In this document: positions 1-64,000 of the stretch, in pieces
Numbering within the stretch: position 1 is the stretch's first letter
How the letters are laid out: each line of letters starts with the position of its first letter
Origin: Sulfuricurvum kujiense DSM 16994
GTDB lineage: Bacteria > Campylobacterota > Campylobacteria > Campylobacterales > Sulfurimonadaceae
Direction: 5' to 3'
Assembly: GCF_000183725.1 (NCBI RefSeq)
Contig: NC_014762.1
Coordinates: 806,001-870,000, forward strand
DNA: 64,000 nucleotides
Position numbers and translations under genes: made by a program
The notes under the pieces: model-generated
Database searches by the model: none
Seen by the model: the letters and a program-made list of their open reading frames with translations, nothing else
Told to the model about the DNA's origin: nothing

Positions 1-75
1 TTAGATATGTTGCATGTCATCTCTTGAATGTTTGGTAATCAAGTATATTGTAGGAATAAATAGTTAGGGGTTTTT

Positions 76-750
76 ATGCTGATCATCCGAATTCTTCTCA
101 TTACTCTTTCACTTACGTTAAGTTTGCTGGGATCAAATGCCTTTGCACAGGACATCAACCTTCAGCCAAAGTACGGTGTACAGCCGAAGAATGATGCGCA
201 GAAAGCAGCTGATGAAAAGTTTCTTGCAAACATTGACAGTTACTACAAAGGCGACCGAAAGAAAGCTGCAGCAGACGTCGCTACCCGTGGTTGGCAGTTT
301 CTGCGGCAGGGAAATGCACCGGATGCGATGAAGCGCTTTAACCAAGCATGGCTACTGGATAGTTCAAACGGTAATGCCCTTTGGGGAATGGCTGCATTTG
401 AGGCAGGTTCGGGAAAACTCAATGAATCATTAACGCTCTTCGCAGAGGCAGACCGTATTATCGGTGATGACATAGATTTTTCCGTAGACTATGCCAAGCT
501 TCTTGGCGTCATTGGTGCTCAAACAAGAAATAAAGCCATGCTCAACGACGCTTTCACCCGTTTTGCTCGCATTCACGAAAAGGCTCCGCAACATACACTA
601 AACCTTCAAAACTGGGCCATTATGTTGTTCTATGCTGGCAACTTTGCTGAGGCATGGAAAAAAATTAAGCTGGCTGAGGCAACACCGCGCCATGCAGAAC
701 TTGATCCAAGGTTTCTCACTGCTCTCCAAAATAAGATGCCTCGGCCATGA
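76..750 (+). CDS. Secreted TPR-repeat protein
   Basis: A 224-residue protein with a clear N-terminal signal peptide: hydrophobic residues about 4-20, then a likely cleavage after SNAFA. The region of about residues 68-200 reads as consecutive helical pairs of the tetratricopeptide type, with alternating small and aromatic positions such as GWQFLRQGNAPDAMKRFNQAW. It is therefore probably a periplasmic or lipid-free secreted scaffold for protein contacts. No enzymatic motif is visible. It stands alone, with no partner gene in this window. The ATG follows a weak purine stretch (TAGGGG). Its base usage seems less biased than that of the core genes downstream, which fits an accessory origin, but that is an impression and was not measured. 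Confidence 0.75.
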   Translation: MLIIRILLITLSLTLSLLGSNAFAQDINLQPKYGVQPKNDAQKAADEKFLANIDSYYKGDRKKAAADVATRGWQFLRQGNAPDAMKRFNQAWLLDSSNGNALWGMAAFEAGSGKLNESLTLFAEADRIIGDDIDFSVDYAKLLGVIGAQTRNKAMLNDAFTRFARIHEKAPQHTLNLQNWAIMLFYAGNFAEAWKKIKLAEATPRHAELDPRFLTALQNKMPRP

Positions 751-856
751 CTAAAAAAGACTTACAACCCTGTACTAGATAGGAATTTCATCTTTTTTGG
801 TTAATTAGCTATAGGGTGAGAATCGAGACGAAAGTTGTTTGGTTTAAGGAGATTGT

Positions 857-1552
857 ATGAAAAAAGTCCTAATCCTTAGCGGTGCGGGGATCAGCGCCGA
901 GAGCGGTATTCGCACATTCCGTGATACGAATGGACTATGGGAAGAATACGACGTGATGGAAGTGTGCTCGCTCACAGGGTTCGAGCGTAATCCCAAACTG
1001 GTCGCCGATTTTTACGATGCCCGCCGTCGCGACCTGCATGACAAACTCCCCAATGCCGCCCACGAGATGATCGCCCGCCTCAAACAGCATTACCCCGATC
1101 AGATCGAAGTACTGACCCAAAACGTCGACGATCTGTTCGAGCGTGCGGGGTGTCCCGATGTAATCCATCTGCACGGCACCCTCACCGATCTGCGGTGCGA
1201 GGAGTGCGGATGGGTTTACGAGATCGGATATGAGTCGCAGGAGGGATCGACGTGTCCGTCGTGCGAGAGTGATAACATCCGCCATAACGTCGTGATGTTC
1301 GGGGAAGAGGCACCGATGTACGCAGAACTTCAACGAGCAATCGAAGAGTGTGATTTGTTTGTCGTCATAGGTTCAAGCGGTCAGGTGATCAATACGGCGT
1401 GGATCGCTCAATGGTTTGAACACTCGATCCTCAATAACCTCGAATCCGATGATATGCTCGATCCGTTTTTCAAGACCCTCTACATCGAAAAAGCAACCAC
1501 CGCTGCGCCGAAGATCGAGGCGGAAATCGAGTATTTTCTGGCTTTACAATAG
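857..1552 (+). CDS. cobB: NAD-dependent protein deacylase, sirtuin (CobB type)
   Basis: This Sir2-family enzyme removes acyl groups from lysines using NAD+. The NAD-binding motif GAGISAESGI lies at residues 9-18, TQNVDDL at 87-93, and the catalytic His in HLHG at about 106. A structural zinc site is formed by C114, C117, C133 and C136. The sequence FYDARR at about 52-57 supplies the Tyr-x-x-Arg pair that, in class III sirtuins, favours succinyl or malonyl lysine over acetyl lysine. The length (231 residues) is normal for bacterial sirtuins. The ATG is preceded by AAGGAG at good spacing. Deacylase identity is secure; the preference for acidic acyl groups is inferred from the motif. Confidence 0.95.
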   Translation: MKKVLILSGAGISAESGIRTFRDTNGLWEEYDVMEVCSLTGFERNPKLVADFYDARRRDLHDKLPNAAHEMIARLKQHYPDQIEVLTQNVDDLFERAGCPDVIHLHGTLTDLRCEECGWVYEIGYESQEGSTCPSCESDNIRHNVVMFGEEAPMYAELQRAIEECDLFVVIGSSGQVINTAWIAQWFEHSILNNLESDDMLDPFFKTLYIEKATTAAPKIEAEIEYFLALQ

Positions 1553-1558
1553 AATCTG

Positions 1559-1585
1559 TAAAATTAGTTAATTTTATGTTATAGT
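1559..1585 (+). promoter_or_regulatory. Palindromic operator candidate with -10 box
   Basis: A perfect 8-bp inverted repeat, TAAAATTA-GT-TAATTTTA, occupies 1559-1576. It is followed at once by TATAGT at 1580-1585, a plausible -10 box for the secreted His-rich protein that starts at 1617. A palindrome in the -35 position suggests a dimeric repressor site. The binding protein is unknown. Confidence 0.4.
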
Positions 1586-1616
1586 AAAGCAGTAATTTTT
1601 GAAAAAAGGGATCATA

Positions 1617-2027
1617 ATGAAGCATTTTCTTCTATCAGCGGTAATGGCCGCTGTCACTTTTACGGCACCGACATGTGCAGCCGATGTCGGTGTTTCGGTT
1701 ACCGTTGGTCAGCCGGGTTTCTATGGTCGGATTGATATCGGTGATTTCCCGCAGCCGAGACTAGTCTATAAACAGGCGGTCATTATTGAGCATGGGATAC
1801 CGATGAATCGAGAGCCGATTTATTTGCGCGTTCCGCCGGGGCATGCCAAAAATTGGAAAAAACACTGTCACGAATACGGTGCCTGCGGCGAGCGGGTTTT
1901 CTTTGTACACAACGACTGGTACGAGCGCGAGTATGTTCCGCGTTATAAGGAAAAACACGGTGACCGCGGGTATGACCACCGTGACAAAGGCAAAGGGAAT
2001 GATCACGGCAAAGGTCGTGACAAATAA
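1617..2027 (+). CDS. Secreted His/Asp/Lys-rich hypothetical protein
   Basis: A 136-residue exported protein of unknown function. The N-terminus (MKHFLLSAVMAAVTFTAPTCA) is a signal peptide. The middle contains a stretch I recognise from small exported proteins common in Betaproteobacteria (GRIDIGDFPQP, then YLRVPPGHAKNWKKHCHEY and a conserved pair of Cys near CHEYGACG). The last ~25 residues are a low-complexity tail of His, Asp, Gly, Lys and Arg, which could bind metal or polyanion. ATG at 1617 is preferred over an upstream TTG because AAAAAAGGG lies at the right distance before it. Possible horizontal acquisition is inferred from the family distribution as I remember it and from the unusual non-coding DNA that follows. 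Confidence 0.6.
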   Translation: MKHFLLSAVMAAVTFTAPTCAADVGVSVTVGQPGFYGRIDIGDFPQPRLVYKQAVIIEHGIPMNREPIYLRVPPGHAKNWKKHCHEYGACGERVFFVHNDWYEREYVPRYKEKHGDRGYDHRDKGKGNDHGKGRDK

Positions 2028-2065
2028 TTATTTCCGTCACTTTTTTTGTATCGTCAAAAATTTCT

Positions 2066-2092
2066 GTACTTTTCTGTTTAGCCGAAAAGTAC
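2066..2092. repeat. Perfect 9-bp inverted repeat (hairpin)
   Basis: GTACTTTTC at 2066-2074 and GAAAAGTAC at 2084-2092 form a perfect stem with a 9-nt loop, 39 bases after the stop of the secreted His-rich gene. It may act as a transcription terminator. The flanking sequence (ACCAAAAGAG) resembles a palindromic motif often seen after genes in other proteobacteria. Confidence 0.55.
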
Positions 2093-2104
2093 CAAAAGAG
2101 CATA

Positions 2105-2175
2105 CCGTGATCCAAAGACGCGACGCTCCTCTTGGCACGACTGCCTCCGGAGCGGCTTTAGGTATTGGATCACGG
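2105..2175. repeat. Long-range 10-bp inverted repeat
   Basis: CCGTGATCCA (2105-2114) and TGGATCACGG (2166-2175) are perfect reverse complements 51 nt apart. The interval contains GC-rich self-complementary pieces such as CTCCGGAG. This is the layout of a structured RNA or a small palindromic mobile element. Nothing encoded is visible inside. Confidence 0.5.
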
Positions 2176-2221
2176 GAAAATCATTACTGCAATAAATATG
2201 CCGCGAAAACATACATAGAGC

Positions 2222-2253
2222 CCAGCCGATGGCAGTAGTGCCGAATCGGCTGG
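2222..2253. repeat. Perfect 9-bp inverted repeat (hairpin)
   Basis: CCAGCCGAT (2222-2230) pairs with ATCGGCTGG (2245-2253) across a 14-nt loop. It is the third inverted repeat in this non-coding stretch. The T-rich sequence that follows (GTTTTGTTTG, then CTTTTCTTTTG) is compatible with termination, but the spacing is loose. Confidence 0.5.
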
Positions 2254-2360
2254 TAGCGTTTTGTTTGAGAGGTGCTTTTCTTTTGATCCTTTACTAAAAA
2301 GAAAAGGATATTTATAAACTTTTGCGTAAAATCACACAAACACTTTACATTGCCGATTAA

Positions 2361-5525
<3,165 letters not shown>

Positions 5526-5607
5526 TAACTACCCTTTAAAACTTTCGCGCAATGGTATCCTAAACAAAATTATGTCACGATAACGTATTAAAAGATAATG
5601 GATTGAT

Positions 5608-6318
5608 ATGAGACTGGATAGTTATTTGGTAGAGCAGGGATTTGTCGAGAGCCGCACGAAAGCGCAGCAGTTGATTAAAGAACACGCCGTGAGCGTGGAG
5701 GGGAAGATTGTCGACAAAGTCTCCTTTGACGTAGCGGAGGGGATGGAAGTCGTTCTGGCCGATACCGAAATATACGTGAGCCGCGCCGCGATTAAGCTCA
5801 AAGGATTCCTCCCCTATACCGAATGGGAGATAAAAGGGCTTCGCGCACTCGATATCGGCTCTTCGACGGGGGGATTTACCCAAATCCTTTTGGAAAACGG
5901 CGTCTCAAGCGTCACGTGTGTCGATGTCGGAAGCGATCAGCTTCATCCCTCACTGCGCTCAGATCCGCGTGTAAGCGTGCATGAAAATACCGATATCCGC
6001 TCCTTTGCGTCCGAAGTGCCGTATGATCTCGTGACGTGCGATGTGGCCTTTATCCCGCTTGAGTTGATCCTTGAATCGATTGACTCTCTGGCATCCAAAT
6101 ACATTGTTCTTCTATTTAAGCCTCAGTTTCAGGTCGGGCGTGAAGTCAAACGGGACAAAAACGGTGTCGTCAAAGACGATAAAGCGATCGGCAAAGCGAT
6201 GATCCGTTTTGAAGACACATGTACGTTGATGGGGTGGAAGCTGATTGCCAAAGAGGTGGCGCATATCAGCGGCAAAGAGGGAAATCAGGAGATTTGTTAT
6301 GGCTTTATCAAAGGTTGA
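5608..6318 (+). CDS. tlyA: TlyA family rRNA 2'-O-methyltransferase (hemolysin A-like)
   Basis: TlyA methylates ribose 2'-OH groups of rRNA cytidines. Residues 1-60 form an S4 RNA-binding domain (MRLDSYLVEQGFVESRTKAQ). From about 75 a Rossmann FtsJ-type methyltransferase follows, with the SAM loop ALDIGSSTGGFTQ at about 84-96 and KPQFQVGR near 169-176. The 236-residue length is typical of the Campylobacter/Helicobacter form. Its 3' end overlaps ribF by 20 bases, so the two are probably translated together. The older name hemolysin reflects indirect phenotypes. Confidence 0.95.
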   Translation: MRLDSYLVEQGFVESRTKAQQLIKEHAVSVEGKIVDKVSFDVAEGMEVVLADTEIYVSRAAIKLKGFLPYTEWEIKGLRALDIGSSTGGFTQILLENGVSSVTCVDVGSDQLHPSLRSDPRVSVHENTDIRSFASEVPYDLVTCDVAFIPLELILESIDSLASKYIVLLFKPQFQVGREVKRDKNGVVKDDKAIGKAMIRFEDTCTLMGWKLIAKEVAHISGKEGNQEICYGFIKG

Positions 6319-7126
6319 TGCCATCGCTATCGGCGGATTTGACGGGATGCATGCCGGGCATCAGAAATTATTTAATGAACTGGGGAAAAACGGGGCTATA
6401 GTCGTTATCGAGACGGGGTATGCGAACTTAACCCCCGGACGCGAGCGCGAGCACTACACCCACTATCCGATTCTTTATTATTCTCTTGATGATATTCGTC
6501 ATCTGGAAGGGGAAGAGTTCGTCGCTTTACTCAAAGAGCGGTTTCCCCATCTGCGCAAAATAGTGGTGGGATATGATTTTCATTTCGGGAAAAACCGCCG
6601 CTACTCACACGCCAATTTGGGTGAACTCTTTTCGGGCGAAGTCAAAGTGATCGATCAGGTATGCATCGAAAACGACTCGGTCCACTCCCATAAAATCCGC
6701 AGCAAAATACAAATCGGCGACCTGAGCGGAGCCAACCGCTTTTTAGGTCACAATTACGCGATCAAAGGAACGGTTATCAAAGGGCAGGGGATCGGTAAAA
6801 CCGATCTCGTCCCGACAATCAATCTCGAATGCCCCGGTTATCTTCTCCCTTATGAGGGTGTATATGCGGCATTTGTCCGCTTGGACAGTGAAGAGCATTA
6901 TCACCCCTGCGTCGTTTTTGTAGGGCACCGCGTTACGACGGACGGAAGTTACGCGGTTGAGTGTCACGTTTTGGATGAAAATATCCCGAGCTGTGAGAGG
7001 GCGTCGATCAGTTTTGTCAAATTTTTACGCAAAAATCAGAAGTTTGAGTCACTGGAGAGTCTTAAAAAAGCGATCAGTGATGATATTTTAAACGCCCGTC
7101 GGGAACTGATTCATTTGAGTTTATAG
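6299..7126 (+). CDS. ribF: Bifunctional riboflavin kinase / FAD synthetase
   Basis: RibF phosphorylates riboflavin to FMN and adenylates FMN to FAD. The nucleotidyltransferase half starts with GGFDGMHAGHQ (HAGH at residues 18-21). The kinase half contains GIGKTDLVPTINLE, the family PTxN signature. The start chosen here lies inside the end of tlyA. It is preceded by AGGAG seven bases upstream and gives a 275-residue protein, normal for the reduced Campylobacterota form. An in-frame upstream ATG at 6245 would add 18 residues unlike the family. Confidence 0.95.
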   Translation: MALSKVDAIAIGGFDGMHAGHQKLFNELGKNGAIVVIETGYANLTPGREREHYTHYPILYYSLDDIRHLEGEEFVALLKERFPHLRKIVVGYDFHFGKNRRYSHANLGELFSGEVKVIDQVCIENDSVHSHKIRSKIQIGDLSGANRFLGHNYAIKGTVIKGQGIGKTDLVPTINLECPGYLLPYEGVYAAFVRLDSEEHYHPCVVFVGHRVTTDGSYAVECHVLDENIPSCERASISFVKFLRKNQKFESLESLKKAISDDILNARRELIHLSL

Positions 7127-7142
7127 GAATTTAATCTCACTT

Positions 7143-7155
7143 GGGATAAAATCCC
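7143..7155 (+). promoter_or_regulatory. Candidate -10 region of atpB
   Basis: TAAAAT at 7147-7152 lies inside GGGATAAAATCCC, a 5-bp inverted repeat followed by a T-rich tract. The same bases could be the -10 box of the atpB promoter or a weak ribF terminator. Campylobacterota promoters often have a recognisable -10 but no -35, which fits here. Confidence 0.35.
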
Positions 7156-7185
7156 GCTAATTTTTCATGCAAAGGAACACTACTT

Positions 7186-7863
7186 ATGGGTGAGTTGTTT
7201 ACCTTCTTCGGCCTTATCAGCCACGAACATTCGTTCATTTTCCTCACACACATGCTCTTAACTGCGGCTATCGTGCTTGTGATCGCGAAAATGGCAACCT
7301 CAAATCTGCGTTTGGTTCCAACCGGAACTCAAAATGTTATGGAAGCTTATCTTAGCGGCGTACTTGCTATGGGTGCGGACGTTATGGGCAAAGCGGAAGC
7401 ACGCCGTTATCTTCCGCTTGTTGCGACTATCGGTCTTTTCGTCGGTATCGCAAACGTTATCGGTGTTATCCCGGGTTTTGAAGCGCCGAGTGCGTTTTTG
7501 GATTTTACCCTTGCGTTGGCTTTGGTAGTATTTACCTACTATAACTTCGAAGGTATCCGCCGCAACGGTTTGATCAGCTACTTCAAACACTTTATGGGTC
7601 CTGTATGGTGGTTGGCATGGTTGATGTTCCCGATCGAGATCGTTTCACACATCTCTCGTATCATTTCTCTTAGCTTCCGATTGTTAGGTAACGTTAAAGG
7701 GGACGACATGTTCTTGATGGTATTGTTGATGTTGGCTCCGTGGATCCTTCCGATCGTACCGTTCGCGTTGTTGACGTTCATGGCATTTTTGCAAGCGTTC
7801 ATTTTTATGATGCTCACCTACGTATATCTCGGCGGTGCAGTTCTTCTTCACGACGACCACTAA
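7186..7863 (+). CDS. atpB: ATP synthase F0 subunit a
   Basis: Subunit a forms the proton half-channels beside the c-ring of the F-type ATP synthase. It is a 225-residue integral membrane protein with five or six hydrophobic segments. The essential Arg of the family is in [10 protein letters not shown] near residue 165, and the C-terminal helix [24 protein letters not shown] is typical. As is usual in this phylum, atpB lies apart from the F1 genes. It is followed by a small membrane protein and a thiE-like gene, probably in one transcript. Confidence 0.97.
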
Positions 7864-7872
7864 GTTATCTTG

Positions 7873-8151
7873 ATGAAGCGAAGTACGTTCGACGCGCTTT
7901 TAAGCTTCCTCGGAGGTGTCTCCTGGGCTTTCGTCATTGTCGGAGCCTGGGTCACTTTCCAATCCCTTGTTTTCCTCGGTATCGTTCCCGCATTGATGTT
8001 TACATTCCTCTTTATCTTTTTGGCTATCTTTTTGCTGTTGGTATTAGAGACGATGTCTATGGCACGCGAGCGCAATGATATGATGGCGAAACAAAACCAA
8101 CTTCTCGAAGAGATTCGGGAGAGTGTAAAAGACTCATCTACGGACGCGTGA
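7873..8151 (+). CDS. Small two-helix membrane protein, conserved hypothetical
   Basis: A 92-residue protein with two predicted membrane helices (about residues 10-30 and 33-57) and a charged C-terminal helix rich in Glu, Lys and Gln that could form a coiled coil. I do not recognise a family. It lies nine bases after atpB and overlaps the next gene by four bases (GTGA), so it is probably co-transcribed. A role near ATP synthase is possible but rests on position only. ATG at 7873 is chosen over a TTG one codon upstream. Confidence 0.6.
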   Translation: MKRSTFDALLSFLGGVSWAFVIVGAWVTFQSLVFLGIVPALMFTFLFIFLAIFLLLVLETMSMARERNDMMAKQNQLLEEIRESVKDSSTDA

Positions 8152-8699
8152 AGAGCTATCTAATCACCGACCCCTCCTTGTACGGTACTACTCCCGATTC
8201 GATCGAATCGGCGTTACCTGCCGTCTTCTCACAAAATCTTCCCGACTTTGCCCTTTTTCGAGACAAACAGAGTAGCGATTATGCAGAACTTGCATCCGTT
8301 TTTATCCGTATCTGCCGAAATCATACGGTTTCCAAAGTGCTTTTGCACGGCGATTATGCGCTTGCATCCGTTTTGGGAGCTGACGGGGTTCATCTGACCT
8401 CGACGCAGTCTGAGGAGATAGCCGAGGCGAAAGCTCTGGGGCTTTATGTCGTTATCAGTACCCATACCCACGAGGAAGCGATCAAAGCGCAGAAACTCGG
8501 CGCCGATGCCATCACCTACAGCCCTATTTTCTTCTCGCCTAATAAGGGAGAACCCAAGGGTTTAGAGGATTTAAAAGAAATAGTGGCTAAAATAGAGATA
8601 CCTATTTTTGCATTGGGCGGAATTACGGCTCAAGAGCAGATAAACGCGGTTGAAAAGTGCGGTGCTTACGGCTTCGCGTCTATCCGTTATTTTATATAA
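8148..8699 (+). CDS. thiE: Thiamine phosphate synthase-like protein (ThiE/TenI family)
   Basis: A 183-residue TIM-barrel protein of the ThiE/TenI family. ThiE joins the pyrimidine and thiazole halves of thiamine phosphate. Matches include FRDKQSSDY, LHGDYALASVLGADGVHLTS, TITYSPIF-like ITYSPIFFSPNKGEPKG, and GGIT near residue 157. It is shorter than the E. coli enzyme (about 210), as in many Campylobacterota, and the pyrimidine-side residues are partly degenerate. A TenI-like regulatory or salvage role therefore cannot be excluded. Translation starts at a GTG that overlaps the upstream stop. Confidence 0.8.
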   Translation: MKSYLITDPSLYGTTPDSIESALPAVFSQNLPDFALFRDKQSSDYAELASVFIRICRNHTVSKVLLHGDYALASVLGADGVHLTSTQSEEIAEAKALGLYVVISTHTHEEAIKAQKLGADAITYSPIFFSPNKGEPKGLEDLKEIVAKIEIPIFALGGITAQEQINAVEKCGAYGFASIRYFI

Positions 8700-8716
8700 T
8701 CTAAGGATTTTCTCAC

Positions 8717-10144
8717 ATGTTTGAAACCATTATCGGTTTGGAAGTTCACGTCCAGCTCAATACCCAGTCTAAACTTTTTTGCTCATGTCCTACGAGTTTT
8801 AATCACGAACAAAATACCAATACCTGTCCGACCTGTCTCGCACTTCCGGGTGCGTTGCCGGTTTTGAACAAAGAGGCGCTGCGTAAAGCGGGGATGTTCG
8901 GAACGGCGGTCGGCGCTACGATCAACCGTACTTCATTCTTTGACCGTAAAAGCTATTTTTATCCCGACAGCCCGAGTGCGTATCAAATCACTCAGCTCTA
9001 TACACCGATCGTCGAACACGGTAATCTGACTATCGATTTTGAAGACGGAAGTCATAAAACGATCCGCATCAACCGCGCTCATATCGAAGCGGATGCGGGG
9101 AAAAATATCCATGAAGGTTCTATCTCGAAAGTAGACTTGAACCGTGCGGGGACTCCGCTGCTAGAGATTGTATCCGAACCGGATATGCGATCGCCAGAAG
9201 ATGCTATTTTGTATCTCAAAAAGCTCCACTCGATCGTCCGCTACATCGATATCTCTGACGCCAACATGCAAGAGGGGTCGTTTCGTGTCGATGTAAACGT
9301 CTCGATCAGACCTAAAGGGGATGAAAAACTCTACACCCGTGTCGAGATCAAGAATATCAACAGCTTCCGCTTTATCCAGCGGGCGATCGAACTCGAAGTT
9401 GCCCGTCAAAAAGAGGCATGGGAAGACGGTACGTATGAGAGTGAAATCGTTCAGGAAACACGCCTTTTCGACCAAGTAAAACAAGAGACCCGTTCAATGC
9501 GCGGGAAGGAAGAAGCGGCCGATTACCGCTACTTTCCTGAGCCTGATTTGCTCAAAGTGATCGTCGATGATGCGATGTATGAGCAAATCTGTACTATTCC
9601 GGAACTTCCGGACGCTAAAAAAGAGCGCTTTGTCAAAGAGTTTGGGATCAGTGAATACCATGCATCGCTGATCACCGCTGATTTGGAAAACGCGCACTAT
9701 TTTGAAGCGATGCTGGAGCAGGGGATTACGGCTAAAAATGCGGTAACATGGCTTATCGTCGAGCTACAAGGGCGTCTAAGCGGCGGAGTGACACCGTCTA
9801 CATCGTCGATCAGTGCCGTAATGCTCGGAACCCTCGTCAAGCGGATCGAAGAGAGCGTCATCAGCGGTAAAGCGGCGAAAGAGGTTTTGGATTACCTTCT
9901 TGAAAACGGCGGTGATATTGATGACGTGATCGAAAAACTCGGACTTAAGCAGGTCAGTGACACGGGTGCGCTCGAAGCGTTGATCGATGAGATTTTGAGC
10001 TCTAATGCCGATAAAGTGGCCGAGTACAAATCGGGTAAAGACAAACTCTTCGGTTTCTTCGTCGGTCAGGCGATGAAAGCATCCAAAGGTTCGGCAAATC
10101 CGAATACACTGAACGAAATTCTTCAAGCCAAATTAGCACAATAA
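8717..10144 (+). CDS. gatB: Aspartyl/glutamyl-tRNA amidotransferase subunit B
   Basis: GatB is the kinase/transamidase subunit of GatCAB, which converts Glu-tRNA(Gln) and Asp-tRNA(Asn) to the amidated forms. The N-terminus [21 protein letters not shown] is diagnostic. The zinc-binding cysteines (FCSCPTSF, then [11 protein letters not shown]) are present, as is the C-terminal YqeY-like domain (about residues 325-475). Length 475 is standard. AAGGA precedes the ATG at good spacing. The K+ channel gene follows within a few bases. Confidence 0.98.
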
Positions 10145-10152
10145 GGGTGGAG

Positions 10153-11712
10153 ATGATCAGCCGATGGATCGTAGGGATTGCATTTTTTCTCCATGCGTCT
10201 CCTACCTATCGGCATCTCAAAAAATTCGCCTTTAACCTTTTAGAAAACCCCAACTATCCTTACAAAAAATTTTTTGACTATACGATGATGCTGCTGATCG
10301 CCATCAGCGTCTATATCCTCATCCGGCATGTCAAACATGAGGTCAATCAAGATTGGCTCTTTTTTAATAATTACGTTATTTCGTTTATATTTTTGATCGA
10401 ATATCTTTTACGATTTTGGGTGTACAGCGATAACTCCAAAGTGATTATCGAACAGTATGAACATGATCTTTTTTTGCAGCGTCCGTTTAAGCTCTGGAAC
10501 GTACTGCATAACATCTTTATGACCAAAATGAGTTTTGTTTTTTCACTCCCCGCAATTATCGACCTTCTGGCGATTATGCCGTTTTTCCATGAGATGCGTT
10601 TGCTGCGGGTTTTTATCCTGTTCCGTGTATTTAAACTTTTTCGGTATGCAAAAAGTTTGCAGCAATTCGTCTCGATCCTCTCGTCTAAAAAATTTGAGAT
10701 TCTGACCCTCGGTGTTTTTGCAAGCGTTATTATCATCGTCTCTTCCGTCCTTATCTACGTTATGGAAGCGAACAACCCCGATTCTCCGATCAATACCCTT
10801 TTCGAAGCGGTGTACTGGTCGGTCGTGACGATTTTCACCGTCGGGTACGGTGATTTTGTCCCGGTTACGACGGAGGGGCGAACGGTCGGGATGGCCATCA
10901 TCGTAGCAGGTATCGCCGTAATCTCTTTTGCAACCTCGATTGTCGTATCGGCGTTTACAGAGAAACTCGATGAGATTAAAGAAGATAAGATGATCGATGA
11001 CGTATCCAAGTTCAATCAATTCTACCTGATCTGTGGATACGGCCCGTTAAGCTCGCAAGTCGCCCATCGTTTTTTAAAAGACGGCAAGCAGGTCGTTATT
11101 TTAGAGAACGACCATAAAAAAGTAGCGGAAGCTCAAAAAGATGGGCTTGTAGCTCTGACCTGCGATCCGGCATCGCTGCACTCGTATCATGCGCTAAGAA
11201 TTGATTTTAATACGCAGGTGATTGCGGCAATATTGCTCGAAGAGAGCGATGTGTTAAATGTTTACACGGCCTTGACCATTCGCGAACTTTCCAAAAAGGT
11301 TCAGATGCTCTCTATTTTGCTGCATCAGGAAAACCGACGAAAACTCTCTTTGGCGGGGATCAACGAGATCGTTTATACCCAAGAGCTTATCGGGCTGATG
11401 AGTAAAGAGGTGAGCGGAAGACCGGTAGCCTTTGAAGTGATTCATGCTTTGCGTTCAGAAAACAGCGGCGTATTTATCAAAGAGATTGTTTTGGACAGCA
11501 TTATGGCCGAGCAGTTTTTTGAAACGAGCAAACTTTCGATGTTTCATAAACGGCTTATTATGCTCGGTATTTACAAACAATCGAGCCAGTCTTTTTTCTT
11601 TAACCCTTCCAATACTCTGATTATCGAAGCGGGGGATGTTGCCATCGTTGTCGGTACCCGTTCTTTGATCGATGAATTTAAGGCACTGGTGCGAAGGAAG
11701 AAGAGATTATGA
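10153..11712 (+). CDS. Voltage-gated-type K+ channel with cytoplasmic RCK domain
   Basis: An ion channel of the Kch/KvAP-like group. Several membrane helices cover about residues 40-255. The arginine-rich fourth helix (MRLLRVFILFRVFKLFRYAK) resembles a voltage sensor, and the selectivity filter is TIFTVGYGD. After the last helix comes an RCK/TrkA-N nucleotide-binding domain with CGYGPLSSQVA, followed by a TrkA-C-like tail. ATG at 10153 is preferred because AAGGG lies five bases upstream; a GTG two codons earlier is the alternative. The gene overlaps the next one by four bases, and the pair probably works together. Confidence 0.88.
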   Translation: MISRWIVGIAFFLHASPTYRHLKKFAFNLLENPNYPYKKFFDYTMMLLIAISVYILIRHVKHEVNQDWLFFNNYVISFIFLIEYLLRFWVYSDNSKVIIEQYEHDLFLQRPFKLWNVLHNIFMTKMSFVFSLPAIIDLLAIMPFFHEMRLLRVFILFRVFKLFRYAKSLQQFVSILSSKKFEILTLGVFASVIIIVSSVLIYVMEANNPDSPINTLFEAVYWSVVTIFTVGYGDFVPVTTEGRTVGMAIIVAGIAVISFATSIVVSAFTEKLDEIKEDKMIDDVSKFNQFYLICGYGPLSSQVAHRFLKDGKQVVILENDHKKVAEAQKDGLVALTCDPASLHSYHALRIDFNTQVIAAILLEESDVLNVYTALTIRELSKKVQMLSILLHQENRRKLSLAGINEIVYTQELIGLMSKEVSGRPVAFEVIHALRSENSGVFIKEIVLDSIMAEQFFETSKLSMFHKRLIMLGIYKQSSQSFFFNPSNTLIIEAGDVAIVVGTRSLIDEFKALVRRKKRL

Positions 11713-12419
11713 GTTATCAAAGTGCGATCGTATTCGGATTTAACGAGTATGCAAAACAAATAGCGATGCAGATCGCTCCCGAATATCTCTCTTTTGCTAT
11801 TTTTGTTATGACCGAATCGGAGCGCCTTGCCGCAAAAGCGGCAGGTTTTGAAGTTGCACTTTTTGATTTGGGCGAAGATTGGAAGCTGATCGAAGAGCAG
11901 TTTGATCCCTCAAGTCTGATCGTGTTTTGTGCTTTGGATAAAGATGCCGAAAATGTCTTTTTGACCATTTCGCTGCGGTCTATTTTTGAAGAGCTTCCGA
12001 TCATTGCGCTGGCGGGTGATCATGAAAGTGCCGCAAAGATGAAAAGCGCCGGAGCCAACAAAGTGATGGCGACACAGCAGATTACCGCCAATATCATCAC
12101 CGAAATGCTTGAAAAACCGACGGTAACCGAAGTGCTGCACGATATTTTGTATGAAGAGTCATTTTTGAAAATAGCGCAGATCACCGTCCCGGAAAACTCC
12201 TTTTTGGTCGGTAAACATCTGCATGAGATTGATTGGGGTGAGGAGTTTGATGTTCTTGTTCTTGCCATCGTCGATCATCAGCTCTCTGCGACGTTCAGTT
12301 TTACCTCAAAAGGGCACCATCATCATATCGATCCTGACGATATTTTGGTTGTCGTCGGGTACGAAGACAGCATATCGGCATTATCTGAAGCGATGGGAGT
12401 GGTAAAATGGGCAAAATAG
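11709..12419 (+). CDS. RCK/TrkA-type regulatory protein, channel partner
   Basis: A 236-residue soluble protein with an RCK (TrkA-N) fold and a TrkA-C domain (about residues 150-232), but no membrane helix. The nucleotide-binding loop reads AIVFGFNEYAKQIA. Gly-x-Gly-x-x-Gly is therefore degenerate, and NAD binding may be lost. Overlap with the upstream channel gene suggests a subunit of a hetero-octameric gating ring, in which one RCK is covalently linked to the pore and one is free. This partnership is inferred from gene order. The 3' end overlaps gpsA by 13 bases. Confidence 0.78.
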   Translation: MSYQSAIVFGFNEYAKQIAMQIAPEYLSFAIFVMTESERLAAKAAGFEVALFDLGEDWKLIEEQFDPSSLIVFCALDKDAENVFLTISLRSIFEELPIIALAGDHESAAKMKSAGANKVMATQQITANIITEMLEKPTVTEVLHDILYEESFLKIAQITVPENSFLVGKHLHEIDWGEEFDVLVLAIVDHQLSATFSFTSKGHHHHIDPDDILVVVGYEDSISALSEAMGVVKWAK

Positions 12420-13297
12420 GGGTCATCGGTGCAGGTAAATGGGGAGAAGCGCTCTCCTATGCTCTGAGCGAAAAAAACGAGGTCATTATTACCTCCCGAA
12501 CTTCCCGCCCGTGGCCGAACTTTAGAGCTTTGGATGAAGTACTTAAATGCGAGTATCTTGTCATTGCGATTCCGGCCCAACAGATAGCACAATGGCTGAA
12601 GGAGCACTTTGTTTTTTCGGGACAAAAAATTCTTGTTGCGGCTAAAGGGATCGAAGCTTCCAGCGGACGGTTTTTAAATGATATTTACAAAGAATACGTG
12701 CCCGAAGAGAATCTCGCTTTTTTGTCGGGGCCGTCATTCGCCGTGGAAGTGATGAAGAAACTCCCTACCGCGCTGGTAGTGAATTCTCTCTCAAAGGATA
12801 CGTCTGGAGAATTTGCCGCTTTTTTCCCTTCCTTTATCCGTACCTATACGAGTGAAGACGTCATCGGAGCCGAAATCGCTGGAGCGTATAAAAACGTGAT
12901 CGCCATCGCTGCAGGGATCTGCGAGGGACTCTCTTTAGGGCATAATGCAGCTGCGAGTCTGATTGCTCGGGGGCTGGTGGAGATGGAGCGATTCGGACGG
13001 GCTTACGGGGCGACGCAGGAGAGTTTTCTGGGGCTCAGCGGAGCGGGAGATCTGTTTTTGACGGCGAGTTCGTCTATGTCACGCAACTATCGTGTGGGGC
13101 TCGGGTTGGCACAAGGCAAAGATAAAGATACAATATGCATTGAAATCGGTGAAGTGAGTGAGGGGATCGGGACGGCCTATGCATTACATGAGATAGCACA
13201 GGAACGAGGTATCTATCTCCCTATCGCCTCAGAAGTATATGCGATTTTGGAGGGGAAATCTCCCCGACAAAGTTTAAAAGATTTGATAGAGAGGTAG
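12407..13297 (+). CDS. gpsA: Glycerol-3-phosphate dehydrogenase [NAD(P)+]
   Basis: GpsA reduces dihydroxyacetone phosphate to sn-glycerol 3-phosphate, the backbone for phospholipids. The N-terminal NAD loop is GVIGAGKWGEAL (about residues 4-15). LSGPSFAVEV and GAYKNVIAIAAGICEGL, carrying the catalytic Lys, are family signatures. GLSGAGDLFLT follows near 205. The length of 296 is slightly shorter than E. coli GpsA, as in relatives. It is the last gene of the gatB-channel-RCK-gpsA run. Confidence 0.96.
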   Translation: MGKIGVIGAGKWGEALSYALSEKNEVIITSRTSRPWPNFRALDEVLKCEYLVIAIPAQQIAQWLKEHFVFSGQKILVAAKGIEASSGRFLNDIYKEYVPEENLAFLSGPSFAVEVMKKLPTALVVNSLSKDTSGEFAAFFPSFIRTYTSEDVIGAEIAGAYKNVIAIAAGICEGLSLGHNAAASLIARGLVEMERFGRAYGATQESFLGLSGAGDLFLTASSSMSRNYRVGLGLAQGKDKDTICIEIGEVSEGIGTAYALHEIAQERGIYLPIASEVYAILEGKSPRQSLKDLIER

Positions 13298-13303
13298 TAA
13301 AAA

Positions 13304-13403
13304 CAGCACGGTTCACTGTGCGTGAGCTTTCTGCTGAAGACGGAGTGCCCTTCGGGTGAAACACAGCGTTAGCGTAGCTAATCGGGATTGTATTCCGATA
13401 GCG
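13304..13403 (+). ncRNA. Three-copy structured RNA element, copy A
   Basis: A candidate cis-acting RNA in the leader of the Dabb-domain gene. First hairpin: GCACGG-TTCA-CTGTGC (13306-13321). Middle: a GTG/CAC stem (13345-13347 with 13362-13364) enclosing CCCTTCGGG. Then the invariant strand GTTAGCGTAG (13368-13377). The last hairpin is 13377-13402 (GCTA, bulged A, TCGGGAT, loop TGT, ATTCCGATAGC). Copies B and C share the same order of parts with compensatory base changes. This copy has a longer middle section than the others. It is followed by an A-rich run and AAGGAG, so it lies just before the ribosome binding site. Not recognised as a known family. Confidence 0.55.
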
Positions 13404-13434
13404 TTAAAAAAAATAAAAAGATAAGGAGATAGAG

Positions 13435-13725
13435 ATGTTAGTACATATTGTAATGTTTCAGTTTAAAGATGAGAATAAAGAGGCCAATATGGCGCGCGTC
13501 AAAGAGATGCTCGAAGCGCTGCCTTCAAAAATCAATACGCTCCATTCGATGGAAGTGGGGATTGATATCAGCCGAAGCGAACGCTCATTCGATATGGCTT
13601 TGGTCTCACAGTTTGAGGAACAGGCCGCATTGGATGTTTATGCGATCCATCCGGCACATTTGGAAGTGGTGAGTGTGATTAAAGAGGTTACGCTCCTTTC
13701 CAAAGTCGTTGATTATATACAATAA
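13435..13725 (+). CDS. Dabb-domain (stress-responsive A/B barrel) protein
   Basis: A 96-residue protein of the Dabb family, dimeric alpha/beta barrels first noted as stress-induced in plants and bacteria. The opening LVHIVMFQFKDEN with the His typical of the family, a central MEVGIDISRSERSFDMALVSQF and the YAIHPAHLEVVSVIK region fit well. No catalytic function is established for most bacterial members. The gene has AAGGAG before its ATG and a leader containing copy A of the three-copy RNA element. The next gene starts 11 bases downstream. Confidence 0.85.
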   Translation: MLVHIVMFQFKDENKEANMARVKEMLEALPSKINTLHSMEVGIDISRSERSFDMALVSQFEEQAALDVYAIHPAHLEVVSVIKEVTLLSKVVDYIQ

Positions 13726-13736
13726 GGGAATAATCT

Positions 13737-14798
13737 GTGGACGAAATATCAAGTGTAGAGAAGAGTGTTCGCGATCCGTTTTATAAAAAATACAAAATCC
13801 ACCTCTCCGTTGCAGCGGCAATCGCAGCGGTAGGGATCAGCGCACTGGCCCATTATAAAAATACTATTGTCAAAGAAGAGCTGATCAGTGCGATGAACCA
13901 TTATCAAGAGGAATTGCTCCTCAGCGGCGGCGAGATGAAGTACGGCAGTGTGGAGTGCGGCGGAATTATTTCAACCGATTGTGAAATCAAAGCTATAAAA
14001 TTGTCGATCATGGGGCAAGAACAGCTCAGTATAGGGGCTCTTCGATTAGGGAATGTAGAAGAGCTTTCGGAACTGAAAGCGTTTGCAAGCGGACAGAATA
14101 TTGACGCTTCTATCGATATCGAAGCCGATGACGTTACTTTGCCTAAACCGCTACTGGCACAGATAATTTCTCAAAATGTAAGTAACGCGTTTCAGCAAAA
14201 TACGCTCAATAAGCTTGATACGGTCAGTTTCGCCTTCAGAGGCGATATCGAAGGAAGTTCAAAAAATATAAAGTATCTGAATGTCGATCAACTCCGCATA
14301 GACAACGCCATTATGCCGCTGGAATTTTCGATGAGTGCACGGGATATCTCCAACACTTCGCCCGATACGATGATTCTGGATCATTTTATTCTGACGATGG
14401 AAGATCGTGCGATTTCGGATGTGACGTATGAATCGGTTAAAAGTTTTGCCGATTCTCTTGCGGATAATGAAAAAGAGGCTTTTCTCAAAGAGTTTAATTT
14501 GACGCTCCCTCAGATGAGTAACAGACCGAAAGCATCCCATTTGATCAATATCGCGATTGCTAAACATTTCGAAACTGATTTGCCGAACACGTCCGGTATG
14601 GTTGAAAAAGATTTGATCAATGCAATGATTCAAATGCTCAAAGGGGAGACCAATGAGATCACTTTGGAAGGAAAAAACCAAAAAAAGCTGACAATGATTC
14701 AACTCCAAAATGAATTGCAGAAGTCTTCCGCAATGAGTGATGTGGAAGCGCAAAAATATATGGATGATAAGTTTAAATTAGAGGTCAACAGCGATTAA
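13737..14798 (+). CDS. Membrane-anchored conserved hypothetical protein
   Basis: A 353-residue protein that I do not recognise. One hydrophobic helix (about residues 22-42) near the N-terminus suggests a bitopic inner-membrane protein with a large periplasmic part. That part alternates short beta-rich stretches (DASIDIEADDVTLPK, GDIEGSSKNIKYL) with helices, somewhat like AsmA/DUF945-type lipid-related proteins, but the resemblance is loose. A VECGGIISTDCEI segment holds two Cys that could pair. The GTG start is supported by AAGGGA eight bases upstream. It probably shares a transcript with the Dabb gene. Confidence 0.6.
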   Translation: MDEISSVEKSVRDPFYKKYKIHLSVAAAIAAVGISALAHYKNTIVKEELISAMNHYQEELLLSGGEMKYGSVECGGIISTDCEIKAIKLSIMGQEQLSIGALRLGNVEELSELKAFASGQNIDASIDIEADDVTLPKPLLAQIISQNVSNAFQQNTLNKLDTVSFAFRGDIEGSSKNIKYLNVDQLRIDNAIMPLEFSMSARDISNTSPDTMILDHFILTMEDRAISDVTYESVKSFADSLADNEKEAFLKEFNLTLPQMSNRPKASHLINIAIAKHFETDLPNTSGMVEKDLINAMIQMLKGETNEITLEGKNQKKLTMIQLQNELQKSSAMSDVEAQKYMDDKFKLEVNSD

Positions 14799-14808
14799 CG
14801 TTAATGAA

Positions 14809-14840
14809 TTAACATTTTTTTAACATTTTAGGACTACAAT
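14809..14840 (+). promoter_or_regulatory. Tandem 11-bp operator repeat and -10 box
   Basis: TTAACATTTTT (14809-14819) is followed without a gap by TTAACATTTTA (14820-14830), then by TACAAT (14835-14840), a good -10 box for the small exported protein at 14868. Direct repeats with 11-bp period that replace the -35 are the usual target of OmpR/PhoB-type response regulators. The regulator is not identified. A third, weaker TTAACGTTAAT lies just upstream. Confidence 0.5.
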
Positions 14841-14867
14841 AGACAAAATTAGTCAGAGGAGTTTACA

Positions 14868-15236
14868 ATGAAAACATTGCTTACGATCGTATCGGCATCG
14901 GTAATTCTATCGACAATCGCATTTGCTGAAATGCCGGCAATGACTCAAGAGAAAGTAGCAGCTCAACAAGAAATTCAAAACCGTTTTAAAGAGATGAAAA
15001 CGGATGAACTTTTAGAAAAACGCGGGACTATGACGACGCAACAAGAGCGCGAAGCACTTCATAACGAGCTTATGAGCCGTCAGAAAATGATGACGAAAGA
15101 GCAGCATGATAAGTTTATGAAGAAACCCGAAAACCGTACCCCGAAAATGAAAAATCAAGGTTCGGGTCAAGGAATGATGCAAGGACAACGTAACGGTATG
15201 GGTTCAGGAATGGGCGGCGGCATGGGGGGACGTTAA
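14868..15236 (+). CDS. Small exported protein, DUF1104-like, with Met/Gly-rich tail
   Basis: A 122-residue protein with signal peptide (cleavage likely after AFA, residues 18-20). A charged helical body includes MKTDELLEKRGTMTTQQERE and a C-terminal tail of Gly, Met and Gln (MMQGQRNGMGSGMGGG). The body resembles the DUF1104 proteins of Helicobacter and Campylobacter, small periplasmic proteins of unknown role. The Met-rich tail could bind copper or silver, but that is only a suggestion. GAGGAG precedes the ATG, and the promoter carries a two-component-type direct repeat. Confidence 0.7.
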   Translation: MKTLLTIVSASVILSTIAFAEMPAMTQEKVAAQQEIQNRFKEMKTDELLEKRGTMTTQQEREALHNELMSRQKMMTKEQHDKFMKKPENRTPKMKNQGSGQGMMQGQRNGMGSGMGGGMGGR

Positions 15237-15241
15237 TCGTC

Positions 15242-15310
15242 TCACTCGACCGAATTGATCGCCTTTAGCGTATAGCTCTCGTTTGGCTGTACGCTTATTA
15301 CTCTCATCAT
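15242..15310 (-). pseudogene. Possible remnant of a second mutarotase 3' end
   Basis: Read on the minus strand, this stretch encodes RVISVQPNESYTLKAINSVE and a stop. That closely parallels the end of the intact mutarotase 300 bases away (IIRIAPQQSHTIKAIYSLE and stop). Upstream of these ~22 codons the similarity ends. It looks like the tail of a duplicated gene whose body is gone, with the small Cys protein now lying between remnant and intact copy. Chance similarity is possible at this length. Confidence 0.4.
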
Positions 15311-15382
15311 ATTCGATACTAATCCTTTTTGTGTGATCTTTATATCGAAATTATTTAAAAATTGGCAAATAGGAAAAGAAAG

Positions 15383-15580
15383 ATGGGATGGACATGTCAA
15401 CATGACAGTAAAGGATTTTGCAAACTCTTGAAAGTCCCGTGCCAACCCGGTATCAAAGGGTGTATCCTTAACAAAGGTGCTGAGGTCGTTTTTACGACAG
15501 GCAGTTACGAAGAGGATAAAAAAAAGGCGGAAGAGAAGGGTGAAGCGATCGATTTTGCCGAACTTGCTCGATATCATTAA
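15383..15580 (+). CDS. Small four-cysteine conserved protein
   Basis: A 65-residue soluble protein with Cys at positions 5, 13, 20 and 27 and a His at 7, enough for a small metal site or iron-sulfur cluster (TCQHDSKGFCKLLKVPCQPG). The C-terminal half is acidic and helical. I recall similar small proteins in Campylobacterota, without a known function. ATG at 15383 is chosen because AGGAAAAG precedes it; a TTG seven codons earlier is in frame but poorly placed. It converges on the mutarotase gene. Confidence 0.65.
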   Translation: MGWTCQHDSKGFCKLLKVPCQPGIKGCILNKGAEVVFTTGSYEEDKKKAEEKGEAIDFAELARYH

Positions 15581-15583
15581 CCG

Positions 15584-16483
15584 CTATTCGAGTGAGTAGA
15601 TTGCTTTAATCGTATGGCTTTGTTGAGGGGCTATACGGATAATCTCATCTCCCGCATTGGCGGTTTCGATACAGAGTGTTTTTTTGTAATCTTCGAGTGA
15701 GAGATCGGCTTTCTGTTCGCACACCCGACTCCACGGATTCCACACGACCGCCGTTTTGCTCCCCTCGCATTTAATGCGTATCGTCCGTTTCAGCGTATCA
15801 TCGTTTATTAGAATGTCACCGCTGTCAAACGGATAGATGCGGTCGGTTTCGGCATTGATGCGGATGGCAATATCTTCTTTTTTTTCGGCTCCGCCGTCTG
15901 TTTTATCGCTGTAGGTGAACCCCTCTAATCCCGTGACGCTTGTATGGGTGATGTCACCTACCGAAAAATAGGTGTGGAGTGCCTGTGTGAGTTCCATAGG
16001 GGTATCACCGAGGTTATGGGTTGTGAGTTCCATGGTGAGTACTCTGCCAACGCTGAGTGTCAGGATAAGGCGGAAACGGTACGGCCATAGTGTATAGGTC
16101 TCCGGGGTATCGGTAAGCTCGAAGGTGATGGAGCACTCCTGATCACTGAGAAGATCGGAAGAGACAACACTCCACATGCGGGTACGGGCGAGTCCGTGAT
16201 CGCTTCGTCCTTGGCCTTGCGGGTCGGGACCGAACCACGGCCAGCAGATAGGGACACCGCCCCGGATGGGAGTCCCTTCTTTAAAAATTGCTTTTTCGCT
16301 GAGAAACAACAGGTCATTGGAATCGGAAGCAAACGTATAGGAGAGGAGCTGAGCGCCGTAAGGGGTAATGGCAGCGGTAGCGTGAGGCGTCGTGATAAGG
16401 GCAACGGGAAAACCTCCCGGCCCCTCTTTGAACGTTACATAGCCGGCATGTGAGTAGAGTGAGTTAAGCGTTTCAATATCCAT
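15584..16483 (-). CDS. D-hexose-6-phosphate mutarotase (YeaD family)
   Basis: An aldose-1-epimerase-fold enzyme that interconverts alpha and beta forms of hexose 6-phosphates. Matches to the YeaD group include TPYGAQLLSYTF, LFLSEKAIFKEGTPIRGGVPICWPWFG near residues 55-80, and SDHGLARTRMW with the catalytic-region His. LTQALHTYFSVGDI carries a second conserved His, and VVWNPW lies near the C-terminus. Length 299 is normal. The stop of the upstream ABC-F gene touches its start, so they are co-transcribed. Confidence 0.92.
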   Translation of the reverse strand: MDIETLNSLYSHAGYVTFKEGPGGFPVALITTPHATAAITPYGAQLLSYTFASDSNDLLFLSEKAIFKEGTPIRGGVPICWPWFGPDPQGQGRSDHGLARTRMWSVVSSDLLSDQECSITFELTDTPETYTLWPYRFRLILTLSVGRVLTMELTTHNLGDTPMELTQALHTYFSVGDITHTSVTGLEGFTYSDKTDGGAEKKEDIAIRINAETDRIYPFDSGDILINDDTLKRTIRIKCEGSKTAVVWNPWSRVCEQKADLSLEDYKKTLCIETANAGDEIIRIAPQQSHTIKAIYSLE

Positions 16484-18444
16484 TAGCTATTCTTTAATGC
16501 TTCGATCTCTTCAACTTTTTCTTCAATAGCGAGGAGTTCGTCCACTTTTTCTTCGTAGAGCGCTTTGGTCTTTTCGAGTTCTTCGGCTAAAACACTGATC
16601 CCTATTTTTTCGTATTTTTTCGGATCGGCGAGAGAAGCGTTAAGATCGTCGATTTTGGCCTCAAGCGCTTCGATCTCGACAGGGAGTTTTTCCAACGCTT
16701 TTTGCTCATTGAAGGTCAGTTTGAGGGCTTTGGGTTTTTCGCTTTGTACTGTTACCGAAGCGGCAGTTTCAGATTTGGAAAACTCCGCCTCCATCGCATC
16801 CATCTCCATAAACTCTTTTTCGTCTTCGAGGTATTCGCTGTAAGGCTTGTAGCTCTCTTCTATCGACCCGTCCCCTTTAAAGATAAAGAGTTTTTTGGCG
16901 ATCTTGTCGACGAAGTATCTATCATGGCTGACCAGAATGACCGCACCCGGGAAACTTTGAAGTTTCTCTTCGAGGATATTGATGGTCGGGATATCAAGAT
17001 CGTTGGTCGGTTCATCGAGGATCAGACAATCGACCTTTTTGGTAAACAACAGGGCGAGGGCGACACGGTTTTTCTCTCCGCCGCTAAGGACTCCCACCTT
17101 TTTATCGAGAAATTCACGCGGAAAGAGGAAGTTTTTGAGATAGCCGTAGACGTGGTAATCCTGCCCCATTACATCGACGCGGTCTCCGCCGTGGGGACAA
17201 AAGGTTTCGATGAGATTGAGATTGTCATCGAGCATTTCGCGGTGCTGATCGAAATAGCCGATGGTAAGTTCACCCATTTTGATGATTCCGCTGGTCGGTT
17301 TAAGCCGCCCGAGAAGTGCTTTGAGGAGTGTCGATTTACCGCTTCCGTTGGGGCCGACGACGGCGATAACGTCTTTTTGGAGGATTCGGGTCGAGAAATC
17401 TTTGATCAGTGTTTTGTCGCCGAGTTTGAGTCCGAGATGCTCGATTTCAAAAAGCATCTTTTGGCGGTTTATCCCCTCGGAGCGGTTAAAGTGTTTCGCT
17501 TCGCGCTCCAGCTCCAGTTTCATTTTGCGGATGCGGCTCGGGTTGTTTTTGGCATCTTCGCGCAGCTGTAAAACCCGTTGCTTACGTCCTTCGTTCCGTT
17601 TGAGGCGTGCTTTTACCCCGCGGCGCAGCCATTCGTTCTCGGATTTTAGGAGTTTGAGGAGATTTTCGTGCTGCTGTGCCATCGTGCGGAGCAACTCTTG
17701 TTTTTGCTCCAGATAGTTGCTGTAGCCGCCGTTGAATTCGCGCAGGGAGCAGTCTTCAACCTCAATGGTTTTCGTAGCGATCTGGTCGATAAAATAGCGG
17801 TCATGCGAGATAAAGAGGAGGGTGAACCGTTCTTTGAGGATCAGCTCTTCGAGAAACTCGACCATGTAGACGTCGAGGTGATTGGTCGGCTCATCGAGAA
17901 GCAGAACGTCGGGTTTTTGGAGGAGCAAAGAGGCGAGGGCGACGCGGCGCTGTTCCCCTCCGCTGAGGAGGTTTACTTTTTTCGTCTCATACTCTTTAAG
18001 CATAAAGTGGTGCATCACCCGCTCAATTTTATCGTCAAGGTTCCAGGCATTGTGATGATCGAGAAAATTGGTAAGGCGGGCTTGTTCGTCAAGAAGTGCC
18101 GTATTGTCGAATGCTTCGGCAAGCAGGGCGGAAATCTCATCAAAACGGACTTTCGCCGATTTGAGTTCCCCAAGACCCGCTTCGATCGCTTCGCGGACAT
18201 TGTGGTCCGGATCGAATTTGGGGACTTGGGAGAGCATTTTGATCTCGATCCCCTGACGGTTGATCCGCTCACCTTCGTCGGCATCGAGCGAGCCGTGGAC
18301 GATTTTCATCAAAGTTGATTTTCCGCTGCCGTTTTTGCCGACGATAACGACTCTCTCCCCCTCATCGATGTGGAAATTAATATTTTCTAAAATTTTTTGG
18401 GCTTCGTAGTGTTTGCTGACACCGAGTAGATCGACTAATGCCAT
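16483..18444 (-). CDS. ABC-F family ATPase (Uup/Ettα-like)
   Basis: A cytoplasmic protein with two ABC nucleotide-binding domains and no membrane part; ABC-F proteins act on ribosomes to relieve stalling. Walker A motifs are GKNGSGKST (residues 36-44) and GPNGSGKST; the signatures are LSGGEQRR and LSGGEKNR; Walker B stretches are VLLLDEPTNHLD and CLILDEPTNDLD. The linker between the domains is long and basic (LKRNEGRKQRVLQLREDAK). The ~90-residue C-terminal coiled coil (KLPVEIEALEAKIDDLNASL) is the hallmark of Uup. At 653 residues it fits Uup best. Confidence 0.93.
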   Translation of the reverse strand: MALVDLLGVSKHYEAQKILENINFHIDEGERVVIVGKNGSGKSTLMKIVHGSLDADEGERINRQGIEIKMLSQVPKFDPDHNVREAIEAGLGELKSAKVRFDEISALLAEAFDNTALLDEQARLTNFLDHHNAWNLDDKIERVMHHFMLKEYETKKVNLLSGGEQRRVALASLLLQKPDVLLLDEPTNHLDVYMVEFLEELILKERFTLLFISHDRYFIDQIATKTIEVEDCSLREFNGGYSNYLEQKQELLRTMAQQHENLLKLLKSENEWLRRGVKARLKRNEGRKQRVLQLREDAKNNPSRIRKMKLELEREAKHFNRSEGINRQKMLFEIEHLGLKLGDKTLIKDFSTRILQKDVIAVVGPNGSGKSTLLKALLGRLKPTSGIIKMGELTIGYFDQHREMLDDNLNLIETFCPHGGDRVDVMGQDYHVYGYLKNFLFPREFLDKKVGVLSGGEKNRVALALLFTKKVDCLILDEPTNDLDIPTINILEEKLQSFPGAVILVSHDRYFVDKIAKKLFIFKGDGSIEESYKPYSEYLEDEKEFMEMDAMEAEFSKSETAASVTVQSEKPKALKLTFNEQKALEKLPVEIEALEAKIDDLNASLADPKKYEKIGISVLAEELEKTKALYEEKVDELLAIEEKVEEIEALKNS

Positions 18445-18450
18445 ATTTAT

Positions 18451-18768
18451 TTATTCCTTAGGGAGTGTAAAACAAGTAGTTCGTGATAAATACCACGTCG
18501 CAATCGCGTAATCGTTATAGGGGGTTTCACGTTGTGCCGGAGGGATTGATTCGTTGCGGAGTTTGCTTCGGATGATTCCAAAAACGATATATCCTAGCAA
18601 TAGCGTTCCGATCGCGATAAACCAGTCGCTTTTCCACCATACGATCAACGCAAATATATAGTTTCCGTAACTCAGACTCCATCCTATGGCACGTGCCATA
18701 AGACGGCATTGGCGTGTCGGCAGGGTCGGAGTGGGATCAATGTTGAAAATAGGACGTTCACTGTTCAT
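18451..18768 (-). CDS. Small membrane protein, hypothetical
   Basis: A 105-residue protein with one long or two short hydrophobic helices (about residues 34-65) flanked by polar ends. Not recognised. It lies six bases upstream of the ABC-F gene on the same strand and probably opens that transcript. Two Cys occur, at about residues 21 and 99, without motif context. The ATG is supported mainly by the long hydrophobic reading frame. Confidence 0.55.
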   Translation of the reverse strand: MNSERPIFNIDPTPTLPTRQCRLMARAIGWSLSYGNYIFALIVWWKSDWFIAIGTLLLGYIVFGIIRSKLRNESIPPAQRETPYNDYAIATWYLSRTTCFTLPKE

Positions 18769-18799
18769 ATGCGAATTATAGCGGACGGTAACTGACGGC

Positions 18800-20515
18800 T
18801 TAGTTTAGTTTTTGAAAATAAGCCATCAAAGCGGTGTAGTCCAGCGGACGGCTGTGCCAATATCCTTGAATCGCGTAGCAGCCGATGAAATTTAAGATAT
18901 CAACCTGCTCTTTCGTTTCAGCCCCCTCAGCAATCGTTTTCATCTCCAAAGAGGCGGCTAACGTGATGATAGCTTCAATAATAGCTCTGTCTTGATGATC
19001 GCTAACAACATCGTCTACAAACGATTTATCGATTTTAAGGGTAGATACCGGGAATTTTTTAAGATAGGACATCGATGAATAGCCTGTACCGAAGTCGTCG
19101 ATTGAAAACGTGATTCCCAGATTGACGAGATCGTTCATCTTCTCTATAGCCATTTTCGGATTGATTACAAGGGCCCCCTCGGTGATTTCCAATTCAAGTT
19201 TTTCAGCTGGGAAGCGGGTCTCTTCCAAAATCTCTTTGATCGTCGTATTGAGTGCACTGTTTCGGAATTGTACCGGAGACAGGTTGACCGATATCTTCGG
19301 GATAAATCCGATTGTTTTTGAAAGTTCCATCATCGAGTTTAGCGCTTCTTTCAAAATCCATTCACCTAAAACAATGATCAAATCGGTCTCTTCGGCAATG
19401 GAGATAAATTGCCCGGGATTCATAAACCCGAGTTCGGGACTTTGCCATCGGACCAATACCTCTAATCCTATGAATTGATCCTCTTTGGTATCCCATTTCG
19501 GCTGATAGACCAGAAAAAGTTCATTGTTTTTCAATGCTTTTCGCAGACCGTTTTCAATGATAAGTGTTTCGGACGCAAAATCCCCTTTCGTCGGTTCGAA
19601 GAACAGATAGGTATTTTTCCCATTGATCTTAGCCCCGTACATTGCCATATCCGCCGCTTTTATAAGCAGTTCGCTGTTCTCTCCGTCTTGGGGATAGAGA
19701 GCGATTCCGATACTGGCGGTCATATAAATATCATTATTGTCGATAACAAACGGTGTTTTGATAGCTTCGTGAACATTTTTGGCAAACATTTCGACCGTTT
19801 TTTTGGAATCGACAAGCGCCGTTATAACGGCAAATTCGTCTCCTCCCAGACGGACAATAAAATGATTTTGCTCATTGATGGATGTAAAACGTTCCGCCAA
19901 TTTTTGCAAGAGTCTATCGCCTACCGTATGTCCTAGCGAATCGTTCACCATTTTAAAGCGGTCAAGGTCGATGTAGAGCAGTCCGAAATATTGACTGCTG
20001 CTGTTGGCTTGATTAATTCTGCTTTCGAGTTCATCGCGGAAAAAATTTCGGTTCGGAAGATTGGTGAGCGGATCAAATTTCGCTAAATGACGGATATGCT
20101 CTTCGGTCGTTTTGCGATCTTGTATATCTTCGATTATCCCTATGTAATGGGTTATGTTGTTGTTATCGTCGAAAACAGGGGAGATCGTTTCAAAACACCA
20201 GTAAATCGCACCGTTCTTTTTGCGATTTTTAAATTCCCCTTTCCAGGTATATCCTTGTGTAATCGTAGACCACATTTCATCATACAATTCGGGAGAATTG
20301 AGTCCCGATTTCATTTTTTTAGGGGTGGTTCCGATGAGTTCAGATTCTGAAAAGCCGTTAATCGTTACAAAAGCCTGATTGACGTATTCGATAACACCGG
20401 ATGAGTTTGTGATGATAATACCGTTTGCACTTTGCTGCAGGGCATGAGAAAGTATAGCCAGCTTTTTCTCATGGATGTGGGATGAGAGCTCGCTTCTGTT
20501 CAGACGCCGGCCCAA
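18800..20515 (-). CDS. PAS-GGDEF-EAL part of a split c-di-GMP sensor protein
   Basis: The C-terminal ~570 residues of what appears to be a single ~805-codon gene. A PAS/PAC domain covers about residues 20-135. The diguanylate cyclase domain has intact RLGGDEFAVI, and the EAL phosphodiesterase domain has EVLVRW in place of EALxRW. The metal-site region DDFGTGYSS and later residues look complete. The only start codon before the PAS domain is a TTG with no ribosome binding site. The preceding reading frame, in the same phase, continues upstream of a single TGA into the heme-sensor half. It is therefore either a pseudogene piece, a read-through product or an assembly error. Confidence 0.8.
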   Translation of the reverse strand: MGRRLNRSELSSHIHEKKLAILSHALQQSANGIIITNSSGVIEYVNQAFVTINGFSESELIGTTPKKMKSGLNSPELYDEMWSTITQGYTWKGEFKNRKKNGAIYWCFETISPVFDDNNNITHYIGIIEDIQDRKTTEEHIRHLAKFDPLTNLPNRNFFRDELESRINQANSSSQYFGLLYIDLDRFKMVNDSLGHTVGDRLLQKLAERFTSINEQNHFIVRLGGDEFAVITALVDSKKTVEMFAKNVHEAIKTPFVIDNNDIYMTASIGIALYPQDGENSELLIKAADMAMYGAKINGKNTYLFFEPTKGDFASETLIIENGLRKALKNNELFLVYQPKWDTKEDQFIGLEVLVRWQSPELGFMNPGQFISIAEETDLIIVLGEWILKEALNSMMELSKTIGFIPKISVNLSPVQFRNSALNTTIKEILEETRFPAEKLELEITEGALVINPKMAIEKMNDLVNLGITFSIDDFGTGYSSMSYLKKFPVSTLKIDKSFVDDVVSDHQDRAIIEAIITLAASLEMKTIAEGAETKEQVDILNFIGCYAIQGYWHSRPLDYTALMAYFQKLN

Positions 20516-20533
20516 AAAGAAAAGGAGACCGAA

Positions 20534-20536
20534 TCA
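20534..20536 (-). other. In-frame TGA splitting a sensor gene
   Basis: The reading frames on both sides are in the same phase. Together they would encode a membrane helix NLLVSHLLIWVV-x-FGLLFFLGRRLN, where x is this TGA. TGG (Trp) would fit the helix. I see no convincing selenocysteine hairpin directly downstream, and Sec inside a membrane helix would be odd. Confidence 0.75.
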
Positions 20537-21217
20537 GACAACCCATATGAGTAGGTGGCTTACAAGAAGATTTTGTATCGAGCTGCTTTTAAATGAGTCA
20601 AACAACCCAAGGGGAATGGTGACATCCGTCCCCCCTCTGAGTTCGCCGACTTTGAGTCCCGTCCATGCGTGGCATTTCATGCACCCTTGCTCCATATACA
20701 TCGGTTGCATCACCCGTAAAGAAGCGTTCCCGTCATTTAGAATCACCTCTTTAAAAAACTCTTTTTTACCGCGGCTCAATTCATCAAGCGCTTTCATTTC
20801 CCATGCATCGGGGGCATTTTCCGGATTGAGGTACATTTTACCGGTAATTCGGGCTTTGATTCCATACAGATTAGAGTAGTCATGCATGATTTCGCGTAAC
20901 ATGCTGGCCGGATTATAAAGGGTCAGTGTCTGGCCTGAGGGAGTGGTAATGTCGCGCTCTTTTATGTCGGCTAGGAATTCGACAGGCTTGGTATCTTCGT
21001 TGACAATAAGATAGGCCCCGCCGTGCCGTGTCGCCCAGAGCCTGAATGCCCGATCTTTATTGAGATTGGTTTGGGCTTCCAGTTCGGCGAGCTGCAAAAC
21101 CTGCTGATTGACATTGATGATGTTCCAGATCAATGATGACATGACTAAAAGCATAAATCCGATCAAGATAAATCGGAAATATCTGGAAAGTACCGATTTT
21201 CGAAAGTTTTTAAGCAT
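20534..21217 (-). CDS. Heme-binding (Tll0287/DUF3365-like) sensor part of split c-di-GMP protein
   Basis: The N-terminal 227 codons of the split sensor. A membrane helix (about residues 15-38) precedes a periplasmic domain that ends in CMKCH (residues 179-183), a c-type heme attachment site in the Tll0287-like/DUF3365 context (QPMYMEQGCMKCHAW). The family has a PAS-like fold with covalent heme and probably senses redox state or a gas. After it begins the second membrane helix, which the TGA interrupts. If the TGA is real, only a membrane-tethered heme domain without output would be made. The intact design would be heme sensor, membrane, PAS, GGDEF, EAL. Confidence 0.8.
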   Translation of the reverse strand: MLKNFRKSVLSRYFRFILIGFMLLVMSSLIWNIINVNQQVLQLAELEAQTNLNKDRAFRLWATRHGGAYLIVNEDTKPVEFLADIKERDITTPSGQTLTLYNPASMLREIMHDYSNLYGIKARITGKMYLNPENAPDAWEMKALDELSRGKKEFFKEVILNDGNASLRVMQPMYMEQGCMKCHAWTGLKVGELRGGTDVTIPLGLFDSFKSSSIQNLLVSHLLIWVV

Positions 21218-21392
21218 GTGTCAATCTTTTTAATCATCAATTTGATCTATTATAGAGGGATTAGTATTAAGATTTATTTATAAAATAACGGAATTTTCAA
21301 TGTGCATTGTCTTAAAAATTATTTTTATTTAAACAGACTTTTTTTATTTACTTTGGTAATACAAATCAGAGGATTTAGAGTAAAATCTTAAA

Positions 21393-23978
21393 ATGAAGGC
21401 AATAACTCTTTCGGAATTATTTTCGGTATACACTACCTCTGAAGAGGGGATAAGTGATGAAGAAGCAGAACGCCGACAACGTCAATACGGACTCAATACT
21501 CTTCCCAAAATAGCGACCATCTCTCTTTACAACAGATTGGTATCCCAATTCACCCATTTTTTTGCCCTTTTGTTATGGGCGGCTGCAGCAATCAGTTTTG
21601 CGATTGCGTGGATTGATCCTGCCTCAAATATGCTTCCGATCGGGTGGGCCATCGTCATTGTCATCGTTCTTAACGGCGTATTCGGTTTCTATCAGGAATT
21701 TCGTACCGAGAAAAGTCTAGAGGCATTGAGAAGTATGCTCCCTATAAAAGTACGTGTACACCGCGGGGGGATTGAGCGAATCGTGATGGCCGAAGAGCTT
21801 GTACCGGGTGATATCGTACTTTTATCGGAAGGGGATAAAGTCCCTGCCGATATTTATGTGATTCGTGCATTTGACGTATGGGTGAACGAGAGTGCACTGA
21901 CCGGAGAGAGCGAACCGGTATCGGCGGATGCATTGGGAAGCGGGCATACTAAGAGCCTTTTATATTCGGGAACCTATATTGTCAAAGGGGAAGCACGAGG
22001 GGTTGTCTATGCGACGGGCAAAGAGAGCCGATACGGTACAATCGCCGCGTTGACTCAGAGCGTGGAGTCGGGTGAGGGGCATTTGCATAAAGAGATAGCC
22101 CATATCTCCAAGATCATTGCCTTTACATCGTTTGTTATAGCGGCTGGATTGATCGTTATCGGCGGGGCAGGCGGGTTTGAACTCTGGAAAACGTTTTTGT
22201 TTGCACTGGGTGTCTTGGTCGCTTTGATTCCCGAGGGGCTGCTGCCGACTGTGACGCTGGCATTGGCGTTTGGAGCACAGAGGATGGCATCCAAGGGATT
22301 TTTGGTTAACGGCCTCTCCGTTATCGAAAATTTGGGAGCAGTGAGTGTTATCGCTACCGATAAAACGGGGACAATTACCCAAAATAAAATGGAAGTAACG
22401 GCATGGAAAGAGGAGGGAAGTGAGGAACCCTCATCACTTTTGCTCGATGCGGCGCTGTTATGCAACCGTGCCGACGAACAAAACGGTGATCCCGTAGAGC
22501 GGGCATTGCTCACATTTGCAAGTAGCTATACCGATGTAGTGCATCGTCGCAGCGAGTTGCCGATGCTTAGTGATTACCCATTTGATTATCATCTCAAAAG
22601 GATGAGCACGATCCATAAGGGGGAAGATGGTTTTTTGCTTTATTGCAAAGGGGCACCTGAAGTTATTTTGGGACTTTGTGATGAGGTAATGACATCTGAG
22701 GGCAAACACAAGATTGATGATATGATGCATCAAAAATTGATGGAACAACATGACGTCTTGGCTTCATCGGGCTATCGGGTAATCGCGTTTGCGATGAGGG
22801 AATTTGATCTATTGCCCTCATCACGTCAGGACGCCGAAAATGCGCTTCAGTTTATCGGATTTATTGCCATGGTCGATCCGTTGCGCGAGGATATCGAAGA
22901 AGCTGTCAGGTTATGCCATAAAGCGGGGATACGAGTGTTGATGCTGACGGGGGATCACCCTATCACCGCGGCCACCATCGGAATGAAGGCCGGGATTATC
23001 GCTTCTGAAACGGAAGTCACAAACGGTGAATATCTGGAAAAACTCCCTTCTTCCGCGATCAAGCGGCTGTTACGTCATAATCATGTATTTGCCCGAGTCT
23101 CTCCCGAGCAAAAACTTTTTCTTGTGACTTTGTTAAAAGAGATGGGGGAAACGGTAGCCGTAACGGGGGATGGTGTCAATGACGCTCCGGCACTGAAACG
23201 TGCCGATGTCGGTATCGCGATGGGTTCGGGTACGGATGTCGCGAAGCAATCCGCCGATGCTGTTTTGATGGATGATCATTTTGCCACGATCGTAAAAGGG
23301 ATCGAGGAGGGGCGTGCCGTTTATGAAAATATACGCCGCTTTATCACCTACATGCTCTCCAGCAATCTTCCCGAAGCGGTTCCGTATGTATTGTTCTTTT
23401 GGATAGGACTTCCGTTGGCTCTTCCCGTTCCGCTGGTACTCGCGATCGATTTGGGAACTGATATTATGCCCGGATTGGCACTTGGATTGGAACCCCCGCA
23501 CAAAGGATTGATGATACAAAAACCCCGCAGTAAAAAAGAGCGGATACTGACAGCCGGGGTTTATTTCCGGGCATTCGGATTTTTAGGACTTATTACCGCG
23601 ATACTCTCTATGGGGCTTTTTTGGTGTTACCTAAAAGCCCACGGCTGGAATGGCGGGCCGCTTTCGTGGAATGATCCGATTTATCTTCAAGCGACGACAT
23701 TAACGTTTAGCGCGATAGTTTTCGCTCAAATCGCTAACGGATTATCGTGTCGAAGCGCTAGAGAATCGTTGTTTACAATCGGATGGTGGAATAACCGTTA
23801 TTATTGGGGTGGAGTAGGTGTAGAATTGGGACTTTTGCTTCTTTTGATCTTTTTTACTCCCCTCAGTACCGTTTTCGGCACTGTTGCATTTGATCCGATC
23901 TACTGGTGGGGCGTTGTTGCCGTTACCGTAACGGTGTTGGCTGCCGAAGAGGGGAGAAAATGGATAAAACGGTTTTAG
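21393..23978 (+). CDS. P2-type cation-transporting ATPase
   Basis: An 861-residue P-type ATPase. The actuator motif is TGES (residues 170-173). The phosphorylated Asp is D323 in DKTGTITQNKM. The hinge is TGDGVNDAPALKRADVGIAMG. Membrane helix 4 carries VALIPEGLLPTVTLAL (PEGLL at 280-284). PEGLL is the form found in Na,K-ATPase-like and some Ca2+ pumps, so Ca2+, Na+ or another hard cation is likely rather than Cu or Zn; no N-terminal metal-binding CxxC is present. A cation_ATPase_N domain opens the protein. Four bases overlap with the convergent c-di-GMP gene at the 3' end. Confidence 0.9.
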   Translation: MKAITLSELFSVYTTSEEGISDEEAERRQRQYGLNTLPKIATISLYNRLVSQFTHFFALLLWAAAAISFAIAWIDPASNMLPIGWAIVIVIVLNGVFGFYQEFRTEKSLEALRSMLPIKVRVHRGGIERIVMAEELVPGDIVLLSEGDKVPADIYVIRAFDVWVNESALTGESEPVSADALGSGHTKSLLYSGTYIVKGEARGVVYATGKESRYGTIAALTQSVESGEGHLHKEIAHISKIIAFTSFVIAAGLIVIGGAGGFELWKTFLFALGVLVALIPEGLLPTVTLALAFGAQRMASKGFLVNGLSVIENLGAVSVIATDKTGTITQNKMEVTAWKEEGSEEPSSLLLDAALLCNRADEQNGDPVERALLTFASSYTDVVHRRSELPMLSDYPFDYHLKRMSTIHKGEDGFLLYCKGAPEVILGLCDEVMTSEGKHKIDDMMHQKLMEQHDVLASSGYRVIAFAMREFDLLPSSRQDAENALQFIGFIAMVDPLREDIEEAVRLCHKAGIRVLMLTGDHPITAATIGMKAGIIASETEVTNGEYLEKLPSSAIKRLLRHNHVFARVSPEQKLFLVTLLKEMGETVAVTGDGVNDAPALKRADVGIAMGSGTDVAKQSADAVLMDDHFATIVKGIEEGRAVYENIRRFITYMLSSNLPEAVPYVLFFWIGLPLALPVPLVLAIDLGTDIMPGLALGLEPPHKGLMIQKPRSKKERILTAGVYFRAFGFLGLITAILSMGLFWCYLKAHGWNGGPLSWNDPIYLQATTLTFSAIVFAQIANGLSCRSARESLFTIGWWNNRYYWGGVGVELGLLLLLIFFTPLSTVFGTVAFDPIYWWGVVAVTVTVLAAEEGRKWIKRF

Positions 23979-26900
23979 CTTTTCGGTAAGTTGAGTACAA
24001 ATGTTTTGAACGTCTCTGCGGGGATGGGTTTGCTGAAATAATATCCCTGCACTTCTTTACATCCGTTTTGTCGGAGCAGATCAAGCTGCTCAGCCGTTTC
24101 AACCCCTTCGGCGATGGTGATCATATTTAGGCTGTGCGCCATATTGACGATCGTATTGACAATCGTTTGGTCTTCGGCATTATCGGCGATGTCATGGATG
24201 AACGATTGATCTATTTTGAGCTTATAGACCCGAAATTTTTTGAGATAGTTAAGTGAAGAATATCCGGTTCCGAAATCATCAATCGACATTCGTATTCCGT
24301 GATCATGGAGTGTATTCATAATATCGATAGCCTGAAGCGGATTTTCCGAAGCGATCCGTTCCGTTAGTTCAAGTTCGAGGTATTGCGGAGGCAGATGAAG
24401 TTCATCCAGGATACCCACAATTTGAGAAACCAAATTCGGGTCTCGAAATTGGATAGCGGAGAGATTGACGGCCATAATAAAAGGTTCCAACCCCTCATCT
24501 ATCCACAGTTTGAGTTGTCCGAGCGCTTGGCGCAGTACCCATTCCCCGATAGCAATGATTTGGCCGCTCTCTTCGGCAATTGGAATAAATTCTGAAGGAG
24601 AGATGGCTCCGAGTGTCGGATGAGTCCATCGCAATAGTGCTTCGGCACCGATAAGTTGCTGGGTCTCTATGGAGAGCTGAGGTTGGTAGTAAAGTTCCAT
24701 TTGATTACGCACTAATGCAGAGCGCAGGGCATTTTCAAGTTCGAGATTTCGCGTCGAACGCTCCTGAATTTCAGGGGCAAAAAAACGGTAGCAGTTCCGT
24801 CCGTCATGTTTTGCGCGATACATCGCCGCATCGGCTGCCTGGGAAAGTTCGGTAAGGTTCGTTCCGTCGATCGGATAAAGGGCAATCCCGATGGATAGAG
24901 TGACGGAGAGATCATGGTTTTGAAGTTGATAAGGCTGTGAAACGTACTCTACGAGTTTTTCGGCTACGTGCGCCGCATGGTCAGAATCTGCACTCGGTAA
25001 AAGAATCATAAACTCATCTCCCCCCTGACGAGAGAGGGTATCCGCCTCATTAAGCACCGATAGGATGCGTGAAGCGACTTGAACGAGCATCTCATCGCCG
25101 ACATGGTGTCCGAGGGTGTCATTGATGTATTTGAAATGGTCAAGATCCACATAGAGTAATGCAAGCGAACTTTGGTTATTCTCGGCAATATGTATGGCGT
25201 AATCGACCCGATCGTTGAGCAGAGTGCGGTTCGGAAGTCCTGTAAGGGGATCAAAATGGGCGAGCCAATGGACTTTCTCTTCGGTTGTTTTTTGGACCGT
25301 AATATCCTGAACCGAACCGTGAATGTCAATCACTTCACCGTTTCGGACGAGAGGGGTACTGATAACACGAATCCATTTTTCATTCCCTTTAAGTGTCACG
25401 ATATACAGCTCAAGATCACTAGAGGTCGCCTGATAAATCGCTTGATCCAAAGCCGTTTTGACTTTTTCATGCCATTCTCCGTGAAAGACGCTTAGACCGG
25501 TTTCTAGCGTGATGGTATCATTCGGATCCATGTCGAAAATCTGTGCCGCTTCTTTCGTCCAGGTTACGGCATTGGTTTTCAGATTGATTTCCCATCCGCC
25601 GATATGGGCAATGGCGCTCATTTCTTCAAGAAGCTGTTCGGTTTGATGGAGTCGCACTTCTGACAATGCCCGATTCGTTTCATGATCAAAATTTTCCATG
25701 GCAAAGCTGATATCCATGGTCATCTCTTTGAGCAATTCTTGACTTGAAGGGTCAAAAGCGTTGCGCTTGTACGAGTAGACGGTGAATGCCCCTACGACTT
25801 CACCGAACAAATGAAACGGTAATGCCGCGGAAGCTTTCCATCCTGCCGTCATGGCCCGTTCATGCCAGGGGGCGGTTGAAGGGTCGTTTAGGAAATCTTG
25901 GCACCAATAGGGGCGATTTTCCCGTATAGCGGTACCTGTCGGTCCTCTGCCGGCTACCGTATCGGGCTGCGTGGAAATCTCTATTCCGTCGAGATAATGA
26001 TGTGTATCTCCGTACGAAGCGACCGGTTTGACAAGTTTGGTTATCGGGTCAATCAGCCCGATCCACGCCATGGCGATACTATGTTCAGAAACAATCCCTT
26101 TGCAGATTTCCTGGAAAAGCTCTTCAGGGGTGGATGAACGGACAATCGCTTTATTACAGTGGCTGAGAGCTGCATAGAGAAGGGAAAGCTGTTCGATACG
26201 TACTTCATGATTATGGCGTTCCGTAATATCACGTGCGATTCCCAAAACGCCCAGAAGATTCCCTTTTTCATCCATCATAGGGGTTTTGACGGTCTCAAGA
26301 AGGGCTCGGTGTCCATCATCCCTAAAGGTAACCCATTCTTCATTGATGGCGGGCATATTACTTTGCATGACGATACGGTCTTTTTGGCGGAAAAAATCGG
26401 CTAAATCTTTGTCGACAAAATCGTAATCGCTTTTTCCGACGATCTCTTCCTCCTTCGCACCGAAAAAGCGTTCAAACGGCGGGTTGCACAGGAGATATAT
26501 GCCGTTACTGTTTTTAAGCCAGATGAGATCGGGAATGGTATCGAGTAAAGTATGAAGATGATTTTTGGTTTCTAAAATCTCAGAAGTACGCTCCTGAACC
26601 CGTTTTTCGAGGATCCGGCGGTGGTTTCGAAGTTCGAAATGTTGCTTGGCAATGTATCCCATCAGAAAGCTGATAAAAAAACCGAGTGTCCCCTGCAGTG
26701 CCAATATCACCCATGAGGTATGCCATCCATTGGCGGGAGCGATATTTAATGTCCATTGTACGTTAGGGAGCTTTATAACTGTTTTAACGGGCTGATCCAG
26801 TACATTGTCACCTGAGGAGGCGATAATCTGCATCTGTTTTGTTTTTGGATGGATTCGCGTAAGCGTATATTCATATCCGTTTTCGGTTAGATTTTTCAGT

Positions 26901-27493
26901 GCACTGGCATGAAGAATTTCCGGAAAACGGATAACAATGAGGATAAATCCCCAAAACTTCTTCTCCTTTCCGATAAATACGGGAAAACGGCTTACAAGCC
27001 CGTCTCCACCCTGTACCAGATGCAGAGGGCCTGCAAGTGTGAGTTTTCCGCTTTTGCGCGCAAGGAGCGCTTCAGTCTGCTGATGCGGATCGGCCAATAG
27101 GTTAAAGCCTACCGCCTTTTCATTTCCTTTGTAGGGTACAACACGGGTGATAATCCCACCCGGTGCAAGGGCAATTTCCGAAATAAGGGGATAAAAGGCT
27201 ACGAGTTTTTCGGCAATAAAGTTAAAATTGTTTATCGCTCCGTTTTCATGTACGGTTGAAGCGAGCGGATAGCTAAGTGCCATAATTTGATGGATATTTT
27301 TATGTAAACGGAAAACATTATCTTTTGCAATATCGTCGATTTCATGTTTCATCTCTTTGACATGCATCGAATCGAAATGCCAAATTACACCGGCCGATAC
27401 GGCGAAAGTAATGAGAAAAACAAATATACCCGCTCTTAACTCTTTCGCATGGTAGGTGTTCGATAGAGAAAAAGATGGAAATAATGAAGCCAT
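23975..27493 (-). CDS. Multi-sensor GGDEF-EAL protein (CHASE-PAS-GAF-PAS-GGDEF-EAL)
   Basis: A large (1172-residue) membrane-bound enzyme likely to make or break c-di-GMP. Helix 1 is at about residues 21-39. A periplasmic CHASE-type ligand domain follows (about 60-235), with helix 2 near 265-285 and then a coiled coil. PAS 1 starts near LDTIPDLIWLKNSNGIYLLCN, and a GAF domain lies around 450-600. PAS 2 is followed by a GGDEF domain with intact RQGGDEFMIL and an EAL domain with canonical EALLRW and DDFGTGYSS. Both catalytic signatures are complete, so either activity is possible. The ligand is unknown. It shares the GGDEF-EAL architecture of the split sensor on the other side of the ATPase gene. 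Confidence 0.92.
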   Translation of the reverse strand: MASLFPSFSLSNTYHAKELRAGIFVFLITFAVSAGVIWHFDSMHVKEMKHEIDDIAKDNVFRLHKNIHQIMALSYPLASTVHENGAINNFNFIAEKLVAFYPLISEIALAPGGIITRVVPYKGNEKAVGFNLLADPHQQTEALLARKSGKLTLAGPLHLVQGGDGLVSRFPVFIGKEKKFWGFILIVIRFPEILHASALKNLTENGYEYTLTRIHPKTKQMQIIASSGDNVLDQPVKTVIKLPNVQWTLNIAPANGWHTSWVILALQGTLGFFISFLMGYIAKQHFELRNHRRILEKRVQERTSEILETKNHLHTLLDTIPDLIWLKNSNGIYLLCNPPFERFFGAKEEEIVGKSDYDFVDKDLADFFRQKDRIVMQSNMPAINEEWVTFRDDGHRALLETVKTPMMDEKGNLLGVLGIARDITERHNHEVRIEQLSLLYAALSHCNKAIVRSSTPEELFQEICKGIVSEHSIAMAWIGLIDPITKLVKPVASYGDTHHYLDGIEISTQPDTVAGRGPTGTAIRENRPYWCQDFLNDPSTAPWHERAMTAGWKASAALPFHLFGEVVGAFTVYSYKRNAFDPSSQELLKEMTMDISFAMENFDHETNRALSEVRLHQTEQLLEEMSAIAHIGGWEINLKTNAVTWTKEAAQIFDMDPNDTITLETGLSVFHGEWHEKVKTALDQAIYQATSSDLELYIVTLKGNEKWIRVISTPLVRNGEVIDIHGSVQDITVQKTTEEKVHWLAHFDPLTGLPNRTLLNDRVDYAIHIAENNQSSLALLYVDLDHFKYINDTLGHHVGDEMLVQVASRILSVLNEADTLSRQGGDEFMILLPSADSDHAAHVAEKLVEYVSQPYQLQNHDLSVTLSIGIALYPIDGTNLTELSQAADAAMYRAKHDGRNCYRFFAPEIQERSTRNLELENALRSALVRNQMELYYQPQLSIETQQLIGAEALLRWTHPTLGAISPSEFIPIAEESGQIIAIGEWVLRQALGQLKLWIDEGLEPFIMAVNLSAIQFRDPNLVSQIVGILDELHLPPQYLELELTERIASENPLQAIDIMNTLHDHGIRMSIDDFGTGYSSLNYLKKFRVYKLKIDQSFIHDIADNAEDQTIVNTIVNMAHSLNMITIAEGVETAEQLDLLRQNGCKEVQGYYFSKPIPAETFKTFVLNLPKS

Positions 27494-27709
27494 TAGAAAC
27501 CTATTCGTGTACTTTTTCGATTATACATGTGGTATAGAAATCAAATAATAACCCCAATACGTGATTTTTCGGTTATTTTTTCTAAGATTTATTGAAAAGA
27601 TAATACTGAGTGAGTATAGCACCGTTACTGTAAAACCTGTCTGTGTAAATCGAAACATGAAAATAGTTTTATGATACAATCATTATTAGCTCAGGAAGAG
27701 GAGGGTTCT

Positions 27710-28147
27710 ATGCTTTCAGAATTCAAAAAATTTCTCATTTCCGGCAATGTAGTGGATATGGCGGTCGGATTTATTTTCGGGGCGGCATTTGCTACGGTCG
27801 TCAAATCGTTGGTATCCAATATCATTATGCCGCCTATCGGATTGCTGATGGGAGGAGTCGATTTTTCGTCATTGTTTATCGCATTGGATGGTAAAGAATA
27901 CCTCTCTTTGTCCGCACTGGATGCGGCAGGTGCGCCGGCGATCAAACTGGGGGTGTTTTTTAACGATGTGATATCCTTCACAATTCTAGGATTTGTGATG
28001 TTTATGATGGTAAAAGCCTACAATAAACTTAAAGTAGCAGAACCTGTAAATGAACCGGCTGCACCGACAACCAAGGTTTGTCCCGAATGTGCGATGGATA
28101 TACCGCAGGCGGCAAAACTATGCCCGCACTGCCGCACTGCTCAGTAA
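27710..28147 (+). CDS. mscL: Large-conductance mechanosensitive channel with zinc-ribbon tail
   Basis: MscL opens under membrane tension to release solutes during osmotic downshock. The N-terminus EFKKFLISGNVVDMAVGFIFGAAFATVVKSLV and the second helix (FTILGFVMFMMVKAYNKL) are diagnostic. In place of the usual short cytoplasmic helix, the protein ends in CPECAMDIPQAAKLCPHC, two CxxC pairs forming a zinc ribbon. ATG at 27710 follows GAGGAGGG; an ATG 13 codons upstream would add residues foreign to the family. Length 145. Confidence 0.95.
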   Translation: MLSEFKKFLISGNVVDMAVGFIFGAAFATVVKSLVSNIIMPPIGLLMGGVDFSSLFIALDGKEYLSLSALDAAGAPAIKLGVFFNDVISFTILGFVMFMMVKAYNKLKVAEPVNEPAAPTTKVCPECAMDIPQAAKLCPHCRTAQ

Positions 28148-28151
28148 GTAT

Positions 28152-28171
28152 ACTTTCCCTCCGAGGGAAGT
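28152..28171. terminator. Hairpin between convergent genes
   Basis: ACTTTCCCT and AGGGAAGT pair around a CCG loop, with one bulged T. It sits between the convergent mscL and the next gene and could terminate both, although neither side has a clear T-tract. Confidence 0.4.
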
Positions 28172-28180
28172 GATTAATGC

Positions 28181-28744
28181 TTAGGCCGTGGTATCAAGCA
28201 CTTTTCCTCCTAAGGAGGTGATTTTTTCATCGATGCTTGCTAATGCTTTATCCAGTGTTTCATAGGAAATATCGGGTAGTTTGCCTCCCCATAGTTTTTC
28301 TGCTTCATTAAATCCCTGAATGATCCCTTCGCGGCCAGCTTTGAGTTTTTCGATATCATCTCCGCCGCCGCTCAATACAAAATCCGATAATCGCGTTGAC
28401 GTTTTAGAGACACCGAAATAGCCATCCTCGCTCACCAGAGCTTTGGCTTCATCGGGGGTCATATCGGCGATCGGTTTTCCGGTATAGCCGATCGATTGAA
28501 AATCGATGCTGTTGAGTATATCTTTGACTTTGGCGAAATCAAACGGAGCGCTTTGTGCCTGGAGGTTATTGGATGAATAGCTCTCTACCTGAAGGCTGTA
28601 TTCGACAAGATACGCCTGAGAGAGGGTTTTACCGGAAATCTCGCCGCTTTTGATTTTGTTTTTAAACTCTTCGCTCTCTTTTTCGTTGAGTGACATACCG
28701 CTTTGTGCATAAGGGTTGAGTGATATTCCGCTTCCGATTTGCAT
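28181..28744 (-). CDS. Conserved Campylobacterota hypothetical protein
   Basis: A 187-residue soluble, acidic protein of unknown function. The opening MQIGSGISLNPYAQ and the central FDFAKVKDILNSIDFQSIGYTGKPI resemble proteins in this phylum that databases often label hydrogenase-4 component G. I consider that label unsupported, because no hydrogenase genes are nearby and no metal motif is visible. No signal peptide. AAGGAG stands before the ATG. It faces mscL and is followed on the same strand side by the MacB-like operon's end. Confidence 0.65.
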   Translation of the reverse strand: MQIGSGISLNPYAQSGMSLNEKESEEFKNKIKSGEISGKTLSQAYLVEYSLQVESYSSNNLQAQSAPFDFAKVKDILNSIDFQSIGYTGKPIADMTPDEAKALVSEDGYFGVSKTSTRLSDFVLSGGGDDIEKLKAGREGIIQGFNEAEKLWGGKLPDISYETLDKALASIDEKITSLGGKVLDTTA

Positions 28745-28783
28745 GATAACTCCTTGTCTCTAAATTAAGATAATATCGGCCGT

Positions 28784-29995
28784 TTATTCGTATCGTAAAG
28801 CATCGATCGGATTTAGGCGGGCCGCTTTGCGTGCGGGAAAGTATCCGAATACAATCCCGACCAGGGTAGAAAATAAAAAAGCGACGATAACAATCATTGT
28901 ATTGAATATCAAAGGGAGGTCGAAAAAGATGCTGATCCCGATCCCGAAACCAATCCCCAAAATAACACCGATCAACCCGCCGAGCGAAGAGAGGACGATC
29001 GCTTCGACCAAGAATTGAAGGAGAACTTCACGCTCCAACGCACCGATAGCCAGACGTATTCCGATTTCACGCGTCCGCTCCGTGACGGAGACCAGCATAA
29101 TGTTCATGATCCCGATTCCCCCGACTAGGAGGCTGATCGTCGCGACGGCGCCCAGGAGCAGGGTGAGCATTTTAGTGGTGGACGTGAGTGTCTGAACCAC
29201 TTCCCGCAGATCCCTGACATTGAAATCGTCTTCATCACCGTTACGGATATGACGCCGTTCACGCATCAGTGCGGTAATGGAGTTTTTAATGTTTTCGATA
29301 CTGGAGGCATTTTTGGCGGAGAGCATTATGACGGAGATATCCTGATTTCCACTGATGCGGCGCTGAAACATGCGGATAGGGACGACGATAATATCATCCT
29401 GATCCATTCCGAACATTGAAGCCCCCTTGGGATGGAGCAGACCGATTACTTTGCACGAAAAATTGCCCAATCGTATCGAGGCGCCGATGGGGTCTTGATC
29501 CCCAAAGAGCTCTTTTTTAATCGTTTCACCGATGACACAGACCGCTTTTCCCCCCTGAAGCTCGGCGGGAGCAAACGCCCTTCCCGATTCGAATACCCAG
29601 TCTTTGACGGTAAAATAGTCGTTATCGCTTCCGTCGATGGAGGTGGAATAGTTTTGATTTCCGTAGACGACCTGCATCCCTTTGGAAGCGACGGGGGCTA
29701 CCCCTTTGAGCCCTCCGATTTCCCGCCGAACGGTGGCGATATCGCTGTGGGTAAACCGCTTTGCCGTCGCATCGGTTCCTTGCGGTCCGTGGCGGTCCTG
29801 TCCCGGACGGACGATGAGCATATTGCTGCCGAGTTTGGAGATGCTGTTGGTGACGTAGGCGGTAGTCGCATCGCCGAGCATCACCATCGCGATCACCGAG
29901 GCAACACCGATTACGATTCCCAGTGTCGTGAGGATGGAGCGTAATGCGCTGCGGCGGATCTCACGAAGTGCCAAGATAAAAGCGTTCCAGATCAT
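28784..29995 (-). CDS. MacB-type ABC transporter permease
   Basis: The membrane subunit of a tripartite efflux or mechanotransmission ABC system. The N-terminal helix with LRSILTTLGIVIGVASVIAMVMLG is the FtsX/MacB signature. A periplasmic MacB_PCD domain follows (about residues 45-235), then three C-terminal helices with GGIGIMNIMLVSVTERTREIGIRLAIGA and a closing PARKAARLNPIDALRYE. Length 403. Unlike E. coli MacB, the ATPase is a separate protein encoded by the gene just upstream, with a four-base overlap. The substrate could be a peptide, siderophore, lipoprotein or macrolide. Confidence 0.92.
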   Translation of the reverse strand: MIWNAFILALREIRRSALRSILTTLGIVIGVASVIAMVMLGDATTAYVTNSISKLGSNMLIVRPGQDRHGPQGTDATAKRFTHSDIATVRREIGGLKGVAPVASKGMQVVYGNQNYSTSIDGSDNDYFTVKDWVFESGRAFAPAELQGGKAVCVIGETIKKELFGDQDPIGASIRLGNFSCKVIGLLHPKGASMFGMDQDDIIVVPIRMFQRRISGNQDISVIMLSAKNASSIENIKNSITALMRERRHIRNGDEDDFNVRDLREVVQTLTSTTKMLTLLLGAVATISLLVGGIGIMNIMLVSVTERTREIGIRLAIGALEREVLLQFLVEAIVLSSLGGLIGVILGIGFGIGISIFFDLPLIFNTMIVIVAFLFSTLVGIVFGYFPARKAARLNPIDALRYE

Positions 29996-30684
29996 ACGTG
30001 CGCCTTGTCGATCAATCCGTCGCGAAATCGGATGGTCCGCCCGGCATAGGCCGCCATATCGTCTTCATGGGTGACCATAATGACGGTAATCCCTTTTTCC
30101 CGATTAAACGACTGCAGCAGTTCCATCACTTCGACGCTTTTCGCGCTGTCGAGATTTCCGGTCGGCTCATCGGCCAAAAGTATCACGGGATCGGTGACGA
30201 TCGCCCGGGCAATGGCGACACGCTGCTGCTGGCCGCCGGAGAGTTCACCCGGAGTATGGTGGGCGACATGTTCCAATCCGACACTTTTGAGAGCCTCCAT
30301 AGCTTTGGCTCTTCGCTCAGCGGCATTGACCCCCCGATACAGCAGCGGAAGCTCGACATTTTCGACGGCGGAGGTTTTTCCCAGCAGATTAAACCCCTGA
30401 AAAATAAACCCGATGTAATTGCGGCGAAGGAGTGCCCGCTGATCGCGGCTTAGTGCCGTGACGTTTACCCCTTCGAAGAGATAGTTGCCGTTTGTCGGGG
30501 TATCGAGACAGCCGATAATGTTCATGGCCGTTGATTTGCCCGATCCGCTGGGGCCCATAATGGCGACAAACTCTCCGCGTTCGATGGTTAAGTCTATCCC
30601 GCGCAGGGCGTATGCCGTAGCTTCCCCCTCACCGTACGATTTGGTGACATTTTCCAAGCTGATAACATGCTTTTGCATCCTCAA
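29992..30684 (-). CDS. MacB/LolD-type ABC transporter ATPase
   Basis: The 230-residue ATP-binding subunit for the adjacent permease. Walker A is GPSGSGKST, the signature LSGGQQQRVAIARA, Walker B ILLADEPTGNLD, and the switch His lies in MVTHEDDM. The group with LolD and MacB is recognised from FIFQGFNLL and the short length. Four-base overlaps with both neighbours indicate tight translational coupling. Confidence 0.94.
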   Translation of the reverse strand: MRMQKHVISLENVTKSYGEGEATAYALRGIDLTIERGEFVAIMGPSGSGKSTAMNIIGCLDTPTNGNYLFEGVNVTALSRDQRALLRRNYIGFIFQGFNLLGKTSAVENVELPLLYRGVNAAERRAKAMEALKSVGLEHVAHHTPGELSGGQQQRVAIARAIVTDPVILLADEPTGNLDSAKSVEVMELLQSFNREKGITVIMVTHEDDMAAYAGRTIRFRDGLIDKAHV

Positions 30685-31895
30685 TTCTCTTCAATTCCGA
30701 TGATGACGTTATCGTTAGGTTTGAGAGCAGAAGAGAGAACGGCGGTAGAAATACCGTCGCTTTTTCCGATGGTAACATCGATTTTCACCGGTTTGCCCTC
30801 TCGCAGTACCCACACCGATTTGCTGTTGGTGTTTATGTTCTCTTTGGCTTTTTTCGTCTTATCGTCTTTATCTTTGGGAGGGGTAAAACGGAGCGCCGCG
30901 TTAGGAACCGTGAGCCTGTTGGGCAAAATACCCGTTATAACCTGCGCGGTAGCGGTCATTCCCGGGCGGAGGCGCAGATCGTCATTCGGAACCTCGACGA
31001 CGGCATCATAGGTAACAACCCCGTTGACTATCTCGGAATTGAGCCTCAACTGCGTGATGACCCCTTTAAACTCCTGATTCGGATAGGCATCGACCGTGAA
31101 GGTCACCGTTTGGCGTTCTTTGACTTCACCGATATCGGCTTCGTCTACGCTGACGATCACTTTCATCGTATTCAGACTTTTCGCCATCGTAAACAAAACG
31201 GGAGTCTGCATCGCGGCAACGACGGTTTGTCCCGGTTCCACTTTCCGATTCAATACAATCCCATCTATCGGAGAGACAACGACCGCTTTTCGAAGATTAT
31301 CTTCTCCTGCGGCGAGTTCCGCTTTAGATTGCTGTGTCTGCGCTATGGCGGCGGCGACGGATGCTTTTGCCGAAGCAAGAGCGTTATCTGCTTCATCTAC
31401 CGCTTGTTTAGAGGGGTAGTTTCCCCCGGTCGAGATATACATCTGATGGACCCGTTCCCATTCGTTTTTGGCATTGGAAAGAGAAGCTTTTGCAACGGCT
31501 ACATTTGCTTCAGCGCGTGATAAAACGGCTTTGGCGCTGGTGACGTTAGAAGCGAGTTTGGTGGTATCGATTCGCGCCATCAGCTGTCCGACGTGCACGC
31601 GGTCGTTATAGTCGACGAGAACATCGGTGATGGTTCCGGAAACTTCGATCCCCACATCGATGGTATTCGTCGGTTCCAGATTACCCGTTGCCGATACGGT
31701 GGTTGTGAGATTTGTTATCTGGGCGGGTGTCGTAATGAATTGCGTTTTTTCGCTTTCATTCTGGTGTGTCCAAAACCATCCTCCCGCTATGCCTAGCGCT
31801 AAGACACCGCCAATGATGAGGTATTTTTTCAGAGATGATTTTTTCGGTGTATCCAAGCCGAGCGTCTGTTTGATCGAATCGGGAGAAGTGTTCAT
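30681..31895 (-). CDS. MacA-type periplasmic adaptor (membrane fusion protein)
   Basis: The adaptor joins the MacB-type transporter to a TolC-family channel. After a short cytoplasmic start comes one membrane helix (about residues 25-43). A lipoyl/barrel-sandwich half (ATGNLEPTNTIDVGIEVSG) follows, then a long helical hairpin with alanine-rich heptads (about 100-200) and the second lipoyl half (VVSPIDGIVLNRKVEPGQTV). Beta-barrel and membrane-proximal domains close the 404-residue chain. The family assignment is secure. The specific cargo cannot be read from sequence. Confidence 0.93.
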   Translation of the reverse strand: MNTSPDSIKQTLGLDTPKKSSLKKYLIIGGVLALGIAGGWFWTHQNESEKTQFITTPAQITNLTTTVSATGNLEPTNTIDVGIEVSGTITDVLVDYNDRVHVGQLMARIDTTKLASNVTSAKAVLSRAEANVAVAKASLSNAKNEWERVHQMYISTGGNYPSKQAVDEADNALASAKASVAAAIAQTQQSKAELAAGEDNLRKAVVVSPIDGIVLNRKVEPGQTVVAAMQTPVLFTMAKSLNTMKVIVSVDEADIGEVKERQTVTFTVDAYPNQEFKGVITQLRLNSEIVNGVVTYDAVVEVPNDDLRLRPGMTATAQVITGILPNRLTVPNAALRFTPPKDKDDKTKKAKENINTNSKSVWVLREGKPVKIDVTIGKSDGISTAVLSSALKPNDNVIIGIEEN

Positions 31896-33106
31896 TAAAG
31901 TTCCTTGGAAGGGGTGATGGCAAAATGGAGTTTGGTAAGCTCGAGCTGGATATTGATCTCATTGATTTTGATTTCCAACTCTTCAATCGATTTGGTATTG
32001 TTCAGTGTTTGGAGATCATACCCGGTTTTTACTCCCGCATTGACGCCGGCTCGGATCGCTTTGATCAGATCATCATAAAGCATTAGGTTTTGGGACGTAA
32101 TGGAGATAACATCCTTATAGTTATCGATCAGTTCTAAGGATTGTTTGTAGGTCGCTTCGAGTTCACGTGCTTTATCGGCTGTGGCGGCGTTTTCTTTCAG
32201 ATAGGCTGCTTTGGCTTCTTGGATGGTTGCCGAAGCATTATAAGTTAGCGGGAGATTTAAAGTAAATCCTGCGGTGTAATAATCTCCTTCGTAATCGGTA
32301 GGGAGCTCTTTGGCATTGTAGTTTTGGTAGCCGAGGGTACCGTTTAGTGTGAGGGAAGGGAGGTAGGTACTTCGGGTGACATCATAAAGGTGAGAGAGCG
32401 TTTCACTTTGGCTTCGTACGTAGGCTATATCGAACTGATTATTTAGAAACCGCTCTTTTTCGATGAGTGAAAAAGTAGGAAGTATGAGGTTATCCGGATC
32501 GATATCGCTCGATTTAGAGAGTTCCAGACGCAGCTGGGAGAGTGTAGTTCGCAAAGATGAGCGGGTTTTCAGCTCGCCGCTTTTTTCCATCAGAGCGTTG
32601 TTGAGTTCGGTAATGTCCACTTTTCCCGCATCGTACAGCTGCCGTTTGATGAAGATCTCGATCTCTTTGTTTTTGAGCCGAAGGTCGCTTTGCTCCAGCT
32701 GGTACGAACTTTTTTTAAGATTAAGCAGAGTGTTGAAAATCTGGCTGTTCAAAGAGGCTATCGTCTGTTTGAGCTGAATAAAACGTGTTTGCTGTTTGGT
32801 ATCGGCATACTCGATTTGGTACGTGATTCCTCCGGAGCGAAAAATATCCTGCGAGACGGACGCCGAGATCCCGGTCATGTCGTTATGGTAATCGCTTTGA
32901 GCACTTTTGTTGTGTGAATACGAACCGCTTAGATTAATCGGAGAGAGCCAGTTGGTGCGGAGCTTTTCATGTTCGGCATCTATATTTTCTTTTTCATAGC
33001 GTAAGAGAGATTGTTTGGGTTCGCTTAAAAGAGAAAGGTCGTCTCCCGATGCCGAATTGAGGGAGACAAACAGCAGCAAGAAAGAAAAATAATACAAAGA
33101 CTTCAT
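31895..33106 (-). CDS. TolC-family outer membrane efflux protein
   Basis: An outer-membrane channel with periplasmic helical tunnel. The MKSLYYFSFLLLFVSLNSASG signal peptide opens the preferred 403-residue form; an ATG 14 codons further upstream is in frame but adds residues without signal character. Two repeats of the OEP type are visible, each with long helices (QTRFIQLKQTIASLNSQIFNTL; ATADKARELEATYKQSLELI) and short strands (LTLNGTLGYQNY). It is the first gene of the tolC-macA-macB-type operon. Confidence 0.88.
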   Translation of the reverse strand: MKSLYYFSFLLLFVSLNSASGDDLSLLSEPKQSLLRYEKENIDAEHEKLRTNWLSPINLSGSYSHNKSAQSDYHNDMTGISASVSQDIFRSGGITYQIEYADTKQQTRFIQLKQTIASLNSQIFNTLLNLKKSSYQLEQSDLRLKNKEIEIFIKRQLYDAGKVDITELNNALMEKSGELKTRSSLRTTLSQLRLELSKSSDIDPDNLILPTFSLIEKERFLNNQFDIAYVRSQSETLSHLYDVTRSTYLPSLTLNGTLGYQNYNAKELPTDYEGDYYTAGFTLNLPLTYNASATIQEAKAAYLKENAATADKARELEATYKQSLELIDNYKDVISITSQNLMLYDDLIKAIRAGVNAGVKTGYDLQTLNNTKSIEELEIKINEINIQLELTKLHFAITPSKEL

Positions 33107-33194
33107 TCCACCATTGTAATGCAAATTCGGTAACAGTGATGTTAACAAAAATTAAACATTCGGTATCAATCCGTGCTGTCGAATCGCTTTTTCC

Positions 33195-33344
33195 TTATAG
33201 ACTGACCGGATTGCAGAGATATTTTTTCTCTTTGGCGACCCGTGCGCATTTTTCACAGATAAATTTCGGTTTTTTGACGATTTTGACTATTTGTTTAAAG
33301 TCATCCGCCAGTTCATCTTTTTTGAGTTTGCACAGTGTTTTCAT
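33195..33344 (-). CDS. Small four-cysteine protein downstream of desulforubrerythrin
   Basis: A 49-residue basic protein starting MKTLCKLKKDELADDFKQ, with FICEKCARVAKEKKYLC near its end: Cys at 5, 30, 33 and 44. The C-x2-C plus a further Cys suggests a small metal site. GGAGG lies five bases before the chosen ATG; an in-frame ATG four codons earlier has no spacing to its own Shine-Dalgarno. I recall similar short proteins in related genomes without a known role. It follows the desulforubrerythrin gene on the same strand and may belong to its regulon. Confidence 0.65.
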   Translation of the reverse strand: MKTLCKLKKDELADDFKQIVKIVKKPKFICEKCARVAKEKKYLCNPVSL

Positions 33345-33358
33345 CAGAGCCTCCATCT

Positions 33359-33371
33359 CCCCAAAAAGGGG
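33359..33371 (-). terminator. Small hairpin after desulforubrerythrin gene
   Basis: CCCC-AAAAA-GGGG sits between the desulforubrerythrin stop and the small Cys gene. It is short, so it would attenuate rather than stop transcription. Confidence 0.3.
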
Positions 33372-33377
33372 ATAGCA

Positions 33378-34025
33378 TTAAGCTAAATGTTCACGTTTGA
33401 AATATTCGCGACCCACTTTGCACAAAGGGCAGGCAACCGGCGGTTTTTTCCCCCGATGGATATGTCCGCACACTTCGCACACCCATATCTCCTCTTCTTC
33501 ACTGCTGAAGAAACTGTCGGTGATGAGGGCCTCTTTGAGTGCGGCGTATTCCCGCTCATGCTCTACTTCGACTTTACCGATAGCGGTAAATAGGCGGGCC
33601 AGGTCGTTGTGCCCTTCGGCTTTGGCTATGAGGCTGAATCCGGGATACATGGTTTCGTGCTCATAGTGTTCCCCTGCCATTGCGGTGTCGAGATTAGCGG
33701 CGGTTGCATCGACTTCACATCCGTGAATCAGCTTATGGTACGCTTTGTACTGGGCGCGTGCGTGATACATTTCGTTTACCGCCGCTTCACGAAAATGGCG
33801 TTCAACCGCATGCCACCCCTCATCACGGGCGATATCGGCAAACAGTTCGTATTTATTTCTCGCCATGCTCTCGCCGCCGAACGCTTTCATAAGATTTACC
33901 GCGGTGAGGCTTGTTGTGGTCATCTCCATCTCTTTTCCGCAGCACACCAGCGTTCCGCCTCCGACATTTTGGACTTCGACTTCATTGCCGCAGATATTGC
34001 AGTGATACGTTTCGTACTGACGCAT
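33378..34025 (-). CDS. rrc: Desulforubrerythrin (Rrc-type peroxide reductase)
   Basis: A three-domain non-heme iron protein that reduces hydrogen peroxide. Residues 1-36 form a desulforedoxin-like iron site (C9, C12, C28, C29). About 40-170 is the four-helix rubrerythrin diiron domain (Glu/His ligands in NKYELFADIARDEGWHAVERHFREAA and EHETMYPGF, with EVEHEREYAAL). The C-terminus is a rubredoxin (WVCEVCGHIHRGKKPPVACPLC). Campylobacter jejuni Rrc has this architecture and is under peroxide and iron control. The upstream region carries a TTGATA-N5-TATCAA operator overlapping the likely transcription start. Length 215 matches. Confidence 0.95.
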   Translation of the reverse strand: MRQYETYHCNICGNEVEVQNVGGGTLVCCGKEMEMTTTSLTAVNLMKAFGGESMARNKYELFADIARDEGWHAVERHFREAAVNEMYHARAQYKAYHKLIHGCEVDATAANLDTAMAGEHYEHETMYPGFSLIAKAEGHNDLARLFTAIGKVEVEHEREYAALKEALITDSFFSSEEEEIWVCEVCGHIHRGKKPPVACPLCKVGREYFKREHLA

Positions 34026-34095
34026 GTATCCCCCTTTGTGTTCGCTGTATTTTGTATATAGTAGCAGAAAAAGAAGAAATCAAGAGCTTTTTTCG

Positions 34096-34112
34096 TTGAT
34101 ATCTATTATCAA
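34096..34112 (-). promoter_or_regulatory. PerR/Fur-type operator, desulforubrerythrin side
   Basis: TTGATA-TCTAT-TATCAA is a perfect 6-bp inverted repeat with a 5-bp spacer. It lies just downstream of a minus-strand TATAAT (34119-34114), so it covers the expected transcription start of the desulforubrerythrin gene. Across the 16-bp Fur consensus it matches at 12 positions by eye. PerR is an equally good candidate. Confidence 0.65.
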
Positions 34113-34147
34113 TATTATAAAACTTTAAGGATGGTACAGATAGTATT

Positions 34148-34164
34148 TTGATATAAATTATCAA
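34148..34164 (+). promoter_or_regulatory. PerR/Fur-type operator, DUF2325 side
   Basis: TTGATA-TAAAT-TATCAA has the same arms and spacer length as the operator 52 bp to its left. It overlaps the likely -10 region (TATAAA) of the DUF2325-ferritin transcript. The pair suggests that one Fur-family repressor controls both divergent promoters. Confidence 0.65.
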
Positions 34165-34177
34165 AAAGGATTTTCCA

Positions 34178-34510
34178 ATGTCTGTACTGGTTATCGGCGG
34201 AGATAAAATCACGCGGCTTCAATCGCTGTTGGAAACATTGGGTGCTACCAAAACACATCATTGGAACAGCCGACGAAATTCAACATCCCATAAGCAGCTT
34301 CCACAAAATACCGACATGATTATTATGTTGACCGATTTTTTGAAACACAATTCGATGGACCATTTCAAACGACAAGCGAAAAAATGCGATATCCCTTTTA
34401 TTTGTGTTAAAGGCCTCAGCGGATGCAGCGAGTGTCAAATCACCCAAATGGTAGAGGGGATTCGGCAGAATAAGTGCATGAATCCCTCTTGTTCAGGGGG
34501 ATGCAAATAA
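34178..34510 (+). CDS. DUF2325 protein
   Basis: A 110-residue cytoplasmic protein of the DUF2325 family (SVLVIGGDKITRLQSLLETLGA at the start, then TDMIIMLTDFLKHNSMDHFKRQAKKCDIPF). The C-terminus is cysteine-rich (KGLSGCSECQITQM and NKCMNPSCSGGCK), which suggests metal or redox chemistry. The family's function is unknown. Position behind a Fur/PerR-type operator, and 66 bases before ferritin, links it to iron or peroxide handling here. Confidence 0.85.
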   Translation: MSVLVIGGDKITRLQSLLETLGATKTHHWNSRRNSTSHKQLPQNTDMIIMLTDFLKHNSMDHFKRQAKKCDIPFICVKGLSGCSECQITQMVEGIRQNKCMNPSCSGGCK

Positions 34511-34576
34511 ACGTCTGTTTTTGCGAGCCAACGCATACATGCCATTAGCCAGCACATTTTTTATGAGGGGCATACA

Positions 34577-35074
34577 ATGCTAAAACCCACTATATTAAAA
34601 CTGCTCAACGAGCAGATCGCACTCGAAGACTATTCAGCCAATTTATATCTGGCAATGAGTTCATGGTGCGGACACCAGAAACTGAGCGGATCGGCACGCT
34701 TCCTCGAAGCACACAGCGATGATGAGCATTCGCACATGCGCAAACTGTTTACCTATGTGAATGAAACCGGAGCCATGGCCCGTATCGGTGCATTGGATGA
34801 ACCGCCGTATGAGTTTGGATCGATTAACGATGTTTTTGAAAAAACATTCGAACACGAAAAATTCATTACGGCAAAAATCAATGCACTGGTTGATGCGTGC
34901 TTGGAAGAGAAAGATTACTCGACGTTCAATTTTCTTCAATGGTATGTTGCCGAACAGCACGAAGAGGAACATTTATTCCGTTCTATACTGGATATGATCG
35001 AGATTATCGGGCTTGATGGGCGTGGATTATTCCTCGTAGACAAAGAGATAGGGAAAATGTCGAATAAAGTATAA
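34577..35074 (+). CDS. ftn: Non-heme ferritin
   Basis: A 24-mer iron-storage protein. The ferroxidase ligands are in LNEQIALEDYSANLYLAMSSWC (Glu about 17), FLEAHSDDEHSHMRKL (Glu 50, His 53 region) and the AEQHEEEHLFR segment near 127. The 165-residue length is standard for bacterial Ftn and there is no heme-binding Met as in bacterioferritin. It probably shares a transcript with the DUF2325 gene, so that the upstream Fur/PerR-type site controls it. GAGGGG precedes the ATG. Confidence 0.95.
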   Translation: MLKPTILKLLNEQIALEDYSANLYLAMSSWCGHQKLSGSARFLEAHSDDEHSHMRKLFTYVNETGAMARIGALDEPPYEFGSINDVFEKTFEHEKFITAKINALVDACLEEKDYSTFNFLQWYVAEQHEEEHLFRSILDMIEIIGLDGRGLFLVDKEIGKMSNKV

Positions 35075-35079
35075 AACGA

Positions 35080-35099
35080 TTTCGGGATTTTTCCCGAAA
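35080..35099. terminator. Hairpin after ferritin gene
   Basis: TTTCGGGA and TCCCGAAA form an 8-bp stem with a TTTT loop, six bases after the ferritin stop. It is followed by an A-rich tract, so it would terminate best on the minus strand, but its position fits the end of ferritin. Confidence 0.5.
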
Positions 35100-35129
35100 A
35101 ATCAGAAAAAAACAATCAAGGAAACCAAT

Positions 35130-35207
35130 ATGGAAAATGGTAATGATCAAGGTTCGAGAGAGGATAAAACGATACATCGTCTGCTGCGAAAAGGGTGCAC
35201 ATGTTAA
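35130..35207 (+). CDS. Possible 25-residue leader peptide before hemP
   Basis: A short reading frame, MENGNDQGSREDKTIHRLLRKGCTC, with a good AAGGAAAC before its ATG. Its stop overlaps the hemP start (ATGTTAA), the layout of translational coupling. The Cys-x-Cys end is notable. No similarity is known to me. It may be a leader peptide or simply part of the hemP upstream region. Confidence 0.35.
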   Translation: MENGNDQGSREDKTIHRLLRKGCTC

Positions 35208-35365
35208 ATGAAAACAGGGATGAAGAAATATCTTTAGAGTATAATAACGCCGTTATTGAAAGCAAAGAGTTGTTTAAAAACGGAGCGTCAATCCGTATCG
35301 TTCACGGCGATGCTATCTATATTTTGCGGATCACCAAAGGGAACAAACTGATCCTTACAAAATAG
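35201..35365 (+). CDS. hemP: HemP/HmuP family small protein
   Basis: A 54-residue protein whose C-terminal half (IRIVHGDAIYILRITKGNKLILTK) is the HemP/HmuP signature. HemP proteins are encoded next to heme and iron-uptake receptors; in several alpha- and betaproteobacteria HmuP activates the receptor gene, perhaps by binding its promoter region. Here it stands 38 bases before a TonB-dependent receptor gene and behind ferritin. AAAGGG lies before the ATG. Its short length makes it easy to miss in automatic annotation. Confidence 0.85.
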   Translation: MLNENRDEEISLEYNNAVIESKELFKNGASIRIVHGDAIYILRITKGNKLILTK

Positions 35366-35403
35366 ATAGTCTATTTTAAAACATACTCTATCAAAGGACT
35401 TTT

Positions 35404-37431
35404 TTGTTTTACCGCCCGTTTATTTTTCTAGCCTGTTCTTTTTCACTTGTCTGCGCCGAAGAGATACTTCAACTTGATAAAATATCCGTTGAAGAAACCT
35501 ACAGTGTAATCGAGGAGCGTAAAGATGCCTCGATTGCGAAACGGATTATCAAAGGCGAAGAGTTGACCCAATACGGCGATATGAATGCATTAGAGATGCT
35601 CAAACGGACTCCGGGAGTCACGATCAGTGACGGAAAAGGGAAAAAAGGCGCCCCCGGGAAAGGGTATACGAAAGTACTGATCGACGGTGAAGAGATATCC
35701 GCTACAAAACGGGGAAATCCGCTGGAACAGATCAGCCCGGAAATGATTGAACGTTTAGAGGTTATGACCAACGGTTCTGCCGAATACACTGCCGAATCGA
35801 TGGGAGGGATCGTCAACATCGTCCTTAAAAAACCTTCATCGGATACTAAAACGACGGCGAAACTGACCGCGGGAGCCTATAGGGATGAGCCGCTGGCGTC
35901 AGTGTTCGCACAGCATGAGGGCAAAGTCGGAAAGCTTTCGTATCTTATAAATACGACTCTCTCGGATAATTCAGAAAAAAATACCGCATCCAGCCAAACC
36001 GGCACCTACGTGGAAGATAGCGATTCAGAGGGACGGTTTCGTTCACTCAGTTTGAATACCAAACTCATTTATGCCCCCACGTCAAAAGATAAATATATGT
36101 TTGACGGAGCACTCAATCGAAGCGACTACCGCCGCGATACGCTCGAAAAACGGCTCGGTGGGGTAAACGAGACGATTGATCAAAGCGATGACGGAGATGC
36201 TTTGATGCTGTGGTCAAAACTTTCCGGTACTCATAATCTTTCGGGAACGGAACTGATCGAATGGAAACTCAAATACCATGAAAACGATTCAGAGGGGATA
36301 ACGCGTACTTATAACGGAATAACAAGACGCAAACAGAATGATGAGGGATCGTTTCGTGCCGTCGGCGCAGAGGGGAGTTATTCGAAAGCATTGGATGCGC
36401 ATTTTATCAAAACCGGGGCTGTACTCAAACGTCTTCGACAGAGCGATGATGTAGTGAACACTGTAAACGGTGCAGTTACTACGGATGATCATCAACGCCT
36501 GCGGGAATATAAGGGAGCGTGGTATATTCAAGATGAAATCGGTATCGGAGAGAAAATGGTTTTAACTCCGGGAATCCGTTTCGAGCGCTCTTTACGGCAA
36601 GTTGAACAAAATTCGGCCATCGATTACGCTGCTCCGTCTCTTCATGCTCTGGTTAAACTGAGCGAAAACGACAACCTTCGCGCAAGCATTGCCAAAACGG
36701 TTAAATTGCCCCGTTTAAATGAACTTTCCGCTTCACTTGACAGTTCATTGAATCAAAATGACTTAAACCACCCGGATGTAGCGGGTAATCCGCATCTAAA
36801 AGAGGAATCGGCACTGAGCTACGAACTGCGTTATGAACATTTCTTCAACGACAAAGGGATTATGAGTCTCAGCGGTTTTTATCGCGATATCAGTGACAAA
36901 ATCGAAAAGCTGACGACATTGGAGGGTGGACGGTACGTGCAACGTCCGTATAATGCGGGTGAAGGGAAGTTATGGAGTTTGGAATTGGAGCTCAAAAAAT
37001 CACTCGATTCGTATGTGAGCGGCCTGGGCGTTTTCGGAAATGCAACTTTTCAAAACTCATCGCTTGTCAGTAACGGTGTGAAACGGACGATTAAGGGGAC
37101 CAATGACTATCTCTACAATATCGGTATCGATCACACTCTAAAACCGTACCGTCTTACCTACGGTGCGGCATACCGTTATGTCAGCGGCTATGATGATCCG
37201 ACGGATGAGAGCGGCGTCGCCGAATCGCAAAAAGGGTACGGGACGCTCGATTTGTACGCGACCAAACGTCTAAGCCCCACCTATAAACTCGGGTTGAATG
37301 TGAAAAATATTACTCAGGAATCTATTAAAACAACGACCAAACGATACAGCAGCGGTGTACTGAGTGAAATCCAAATCGATCATGAAAATTCCGAACCGCA
37401 AGTCTTGCTGAGTTTGGAAGGGCGCTGGTAG
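35404..37431 (+). CDS. TonB-dependent outer membrane receptor (iron/heme type)
   Basis: A 675-residue receptor. It starts with TTG, placed after AAAGGAC, and has a signal peptide (MFYRPFIFLACSFSLVCA). The plug domain is seen in ALEMLKRTPGVTISDG, VLIDGEEISA, IERLEVMTNGSAEYTAESMGGIVNIVLKK. The rest is a beta barrel of alternating strands that ends in an aromatic residue (LSLEGRW). A TonB box may lie near the mature N-terminus (LQLDKISVEET). hemP directly upstream suggests heme or a related iron source, but the ligand cannot be read from sequence. Confidence 0.88.
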   Translation: MFYRPFIFLACSFSLVCAEEILQLDKISVEETYSVIEERKDASIAKRIIKGEELTQYGDMNALEMLKRTPGVTISDGKGKKGAPGKGYTKVLIDGEEISATKRGNPLEQISPEMIERLEVMTNGSAEYTAESMGGIVNIVLKKPSSDTKTTAKLTAGAYRDEPLASVFAQHEGKVGKLSYLINTTLSDNSEKNTASSQTGTYVEDSDSEGRFRSLSLNTKLIYAPTSKDKYMFDGALNRSDYRRDTLEKRLGGVNETIDQSDDGDALMLWSKLSGTHNLSGTELIEWKLKYHENDSEGITRTYNGITRRKQNDEGSFRAVGAEGSYSKALDAHFIKTGAVLKRLRQSDDVVNTVNGAVTTDDHQRLREYKGAWYIQDEIGIGEKMVLTPGIRFERSLRQVEQNSAIDYAAPSLHALVKLSENDNLRASIAKTVKLPRLNELSASLDSSLNQNDLNHPDVAGNPHLKEESALSYELRYEHFFNDKGIMSLSGFYRDISDKIEKLTTLEGGRYVQRPYNAGEGKLWSLELELKKSLDSYVSGLGVFGNATFQNSSLVSNGVKRTIKGTNDYLYNIGIDHTLKPYRLTYGAAYRYVSGYDDPTDESGVAESQKGYGTLDLYATKRLSPTYKLGLNVKNITQESIKTTTKRYSSGVLSEIQIDHENSEPQVLLSLEGRW

Positions 37432-37480
37432 CGCTCCATTATTTCTTATGTAAACCTAAATTTTTGCACCTTGTGTATTT

Positions 37481-37496
37481 AATAATGCTTATCACT
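37481..37496 (+). promoter_or_regulatory. Fur box 1 before TonB-dependent receptor
   Basis: AATAATGCTTATCACT matches the 16-bp consensus GATAATGATTATCATT at 13 positions. It lies about 135 bases before the receptor start, in a long AT-rich leader, and is followed by a second site 39 bases downstream. Confidence 0.65.
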
Positions 37497-37535
37497 ATTG
37501 ACATGATTTGAGAGTTAGGCTATATTTTCACAAAT

Positions 37536-37551
37536 GAAAGTAATTATCAAT
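37536..37551 (+). promoter_or_regulatory. Fur box 2 before TonB-dependent receptor
   Basis: GAAAGTAATTATCAAT matches the Fur consensus at 12 of 16 positions. Together with box 1 it points to iron repression of the siderophore receptor and the piuC-exbB-exbD-tonB genes behind it. Confidence 0.6.
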
Positions 37552-37631
37552 TGCTTTTAGAATTAGCCAGCCAACGCTTTTTATTCTCCTTAAGCCTGTA
37601 GCCAGCCACTTCTATAACTTAAGGAGTGCCT

Positions 37632-39923
37632 ATGGCCTATCACAACCGTTTTTTAAACTCGAAATCACTGCCGATCGGTGCGATGTTGCTTAGTATGAGT
37701 GCAAGCTCGTTGTTGGCAAATTCTGCCGATTCCAATGCGTCGATCAAGGTGATCGATATTCAAGAAACCGTCGAAATTGAGTTGCCACGCTATCAGCCGG
37801 GGATTTCTAAAACTGCTAAAACCGGACAGTTGGCACATGATATCCCGCAGGCAATCACGGTAGTAACGAAAGAGTTGCTGCACGATAAATCGGAATTTAC
37901 CCTCAAAGAGGCTCTCAGTAACGTATCAGGTCTTACTTTCAATGCTGCTGAGGGGGGACGGATCGGGGATAACATGAACTTACGCGGGTTTTATACATTC
38001 GGCGATTTGTATCTCGACGGTATCCGTGATGTTGCTCAGTACAATCGTGATACGTTTAATCTCGAATCGGTTGATGTGCTGCGTGGCGGTGCGGCAATGT
38101 TGTTTGGTCGTGGTCAAGCGGGCGGCGTTATTAACCAAGTGAGTAAAGACGCGGAAGCGGAAAACTTCGGGAAGCTCTCCATCACAGCCGGAACGGATGA
38201 GTACAAACGAGCTTCGACCGATATTAATGTAATGTTGAATGAGACGACGGCATTGAGATTTAATGCAATGGGGATGGATTCAGGCAGTACCCGTAACGAT
38301 GTCTATAACGAAACGACGGGGATCGCTCCGACGATTACGTTTGGGTTGAATACCGATAACGAGTTTAGTTTGTCCCATATGTACATGAAAACTCATATTA
38401 CTCCCGATTATGGGGTGCCTTTTGATCGTGCGACACAGCGCCCTGCGGATGTGGGTAATGAAGCCTATTACGGTTTTACCGATGATTATGAAGATAACCG
38501 TGTCAACATTACGACGGCGAGTTATACCCATAAATTTGCCAAAGATACCCAGTTACGTTCGGTGATTCGACATGCTGATTACCTCCGTGATAACTGGGCG
38601 ACGGCACCGGGAGGATACGATACGACCAGCGGTCCTGATAATGAAATTACCAGAGGAACCAAAGGAAACGGAGCAAAAGAGAAAACGGATACATGGCAAA
38701 ACGATTTCATCACCAAATTTGAAGCACTCGGATTGAAACACGAAGCGCTTGTCGGGTCTGAATTTTTGCGTGAAGAACAAGTACGTTGGGGTCATGATGG
38801 ATTATCATCGTATTATCCTGCTATAACCGATGCCAATGGTCCTGCTAATGGATTACCGGATTCAGCGACAGGACGATACGTAGCGAGTAACGGGATTATC
38901 TATTCTCGTACCAGTGCCACCGGTTCGTGGTCAGCACAAATGCCGACAACCGCCGAATCAGGTTCAACCCTTCCGGATGCGTATAAAGCAATTTACGGAA
39001 ATAAAGAACGCAATATCAGCGGCGGATACAAAGGGCGTACGTGGGCACTTTACGCACAGGATGTCATTGAAGTGATCCCGAATTGGAAAGTGATGGCAGG
39101 ATTTCGTAAAGACTGGCTCAATATGGACTACTATACCGGAGCCGATATGGTGCAAAACGGTGAGCTCCATTTTAACGAGATGAGTTACCGTGCTGGATTA
39201 TCGTATCAGCCGAACAAACAGCAACATTACTATTTGTCGTGGAATAATTCGTTCAACACAACCGGAGATTTATATTCATTCTCAAACGCGTATGATCCGG
39301 AACGTTCTAAAACTTATGAGTTAGGGGCAAAATTTGAGCTGATGGATGGTGATCTTTCTATCCGTACCGCAATTTATCGCACCATCAAAGAGTGGGAACG
39401 TAATACCGACGTAGCGAGTGCTTCGAGTAATCCGATTCTCTCCAAAGAGCGGCATACCGACGGTATCGAGTTTGAGGTAGCCGGTCGAATCAGTGACAAT
39501 TGGGATGTGTTTGCGGGATTGGCATTGATGGATCCTGAAGTCGATGAGGTCACCCCGGGTAAAGACGATATGTACATCGGACAAAAACCGCCAAACTCGA
39601 CGGACTATACGTTTAATCTTTGGACAACCTATAACCTGAGTGGTGGATGGAAAATTGGTGCAGGTCTAGAAGGAAAAGGGGATCGTGCAGTTTACAGTTA
39701 TGCGAATGAAAACGCATCAAACGTGTTTGATCCGAATACGGCTTCGAGTTATATCCGATACGATGCGATGATTGCGTATATTCAAAAGAACTATGCGGTG
39801 CAGTTAAATGTCAAAAATCTTTTGGACACAACCTATTATGAATCGGTCTATATCAATGGCGGTTTTGCCGTACCGGGAACGGGACGTACCGCACAAGTGA
39901 CTTTCGATTATAAATTCTTTTAA
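37632..39923 (+). CDS. TonB-dependent siderophore receptor (Fiu/PiuA-like)
   Basis: A 763-residue outer-membrane receptor. It has a signal peptide (about residues 1-30). The TonB-linked siderophore receptor plug is seen in QLAHDIPQAITVVTKELLHD, ALSNVSGLTFNAAEGGRIGDNMNLRGF, LYLDGIRDVAQYNRDTFNLESVDVLRGGAAMLFGRG-type motifs. The barrel ends with VTFDYKFF, the usual aromatic C-terminus. The closest group by eye is the catecholate receptors Fiu/PiuA. The piuC-type dioxygenase gene that follows supports this, since the two are usually linked. ATG at 37632 lies five bases after AAGGAG. Two Fur-like sites precede it. Confidence 0.93.
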   Translation: MAYHNRFLNSKSLPIGAMLLSMSASSLLANSADSNASIKVIDIQETVEIELPRYQPGISKTAKTGQLAHDIPQAITVVTKELLHDKSEFTLKEALSNVSGLTFNAAEGGRIGDNMNLRGFYTFGDLYLDGIRDVAQYNRDTFNLESVDVLRGGAAMLFGRGQAGGVINQVSKDAEAENFGKLSITAGTDEYKRASTDINVMLNETTALRFNAMGMDSGSTRNDVYNETTGIAPTITFGLNTDNEFSLSHMYMKTHITPDYGVPFDRATQRPADVGNEAYYGFTDDYEDNRVNITTASYTHKFAKDTQLRSVIRHADYLRDNWATAPGGYDTTSGPDNEITRGTKGNGAKEKTDTWQNDFITKFEALGLKHEALVGSEFLREEQVRWGHDGLSSYYPAITDANGPANGLPDSATGRYVASNGIIYSRTSATGSWSAQMPTTAESGSTLPDAYKAIYGNKERNISGGYKGRTWALYAQDVIEVIPNWKVMAGFRKDWLNMDYYTGADMVQNGELHFNEMSYRAGLSYQPNKQQHYYLSWNNSFNTTGDLYSFSNAYDPERSKTYELGAKFELMDGDLSIRTAIYRTIKEWERNTDVASASSNPILSKERHTDGIEFEVAGRISDNWDVFAGLALMDPEVDEVTPGKDDMYIGQKPPNSTDYTFNLWTTYNLSGGWKIGAGLEGKGDRAVYSYANENASNVFDPNTASSYIRYDAMIAYIQKNYAVQLNVKNLLDTTYYESVYINGGFAVPGTGRTAQVTFDYKFF

Positions 39924-39931
39924 AAGAGTCT

Positions 39932-39948
39932 ACTCCCCTCGCGGGAGT
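39932..39948 (+). terminator. Terminator hairpin after siderophore receptor
   Basis: ACTCCC-CTCGC-GGGAGT followed by TTTTGG, nine bases after the receptor stop: a plausible intrinsic terminator, perhaps partial, allowing lower expression of piuC. Confidence 0.6.
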
Positions 39949-39985
39949 TTTGGATTGAGAAGATAGCGATCTTTTCAATCCAAAA
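39948..39985. repeat. 17-bp inverted repeat before piuC
   Basis: TTTTGGATTGA-GAAGAT and ATCTTT-TCAATCCAAAA pair over 17 positions (one G-T) around an AGCG loop. It adjoins the terminator without a gap and ends 19 bases before the dioxygenase start. It is strong enough to terminate on either strand or to stabilise a processed mRNA end. Confidence 0.65.
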
Positions 39986-40004
39986 TTTAGGCAAAGGAAA
40001 AGAA

Positions 40005-40688
40005 ATGTTACTCCATATACCTAATGTTCTTACTCAAGAACAGGTGGCTCAATGTCGAGAGATTTTAACTTCTTCAACATGGGTTGACGGCAATGTGACG
40101 AGCGGCACACAGGCGGCGAAAGCCAAAAACAATCTTCAGCTTCCCGAAGATTCTGAAGCAGCAATTGCATTGCAAAAAATCGTTTTGGACGCACTGAGCA
40201 ATAACGCGTTGTTTTTTACGGCGGCATTGCCGAAAAAGATTTTCCCACCGTTATTCAACTGTTATACGGGTAAGTTCAACACGTTTGGAAACCATGTCGA
40301 TAACGCGGTCCGAACGATGCGCGGCGGTGGAAAGAGGGTTCGTAGCGATCTCTCTTTTACCCTCTTTTTTTCCGATCCTGAGGAATACGATGGGGGAGAG
40401 TTGGTCATCGAAGATACGTTTGGGTCGCAAGTGGTCAAACTACCAGCAGGGGATTTGGTTCTCTATCCATCCTCAAGTGTTCACCGCGTTGAACCGGTGA
40501 TAAGGGGGGCTCGTATAGCGTGTTTTACATGGTTGGAGAGCATGATTCGTGAAACCGATCGACGGCGACTATTGTTTGATTTGGACATGTCGATCATGGC
40601 GTTTCGTGAGCGTTTAGGAGACGATGAAGATACGGTAAAACTCACCAGCATCTATCATAATCTGCTCCGTACGTGGGCTGATACGTAA
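40005..40688 (+). CDS. piuC: PKHD-type Fe(II)/2-oxoglutarate dioxygenase (PiuC/YbiX-like)
   Basis: A cytoplasmic oxygenase of the PKHD group, 227 residues. The iron facial triad is H97, D99 (FGNHVDNA) and H160 ([10 protein letters not shown]); R170 ([10 protein letters not shown]) would hold 2-oxoglutarate. PiuC and YbiX are encoded beside Fiu/PiuA-type receptors and are iron-repressed; their substrate is not firmly known, though siderophore modification is often proposed. Position between the receptor and exbB fits that context. Confidence 0.93.
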
Positions 40689-40692
40689 TCAT

Positions 40693-40748
40693 CGTCATTC
40701 CACTGAAGGCGGGAATCTAGCTGGATACCCGTCTTCGCGAGTATGACG
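40693..40748. repeat. REP/MITE-like palindromic element
   Basis: CGTCATTCCACTGAAGGCG on the left and CGTCTTCGCGAGTATGACG on the right form an imperfect 56-bp palindrome with a TCTAG-CTGGA centre. It resembles the very common bacterial repeat that starts CGTCATTCCCGCGAAGGCGG. It lies between piuC and exbB. The arms have mutated away from perfect pairing, so it is probably an old insertion. Confidence 0.65.
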
Positions 40749-40787
40749 AGAGAACAGGGCGATTAAATTTATTAACAGGAGTGTTAA

Positions 40788-41210
40788 ATGGAAGAGTTAA
40801 AGTTAGTAGTCGATTACGCGACATTGGGTATTTTAGGGTTGATGAGCGTAATTGCTTTTGCATATGGGATAGAGCGATTTTTTTACTATCGATCCATTGA
40901 GATAAACCATTACGAAACCAAAAACCAAGCCGAAGCAGAGCTGACGAAAAATCTTACCACTATTTCAGTCATCGGTTCTAATGCTCCTTATGTCGGATTG
41001 CTCGGAACGGTTTCGGGGATTATGGTGGTGTTTTATGAGATTGGCCAAAGTGGTGGTATGGAACCATCAGTGGTTGTTATCGGTCTTTCTCTTGCCCTAA
41101 AAGCAACGGCGTTAGGATTATTGGTAGCCATTCCGTCCATGATGATTTACAGTGCATGTTTACGTAAAGTCGATTTATTGATGGGGAAATTCGAAGATGC
41201 GTGCGCTTAA
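40788..41210 (+). CDS. exbB: Biopolymer transport protein ExbB
   Basis: The membrane motor subunit that, with ExbD, uses proton-motive force to energise TonB. It is the short (140-residue) Campylobacterota form, with helix 1 at about residues 9-28 and two helices at 65-85 and 98-125. SNAPYVGLLGTVSGIMVVFYEIG and LSLALKATALGLLVAIPSMMIY are signatures. AGGAG precedes the ATG. The gene overlaps exbD by 14 bases. Confidence 0.95.
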   Translation: MEELKLVVDYATLGILGLMSVIAFAYGIERFFYYRSIEINHYETKNQAEAELTKNLTTISVIGSNAPYVGLLGTVSGIMVVFYEIGQSGGMEPSVVVIGLSLALKATALGLLVAIPSMMIYSACLRKVDLLMGKFEDACA

Positions 41211-41580
41211 ACGTGTCGAGGGGATCAACGTCGTTCCTCTTATTGATGTCGTATTGGTTCTTTTGGCGATTATTTTGACGATTTCGACGTTTGTAGCTTC
41301 CGGTGCGATCAAACTCGATCTCCCCAAAGCCGCAAGCGCTAAAGAGCAGCCACCTCAGAAGATTGAAATTGCGATCAATGAAAATGGAACGATATTTTGG
41401 AACGGCAAAGAGATGCGCCAAAGTGAATTAACACAAGCTATTTCGACTCTGGACAGTGATGTGAGTGTGAGTGTATTGGGGGATAAAAAATCATTTTTTA
41501 ATGATTTCATTTTCATTTTAGACCAGCTAAAACTCCAAAAAATCGAGAAAATATCGATTATGACCAAGAAGGAATCATGA
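41197..41580 (+). CDS. exbD: Biopolymer transport protein ExbD
   Basis: A 127-residue partner of ExbB with a single N-terminal membrane helix. The sequence INVVPLIDVVLVLLAIILTISTF contains the essential membrane Asp (about residue 16). The periplasmic domain follows (KIEIAINENGTIFWNGKEM). It overlaps tonB by four bases, so exbB-exbD-tonB is one coupled operon. Confidence 0.95.
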   Translation: MRALKRVEGINVVPLIDVVLVLLAIILTISTFVASGAIKLDLPKAASAKEQPPQKIEIAINENGTIFWNGKEMRQSELTQAISTLDSDVSVSVLGDKKSFFNDFIFILDQLKLQKIEKISIMTKKES

Positions 41581-42251
41581 AAACCAAACGCTCTTTTCTT
41601 TTATCTGCCATTTTACATGCTGGATTCATAACCGGTGCCATAGCCTTTACGACTATCCCAAAAGAAAAAGATGAAGAGATTGTGTTGGAACTTTCTTTAA
41701 CCGAACCCACTCCATCGCAACCACAGAATGTTGAAAAGCAGATAGTAAAACCTATACCAAAGGAGACGGTTCAGCCAACTTCACAGCTTCCCATTGTTGA
41801 ACAGGTTAAAATTGTCGAAGAGATAAAACCACAGCCTGAAACCAGAGAGCTAATCGTAGAAAGCAAACCCATTGAAACATCTCAATTAGCTCAGATGGAG
41901 CCAAAAATAATTCCACCGGTATCGACTCATCAGCCGATAACTCCTCCGGTCAATGCCGAAGAACAATATTTAGATGATCATCTCTCTACTATTCGGGATC
42001 TTTTAGTGAAATATCGTAAGTATCCTTCTCAAGCAGTACGATTGAAACAAGAGGGAGCAGTAAAAGTAACCTTTCGCTTGAAACATAACGGTGAGGTCGA
42101 AGATGTTAAAGTTGTCGGAAGCTCAGGTTATGATATTTTAGATGAGGATGCGCTTTCTCTCATTAAAAAAACCGCAGAGTATTTTCCAAAGCCTCCCAAA
42201 TCGGTCAGAATTACCGTCCCACTCAATTATGCATTGAAAATTCGAACCTAG
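41577..42251 (+). CDS. tonB: TonB energy-transducing protein
   Basis: TonB spans the periplasm to pull on the plug domains of receptors. The N-terminal helix (SFLLSAILHAGFITGAIAF) holds the His typical for contact with ExbB/ExbD. A Pro/Glu/Lys-rich linker covers about residues 40-125. The C-terminal domain (KYPSQAVRLKQEGAVKVTFRL, then SSGYDILDEDALSLIKKTAEYFPKPP) carries the YP motif. Length 224 is standard. Its partners are the two receptors in this island and probably others elsewhere. Confidence 0.94.
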   Translation: MKTKRSFLLSAILHAGFITGAIAFTTIPKEKDEEIVLELSLTEPTPSQPQNVEKQIVKPIPKETVQPTSQLPIVEQVKIVEEIKPQPETRELIVESKPIETSQLAQMEPKIIPPVSTHQPITPPVNAEEQYLDDHLSTIRDLLVKYRKYPSQAVRLKQEGAVKVTFRLKHNGEVEDVKVVGSSGYDILDEDALSLIKKTAEYFPKPPKSVRITVPLNYALKIRT

Positions 42252-42367
42252 TTGACGTAAAAACAAAATAATATTCAAACTTAAATCGTCAAACTAGGGA
42301 ATATTCGTTAACCGTTTCTAGGTTAAGATAGCTAAGATTTTGTTAATATCATCCTAAGGAGATAGCT

Positions 42368-42565
42368 ATGAAAAACAATGAACCTACATTGGAGTCGATT
42401 GAAGATTACAATACGTTAAAAGGGTCTAAAAAGAAAGTCGTATGGACGGTTATCATTTCCGTCTTGCTCATAGGTGTTGCTTTTACCATGGCTAAAAACT
42501 ATTACGGAAAAGCGAATGATTCGATCCCGGTCGAAGAGTCCATCGGAAAAGTTCCCGTAAAATAA
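42368..42565 (+). CDS. Small single-helix membrane protein, hypothetical
   Basis: A 65-residue protein with one membrane helix (about residues 25-43), a charged cytoplasmic start (MKNNEPTLESIEDYNTLKGSKKK) and a short outer tail. Unrecognised. It has its own promoter region: a TAATAT -10 near 42343 and TTAACC/GGTTAA arms (42308-42326). AAGGAG is placed well before the ATG. The protease gene starts 34 bases downstream. Confidence 0.6.
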   Translation: MKNNEPTLESIEDYNTLKGSKKKVVWTVIISVLLIGVAFTMAKNYYGKANDSIPVEESIGKVPVK

Positions 42566-42599
42566 TGGTAGAATTCCCCTTTTTTATCCAAGGAACTGA

Positions 42600-43844
42600 A
42601 TGATTGCAACCATAGTTGGGATTTATACGCTTTATATTTTTGTCAGATTGTATGTAAGTGTCATGCAAATCGGCTATATCAATCAGGTTAAATGCAAAGG
42701 CGCCGTGCTGATGGGCGAAAAAGAGTATCGTGACGCCGCGGCGTACGCTGTGGCCAAAGAGAAACTCGGTATGGTCGAAACCTTTGTCGAATTTCTCCTG
42801 TTCCTGGTCTGGATGGGCGGCATGATGGCTTGGTTGGACGGCGCGTTAGCGATTGAAAGTGAAACCCTTCATACGATCACCGCTGTCATCGGAATGATTT
42901 TGATCAATTCACTGGTTCAGCTTCCGTTTGGCTGGATCGCTAAATTCAAAATCGATGCAGAGTTCGGTTTCAACCGTTCAACTACGGCGCAGTTTATTAA
43001 AGACACTGTGATCGGTGCTGTTTTGACGGTTATCATCGGAAGTTTTATTGTCTGGATCGTCGCGATGATTATAACGTCGAGTGCGTTATGGTGGGTGTGG
43101 AGCTTTGCTTTTATTTTTGCCGTCGTGATCGCGATCAACATGCTTTTCCCGACGATTCGGGCCCTCTTTTTTGATAAAGTCACTCCTCTGGAAAACGGCG
43201 AGCTGCGCGAAAAGATCGAAGAGTTGATGAACAAAACGGGGTTTGTCAGCAGCGGCGTGTATGTGAGTGACGCGAGCAAGCGGGATGCGCGGCTAAATGC
43301 CTATTTCGGCGGTCTGGGAAAAACCAAACGGGTTGTTTTGTTTGACACATTGATCGAAAAACTCTCTCCGTCCGAACTGATTGCGGTACTCGGGCATGAA
43401 CTTGGCCATTTTGCCCACGGCGATCTGTACAAAAATATCGCAATGGTAGGGGCAATGCTTTTCGGGATGTTTGCGATATTCGGCAATCTCCCCGACACCC
43501 TTTACATGGAGCTCGGAGTCGCTCAGTCTCCGCAGATCGTGATGATGCTCTTTGTCCTTCTCCTCCCGGTCGTGAGTTTTGTCATTATGCCGCTCTTTGG
43601 AATGATGAGCCGTCATAACGAGTATGAGGCGGATCGGACCGGTGCCGAACTCGGCGGTGCGGAGTATCTGGTCAACGCTCTGAAAAAACTGGTGGCTGAA
43701 AATAAGAGTTTTCCTCTTTCGCATCCTCTTTACCGCTTTTTCCATACCACCCATCCGCCGGTCGTCGATCGGCTGCGTGCGCTGGGGTATGATATTCATG
43801 TTAATGCGGATGAGGGATACGCCGATCCATGTCCAAACGATTAA
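42600..43844 (+). CDS. M48 family zinc metalloprotease (Ste24-like)
   Basis: A 414-residue polytopic membrane protease. Hydrophobic helices cover about 1-25, 60-110, 135-185 and 275-330. The zinc site is HELGH at 266-270, with a further Glu in NEYEADRTGAELGG. RDARLNAYFGGLGKTKRVVLFDTLI is typical of the CAAX prenyl protease/HtpX-like M48A group. It probably degrades or trims membrane proteins. The 3' end overlaps prmC by 16 bases. Confidence 0.92.
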   Translation: MIATIVGIYTLYIFVRLYVSVMQIGYINQVKCKGAVLMGEKEYRDAAAYAVAKEKLGMVETFVEFLLFLVWMGGMMAWLDGALAIESETLHTITAVIGMILINSLVQLPFGWIAKFKIDAEFGFNRSTTAQFIKDTVIGAVLTVIIGSFIVWIVAMIITSSALWWVWSFAFIFAVVIAINMLFPTIRALFFDKVTPLENGELREKIEELMNKTGFVSSGVYVSDASKRDARLNAYFGGLGKTKRVVLFDTLIEKLSPSELIAVLGHELGHFAHGDLYKNIAMVGAMLFGMFAIFGNLPDTLYMELGVAQSPQIVMMLFVLLLPVVSFVIMPLFGMMSRHNEYEADRTGAELGGAEYLVNALKKLVAENKSFPLSHPLYRFFHTTHPPVVDRLRALGYDIHVNADEGYADPCPND

Positions 43845-44653
43845 AAGAGCTTCACGAAGAGATTACACTCCGCTTGAACGGAGTTGTTGAATCTCCGCGC
43901 CGTGAAGCGGAACTTCTGCTGATGGCCTATCTGCAAAAAGACCAGCTCTATTTTATTACCCATCAAGATGACTTTATCGATGATAATGATCCGAGATTGT
44001 TTGAGTGGATCGAAAAGCGCAGCCGTAATGTCCCTCTCGAATACCTGACAAACCGTGTCAGTTTCTACAGCCGTGAATTTTACATCGATGAGGGGGCATT
44101 GATCCCCCGACCCGAAACCGAACATTTGGTTGATGAGGTGTTGTCACGGGTACCCGCAGATGATGTAATTACTATCGTCGAAGTTGGCATAGGGAGCGGC
44201 ATTATTTCGATCTTGCTGGCACTTCATCTTCCCCAAGCCCGTTTAATCGCCGTCGATATCTCGCCCAAAGCGTTAGCCGTCGCACGGCGCAACATCGAGG
44301 CGTTCGGTCTCAGTGATCGGATTGAACTGCGCGAAGGGGATCTGCTCTCGTGCATCGATGAAAAAATCGATCTGTTGGTCTCCAATCCCCCCTACATCGC
44401 TCATGATGCACCGTTGGAATCGAATCTCAGCTATGAGCCTCAAAATGCACTTTTCGGTGGTGACGTGGGTGATGAGATTATTCAGCGTTTGCTGGATGAA
44501 GTCTACAAACGGCGTATCCCGATGTTTGCATGTGAGATGGGTTACGATCAGCGGATCAAAGTGCAGGAATATCTAAAATCTTTTGCGGTACAATCTTTGG
44601 ATTTTTATACCGATTACGCCTCGTTTGATCGGGGATTTATTTTAAAAATTTAA
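43829..44653 (+). CDS. prmC: Peptide chain release factor N5-glutamine methyltransferase
   Basis: PrmC (HemK) methylates the Gln of the GGQ motif in release factors RF1 and RF2. It has an N-terminal helical domain (about residues 1-75) and a class I methyltransferase fold with EVGIGSGIISILLAL. The active motif NPPY is in LLVSNPPYIAHDAP, near residue 190. IPRPETEHLV is a further family mark. At 274 residues the length is normal. Confidence 0.95.
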   Translation: MSKRLKELHEEITLRLNGVVESPRREAELLLMAYLQKDQLYFITHQDDFIDDNDPRLFEWIEKRSRNVPLEYLTNRVSFYSREFYIDEGALIPRPETEHLVDEVLSRVPADDVITIVEVGIGSGIISILLALHLPQARLIAVDISPKALAVARRNIEAFGLSDRIELREGDLLSCIDEKIDLLVSNPPYIAHDAPLESNLSYEPQNALFGGDVGDEIIQRLLDEVYKRRIPMFACEMGYDQRIKVQEYLKSFAVQSLDFYTDYASFDRGFILKI

Positions 44654-44662
44654 GGGATCAAA

Positions 44663-44741
44663 GAGCGCAAAAGTGCGCGCGGGCACTCTGCCGAAGAGAA
44701 CCTAGTGTTAGCGTAGCTTAGGGGATTTTATTCCCTGAGCG
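44663..44741 (+). ncRNA. Three-copy structured RNA element, copy B
   Basis: Candidate leader RNA of the DUF4149-mlaF transcript. First hairpin GCGCA-AAAG-TGCGC (44665-44678). Middle stem CACT...AGTG around CTGCCGAAGAG. Invariant strand GTTAGCGTAG (44707-44716). The last hairpin is an 11-bp stem, GCTTAGGGGAT-TTT-ATTCCCTGAGC (44716-44740). Compared with copies A and C, the pairs at positions 5 and 6 of this stem are flipped (A-T and G-C in place of T-A and C-G), which keeps the pairing. It ends about 16 bases before the start codon region. Confidence 0.6.
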
Positions 44742-44756
44742 TATTAAAGGAACAAA

Positions 44757-45239
44757 ATGAATAATAAAAAAGCACTTATCGACATTGCCTATCTTTTATT
44801 GATCGCTATGACGGCCGGTGCCGTTTTGGTATTGGGCGCTTTTGTAGCCGCCGTGGTTTTTCATTCGGAACTCTATTTGACATTGCCGCTTCTCTCGCGG
44901 TATGAAGAGGGGAAAATCATGGGTGAAATCTTTCACCGTTTTACCTATTGGGCTTACTTTATGACGGTGATCATAGCACTCTATGAAGTTTCCCGCTACA
45001 AAGTTATGCAAATCGATAAAATCTCGATGTTAAGCGCTATGGGTTCTATCGGGACACTCCTTTTATTCAGTGCCGTCTATACCCCAAAGATTTTGGAATA
45101 CCAAGCGCGTGGGGAAGCGGCGATTGACGAGTCGTTTGAAGCGCTCCACAAAGCGAGCGAAATCGACTTTAAAATCCTGTTGGTGATGTTAGTGATTTTA
45201 TTCGTTCGACGAGCTTACTTGATGGCGGTGAAAAGATGA
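44757..45239 (+). CDS. DUF4149-type membrane protein
   Basis: A 160-residue protein with four membrane helices (about residues 8-32, 60-82, 95-112 and 135-153), of the DUF4149/TMEM205-like group. Charged loops include ALHKASEIDFK. Its function is unknown. It overlaps the ABC ATPase gene by four bases, so coupled expression is likely. AAAGGAAC precedes the ATG, and a copy of the three-copy RNA element lies in its leader. Confidence 0.8.
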   Translation: MNNKKALIDIAYLLLIAMTAGAVLVLGAFVAAVVFHSELYLTLPLLSRYEEGKIMGEIFHRFTYWAYFMTVIIALYEVSRYKVMQIDKISMLSAMGSIGTLLLFSAVYTPKILEYQARGEAAIDESFEALHKASEIDFKILLVMLVILFVRRAYLMAVKR

Positions 45240-45988
45240 TCCGTTTTGAAAATGTAACGAAAAGTTTTGGAAAACGCGAAATCCTCAAAGGGGTAAATCT
45301 CGAAATAGAGCGGGGCAAAACGACCGTTATTTTCGGTGTATCCGGCGGAGGAAAATCGACGATTATCAAACATATCGTCGGGTTGTTAAAACCTGATCAC
45401 GGAACCATAACGGTTGACGGGGTACGGGTCGATAACGCCGACGAGACAACCTTGCGCGCTATTCGAACGAAGGTCGGCTTTTTGTTTCAAAGCGGGGCGT
45501 TGTTTGACAGTATGAACATTAGTGAGAACGTCGCATTCCCGATGCGGGAACATCAAAAACTGACTCCGAAGGAACTGGAGTATAAAATCGACGAGAAGCT
45601 CACGATGGTAGGTCTTGATCCTGCAATCGTCAAATCGCTCTATCCCGAAGAACTGAGCGGCGGGATGCGCAAGCGTGTAGGGCTTGCCCGCACGTTAGCA
45701 TTGGAACCGGAAGTTATCTTATACGATGAGCCGACGTCGGGTTTAGATCCTGTCACCAGCGACTTTATCACGCAGATGATCAACGGCTTGCGTAACGATA
45801 TCGGTATGACCTCCGTCCTTATCAGCCATGATATCGCCGAGAGTTTTAAAGCGGGAGACAATTATGCGATGCTCTTTGACGGCGTGATCGTCGAAGCGGG
45901 GGATAAAGAGGCCTTTAAAAACTCATCGAATGCCGTCGTTCAGCAGTTTATCCATGCACGTGCCGAAGGGCCGATAGCATTTCATTGA
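45236..45988 (+). CDS. mlaF: MlaF-like ABC transporter ATPase
   Basis: The ATPase of a phospholipid/MCE-type transporter that moves lipids between inner and outer membrane. Walker A is GVSGGGKST, the signature ELSGGMRKRVGLARTL, Walker B VILYDEPTSGLDP, and the switch His is in VLISHDIAESF. DSMNISENVAFPMREH is typical of MlaF. No MlaE permease or MlaD substrate-binding gene follows; they would have to be elsewhere. Length 250. Confidence 0.88.
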   Translation: MIRFENVTKSFGKREILKGVNLEIERGKTTVIFGVSGGGKSTIIKHIVGLLKPDHGTITVDGVRVDNADETTLRAIRTKVGFLFQSGALFDSMNISENVAFPMREHQKLTPKELEYKIDEKLTMVGLDPAIVKSLYPEELSGGMRKRVGLARTLALEPEVILYDEPTSGLDPVTSDFITQMINGLRNDIGMTSVLISHDIAESFKAGDNYAMLFDGVIVEAGDKEAFKNSSNAVVQQFIHARAEGPIAFH

Positions 45989-45997
45989 GATACTGAT

Positions 45998-46288
45998 CTA
46001 TCTTCCCCCAAACTTCTTTGCCCACCACTCCTGCGGGGTGAGGGTCTGCTCTTTTAAAAAGTTTTCATCCAGATTGTATTCGTAGTTGGAACAGTATTCG
46101 AGAAGGATCGCGTAGGCTTCGTTGATCTGTGTACTCATGGCGTGAGCCGTTTCAGGGTCTTCAGGATGTTTGTCGGGATGCCACTGCTGCATCATACTTT
46201 TATAGCGGCTTTTGATATCAAAGAGGGTAGCTTTATCGCTCAGGCCAAGGAGCGTTTTGGCCTTCATGAGCGTGTCAAATGAGAGCAT
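45998..46288 (-). CDS. J-domain protein (DnaJ-like)
   Basis: A 96-residue protein consisting almost only of a J domain. The HPD motif is in MQQWHPDKHPEDPET (about residues 37-39) and the helix-IV region is NEAYAILLEYCSNYEY. It lacks the Gly/Phe and zinc regions of DnaJ. It should stimulate a DnaK-type ATPase on some specific client. It lies 12 bases after ftsZ on the same strand, so it may be co-expressed with it. Confidence 0.88.
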   Translation of the reverse strand: MLSFDTLMKAKTLLGLSDKATLFDIKSRYKSMMQQWHPDKHPEDPETAHAMSTQINEAYAILLEYCSNYEYNLDENFLKEQTLTPQEWWAKKFGGR

Positions 46289-46300
46289 GGAAGGGAGGGT

Positions 46301-47443
46301 TTAGTCTCTTTGCTGACGCATGAATGTCGGAACATCCAGAAAATCTTCCGTGTAGTCGCCGTTGGCTACCATGCGGGCAGCAGGACGTGCTACAACACGC
46401 GGTTTATCAACAGCTGCGGCAACCGCCTCTTTGTTTTCAAACTCGCTGTTATTGATTCCCTGTGCCGCTTTTTTCTCAAAACCGGTCGCAACGAGGGTAA
46501 TGCGGATAAAATCTTTCGGCAATGATTCATCGGTAGTCGTACCGAAGATAACATCAGCTGATTCATCGACGCTGTTATGGACGACATCCATCGCCGCAGA
46601 GAGTTCCATAAACGGAAACTCAGGGTGCATACTGAAGTGTACCAATACACCGAGTGCGCCGTTAACCGACATGTTATCGAGCAACGGAGATTCGATAGCG
46701 TTTTTAATCGCTTCGTATGCCGCATTTTCACCTTTGTATTCACCCACACCCATGAGAGCCAAACCACGGTGGCTCATAACAGTTTGTAAGTCGGCAAAGT
46801 CAAGGTTGATGTCGTTGTCGCCGCTGGCAAGAATAACACCCGATGTACCGCTAACGGCGCGAGCAAGTACGCTGTCAACGATTTTAAAGCTCTCTTTGAT
46901 TCCGAGTTTCGGATCAATAATCGAGAGAAGTTTGTCGTTTGGAATAACAACGATACAGTCAGATTCGTTTTTAAGTTCTTGAAGACCGTCTTCCGCAAGC
47001 TTGAGACGTTTTTTCCCTTCGAACGAAAAAGGTTTGGTGACAACCGCAATGGTCAATGCACCGACATCTTTGGCACATTTGGCGATGATCGGAGCCGCAC
47101 CGGTTCCTGTACCGCCTCCGAGACCTGCCGCAACGAAAACGATGTCCGCACCCTCTAGGGCGCGTGATAAATCTTCATAGCTTTCTAACGCCGATTCTTT
47201 ACCCACTTCGGGTTTCATTCCTGCACCCAAACCTTTGGTAAGTTTTGCACCGAGTTGGATTTTGGTAGCGGCAGAACCTTGCTCCAAAACTTGGGCATCG
47301 GTATTTGCCATGATCAGTTCGATGCCCGGAATAGCTTCTTTGAGCATATAGCCGATCATATTACCGCCGCCGCCGCCGACGCCGACAGCTACGATTCTCG
47401 CCCCGGTGAGTGTTGTTGATTCTTCAATTGAAAATGGTTCCAT
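46301..47443 (-). CDS. ftsZ: Cell division protein FtsZ
   Basis: The tubulin-like GTPase that forms the Z ring. The GTP motif [10 protein letters not shown] is near residues 110-119. [13 protein letters not shown] lies at the N-terminus, and the T7 catalytic-loop region ([13 protein letters not shown]) is complete. The linker is short, and the conserved C-terminal peptide ([13 protein letters not shown]) that binds FtsA is present. At 380 residues it is full-length. ftsA ends 18 bases upstream. Confidence 0.98.
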
Positions 47444-47461
47444 GCTTGCTCCTTGACGTGA

Positions 47462-48868
47462 TTAAAATAGTTGAGTTGCCCAATTCCAAAACTTGGAAAT
47501 AGGGTTAGGTTGATCATCTTGAACAGGTTTGTTTGATCCGATATTGACCATTGTCGCTGATTCGGCTATCTTCTCATCCTTGACCGGAGGCGTTGGCGCC
47601 GCTGATGTCGGAGTAGAGGATGCCGGAGCGATAGGTTCAAATTTCGGCGCTTCTTCGGGGAGCGACCCGGTATGCGTTGCAGACTCTTCGCCGGCATGAC
47701 GCATACGACGGTTGACATCGATCTCATAGGCAGTGTAGCCGTCGGCCAGATATTTAATCAAACCGACAGCCCCCGAATAAGAAGGATCTCTGAGTGTATC
47801 GAATAATCCGCCCACATCGGTCGGTTTTGCCAGGCGTACCGGCATATTGTCTAAAATGGCAACTGCCAGTTCGCGAAGCCCTTCGATTTTGGTAAAGCCT
47901 CCGGTGAGGACGACACCCGCACCCATGTGCTCTTTCAGGCCGCTTTTTTCAATCGATTGGGCGATAATCATCAAGGTCTCTTCTACCCGTGCATAGATAA
48001 CGTTATGAACGACTTCCAAAGAGACCTCATGGCTGGATGTTTCATCGCCGATAACCGGAAGCTCGATAAGATCGTTGCTAGGCGCATACAGCGAACCGTA
48101 AGTGATTTTGACATTATCAGCGGTATGCAGAGGGGTGTGCAAAGCCATAGAGAGGTCATTTGTGATGTGGTTGGAACCGACACCGAGGAAATCGTTGTAT
48201 CGGATAGCATGCCCCGAATGGATAACGATATTGCTCGTATTGCCTCCCATATCGACGACGGCGGCACCGAGCTCTTTTTCATCCGCATTGAGAACGGCGA
48301 TAGCTGAAGCATAGCCGCTTAGAACGACACTCTCAACCTCGACACCGGCAGCTTTGACCGCTTTGCGAAGGTTGTTGAGATTGCTCTTTTGGGTAGTGAT
48401 GATATGGGTTTCAACTTCTAAACGCGCGGCATTCATTCCGAGCGGATCTTCGATAAAATCCTGATCATCTACTTTGAAGTTATACGGGAGGGCATGCAGC
48501 ACTTCAAATTCGTTGGGGATATTGGCGTTATACAATGAGGTGTGCATAACACGCTGGATCTCATTGAGTGTAATCTCTTTATTCGGGATATTGACGATAC
48601 CGCTGGAATTTAAGCTTTTCGTATAGGCACCCGAAATCGTGACGATGGCACTGCGCAGTTCCGTTCCCGCAACCCGCTTGGCATCGTTCAGGGCACTTTT
48701 GATGGATTTGGATGCAAGCTCAATGTTGGTGATACTCCCTTTACGAAGCCCTTGTGCTTTTGCAATACCGGCTCCGATAATTTGTGCATTGTTGTCATCG
48801 TCGATTTCCGCGATGAGCGCACAAATTTTAGTTGAGCCGATATCAATGGCTAAAACGGTACGTTTCAA
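47462..48868 (-). CDS. ftsA: Cell division protein FtsA
   Basis: Actin-family ATPase that anchors FtsZ to the membrane. AIDIGSTKICALIAE near the start is the phosphate-1 motif. An SHS2/1C domain follows (about residues 85-160) and phosphate-2 lies near VDMGGNTSNIVI. VVLTGGFTKIEGL is the adenosine motif. The C-terminal ~70 residues are a Pro/Ala-rich linker ending in a short amphipathic helix (PISKFWNWATQLF) for membrane binding. Length 468. One base separates it from ppiD upstream. Confidence 0.97.
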   Translation of the reverse strand: MKRTVLAIDIGSTKICALIAEIDDDNNAQIIGAGIAKAQGLRKGSITNIELASKSIKSALNDAKRVAGTELRSAIVTISGAYTKSLNSSGIVNIPNKEITLNEIQRVMHTSLYNANIPNEFEVLHALPYNFKVDDQDFIEDPLGMNAARLEVETHIITTQKSNLNNLRKAVKAAGVEVESVVLSGYASAIAVLNADEKELGAAVVDMGGNTSNIVIHSGHAIRYNDFLGVGSNHITNDLSMALHTPLHTADNVKITYGSLYAPSNDLIELPVIGDETSSHEVSLEVVHNVIYARVEETLMIIAQSIEKSGLKEHMGAGVVLTGGFTKIEGLRELAVAILDNMPVRLAKPTDVGGLFDTLRDPSYSGAVGLIKYLADGYTAYEIDVNRRMRHAGEESATHTGSLPEEAPKFEPIAPASSTPTSAAPTPPVKDEKIAESATMVNIGSNKPVQDDQPNPISKFWNWATQLF

Positions 48869-48869
48869 A

Positions 48870-50336
48870 TCAAATCCCCTCTACATAGATTTCAACTGGG
48901 TACTTGCTCTCAAGTGCTTTGATCAGCCCCTGATCCATCAAGCTCCCTTTGAGCTTAAGCACGGCATTTCCATCCGCTAATGTTCTATCTTGAAGCAACT
49001 TTTGTTCCAAAACGTTATACATAATAACATTTCCGCTCTCTAAAGTGATAAAACCTTGTTTTTGTTTGGACGCAAACAGTTTTGATAAAAACTCCGAACC
49101 CTCAGGTTCACTCAATCCTGCTATTTTGGCGCTCTCTTTGCGTGTCAGATAATCGGTTGTTGTTCCGCTGAATGTTTTATAGCTGTTTTGGGCTAACTCT
49201 TGAAGTTTGGTTTTTTTGGTATCGTTCAAATAGAGGGCCATAACATCGGTTTTTGCCTCTTCGTACGTTTTTGGTCGTGCTGGGTCCATTTTATCGAGTT
49301 TGACGATCACATAGCCGTTGCTGACTTTACGCGGTTTTAAGAACGCTTTTTCTGTCGAGAGCTCTGTGATCTCTTTTGTCAGTTCCGGAGCAAAAGGAGA
49401 TACGCTTTTTGTTACGGTTGCTGTTTGAGGTTTCATCCCGGGTTTGAGGGATCCTTTTTTATAATCGATATAGAGTCGGAGCGCCTCTTTTTCAGTTGCT
49501 TTTTCATTAAGCGCGGCAACAATGATCGGTTGGGCCTCTTGCAGGCTCAACACTTTTCCCTCGCCGTTTTTGAGCATTTGGCGGTTGATATCATAATAGT
49601 CGCTGATCTCTTTTTGCGACGGAGCGGCGGTAATCGGTGTTTGCGTTACGTAGCTGATTTCATAGCTCGGAGTGGTTTTAAAATCGCCCGATCGTTTTTC
49701 CCAGAATGCTTTTAGCTCGGCATCGGTCGGTGCAAGAGAGATCATATCCGGAGTGAGGATTTTGTAGCTGATCTTATCCGATACCCCAAGTGCATCGGCA
49801 AGAGTGTTTTCTTCGATCGGTTTTACACCCGAGGAGAGAAGGTAGAGGGTTTTTTGGATCAAAAGTTCCTTTTTCATCGATTCTTCGTACTCTTTGATAG
49901 TAAGGCGGTTTTGTTTGAGTACTTCGGCATATGTTGATTTATCAAATGTGCCGTCTTTGCTAAATGCGCTTTGGGATTTGATAACATCCCATAGCTCTTG
50001 ATCGGTTACGGTTAATCCGTAGCTGTTTGCAAGGTTTAGAACCAGTGCCTGATTGACAAGCTGACGGAGGGCTTGACGCTGAAGTCCGAATTGCTGCGCT
50101 TGTTTTTCGTCAAATTTTCCCTGGAAAAGCTGATTGTATTGGTTAAACAGGTTGGAATAGCTTTTTTGCAGTTCGGCTGAAGTGATTGAAATATCTCCCA
50201 CTTTGGCAACGGCACCTGCTTTGTCTCCGTAGTTGTATTGTCCCCATCCGACGAATCCGGCTCCGATAAAAGCGATAGTGGAGATCCAGATTGTAATGAC
50301 CAAGTATTTCCGATGGCGCTGCATCCAAGTAATCAT
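48870..50336 (-). CDS. ppiD: PpiD-like membrane-anchored peptidyl-prolyl isomerase/chaperone
   Basis: A 488-residue periplasmic folding factor held in the inner membrane by one N-terminal helix (about residues 10-30, MQRHRKYLVITIWISTIAFIG). A SurA-N-like domain follows (LRQLVNQALVLNLANSYGLTVTDQELWDVI). A degenerate parvulin region and a C-terminal helical part complete the chain. Whether isomerase activity remains is unclear, because the parvulin core is divergent. Position ahead of ftsA-ftsZ in one leftward run suggests joint expression. It is divergent from bioA. Confidence 0.88.
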   Translation of the reverse strand: MITWMQRHRKYLVITIWISTIAFIGAGFVGWGQYNYGDKAGAVAKVGDISITSAELQKSYSNLFNQYNQLFQGKFDEKQAQQFGLQRQALRQLVNQALVLNLANSYGLTVTDQELWDVIKSQSAFSKDGTFDKSTYAEVLKQNRLTIKEYEESMKKELLIQKTLYLLSSGVKPIEENTLADALGVSDKISYKILTPDMISLAPTDAELKAFWEKRSGDFKTTPSYEISYVTQTPITAAPSQKEISDYYDINRQMLKNGEGKVLSLQEAQPIIVAALNEKATEKEALRLYIDYKKGSLKPGMKPQTATVTKSVSPFAPELTKEITELSTEKAFLKPRKVSNGYVIVKLDKMDPARPKTYEEAKTDVMALYLNDTKKTKLQELAQNSYKTFSGTTTDYLTRKESAKIAGLSEPEGSEFLSKLFASKQKQGFITLESGNVIMYNVLEQKLLQDRTLADGNAVLKLKGSLMDQGLIKALESKYPVEIYVEGI

Positions 50337-50454
50337 ATTAAACGATCCTGTTGTAAAATTCAGATATTCTATTCACATTAGCATTAAACTTCGATGAAAA
50401 TAGACCATGACTAACAGATGTTATCATAAAACAATCAATATATAGAGGGTTTCA

Positions 50455-51750
50455 ATGAATAATTTAGAGATTTCCGCACGGGATTTGAACGTTTTGTGGC
50501 ATCCGTGCACACAGATGAAAGATCACGAGACGATTCCTCTTGTCCCGATTGCAAAAGGGGACGGGGTCTATCTGGAAGATTTTGAGGGAAATCGGATCAT
50601 CGATGCGATCAGTAGCTGGTGGGTCAATCTTTTCGGCCATTGCAACCCCTATATCAACCGAAAAATCAAAGAGCAGCTGGAATCGCTCGAACATGTCATT
50701 TTGGCAGGATTCACCCATGAGGGGATTGTCAGGCTTTCCGAGCGGTTAGTGGCACTCTCCCCAGAGGGGCTAACGCGCTGTTTTTATGCCGATAACGGCT
50801 CCAGTGCGATAGAAGTGGCATTAAAGATGTCCTATCACTCACATAAAAACAGGGGGGAAGAGAGGGGGTTGTTTGTCTCTCTAACGGACAGTTATCACGG
50901 CGAAACACTGGGTGCTCTCTCCGTCGGAGACGTGGCGCTTTATAAGGAGACTTATGAGCCGCTGCTGATCCGATCGATTCAGACTCTGTCCCCCCGTGAT
51001 CAGAGCATCGAAGCGGCTTTGGAAGCGGCAAAATCGTTTGAAATACTGCTTCAAGAAAGAGGCAAGGAGATTGCGGCACTGATCGTCGAGCCGTTAGTGC
51101 AGGGGGCAGGGGGGATGAAGATGTATCATCCGGCCTTTTTGAGTGAAACGAAGCGGTTGTGCGAGGAGTACGGCATCCATTTCATTGCCGATGAGATTCT
51201 GGTCGGCTTCGGGCGGACGGGGAGTATGTTCGCCTGCGAACAGGCGCAAATCACCCCCGATTTTCTGGTCCTCTCCAAAGGGCTTACGGGGGGATATCTG
51301 CCCTTGTCGGTCGTCCTTACGACGGAATCGGTGTACGGGTCGTTTTACTGCGACTACAATCCGGTCCGCTCTTTCTTGCATTCGCACAGCTATACGGGCA
51401 ACGCGTTGGCGTGCGCAGCGGCCAATGCGACTTTGGATATTTTCGAATCGGAAAACGTGATCGAGAACAACCGTAAAACCATTGCCGCCATGGCTGAGGA
51501 GCTGAAACGTTTCAAGTCTCTGCCGAAAGTCAAAGAGGTACGCCAATGCGGGATGATTGCGGCGATCGAAGTGGAGGAGTTTGAACCCCATGAACGTATC
51601 GGATTGAAAATCCATCGGCTCTGTATGGAACAGGGGGTTCTGATACGTCCGCTGGGAAGCGTAATTTACGTTATGACCCCGTATGTGATTACCCCGGATG
51701 AACTCAAGAGCGTTTTTGATGCGATCGAGTCGGCGTTGGGTAATATTTAA
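50455..51750 (+). CDS. bioA: Adenosylmethionine-8-amino-7-oxononanoate aminotransferase
   Basis: BioA makes 7,8-diaminopelargonate in biotin synthesis. It is a PLP enzyme of class III with the lysine in LVLSKGLTGGYLPL (about residue 275). The BioA-type opening LWHPCTQMKDHE, SSWWVNLFGHCNPYINRK and ADNGSSAIEVALKM are specific. HSYTGNALACAAANATL follows. Length 431. No other biotin gene is near, as is frequent in this group. It diverges from ppiD with a 118-bp intergenic region. Confidence 0.97.
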   Translation: MNNLEISARDLNVLWHPCTQMKDHETIPLVPIAKGDGVYLEDFEGNRIIDAISSWWVNLFGHCNPYINRKIKEQLESLEHVILAGFTHEGIVRLSERLVALSPEGLTRCFYADNGSSAIEVALKMSYHSHKNRGEERGLFVSLTDSYHGETLGALSVGDVALYKETYEPLLIRSIQTLSPRDQSIEAALEAAKSFEILLQERGKEIAALIVEPLVQGAGGMKMYHPAFLSETKRLCEEYGIHFIADEILVGFGRTGSMFACEQAQITPDFLVLSKGLTGGYLPLSVVLTTESVYGSFYCDYNPVRSFLHSHSYTGNALACAAANATLDIFESENVIENNRKTIAAMAEELKRFKSLPKVKEVRQCGMIAAIEVEEFEPHERIGLKIHRLCMEQGVLIRPLGSVIYVMTPYVITPDELKSVFDAIESALGNI

Positions 51751-51807
51751 ACGCTATATTAGTGAGCTTTAGCTATTATATGTGCTAATAAAATCAAAGG
51801 CATCCGT

Positions 51808-52731
51808 GTGCAAGAAACTCCCCATATCCCCGTTTTGTACCGAGAGGTGATCGAAGCGTTTTCTCCGTGCAAAGAGGGGATTGTCATCGATTGCACGATG
51901 GGATACGGCGGGCACTCCTCACTGCTGCTCGAAAACAATCCCGCACTCTCCTTGATTGGGATCGATCAAGACCCGACCGCCATCGCTTTTTCATCCAAAC
52001 GGCTCGAACCGTTCGGTAACCGTGTCGAAATCCGCCGCGGGCGATTTTCTGAGGTCGCCCGTGATGCGATCGAAGAAAAAGGGGAAAAGATTTGCGGGAT
52101 TTTGGCCGATATAGGGGTATCGTCGCTGCAACTCGATCAGCGTGAGAGGGGATTTTCGTACGAGAGCGATACGCTTGATATGCGGATGAACCCCGATGCG
52201 CCGCTGAGTGCCGGCGAAGTGGTCAACGACTATTCGCAGGGCGCGCTGGAGACCATCCTGCGCGAATACGGCGAAGTTACCAATGCCAGAAAAGTAGCGG
52301 AGACGATTGTTCAGCGCCGTCCGTTTAGCTCCGCTAAAGAGCTGTCAAACGCTATTTTTCACCTGATGCCGAAGGGAAAAAAGATCCACCCCTCGACGCT
52401 GGTGATGCAGGCGATCCGGATCGAAGTCAACGATGAACTCGGCGAGTTGACGCGGCTGCTCGATGCGATCGAAGCCTCAAAACTCAAGCATCTGCGTGTC
52501 GCGATTATTACGTTTCATTCGCTCGAAGACCGGATCGTCAAAAACCGCTTCACCAAATGGGGAAAAAACTGTATCTGTCCCGATGACGCGATGCGCTGTA
52601 CCTGCGGGAACAAGAACGCTATCGGCAAGATTATTACGAAAAAGCCGCTGAGTGCCCAGGATGACGAACTTCGTGCAAACTCACGGAGCCGAAGCGCCAA
52701 ATTACGAATTTTTGAAATACGAAGAGATTGA
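51808..52731 (+). CDS. rsmH: 16S rRNA (cytosine(1402)-N4)-methyltransferase
   Basis: RsmH (MraW) methylates N4 of C1402 in the ribosomal P site. HIPVLYREVIEAFSP opens the protein; the SAM loop is DCTMGYGGHSSLLL. GILADIGVSSLQLDQRERGFSY and ITFHSLEDRIVKNRF are the family signatures. It starts with GTG after AAAGG. The stop overlaps the region before the ftsL-like gene, as in the dcw cluster of other bacteria. Length 307. Confidence 0.96.
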   Translation: MQETPHIPVLYREVIEAFSPCKEGIVIDCTMGYGGHSSLLLENNPALSLIGIDQDPTAIAFSSKRLEPFGNRVEIRRGRFSEVARDAIEEKGEKICGILADIGVSSLQLDQRERGFSYESDTLDMRMNPDAPLSAGEVVNDYSQGALETILREYGEVTNARKVAETIVQRRPFSSAKELSNAIFHLMPKGKKIHPSTLVMQAIRIEVNDELGELTRLLDAIEASKLKHLRVAIITFHSLEDRIVKNRFTKWGKNCICPDDAMRCTCGNKNAIGKIITKKPLSAQDDELRANSRSRSAKLRIFEIRRD

Positions 52732-52736
52732 ACCCT

Positions 52737-53015
52737 ATGAGCGATAAACTCGATATCTTAGAAGAGACTCAGCATATCATCAGCCCCGAAGACTCGATGG
52801 GGCCGATTTTTCTACGGAATGTCTTTGTGGGAATTTTTCTGGTGCTGGTGATCGTATTTCCCAAGATATTTATCAATACCCAAATCTATTTCAAAAGCCG
52901 CGAAATCTCGACGCTGAGTCATGAACACGATGCCCTGCTGGAAGAAAACCGCCTTATCCGGGCAAAAGTGGAGTCGATGAAGTACAAAAATCAGGTCTTG
53001 GATACCCTCTTTTAA
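52737..53015 (+). CDS. ftsL: FtsL-like cell division protein
   Basis: A 92-residue bitopic membrane protein: a cytoplasmic start, one helix (about residues 27-45) and a periplasmic coiled coil (EISTLSHEHDALLEENRLIRAKVESM). This is the architecture of FtsL/FtsB. The position directly behind rsmH is the classical place of ftsL, which is the main support, as FtsL sequences are poorly conserved. ATG at 52737 is preferred to a TTG three codons earlier. Confidence 0.7.
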   Translation: MSDKLDILEETQHIISPEDSMGPIFLRNVFVGIFLVLVIVFPKIFINTQIYFKSREISTLSHEHDALLEENRLIRAKVESMKYKNQVLDTLF

Positions 53016-53110
53016 CAATTTTCCCTGATACTTCTAAAATACATTTATTTAATCTAAACTATATTCCTCTTTATTATCGTAATCTCTATCGAATCAAATA
53101 AGAATTCTGG

Positions 53111-53119
53111 TGGTATAAT
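53111..53119 (+). promoter_or_regulatory. Extended -10 promoter of the DUF2018-hemA cluster
   Basis: TGGTATAAT is a perfect extended -10 element (TGn-TATAAT), about 32 bases before the start of the HP0242-like gene, in a 135-bp AT-rich gap. It likely drives the long run through proS and beyond. Confidence 0.65.
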
Positions 53120-53150
53120 CCCCGACTTAAATTGATACTTTGGAGATACA

Positions 53151-53435
53151 ATGTATAATCTGTTTGAAGACGAAGACGATATTTTCCAAGGTTCACCGAA
53201 AAGCAAATTCATGGATATCGTTTTTAACGCAAACCGGGATTTGGTTCAGAATGAATTGGATCGTTTGATGCGACGTTTGGCCGCAATGGAATTGCTGTTG
53301 CAAGAGACGCACGGAGAAGACGGAATTGACCGTGTGATCAAGTCAATGGACTTTGAACGTGCGGATGAAATCGAAATGATGGCAAAAAATCTTTACCTGA
53401 CTTCGGTCGGAAACGTATTGACCCAAAACGAGTAG
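53151..53435 (+). CDS. DUF2018 (HP0242-like) small knotted-dimer protein
   Basis: A 94-residue all-helical protein that matches H. pylori HP0242 in length and pattern (FEDEDDIFQGSPKSKFMDIVF, LDRLMRRLAAMELLL, TSVGNVLTQNE). HP0242 forms an intertwined, pseudo-knotted homodimer; its cell function is unknown. The genes that follow match the order next to HP0242, which strengthens the assignment. A TTTGGAGA ribosome site precedes the ATG. Confidence 0.85.
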   Translation: MYNLFEDEDDIFQGSPKSKFMDIVFNANRDLVQNELDRLMRRLAAMELLLQETHGEDGIDRVIKSMDFERADEIEMMAKNLYLTSVGNVLTQNE

Positions 53436-53437
53436 TC

Positions 53438-53848
53438 TTGAAACCCTTTTTTCTTTTCTTGATATTCGGAGCGGTGTCATTGTTGGATGCGGCTGGGTGG
53501 AGAGAATCGAAGAGTTTTATTCTTAAAAAAGATGAGTTGGTTAAAATTCTGGTCAAAAGTGAAGGGCAAGAGCGCCTTTTGAACTTTCGATGGACGCTCT
53601 ATACCGACAAAGGGCTGGTGGTACACGAGAGTTTTGACCGGATCGTCGGACAGCATGTTCTATATGCGGGCTATACGAATCAGAGTTTTCGCAAAGTCCT
53701 CTTGAGTGCTAAACGAAGCCACAAAGATGTTCCCTATGTTACGGTCGTATTTAAAAAATTCGACGAAGGGAACGCGACGGCGCAAATGGATCTTTTTTTG
53801 TTTGACAAAGAGAGTCGAATCGTGTTGGATTATTTAACTAAGAAGTGA
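53438..53848 (+). CDS. HP0241-like exported hypothetical protein
   Basis: A 136-residue protein with a short signal peptide (MKPFFLFLIFGAVSLLDAAG) from a TTG start two bases after the upstream stop. The mature part is beta-rich (RLLNFRWTLYTDKGLVVHES, VTVVFKKFDEGN). No motif is recognised. Its place between the DUF2018 gene and the prenyl synthase matches HP0241. It overlaps the next gene by one base (TGATG). Confidence 0.7.
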   Translation: MKPFFLFLIFGAVSLLDAAGWRESKSFILKKDELVKILVKSEGQERLLNFRWTLYTDKGLVVHESFDRIVGQHVLYAGYTNQSFRKVLLSAKRSHKDVPYVTVVFKKFDEGNATAQMDLFLFDKESRIVLDYLTKK

Positions 53849-54747
53849 TGATAGGAATGTTGGAAACTGTAGAAAACCTGATTGCCAAATTGATCGATGA
53901 GGTCGATTATCCTCATGCCGCAGAACTTTTTAAAAAACTCTCGGGCGGAAAACGGCTGCGGGCACGGCTGATATTGACGATTGCTCCGCACGAACCGAAA
54001 GCCCCTTTGCTCGGTGCCATTGTCGAGCTGATCCATGCGGCGAGTCTGCTGCATGATGATGTTATCGATGAGGCACAGCTACGCCGGGGGGTTCCGTCGG
54101 TTAATGCAACCGAGGGGAGCAAAACCGCCATCATGCTCGGCGATATCCTCTATTCCAAAGCATTCAGTGAATTAACCTCCTTTGACCCCTCGATCGCCCG
54201 CGCGGTTGCCGAATCGGTCACCCGCCTCTCGGTCGGAGAGATGATGGACGTTTCCATGGCGGAGCGTTTCAACACCGATCGCGACCTCTATCTCAAAATG
54301 CTCTATCTCAAAACGGCGACGTTAATCGAAGCGTGCGCCTACAGTGCGGCCGTTTTGGCAGGAAAAGATGCAGAGGCACACGCCACCTACGGAAAAAATC
54401 TGGGTCTTGCTTTCCAAATCGTCGATGATATTCTCGACATCACCGCCGATGAGGCGACGCTGGGGAAACCATCTCTGAACGATTTCTCGGAAGGGAAAGT
54501 GACACTGCCGTATATCGATTTGTATGAGAAACTGGAAGGTGAAGACCAAGATCGCCTCGTCCGCAGCCATGCAAAAGTGGTAGACGAGGCAGAAAAAGGG
54601 TGGATCCGATCCAAAATGGATGCATTCAATATCATTGAAAATTCCTACGCTTATGCCAGAGAGCTGTGCGATGAAGCGATTGCGGTGATCGGTGATGATG
54701 CCGCATTGCGCGCCATCATCGAAACCGTTATCAAAAGAAGCCATTAA
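53848..54747 (+). CDS. ispB: Polyprenyl diphosphate synthase
   Basis: A trans-prenyltransferase that extends isoprenoid chains, probably for the menaquinone side chain. The two Asp-rich motifs are DDVIDEAQLRRG and DDILDITADEATLG. KLSGGKRLRARL and KTATLIEACAYSAA are further marks. Helicobacter's counterpart (HP0240) is an octaprenyl synthase, so an octaprenyl or heptaprenyl product is expected. The start could also be a GTG one codon upstream or ATG at 53857. Its stop overlaps hemA's start. Confidence 0.93.
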   Translation: MIGMLETVENLIAKLIDEVDYPHAAELFKKLSGGKRLRARLILTIAPHEPKAPLLGAIVELIHAASLLHDDVIDEAQLRRGVPSVNATEGSKTAIMLGDILYSKAFSELTSFDPSIARAVAESVTRLSVGEMMDVSMAERFNTDRDLYLKMLYLKTATLIEACAYSAAVLAGKDAEAHATYGKNLGLAFQIVDDILDITADEATLGKPSLNDFSEGKVTLPYIDLYEKLEGEDQDRLVRSHAKVVDEAEKGWIRSKMDAFNIIENSYAYARELCDEAIAVIGDDAALRAIIETVIKRSH

Positions 54748-56039
54748 TGCACTATTTGATTGTCAGTTTTTCACATAAAAATTCGACGTTAGCCATACGT
54801 GAAAAATTGGCATTCGTCGATGAAACGGCGCAGATCCGAGCAATGGAAACGTTAAACGCCAATCCGTGCATCAGCGAATCGATGGTTCTCTCCACCTGTA
54901 ACCGTGTCGAGATCGTATGCAGCTGCAGCGATGTGCAGGCCGCAAGCGATGCCTTGTTCGCACTCTTAGCGGGTCATTCGGGGCTTAGTGCGCATGAACT
55001 GCATGAACGTGCCGATATTTTTGACGACGAGGGGGGGATCCACCATCTCTTCAGCGTCGCCAGTTCCCTTGATTCGATGGTCGTCGGAGAGACGCAGATC
55101 GCAGGACAGCTCAAAGATGCGCACAAGCTCTCCGTCGATAACGGGTTTTCAGCACAGAAAATCGGCCGTGCCATGAGCTATGCCTTTAAATGTGCCGCGG
55201 AAGTGCGCAATGCGACCAATATTTCGTCCAAGCCGGTTTCGATTGCGAGCGTTGCCGTCGCCAAAGTCAAAGAGTCGGCAGGCGATATTAGCGGCAAAAA
55301 AGCGCTGGTCATCGGTTCGGGCGAAATGTCGGTCATCACCTGTAAACATTTGAGTGCCCAAGGGGTCGATGTAACGGTGATGAACCGCACATTCGAAAAA
55401 GCCGAAGCGATTGCTGCAGAATGCAATGCGCGTGTCCGCTCTTTCGAAGAGATTTCGCACGCCATCAACGAAAACGAGCTGCTCTTTACCGCTACGGGCT
55501 CGCTTGCTCCGATCATCACCGATGATATGATCAAGCCTGTTCCGTTTGACCGCTATTGGTTTGATATGGCGGTTCCGCGCGATATCGAGTGTGATGCGGC
55601 CCTTTGGTCGATTGCACTTTTCTATGTCGATGATCTCAAAGAGATCGTCTCCGAAAACATCGCTTTGCGCGAGGATGAAGCCAAGCTCTCCTATGTAATC
55701 ATCCGCCGCCATGTCGTCGGATTTTTCGAATGGCTCAAAACGCTCTCCATCGAACCGTTGATTAAAAATATGTATCTTAAAGCGTCCAATGCGGCACAGC
55801 AAGAATCGATGCGTGTCATCGAAAACGGGTATATCCCCAAAGAATATGAATATGCGCTCCAAAAAGCGACCTTTCAGGCATTGAAACGGTTTTTGCACCC
55901 TTTCGCCGAACGGATGCGCGACGGTTCCGATCCGATGCGTGTCGATACGCTAATCGAATCGATGAGTTTTTTAATGAATCAGGAAGAGGGCTCCGATCTC
56001 TCCCAAAATTCATGTACCTACTACCCTAAAGGAAAATAA
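54747..56039 (+). CDS. hemA: Glutamyl-tRNA reductase
   Basis: HemA reduces Glu-tRNA(Glu) to glutamate semialdehyde, the first step of C5 heme synthesis. The catalytic Cys is C51 in [23 protein letters not shown] and an NADPH loop (VIGSGEMSV) follow, and a C-terminal dimerisation helix closes the 430 residues. It is tightly packed between the prenyl synthase and proS. hemC lies three genes downstream, so two heme steps share this cluster. Confidence 0.97.
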
Positions 56040-57742
56040 TGCGTTTTAGTAAAGCCTATATCCCAACCACCAAAGAAGCTCCGAAAGATGCTCAGCTCCC
56101 TAGTCATATCTATCTTTCACGTGCGGGATTTGTGACGCAGGTAGCGGCAGGATTGTATAATTTCCTCCCCATGGGAAAACGGGTATTGCGAAAAATCGAA
56201 ACTATTATTAATGAAGAGATGGCGGCGTGTGACGCGCAGGAAGTCGATCTTAGTTTCGTTACCCCGGCCGAGTTGTGGGAAGAGAGCGGACGGATTGAGA
56301 AATTCGGCAAAGAACTTCTCCGTTTTCGCGACCGTAAAGATAACCTTTTTGTCCTCGGGCCGACCCATGAAGAGATGATGGTCAATATCGTTCGCAATCG
56401 CGTTACCAGCTACAAACAGCTCCCTCTTAATCTTTATCAGATCAAAACCAAATTCCGTGACGAAGCGCGCCCGAGATTCGGTCTTATGCGCGGACGTGAG
56501 TTTGTTATGAAAGACGGATACAGTTTTCACTCTTCAAATGAAGACTTGGATCGCGAATTTGACGCGATGGAAGCGGCCTATAAACGTATTTTGGAGCGTT
56601 TGGGACTCGAATTTCGTATCGTTGAGGCCGACAGCGGCGCCATCGGCGGCACGGGATCAAAAGAGCTGATGGTACTTGCCGGAAGCGGTGAGGATACGTT
56701 GGCGATTTGTGATAGCTGCGAATACGGTGCAAACGTCGAAGCGGCACGCCGTGCACCCCGTACCACTATCCCGGAAGCTCCGCAAGCCGATTTCGCCCGT
56801 TTTAAAACGCCGAATGTAAAATCGATCGAGGATTTGAGCAATTTCTTCCATGTCGATCCGTACTATACCCTCAAAGCGGTCGTTCAACGGGCTGTTTATA
56901 CGGAGGGGAGCGAACTGGTCTGTTTCTTTATCCGCGGATGCGACGAGTTGCAGGAAGTCAAAGCGCGTAACAGTGTCGGGGCGATTGATCTGGTCGATGC
57001 GACCGAAGCGGAGTTGATCGAGATAGGCTTGGTTCCGGGATTCATCGGGCCGCTCGATCAGGATAAAATCCGTATTGTCATGGATAATGATACGAAGAAC
57101 GGTGTTTCGATGATCTGCGGTTCGAACGAAGCGGATTTCCATTTTGTCGGGGTTGATTTGAGCGTTATGAACGAGGCACACTTCGCCGATCTCGTCAGTG
57201 TTCAGGAAGGGGACGGATGTCCTCACTGCGGCGGAAAAATTCTCCATACCAAAGGGATCGAAGTAGGACATATCTTTAAACTCGGGACCGTTTACTCTGC
57301 ACCGCTTAAAGCGGAGTTTTTGGATGAAAACGGACGTAGCCAGCCGTTTATCATGGGAACGTACGGAATGGGTGTCAGCCGTCTGGTCGCCGCCGTTATC
57401 GAGCAGCACCATGATGAGAAAGGGTGTATCTGGACGCATGCCACGGCTCCGTATCTGGTCAACGTTATGGTTTCCAATATCAAAGAAGAGAGCCATATGG
57501 CCTATGCCGAAGAGCTTTACGCATCCCTGCAGAGCCGCGGAATCGAAACAATGCTTGATGATCGAAAAGAGCGTTTCGGGTTTAAGATGTCCGATGCCGA
57601 GCTGATCGGATTCCCGTACACGGTTATTGTCGGAAAAGAGCTTGAGAACGGTTCGGTTCAGATTATGGTACGTGCAACCCGTGAAATGATTACGGTCGAT
57701 GCGGCGGACGTACTGAGTAAAATCGAGGAATTAACCCGATGA
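56039..57742 (+). CDS. proS: Prolyl-tRNA synthetase (bacterial type)
   Basis: A class II synthetase that charges tRNA-Pro. Motif 2 is [21 protein letters not shown]-like, and [14 protein letters not shown] is motif 3. A YbaK-type editing insertion occupies about residues 235-385 ([22 protein letters not shown]), and the anticodon domain is C-terminal. Length 567 is the usual bacterial form. One base is shared with hemA's stop. Confidence 0.97.
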
Positions 57743-58146
57743 TCTATTTTTTGATCTACCTTTTTGCCGAAGTGACCCTCACCGTAGAGATCGCTTCAAA
57801 AATCGGTGGATTGGCCACTTTTTTAGAGATACTCGGAAGTGCCTTTTTGGGGATATTTATCCTGATGAATTTCCGCCATGCCCTCTCGGAAAATCTGGAG
57901 GCGCTGCGTACCCGTCAAATCGATGTTCAGGGATTTTCCAATCGAAATATGACGGGATTATTGGGGGCGCTTTTGTTGATTCTTCCCGGATTTTTATCCG
58001 ATATCATAGGGATATTGCTACAGTTTTCTTTTATCGGAACACTGATCATTAACCGTTTTACGCGAAAATACCAACCACCAACTCAACCAAAGGACGACCA
58101 TGTCATTGATGCTGAAATTATCGAGCACACTACTACTCTCCGCTAG
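57739..58146 (+). CDS. fxsA: FxsA family membrane protein
   Basis: A 135-residue protein with membrane helices (about residues 1-15, 28-45 and 70-100). The family pattern ([41 protein letters not shown]) is clear. FxsA of E. coli relieves phage F exclusion when overproduced; its normal role is unknown. The start overlaps proS (ATGA). The last 47 bases overlap the next gene. Confidence 0.88.
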
Positions 58147-58936
58147 CCTTATGGCGGCAACGGATGCCGAAGTCATCGCTTTTTTAAAAAAAGGGATTGG
58201 CGGAAATCCGAACATTACTAATTTGCAAATCGATGTAAGCGGCAAAAAAAACATCCCGAGCATGAGTGGATGGCAAGCCTATTTTATGAGCATAGAAGCC
58301 GATGTAAAACAGGGATCCGATACCCGGCATATCAATCAAAACGGGACCTATTTCGTCAATGGAAATGTTATCGCACCTGAGTTGATCAATCTGAAAACCG
58401 GCGAACGTTACAATGATACGCTTGCCCCGGATTTCAGCAATGCGTTTTATACTAAAAGCAACCGAATCAGCGGAGAAGCCAATGCACCGCAGAAAGTAGC
58501 TATTTTCTCAGATCCGCTGTGTCCGTTCTGCCGCCGCTATGTTCCGGAAGCTATCGCCTATATGGCCAAGTATCCGAAAACATTTGCCGTCTATTATTAC
58601 CATTATCCTCTCGCTGGACTGCACCCGGCGGCAATTACGTTGACAAAAGCGGCAATAGCGGCGGAACAAAACGGAATTGAAAACGTTGTTTTAAGTCTTT
58701 ATAAAGTAGATGTAAATGCCAGTGAGAAAAATGAGCAGAAAATTCTCAGCGCCTTTAATAAAACATTCGGAACGAAAATCGGCTCGGATGACCTTCGACG
58801 TCCGTCGGTTATGAAACAGTTTGAATTTGATCAAAATGTTGCACAATCGATGATGGTAGCCGGCACGCCTACCGTCTTTTTTAACGGACAAAAAGACCCT
58901 TCAAAAACAAAATACAAAGATGTAAAGGTTAAGTAA
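58100..58936 (+). CDS. Periplasmic DsbA/DsbC-like thiol-disulfide protein
   Basis: A 278-residue exported protein with a signal peptide ([20 protein letters not shown]). Its N-terminal half is poorly characterised. A thioredoxin-fold domain starts near residue 125, with FSDPLCPFCRRYVPEA (CPFC redox pair) and the cis-Pro in VAGTPTVFFNG. It is probably involved in disulfide formation or isomerisation, or in keeping apocytochromes reduced. It begins within fxsA, after AAAGGACG. Confidence 0.87.
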   Translation: MSLMLKLSSTLLLSASLMAATDAEVIAFLKKGIGGNPNITNLQIDVSGKKNIPSMSGWQAYFMSIEADVKQGSDTRHINQNGTYFVNGNVIAPELINLKTGERYNDTLAPDFSNAFYTKSNRISGEANAPQKVAIFSDPLCPFCRRYVPEAIAYMAKYPKTFAVYYYHYPLAGLHPAAITLTKAAIAAEQNGIENVVLSLYKVDVNASEKNEQKILSAFNKTFGTKIGSDDLRRPSVMKQFEFDQNVAQSMMVAGTPTVFFNGQKDPSKTKYKDVKVK

Positions 58937-58939
58937 TTG

Positions 58940-59881
58940 ATGAAAAAACTCACCATCGCAACACGCGGAAGCAAACTTGCCCTCTGGCAATCCAATCACA
59001 TCAAATCGGTGATCGAATCACAGTTTAGTGATGTTGAAGTGGAACTCAAAATTATTATCACGTCGGGAGATAAGATTTTGGATGTTCCTTTGGCCAAAAT
59101 CGGGGGGAAAGGGCTTTTTCTAAAAGAGATCGAAGAGTCCATGCTTCGCGGAGAAGCGCAGATGGCGGTTCATTCACTCAAAGACGTACCGACGGTAATG
59201 CCGCAAGGGCTGCTGCTTTCAGCGATTACGGTACGTGAAGATGTACGCGATGCGATGCTCAGTGAAAAATACCCGGATATCAAATCGCTTCCGCAAGGAG
59301 CGGTGGTCGGCACCTCCTCATTGCGCCGACGTATGCAGCTGGTACAACAGCGCCCCGATTTGGTAATCAAAGATCTGCGCGGGAATGTCGACACCCGTAT
59401 CCGAAAGCTCAAAGAGGGGGAATTTGACGCTATTATATTGGCAGCAGCGGGAATTAACCGTCTGGGCTTTTCAAACTTAGTGCAGTATTTTTACCCGATT
59501 GCGTTGGATGAGATGCTTCCTGCTATGGGCCAAGGTGCTCTTGGGATTGAAACGGTTAACGAGCCGTGGGTATTGGAAATCGCCAAATTTTTAGAAGATG
59601 AAAACAGCCGAATCGAAACGACAATCGAACGCGGGTTCGTCGATACCCTGCAGGGGGGATGCCAGGTTCCTATCGGTGTGAGTGCTCGGGTTCAGCCGAA
59701 CGGTGAGGTCATTGTGCGATCGACACTGGGAATGCCGGACGGATCGGAAGTGATGGGAGATGAAGTCGTTGTAGCCAAAGGACAAACCGAAGGTGTCGGC
59801 GAAGCAATGGCAAAACGTTTGATCGCTCAAGGTGCGATGGAATTGCTGCACCGCGCTGAAACTATGGCAAATAAGGGCTGA
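58940..59881 (+). CDS. hemC: Porphobilinogen deaminase (hydroxymethylbilane synthase)
   Basis: HemC joins four porphobilinogens into hydroxymethylbilane. TRGSKLALWQSNHI, HSLKDVPT, GTSSLRRRMQL and LRGNVDTRIRKL are signatures. The cofactor-bearing Cys is in LQGGCQVPIG near residue 238. Length 313 from the ATG; a TTG immediately before it is less likely. It is the second heme gene of the cluster. Confidence 0.97.
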   Translation: MKKLTIATRGSKLALWQSNHIKSVIESQFSDVEVELKIIITSGDKILDVPLAKIGGKGLFLKEIEESMLRGEAQMAVHSLKDVPTVMPQGLLLSAITVREDVRDAMLSEKYPDIKSLPQGAVVGTSSLRRRMQLVQQRPDLVIKDLRGNVDTRIRKLKEGEFDAIILAAAGINRLGFSNLVQYFYPIALDEMLPAMGQGALGIETVNEPWVLEIAKFLEDENSRIETTIERGFVDTLQGGCQVPIGVSARVQPNGEVIVRSTLGMPDGSEVMGDEVVVAKGQTEGVGEAMAKRLIAQGAMELLHRAETMANKG

Positions 59882-59884
59882 GTC

Positions 59885-61705
59885 GTGACACTAACGAAAA
59901 CCATTGATTTACTCAACGAAAAAGGGGAATTGCGTATTATCGATACCCCTTTGGATATCAATCTCGAAATTCCCCACTTGGCGTATGCCGAAGTGAAAAA
60001 AGAGAACGGTGGGAAAGCGCTCCTTTTTACCCATCCGGTCGATAAAGCTACCGGTAAAAATTTTGATATTCCCGTCGTTATGAATCTTTTCGGTTCATAC
60101 CGTCGTACTGAGCTTCTTTTCGGACGTAAAGTCGAAGGGGTCGCGAGCGAGATTGAAAAACTCCTCCATATGAAACCGCCTCAAGGGTTCAAAGAAAAAA
60201 TCGGGATGCTCGGCGATCTGTTCGCAATGAAAGATATATTCCCGAAAAAGCTCAAAATACGCGGAAGCTGTCAGGAGATAGTCAAGCAAGGCGATGACGT
60301 AAACCTGTATGATCTGCCTGTTTTAACGACATGGGAAGAAGACGGCGGACCGTTTATCACAATGGGGCAGGTCTATACCCAAAGTCTCGACGGAGCGCTT
60401 GTTAATCTCGGAATGTACCGTTTGCAGGTGTATGACAAGAACCATTTGGGGATGCATTGGCAGATTCACAAAGACTCTTCGCACTTTTTTGACCAGTATC
60501 AGCGTGAAGGGAAAAAAATGCCGGTCACTATCGCTATCGGCGGTGATCCGCTCTATACATGGTGTGCTACCGCTCCGCTTCCGTACGGTGTCAATGAGCT
60601 GCTGCTCTACGGTTTGATCAAAAAAGAGTCTCCGAAACTTGTGGAATCTTTGACGACACCGCTGTTTATCCCCGAAGATGTCGACTTTGTGATCGAGGGG
60701 TGGGTGGATACCGCAAAATTGCGGGTAGAGGGTCCGTTCGGAGATCACACGGGATATTACACCCTTAAAGAGTTCTATCCAGAATTGGAAGTCAGCGCGA
60801 TAACCCACCGTAAAAATCCTTATTATCTGGCGACCGTTGTCGGAAAGCCGCCGTTGGAAGATAAATACATGGGATGGGCGACAGAGCGTGTATTTTTGCC
60901 GCTGCTCAAAACCAATGCGGCCGATTTGATCGATTACCATATGCCCGAAAACGGTGTTTTCCATAATCTGATTCTGGGAAAAATGAAACCGTTGTACAAA
61001 GGGCACGCCAAACAGTTTATGCATATTTTTTGGGGCTCGGGGCAGATGAGTTTTGTCAAACATGCGCTCTTCTTCGGCGAAGATGCACCGAAGCTTACGA
61101 ACTATGAAGCATTGGTTACCTATGCCTTAAACCGTTTTCTCCCGAAATGCCTCTTTATTTCGGAGGGGATAACCGATGCGTTGGATCACTCAAGCCCCGA
61201 ATCGCTCGTCGGCGGAAAACTCGGGATCGATTTTACCGCATCGTATTCTCCGATTGCCCCTGAATCGATCGACAGTTCCGTATTGCTGGAACAGTTGAGG
61301 GCGTCTATCCCCGAAATTACGGGTGCCACACAGTATATGCGTCATACGGCGAATCCTATAACGGTTATCAGTGTAAATAAAAAACGTTCATTACAAGAGT
61401 GTTTTGGTGCATTGGAAGCGTTTACATCGGTCTTGCGTATTGTCGTATTTGTGGATGAAGAAAAAAACGATATCCATAACCCGTATATGCTTATTTGGCG
61501 GGTGACCAATAATATGGATGCCGCCCGTGACGTGTACCGTTCCGAATCCATCGTAGCGATTGACGGAACAACAAAAACCGAAGTTGACGGGTTTGAACGT
61601 GAGTGGCCGGGAGACGTCGAATGTACCCCATCGGTCGTAGAACGATTAAAAGCACTTTCATTGTGGGATTTGGATCCGAAATTAGAGAAGAAATACCAGC
61701 TATGA
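59885..61705 (+). CDS. UbiD family decarboxylase (menaquinone, futalosine pathway)
   Basis: A prenylated-FMN-dependent decarboxylase of 606 residues, longer than E. coli UbiD (497). The region with NLGMYRLQVYDKNHLGMHWQIHKDSSHFFDQY and GPFGDHTGYYTLKEFYPEL holds the conserved metal and cofactor residues. In futalosine-pathway organisms this long form acts late in menaquinone synthesis, which fits a neighbour that makes polyprenyl chains. GTG start, three bases after hemC. A terminator-like hairpin follows. Confidence 0.9.
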   Translation: MTLTKTIDLLNEKGELRIIDTPLDINLEIPHLAYAEVKKENGGKALLFTHPVDKATGKNFDIPVVMNLFGSYRRTELLFGRKVEGVASEIEKLLHMKPPQGFKEKIGMLGDLFAMKDIFPKKLKIRGSCQEIVKQGDDVNLYDLPVLTTWEEDGGPFITMGQVYTQSLDGALVNLGMYRLQVYDKNHLGMHWQIHKDSSHFFDQYQREGKKMPVTIAIGGDPLYTWCATAPLPYGVNELLLYGLIKKESPKLVESLTTPLFIPEDVDFVIEGWVDTAKLRVEGPFGDHTGYYTLKEFYPELEVSAITHRKNPYYLATVVGKPPLEDKYMGWATERVFLPLLKTNAADLIDYHMPENGVFHNLILGKMKPLYKGHAKQFMHIFWGSGQMSFVKHALFFGEDAPKLTNYEALVTYALNRFLPKCLFISEGITDALDHSSPESLVGGKLGIDFTASYSPIAPESIDSSVLLEQLRASIPEITGATQYMRHTANPITVISVNKKRSLQECFGALEAFTSVLRIVVFVDEEKNDIHNPYMLIWRVTNNMDAARDVYRSESIVAIDGTTKTEVDGFEREWPGDVECTPSVVERLKALSLWDLDPKLEKKYQL

Positions 61706-61711
61706 GCTATC

Positions 61712-61737
61712 GTTTTCCCTATTTTAGAGGGGAAAAC
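61712..61737 (+). terminator. Terminator-like hairpin after ubiD gene
   Basis: GTTTTCCC and GGGAAAAC pair around a 10-nt loop, seven bases after the stop. It marks the probable end of the long DUF2018-to-ubiD transcript. Confidence 0.5.
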
Positions 61738-61744
61738 TTAAGCA

Positions 61745-61779
61745 ATTTATTAGAATGACTAATGTAGTATTTATTAGAA
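61745..61779 (+). promoter_or_regulatory. 11-bp direct repeat before cytochrome gene
   Basis: ATTTATTAGAA occurs at 61745-61755 and again at 61769-61779, a 24-bp period (about two and a half helical turns), just upstream of the small cytochrome c gene. Candidate operator; regulator unknown. Confidence 0.35.
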
Positions 61780-61806
61780 AGATAGAGAATAGGGAATTAT
61801 ATTTTT

Positions 61807-62142
61807 ATGCGCACCTTTTATGCTACAGTAGCACTAACACTTTTAACCGCCTCTTCCATGTTGAATGCGGCTACGTACAAAGGGCAGAAAATTTATATTG
61901 AGACCTGTAAAGAGTGCCATGGCGGAGGGCAAGCGTTAGCTGCCTCTAAAAAACAGCGCATATGGGCAAAAATGATGGATAATCAGGGCGAAAAATTGGC
62001 TCAAATCCATTTGAATTCCAAAAAAGCGGACGCTTCATGGCCTTATTTTAACAGTAAAACATATACAAAAAACGCTAAACATTTGGAAGATTTTCTAGTT
62101 GAATACGCTGCCGACAGCGGAAATGTCCCCGCCTGTAACTAG
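61807..62142 (+). CDS. Small monoheme c-type cytochrome
   Basis: A 111-residue periplasmic protein with a signal peptide (about residues 1-21). Its single heme site is CKECH (C34, C37, H38). No obvious distal Met in the usual place is seen, although MMDNQG (about residue 60) is a candidate. It may be a small electron carrier or a sensor. Own promoter region with a direct repeat. Two Cys-free domains follow the heme site; a lone Cys is the second-last residue. Confidence 0.8.
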
Positions 62143-62228
62143 CCAAATCTTTACATCCCGCTGGGGATGATTTTCTTCTAAACCAAACTTCGCTAAAATA
62201 CCCCACTTTTACACTATTCGGAGATACC

Positions 62229-63614
62229 ATGGAAAAGATGTGGTCCGGACGTTTCACACAAGATGCGTCAACCCTTTTGGAAAAATTTAATGCCTCGATC
62301 ATGTTTGATCAAAAACTTTACCGTGAAGATATCGAAGGTTCCATCGCCCATGCAAAAATGTTGGCGCATCAAGGAATTTTGACCGATGAAGAGTGTTCTT
62401 TGATCGAATCGGGGATGGCACAGGTGCTCAGTGAAATCGAATCGGGGTCGTTTGAGTGGAAAATCGGAGATGAAGATCTCCATATGGCGATTGAGAAGCG
62501 TCTCACCGCTATCATCGGTGAAGCGGGCAAAAAACTCCATACGGCGCGCAGCCGCAACGATCAGGTTGCACTCGATTTTCGCCGTTTCGTGCTTCGTAAA
62601 AATCGCGAAATCACGGGGCAGATTAAAGCACTGATGGGTGTTATCGTTGATATCGCCCGTGATCATACGACTACCGTGCTTCCGGGGATGACCCATTTGC
62701 AGCACGCACAGCCGATTAATTTCGCCTTTCATCTACTGGCATACGCTTCGATGTTCAAACGCGATTGCGAACGTTTTGAGAGCTCTGCACATCGTAATAA
62801 CATCTCTCCGATCGGATGTGCCGCTTTGGCGGGAACACCGCACAATATCAACCGTGAAATGACGGCCCAGTCGCTCGGTTTTGATTCGGTCAGCATAAAT
62901 TGTCTCGATACGGTCAGCGATCGCGATTTTGCGTTAGAAATTTTGTTTAACATTTCGACCTTGATGATGCACATCTCCCGTTTGGCCGAAGAGATTATTT
63001 TGTGGTCGAGCTATGAATTTCGTTTCGTGGAACTCTCCGATGAGTATTCGACCGGAAGCTCTATCATGCCGCAAAAGAAAAACCCCGATGTCCCTGAATT
63101 GCTTCGCGGTAAAACGGGACGGGTTTTTGGAAATCTGATGGGATTGCTGACGGTTATGAAAGGGTTGCCTCTGGCGTACAACAAAGATACCCAAGAGGAT
63201 AAAGAGGGGGTATTTGACAGCGTTGAAACGGCTGAAATCTCTCTTGAAATTCTACGTGAAGCTCTCAAGACGATGACGATCAAACCTCAGAATATGGCGC
63301 GAGCGTGCAAACTCGGACATCTGTCGGCAACCGATTTGGCCGATTACTTGGTCGAACATTGCGGCGTTCCGTTTCGCGAAGCGCACCATATCACCGGACG
63401 TGCGGTCGCCCGCGCCGAAGTATTGGGGATTGATCTAAGCGATATCGCGTATACGGAACTGCATGCGATTGATGAGCGAATCAAAGAGGATGTTATGCCG
63501 TTTTTGGCAATTGAGCATTCGATGAACGCCCGTGTATCTCAGGGTGGGACTGCGGAAGTTCGTACTTTGGAACAGATTATCTATTTTGACCATTATTTAA
63601 AAGATATAAAATAA
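62229..63614 (+). CDS. argH: Argininosuccinate lyase
   Basis: ArgH splits argininosuccinate to arginine and fumarate. The opening [24 protein letters not shown] and [19 protein letters not shown] (signature of the fumarase/aspartase superfamily) identify it. [16 protein letters not shown] and [17 protein letters not shown] hold catalytic residues. Length 461 is normal. It is a single gene with its own promoter region upstream. Confidence 0.98.
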
Positions 63615-63694
63615 AGTGCGGTTTACTGCACTTGAGCACTCTGCTAAAGAGAACCGAGTGTTAACGTAGTCATCGGGATTCTATTCCGAGGGCG
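63615..63694 (+). ncRNA. Three-copy structured RNA element, copy C
   Basis: Candidate leader RNA of the OsmC-type gene. First hairpin AGTGCGG-TTTA-CTGCACT (63615-63632). Middle stem CACTC...GAGTG around TGCTAAAGAG. Strand GTTAACGTAG (63660-63669). The last hairpin is GTCATCGGGAT-TCT-ATTCCGAGGGC (63669-63693), with 10 of 11 pairs. In the first hairpin, copy A has GCACGG/CTGTGC where C has GTGCGG/CTGCAC: both strands changed together. It ends about 18 bases before the ribosome binding site. Confidence 0.6.
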
Positions 63695-63718
63695 TTTTAA
63701 AATTTAAAAGGATGTAAA

Positions 63719-64000
63719 ATGAAAATTACCGTTTCCCACCAGAATGAGATGAAATTTGAAGCTAAAACGGAAAAAAGCAGTTTCATCATCGATTGCCCTC
63801 AAATCTCTCCGATCGAATATTTTTTGAGCGGGATTATCACCTGCAGTGCGACAGATGTAGTCTTGCTCCCGAAACAACAGGGATATGAGGTTAAAAATCT
63901 TGAAGTCAGCGGTGAAGTCGTCCGCAACGAGAGTGCCCCGCGCAAGTTCAATTCGCTCCATCTCGAGTACCGCTTTGAATCGAATGCCGATGATACCCTT
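63719..64000 (+). CDS. OsmC-family protein (5' part)
   Basis: The first 94 codons of a gene that runs off the window. The pattern PISPIEYFLSGIITCSATDVV with the conserved Cys, followed by GYEVKNLEVSGEVVRNESAPRKFNSLHLEY, is that of OsmC/YhfA-type thiol peroxidases. These reduce organic hydroperoxides with a pair of Cys; the second Cys would lie beyond the window edge. AAAAGGATG precedes the ATG. A three-copy RNA element lies in the leader. Confidence 0.85.
   Translation, partial: MKITVSHQNEMKFEAKTEKSSFIIDCPQISPIEYFLSGIITCSATDVVLLPKQQGYEVKNLEVSGEVVRNESAPRKFNSLHLEYRFESNADDTL

Follow-up and report, generated by a model that had tools for sequence, protein, structure and literature searches.

The three structured copies A, B and C in the window (the whole 64-kb stretch of DNA analysed) likely belong to a composite, REP-like, non-autonomous mobile repeat. 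The element is about 80–90 bp long and asymmetric, is inserted between genes, and has unusually long target duplications of variable length. We read it as mobile because copies are numerous, dispersed and found in both orientations, some form tandem or inverted pairs, orthologous sites are empty in relatives, and direct repeats flank the best-preserved copies. Against this reading, the search for a mobilising enzyme gave no significant copy close to any of about 50 Y1 transposase genes, many of the copies are old, and a conserved position beside plsX/rpmF could reflect a host function too. The element family is new to Rfam and to the searched literature, and its GTAG-hairpin 3′ module is of known REP type.

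Window copies and folded structure

The preliminary description claimed three copies with a common order of parts and double changes in the final stem. The copies, the order and the double changes were all confirmed in the window, with the structured cores at the following positions:

63616–63695, + strand: copy C, structured core from H1 to GCGT, between argH and osmC
63616–63631, + strand: copy C, 5′ hairpin H1 (GTGCGG-TTTA-CTGCAC), the sequence of which varies between copies
63633–63652, + strand: copy C, TGRGC box, then P3 hairpin (CTCT-GCTAA-AGAG); the loop in the family is GCYGA
63658–63669, + strand: copy C, near-invariant strand GNGTTAN′CGTAG, in which N covaries with N′
63669–63693, + strand: copy C, H4 palindrome directly 3′ of GTAG (REP-like 3′ module)
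44663–44742, + strand: copy B, structured core, in the prmC-DUF4149 spacer
13306–13404, + strand: copy A, structured core flanked by genes for a glycerol-3-phosphate dehydrogenase and a Dabb protein, with an additional hairpin in the P3 loop

The motif GTTARCGTAG was found without mismatch at only three sites in the window, which are copies A, B and C. When ATTCC was required 6–14 nt after the motif, the whole genome gave 4 matches versus 0 for the reversed control pattern, and the 41 Sulfuricurvum genomes gave approximately 100 versus 5. An extra hairpin module (GTGCCC..GGGTG or similar) was observed within the P3 or H4 loop at window positions 13338–13360 and at loci L075, L077, L108 and L112.

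The covariation analysis was performed on 118 aligned copies. The named structure paired in 93.9% of cells, and pairing fell to about 42% when the partners were slid by one column. Fourteen of the 17 pairs were altered on both sides, giving 333 cells with double changes versus 89 ± 13 in shuffles. The column pairs with the strongest covariation by mutual information (31–41, 65–78, 30–42, 50–55, 26–36, 62–81, 61–82, 63–80, 33–39 and 66–77) were Watson-Crick. The H1 hairpin was present in 112 of 132 copies despite its variable sequence, versus 37 of 132 after shuffling. In nearly all of 116 distinct copies, a stem follows GTAG or a variant differing by one base, and the pairs of this stem were kept in 96–99% of cells. 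The conserved unit is 80–90 nt, with three further structured parts upstream of the 3′ palindrome. Neither a long-range covarying pair nor complementarity between the ends was found in the element, the 5′ end being H1 and the 3′ end GCGT plus A/T. The covariation decisively supports local hairpins, and the excess of double changes over the shuffles backs the earlier proposal that selection has acted on a folded strand, as opposed to recent copying.

The pair R26–Y36, which joins TGRGC with GCYGA, was 97.3% paired together with G27–C35 and C28–G34, with 43 double changes versus 17. N50 and N55 covary inside GNGTTAN′C. Since the RGC/GCY pairing shares geometry with P3 and competes with it, they probably represent either alternative folds or a strained pseudoknot. 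The middle stem (TGRG/NNCA) previously drawn for the element did not hold up: two of its four pairs fail in about one quarter of the sequences, and it is absent from the covarying column pairs.

Family size, empty sites and target duplications

A covariance model was built from 26 Sulfuricurvum copies. In the genome that contains the window (the home genome), the model gave 41 matches at E ≤ 1e-3, on both strands. Inspection by eye, with weaker and degenerate matches included, gave about 30 copies of the window type and about 16 of a sister type. The element was present in 40 of the 41 genomes of the genus Sulfuricurvum. In the Campylobacterota sample, matches occurred in 50 of 298 genomes and 11 of 58 genera, all listed under one order. 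The model search that had been suggested as a check thus carried the family far beyond three copies, with decisive covariation. The suspicion that no known RNA family was involved was also correct, as Rfam gave no match for the element at the gathering or a permissive threshold. No description of the element was found in the literature searched.

The sister repeat type has another 5′ half (GCCTC..GAGGCAAGCTTTAGTGCCWTAGCGGCTAGCGTAG) but shares the GTAG-hairpin 3′ module. Examples are located at 1063315, 13143 and 2178789 of the home genome (G000:C4; L076, L078 and L079). Between the element and the start codons of dnaK, rplL, iscU-like and other genes, relatives have a second conserved stretch, AGGGAA..TTCCCT followed by AAATTTATRAAATAAATTAAAGGA (L203, L204, L212, L213, L216, L217 and L219).

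Tandem arrays of the element with a period of 88–92 bp were found in relatives at L226 and L215, and inverted pairs at L230 and L210. Genome G202 has the pair at L230 (1440–1587) at four identical places in the 16S-23S spacer. The pair at L210 (1406–1596) is located within a 23S rRNA gene in G289, at the position of a 17-nt loop in a relative. This loop is probably helix 45, and the inverted pair is perhaps an intervening sequence. Ten pattern matches were obtained on viral contigs, of which two were inspected and resemble coding sequence, and the others score low with the model. They were therefore attributed to chance, and viral spread of the element was rejected.

Empty orthologous sites were found for all three window copies. 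The argH-osmC site is occupied in the home genome only and empty in all 28 other readable genomes, where the two genes overlap or lie at most a few tens of bases apart. At the prmC-DUF4149 site, 26 of 30 genomes lack the element. The four genomes that carry it (the window copy and L296, L305 and L310 in relatives) do not group as sisters on the prmC tree. G035 is occupied there and its close sister G038 is empty. With four non-sister species occupied and their sisters empty, this pattern may reflect repeated insertion, repeated loss, or short-tract recombination. Compared with the relative G002, the net insertions were 105 bp for copy B, 130 bp for copy A (about 20 extra bases), and 100 bp for a copy at 799752. 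At site C, a net insertion of 108 bp is accompanied by a target duplication of 21–23 bp. Many further empty sites were seen against G002. Of the options named in the preliminary description, a structured repeat family is the one borne out by the copy number, the two orientations and the empty sites.

The target duplications of the window copies are as follows:

63595–63615, + strand: site C, left target duplication, ATTTAAAAGATATAAAATAAA
63702–63724, + strand: site C, right target duplication, ATTTAAAAGGATGTAAAATGAAA, which includes the osmC start
44650–44662, + strand: site B, probable left target duplication, TTAAGGGATCAAA
44744–44756, + strand: site B, probable right target duplication, TTAAAGGAACAAA
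13273–13299, + strand: site A, left target duplication, TTTAAAAGATTTGATAGAGAGGTAGTA
13414–13443, + strand: site A, right target duplication, TAAAAAGATAAGGAGATAGAGATGTTAGTA

Flanking direct repeats were also found at L224 (30 bp, two mismatches), at L200 (17 bp, perfect), and in G002 at L326:10661 (21 bp), where the corresponding site of the home genome is empty. The left and right flanks reached a similarity score of at least 26 in 7 of 160 copies (4.4%), versus 0.2% in cross-paired controls. Three of these seven pairs come from tandem or near-tandem repeats, which leaves about four independent sites, together with the empty-site comparisons, as evidence. A recognisable duplication is now missing from about 95% of flank pairs. 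In 19 comparisons with G002, about six showed an overlap of at least 12 bp, and the rest were eroded or negative. We read the flanking repeats as a putative target duplication of variable length, approximately 17–30 bp at the best-preserved sites, with most copies too old to retain it.

We propose that a trans-acting enzyme would recognise the folded single strand through the GTAG-hairpin and the conserved 5′ part. Insertion would take place at staggered nicks of variable spacing, and fill-in would create the duplication. In gene-dense operons, surviving insertions would be those at gene junctions, because the duplication leaves the stop codon upstream and the ribosome binding site downstream intact; copies A–C may be such cases. 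Once placed, a copy would part overlapping or adjacent genes and add hairpins to the mRNA. As the insertions part formerly overlapping genes, they may alter operon coupling. Any effect of an inserted copy on expression is probably a by-product.

Candidate mobilisers and gene context

The element may be a genuine GTAG-REP that is mobilised on single-stranded DNA by a RAYT (HUH tyrosine transposase), either still resident or resident in the past, although we think this unlikely. RAYT is the accepted partner of GTAG REP sequences, in which GTAG lies immediately 5′ of the palindrome and which are intergenic, dispersed, and present as single, tandem or inverted units (PMC3733652). Such repeats are also reported from epsilonproteobacteria (Sulfurovum) (Di Nocera 2013, PMC3733652). 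The element shares this arrangement and dispersal, and Y1 proteins are common in these genomes. The search of Y1 loci covered about 50 Y1 transposase genes in part of the genome range of the element. No significant match to the covariance model was found in 47 Y1 loci and a 12-kb Y1 region of the home genome, the best score being 13.9 bits at L084. A genuine RAYT exists in the genus (101.8 bits versus the NCBIfam cut-off of 80). The RAYT genes above the cut-off are flanked, as read by eye, by another palindromic repeat, TCGTTCCCACTC..GAGTGGGAATGCATAC, with its inverse downstream (L094, L095, L097 and L104–L106). The Y1 genes of the home genome do not reach the RAYT cut-off and are located next to GGTGTCAGGCACC hairpins. 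Three of them were observed among five such hairpins at 3972–7725 of L037, two being nearly identical at the N-terminus. The target duplications of 17–30 bp also argue against RAYT, as target duplication is not known for IS200/IS605-type transposition.

We see a rather small chance that the element is an interspersed one spreading in the form of a folded single strand, whether of RNA or of DNA, via an enzyme so far unlinked to any repeat, with variable SINE-like target duplications of 17–30 bp. If true, this would be a new insertion mechanism for small bacterial repeats.

The gene context of the copies was compared. Among the 49 matches in the home genome, some of them weak, both neighbours were sense in 18 and antisense in 20; 10 were mixed and 1 had a single neighbour called. 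In a wider set of 157 copies, which are not independent, 77 were sense/sense, 49 antisense/antisense and 31 mixed. The copies occupy gene spacers in either orientation and usually adjoin a stop codon, whichever side it is on; in many cases, it is the stop codon of a convergent gene. Copies also occur in rRNA operons. The neighbour genes are unrelated and many are housekeeping, so the listing of downstream genes did not bear out a shared gene class. When 323 neighbour proteins were clustered, the only shared groups were orthologues of housekeeping type, and no common mobiliser-like gene emerged. Some positions are conserved across species, such as those beside plsX/rpmF in about ten species. 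The placement before a ribosome binding site described earlier is true of the three window copies and does not extend to the family, in which orientation is random.

A folded repeat with a host role, such as an mRNA stabiliser, an RNase III site or a nucleoid-protein site, spread mainly by recombination, would explain why stems are compensated at one orthologous position in about ten species. It would also fit site B, where occupation of four non-sister species with empty sisters is consistent with short-tract transfer. The random orientation, the fast turnover between close species and the decayed copies make this explanation quite improbable.

A SINE-like element could be inserted by reverse transcription of its RNA, either target-primed or in RNA-templated repair of staggered breaks. 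It would be expected to look much like the present one, which is asymmetric and without terminal inverted repeats, has target duplications of varying length and a constant 3′ end, lacks H1 in about 15% of copies, and includes G-U pairs in its covariation. RVT_1 reverse transcriptase was absent from the home genome and from 24 others of the 35 searched, including some with at least 14 copies, and we regard this route as very unlikely.

A cis-acting leader RNA (riboswitch, attenuator or protein-binding site) controlling the downstream gene, a reading favoured by the covarying structure, the three window copies shortly upstream of start codons and some positions conserved between species, is hardly credible because orientation is random, with antisense as frequent as sense and many copies between convergent genes, orthologues of the unrelated downstream genes mostly occur without the element, and rRNA operons also carry copies.

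The reading as a mobile repeat is of wider relevance. The spread of small intergenic repeats such as REPs is an open question in the field. In free-living bacteria, this family supplies insertions for which the empty site is known and the target duplication can still be read, and its more than 100 covarying copies define the features needed for recognition. A further lesson is that covariation across intergenic copies does not have to imply a regulatory leader RNA, because half of the copies are antisense to their neighbours.

Comparison with known systems

The comparison with integron attC sites, in which the core boxes RYYYAAC and GTTRRRY lie in one long hairpin, was prompted by GTTARC and by the position after stop codons. 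Inspection of the boxes by eye showed that the last bases of GTTARC depart from GTTRRRY and gave no 5′ core to match; the copies are not clustered either. Eukaryotic SINEs, as an analogy only, share with the element an asymmetric structured unit, variable target duplications and a constant 3′ end. They differ in that no partner reverse transcriptase was found for the element, and movement at the DNA level is equally possible.

BOX, RUP, ERIC and other small intergenic repeats or MITEs are likewise short, non-coding, structured and modular, and occur in either orientation. Those families have terminal inverted repeats and TA or fixed-length target duplications. Unlike them, the element has no terminal inverted repeats, and its target-site duplication, with matching empty sites at the best-preserved sites, is 17–30 bp and not fixed in length.

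The GTAG-hairpin of the element resembles the substrate of TnpA-REP, the RAYT of REPtrons, whereas other repeats flank those resident RAYT and Y1 genes that were inspected, and no REPtron was found. The element also differs from GTAG REPs in its long target duplications and in its size. A REP unit is a palindrome of 20–50 nt; here, the palindrome is only the 3′ third of a unit of 80–90 nt with a conserved 5′ part (H1, TGRGC-P3 and GNGTTAN′C), and the fourth base of GTAG is itself paired. Like the GTAG-tagged REPs (E. coli REP/BIME and Stenotrophomonas SMAG), the element carries GTAG or a close variant right before a palindrome with a stem of 6–13 bp and compensating changes, and its many dispersed intergenic copies occur as singles, tandem units and inverted units.
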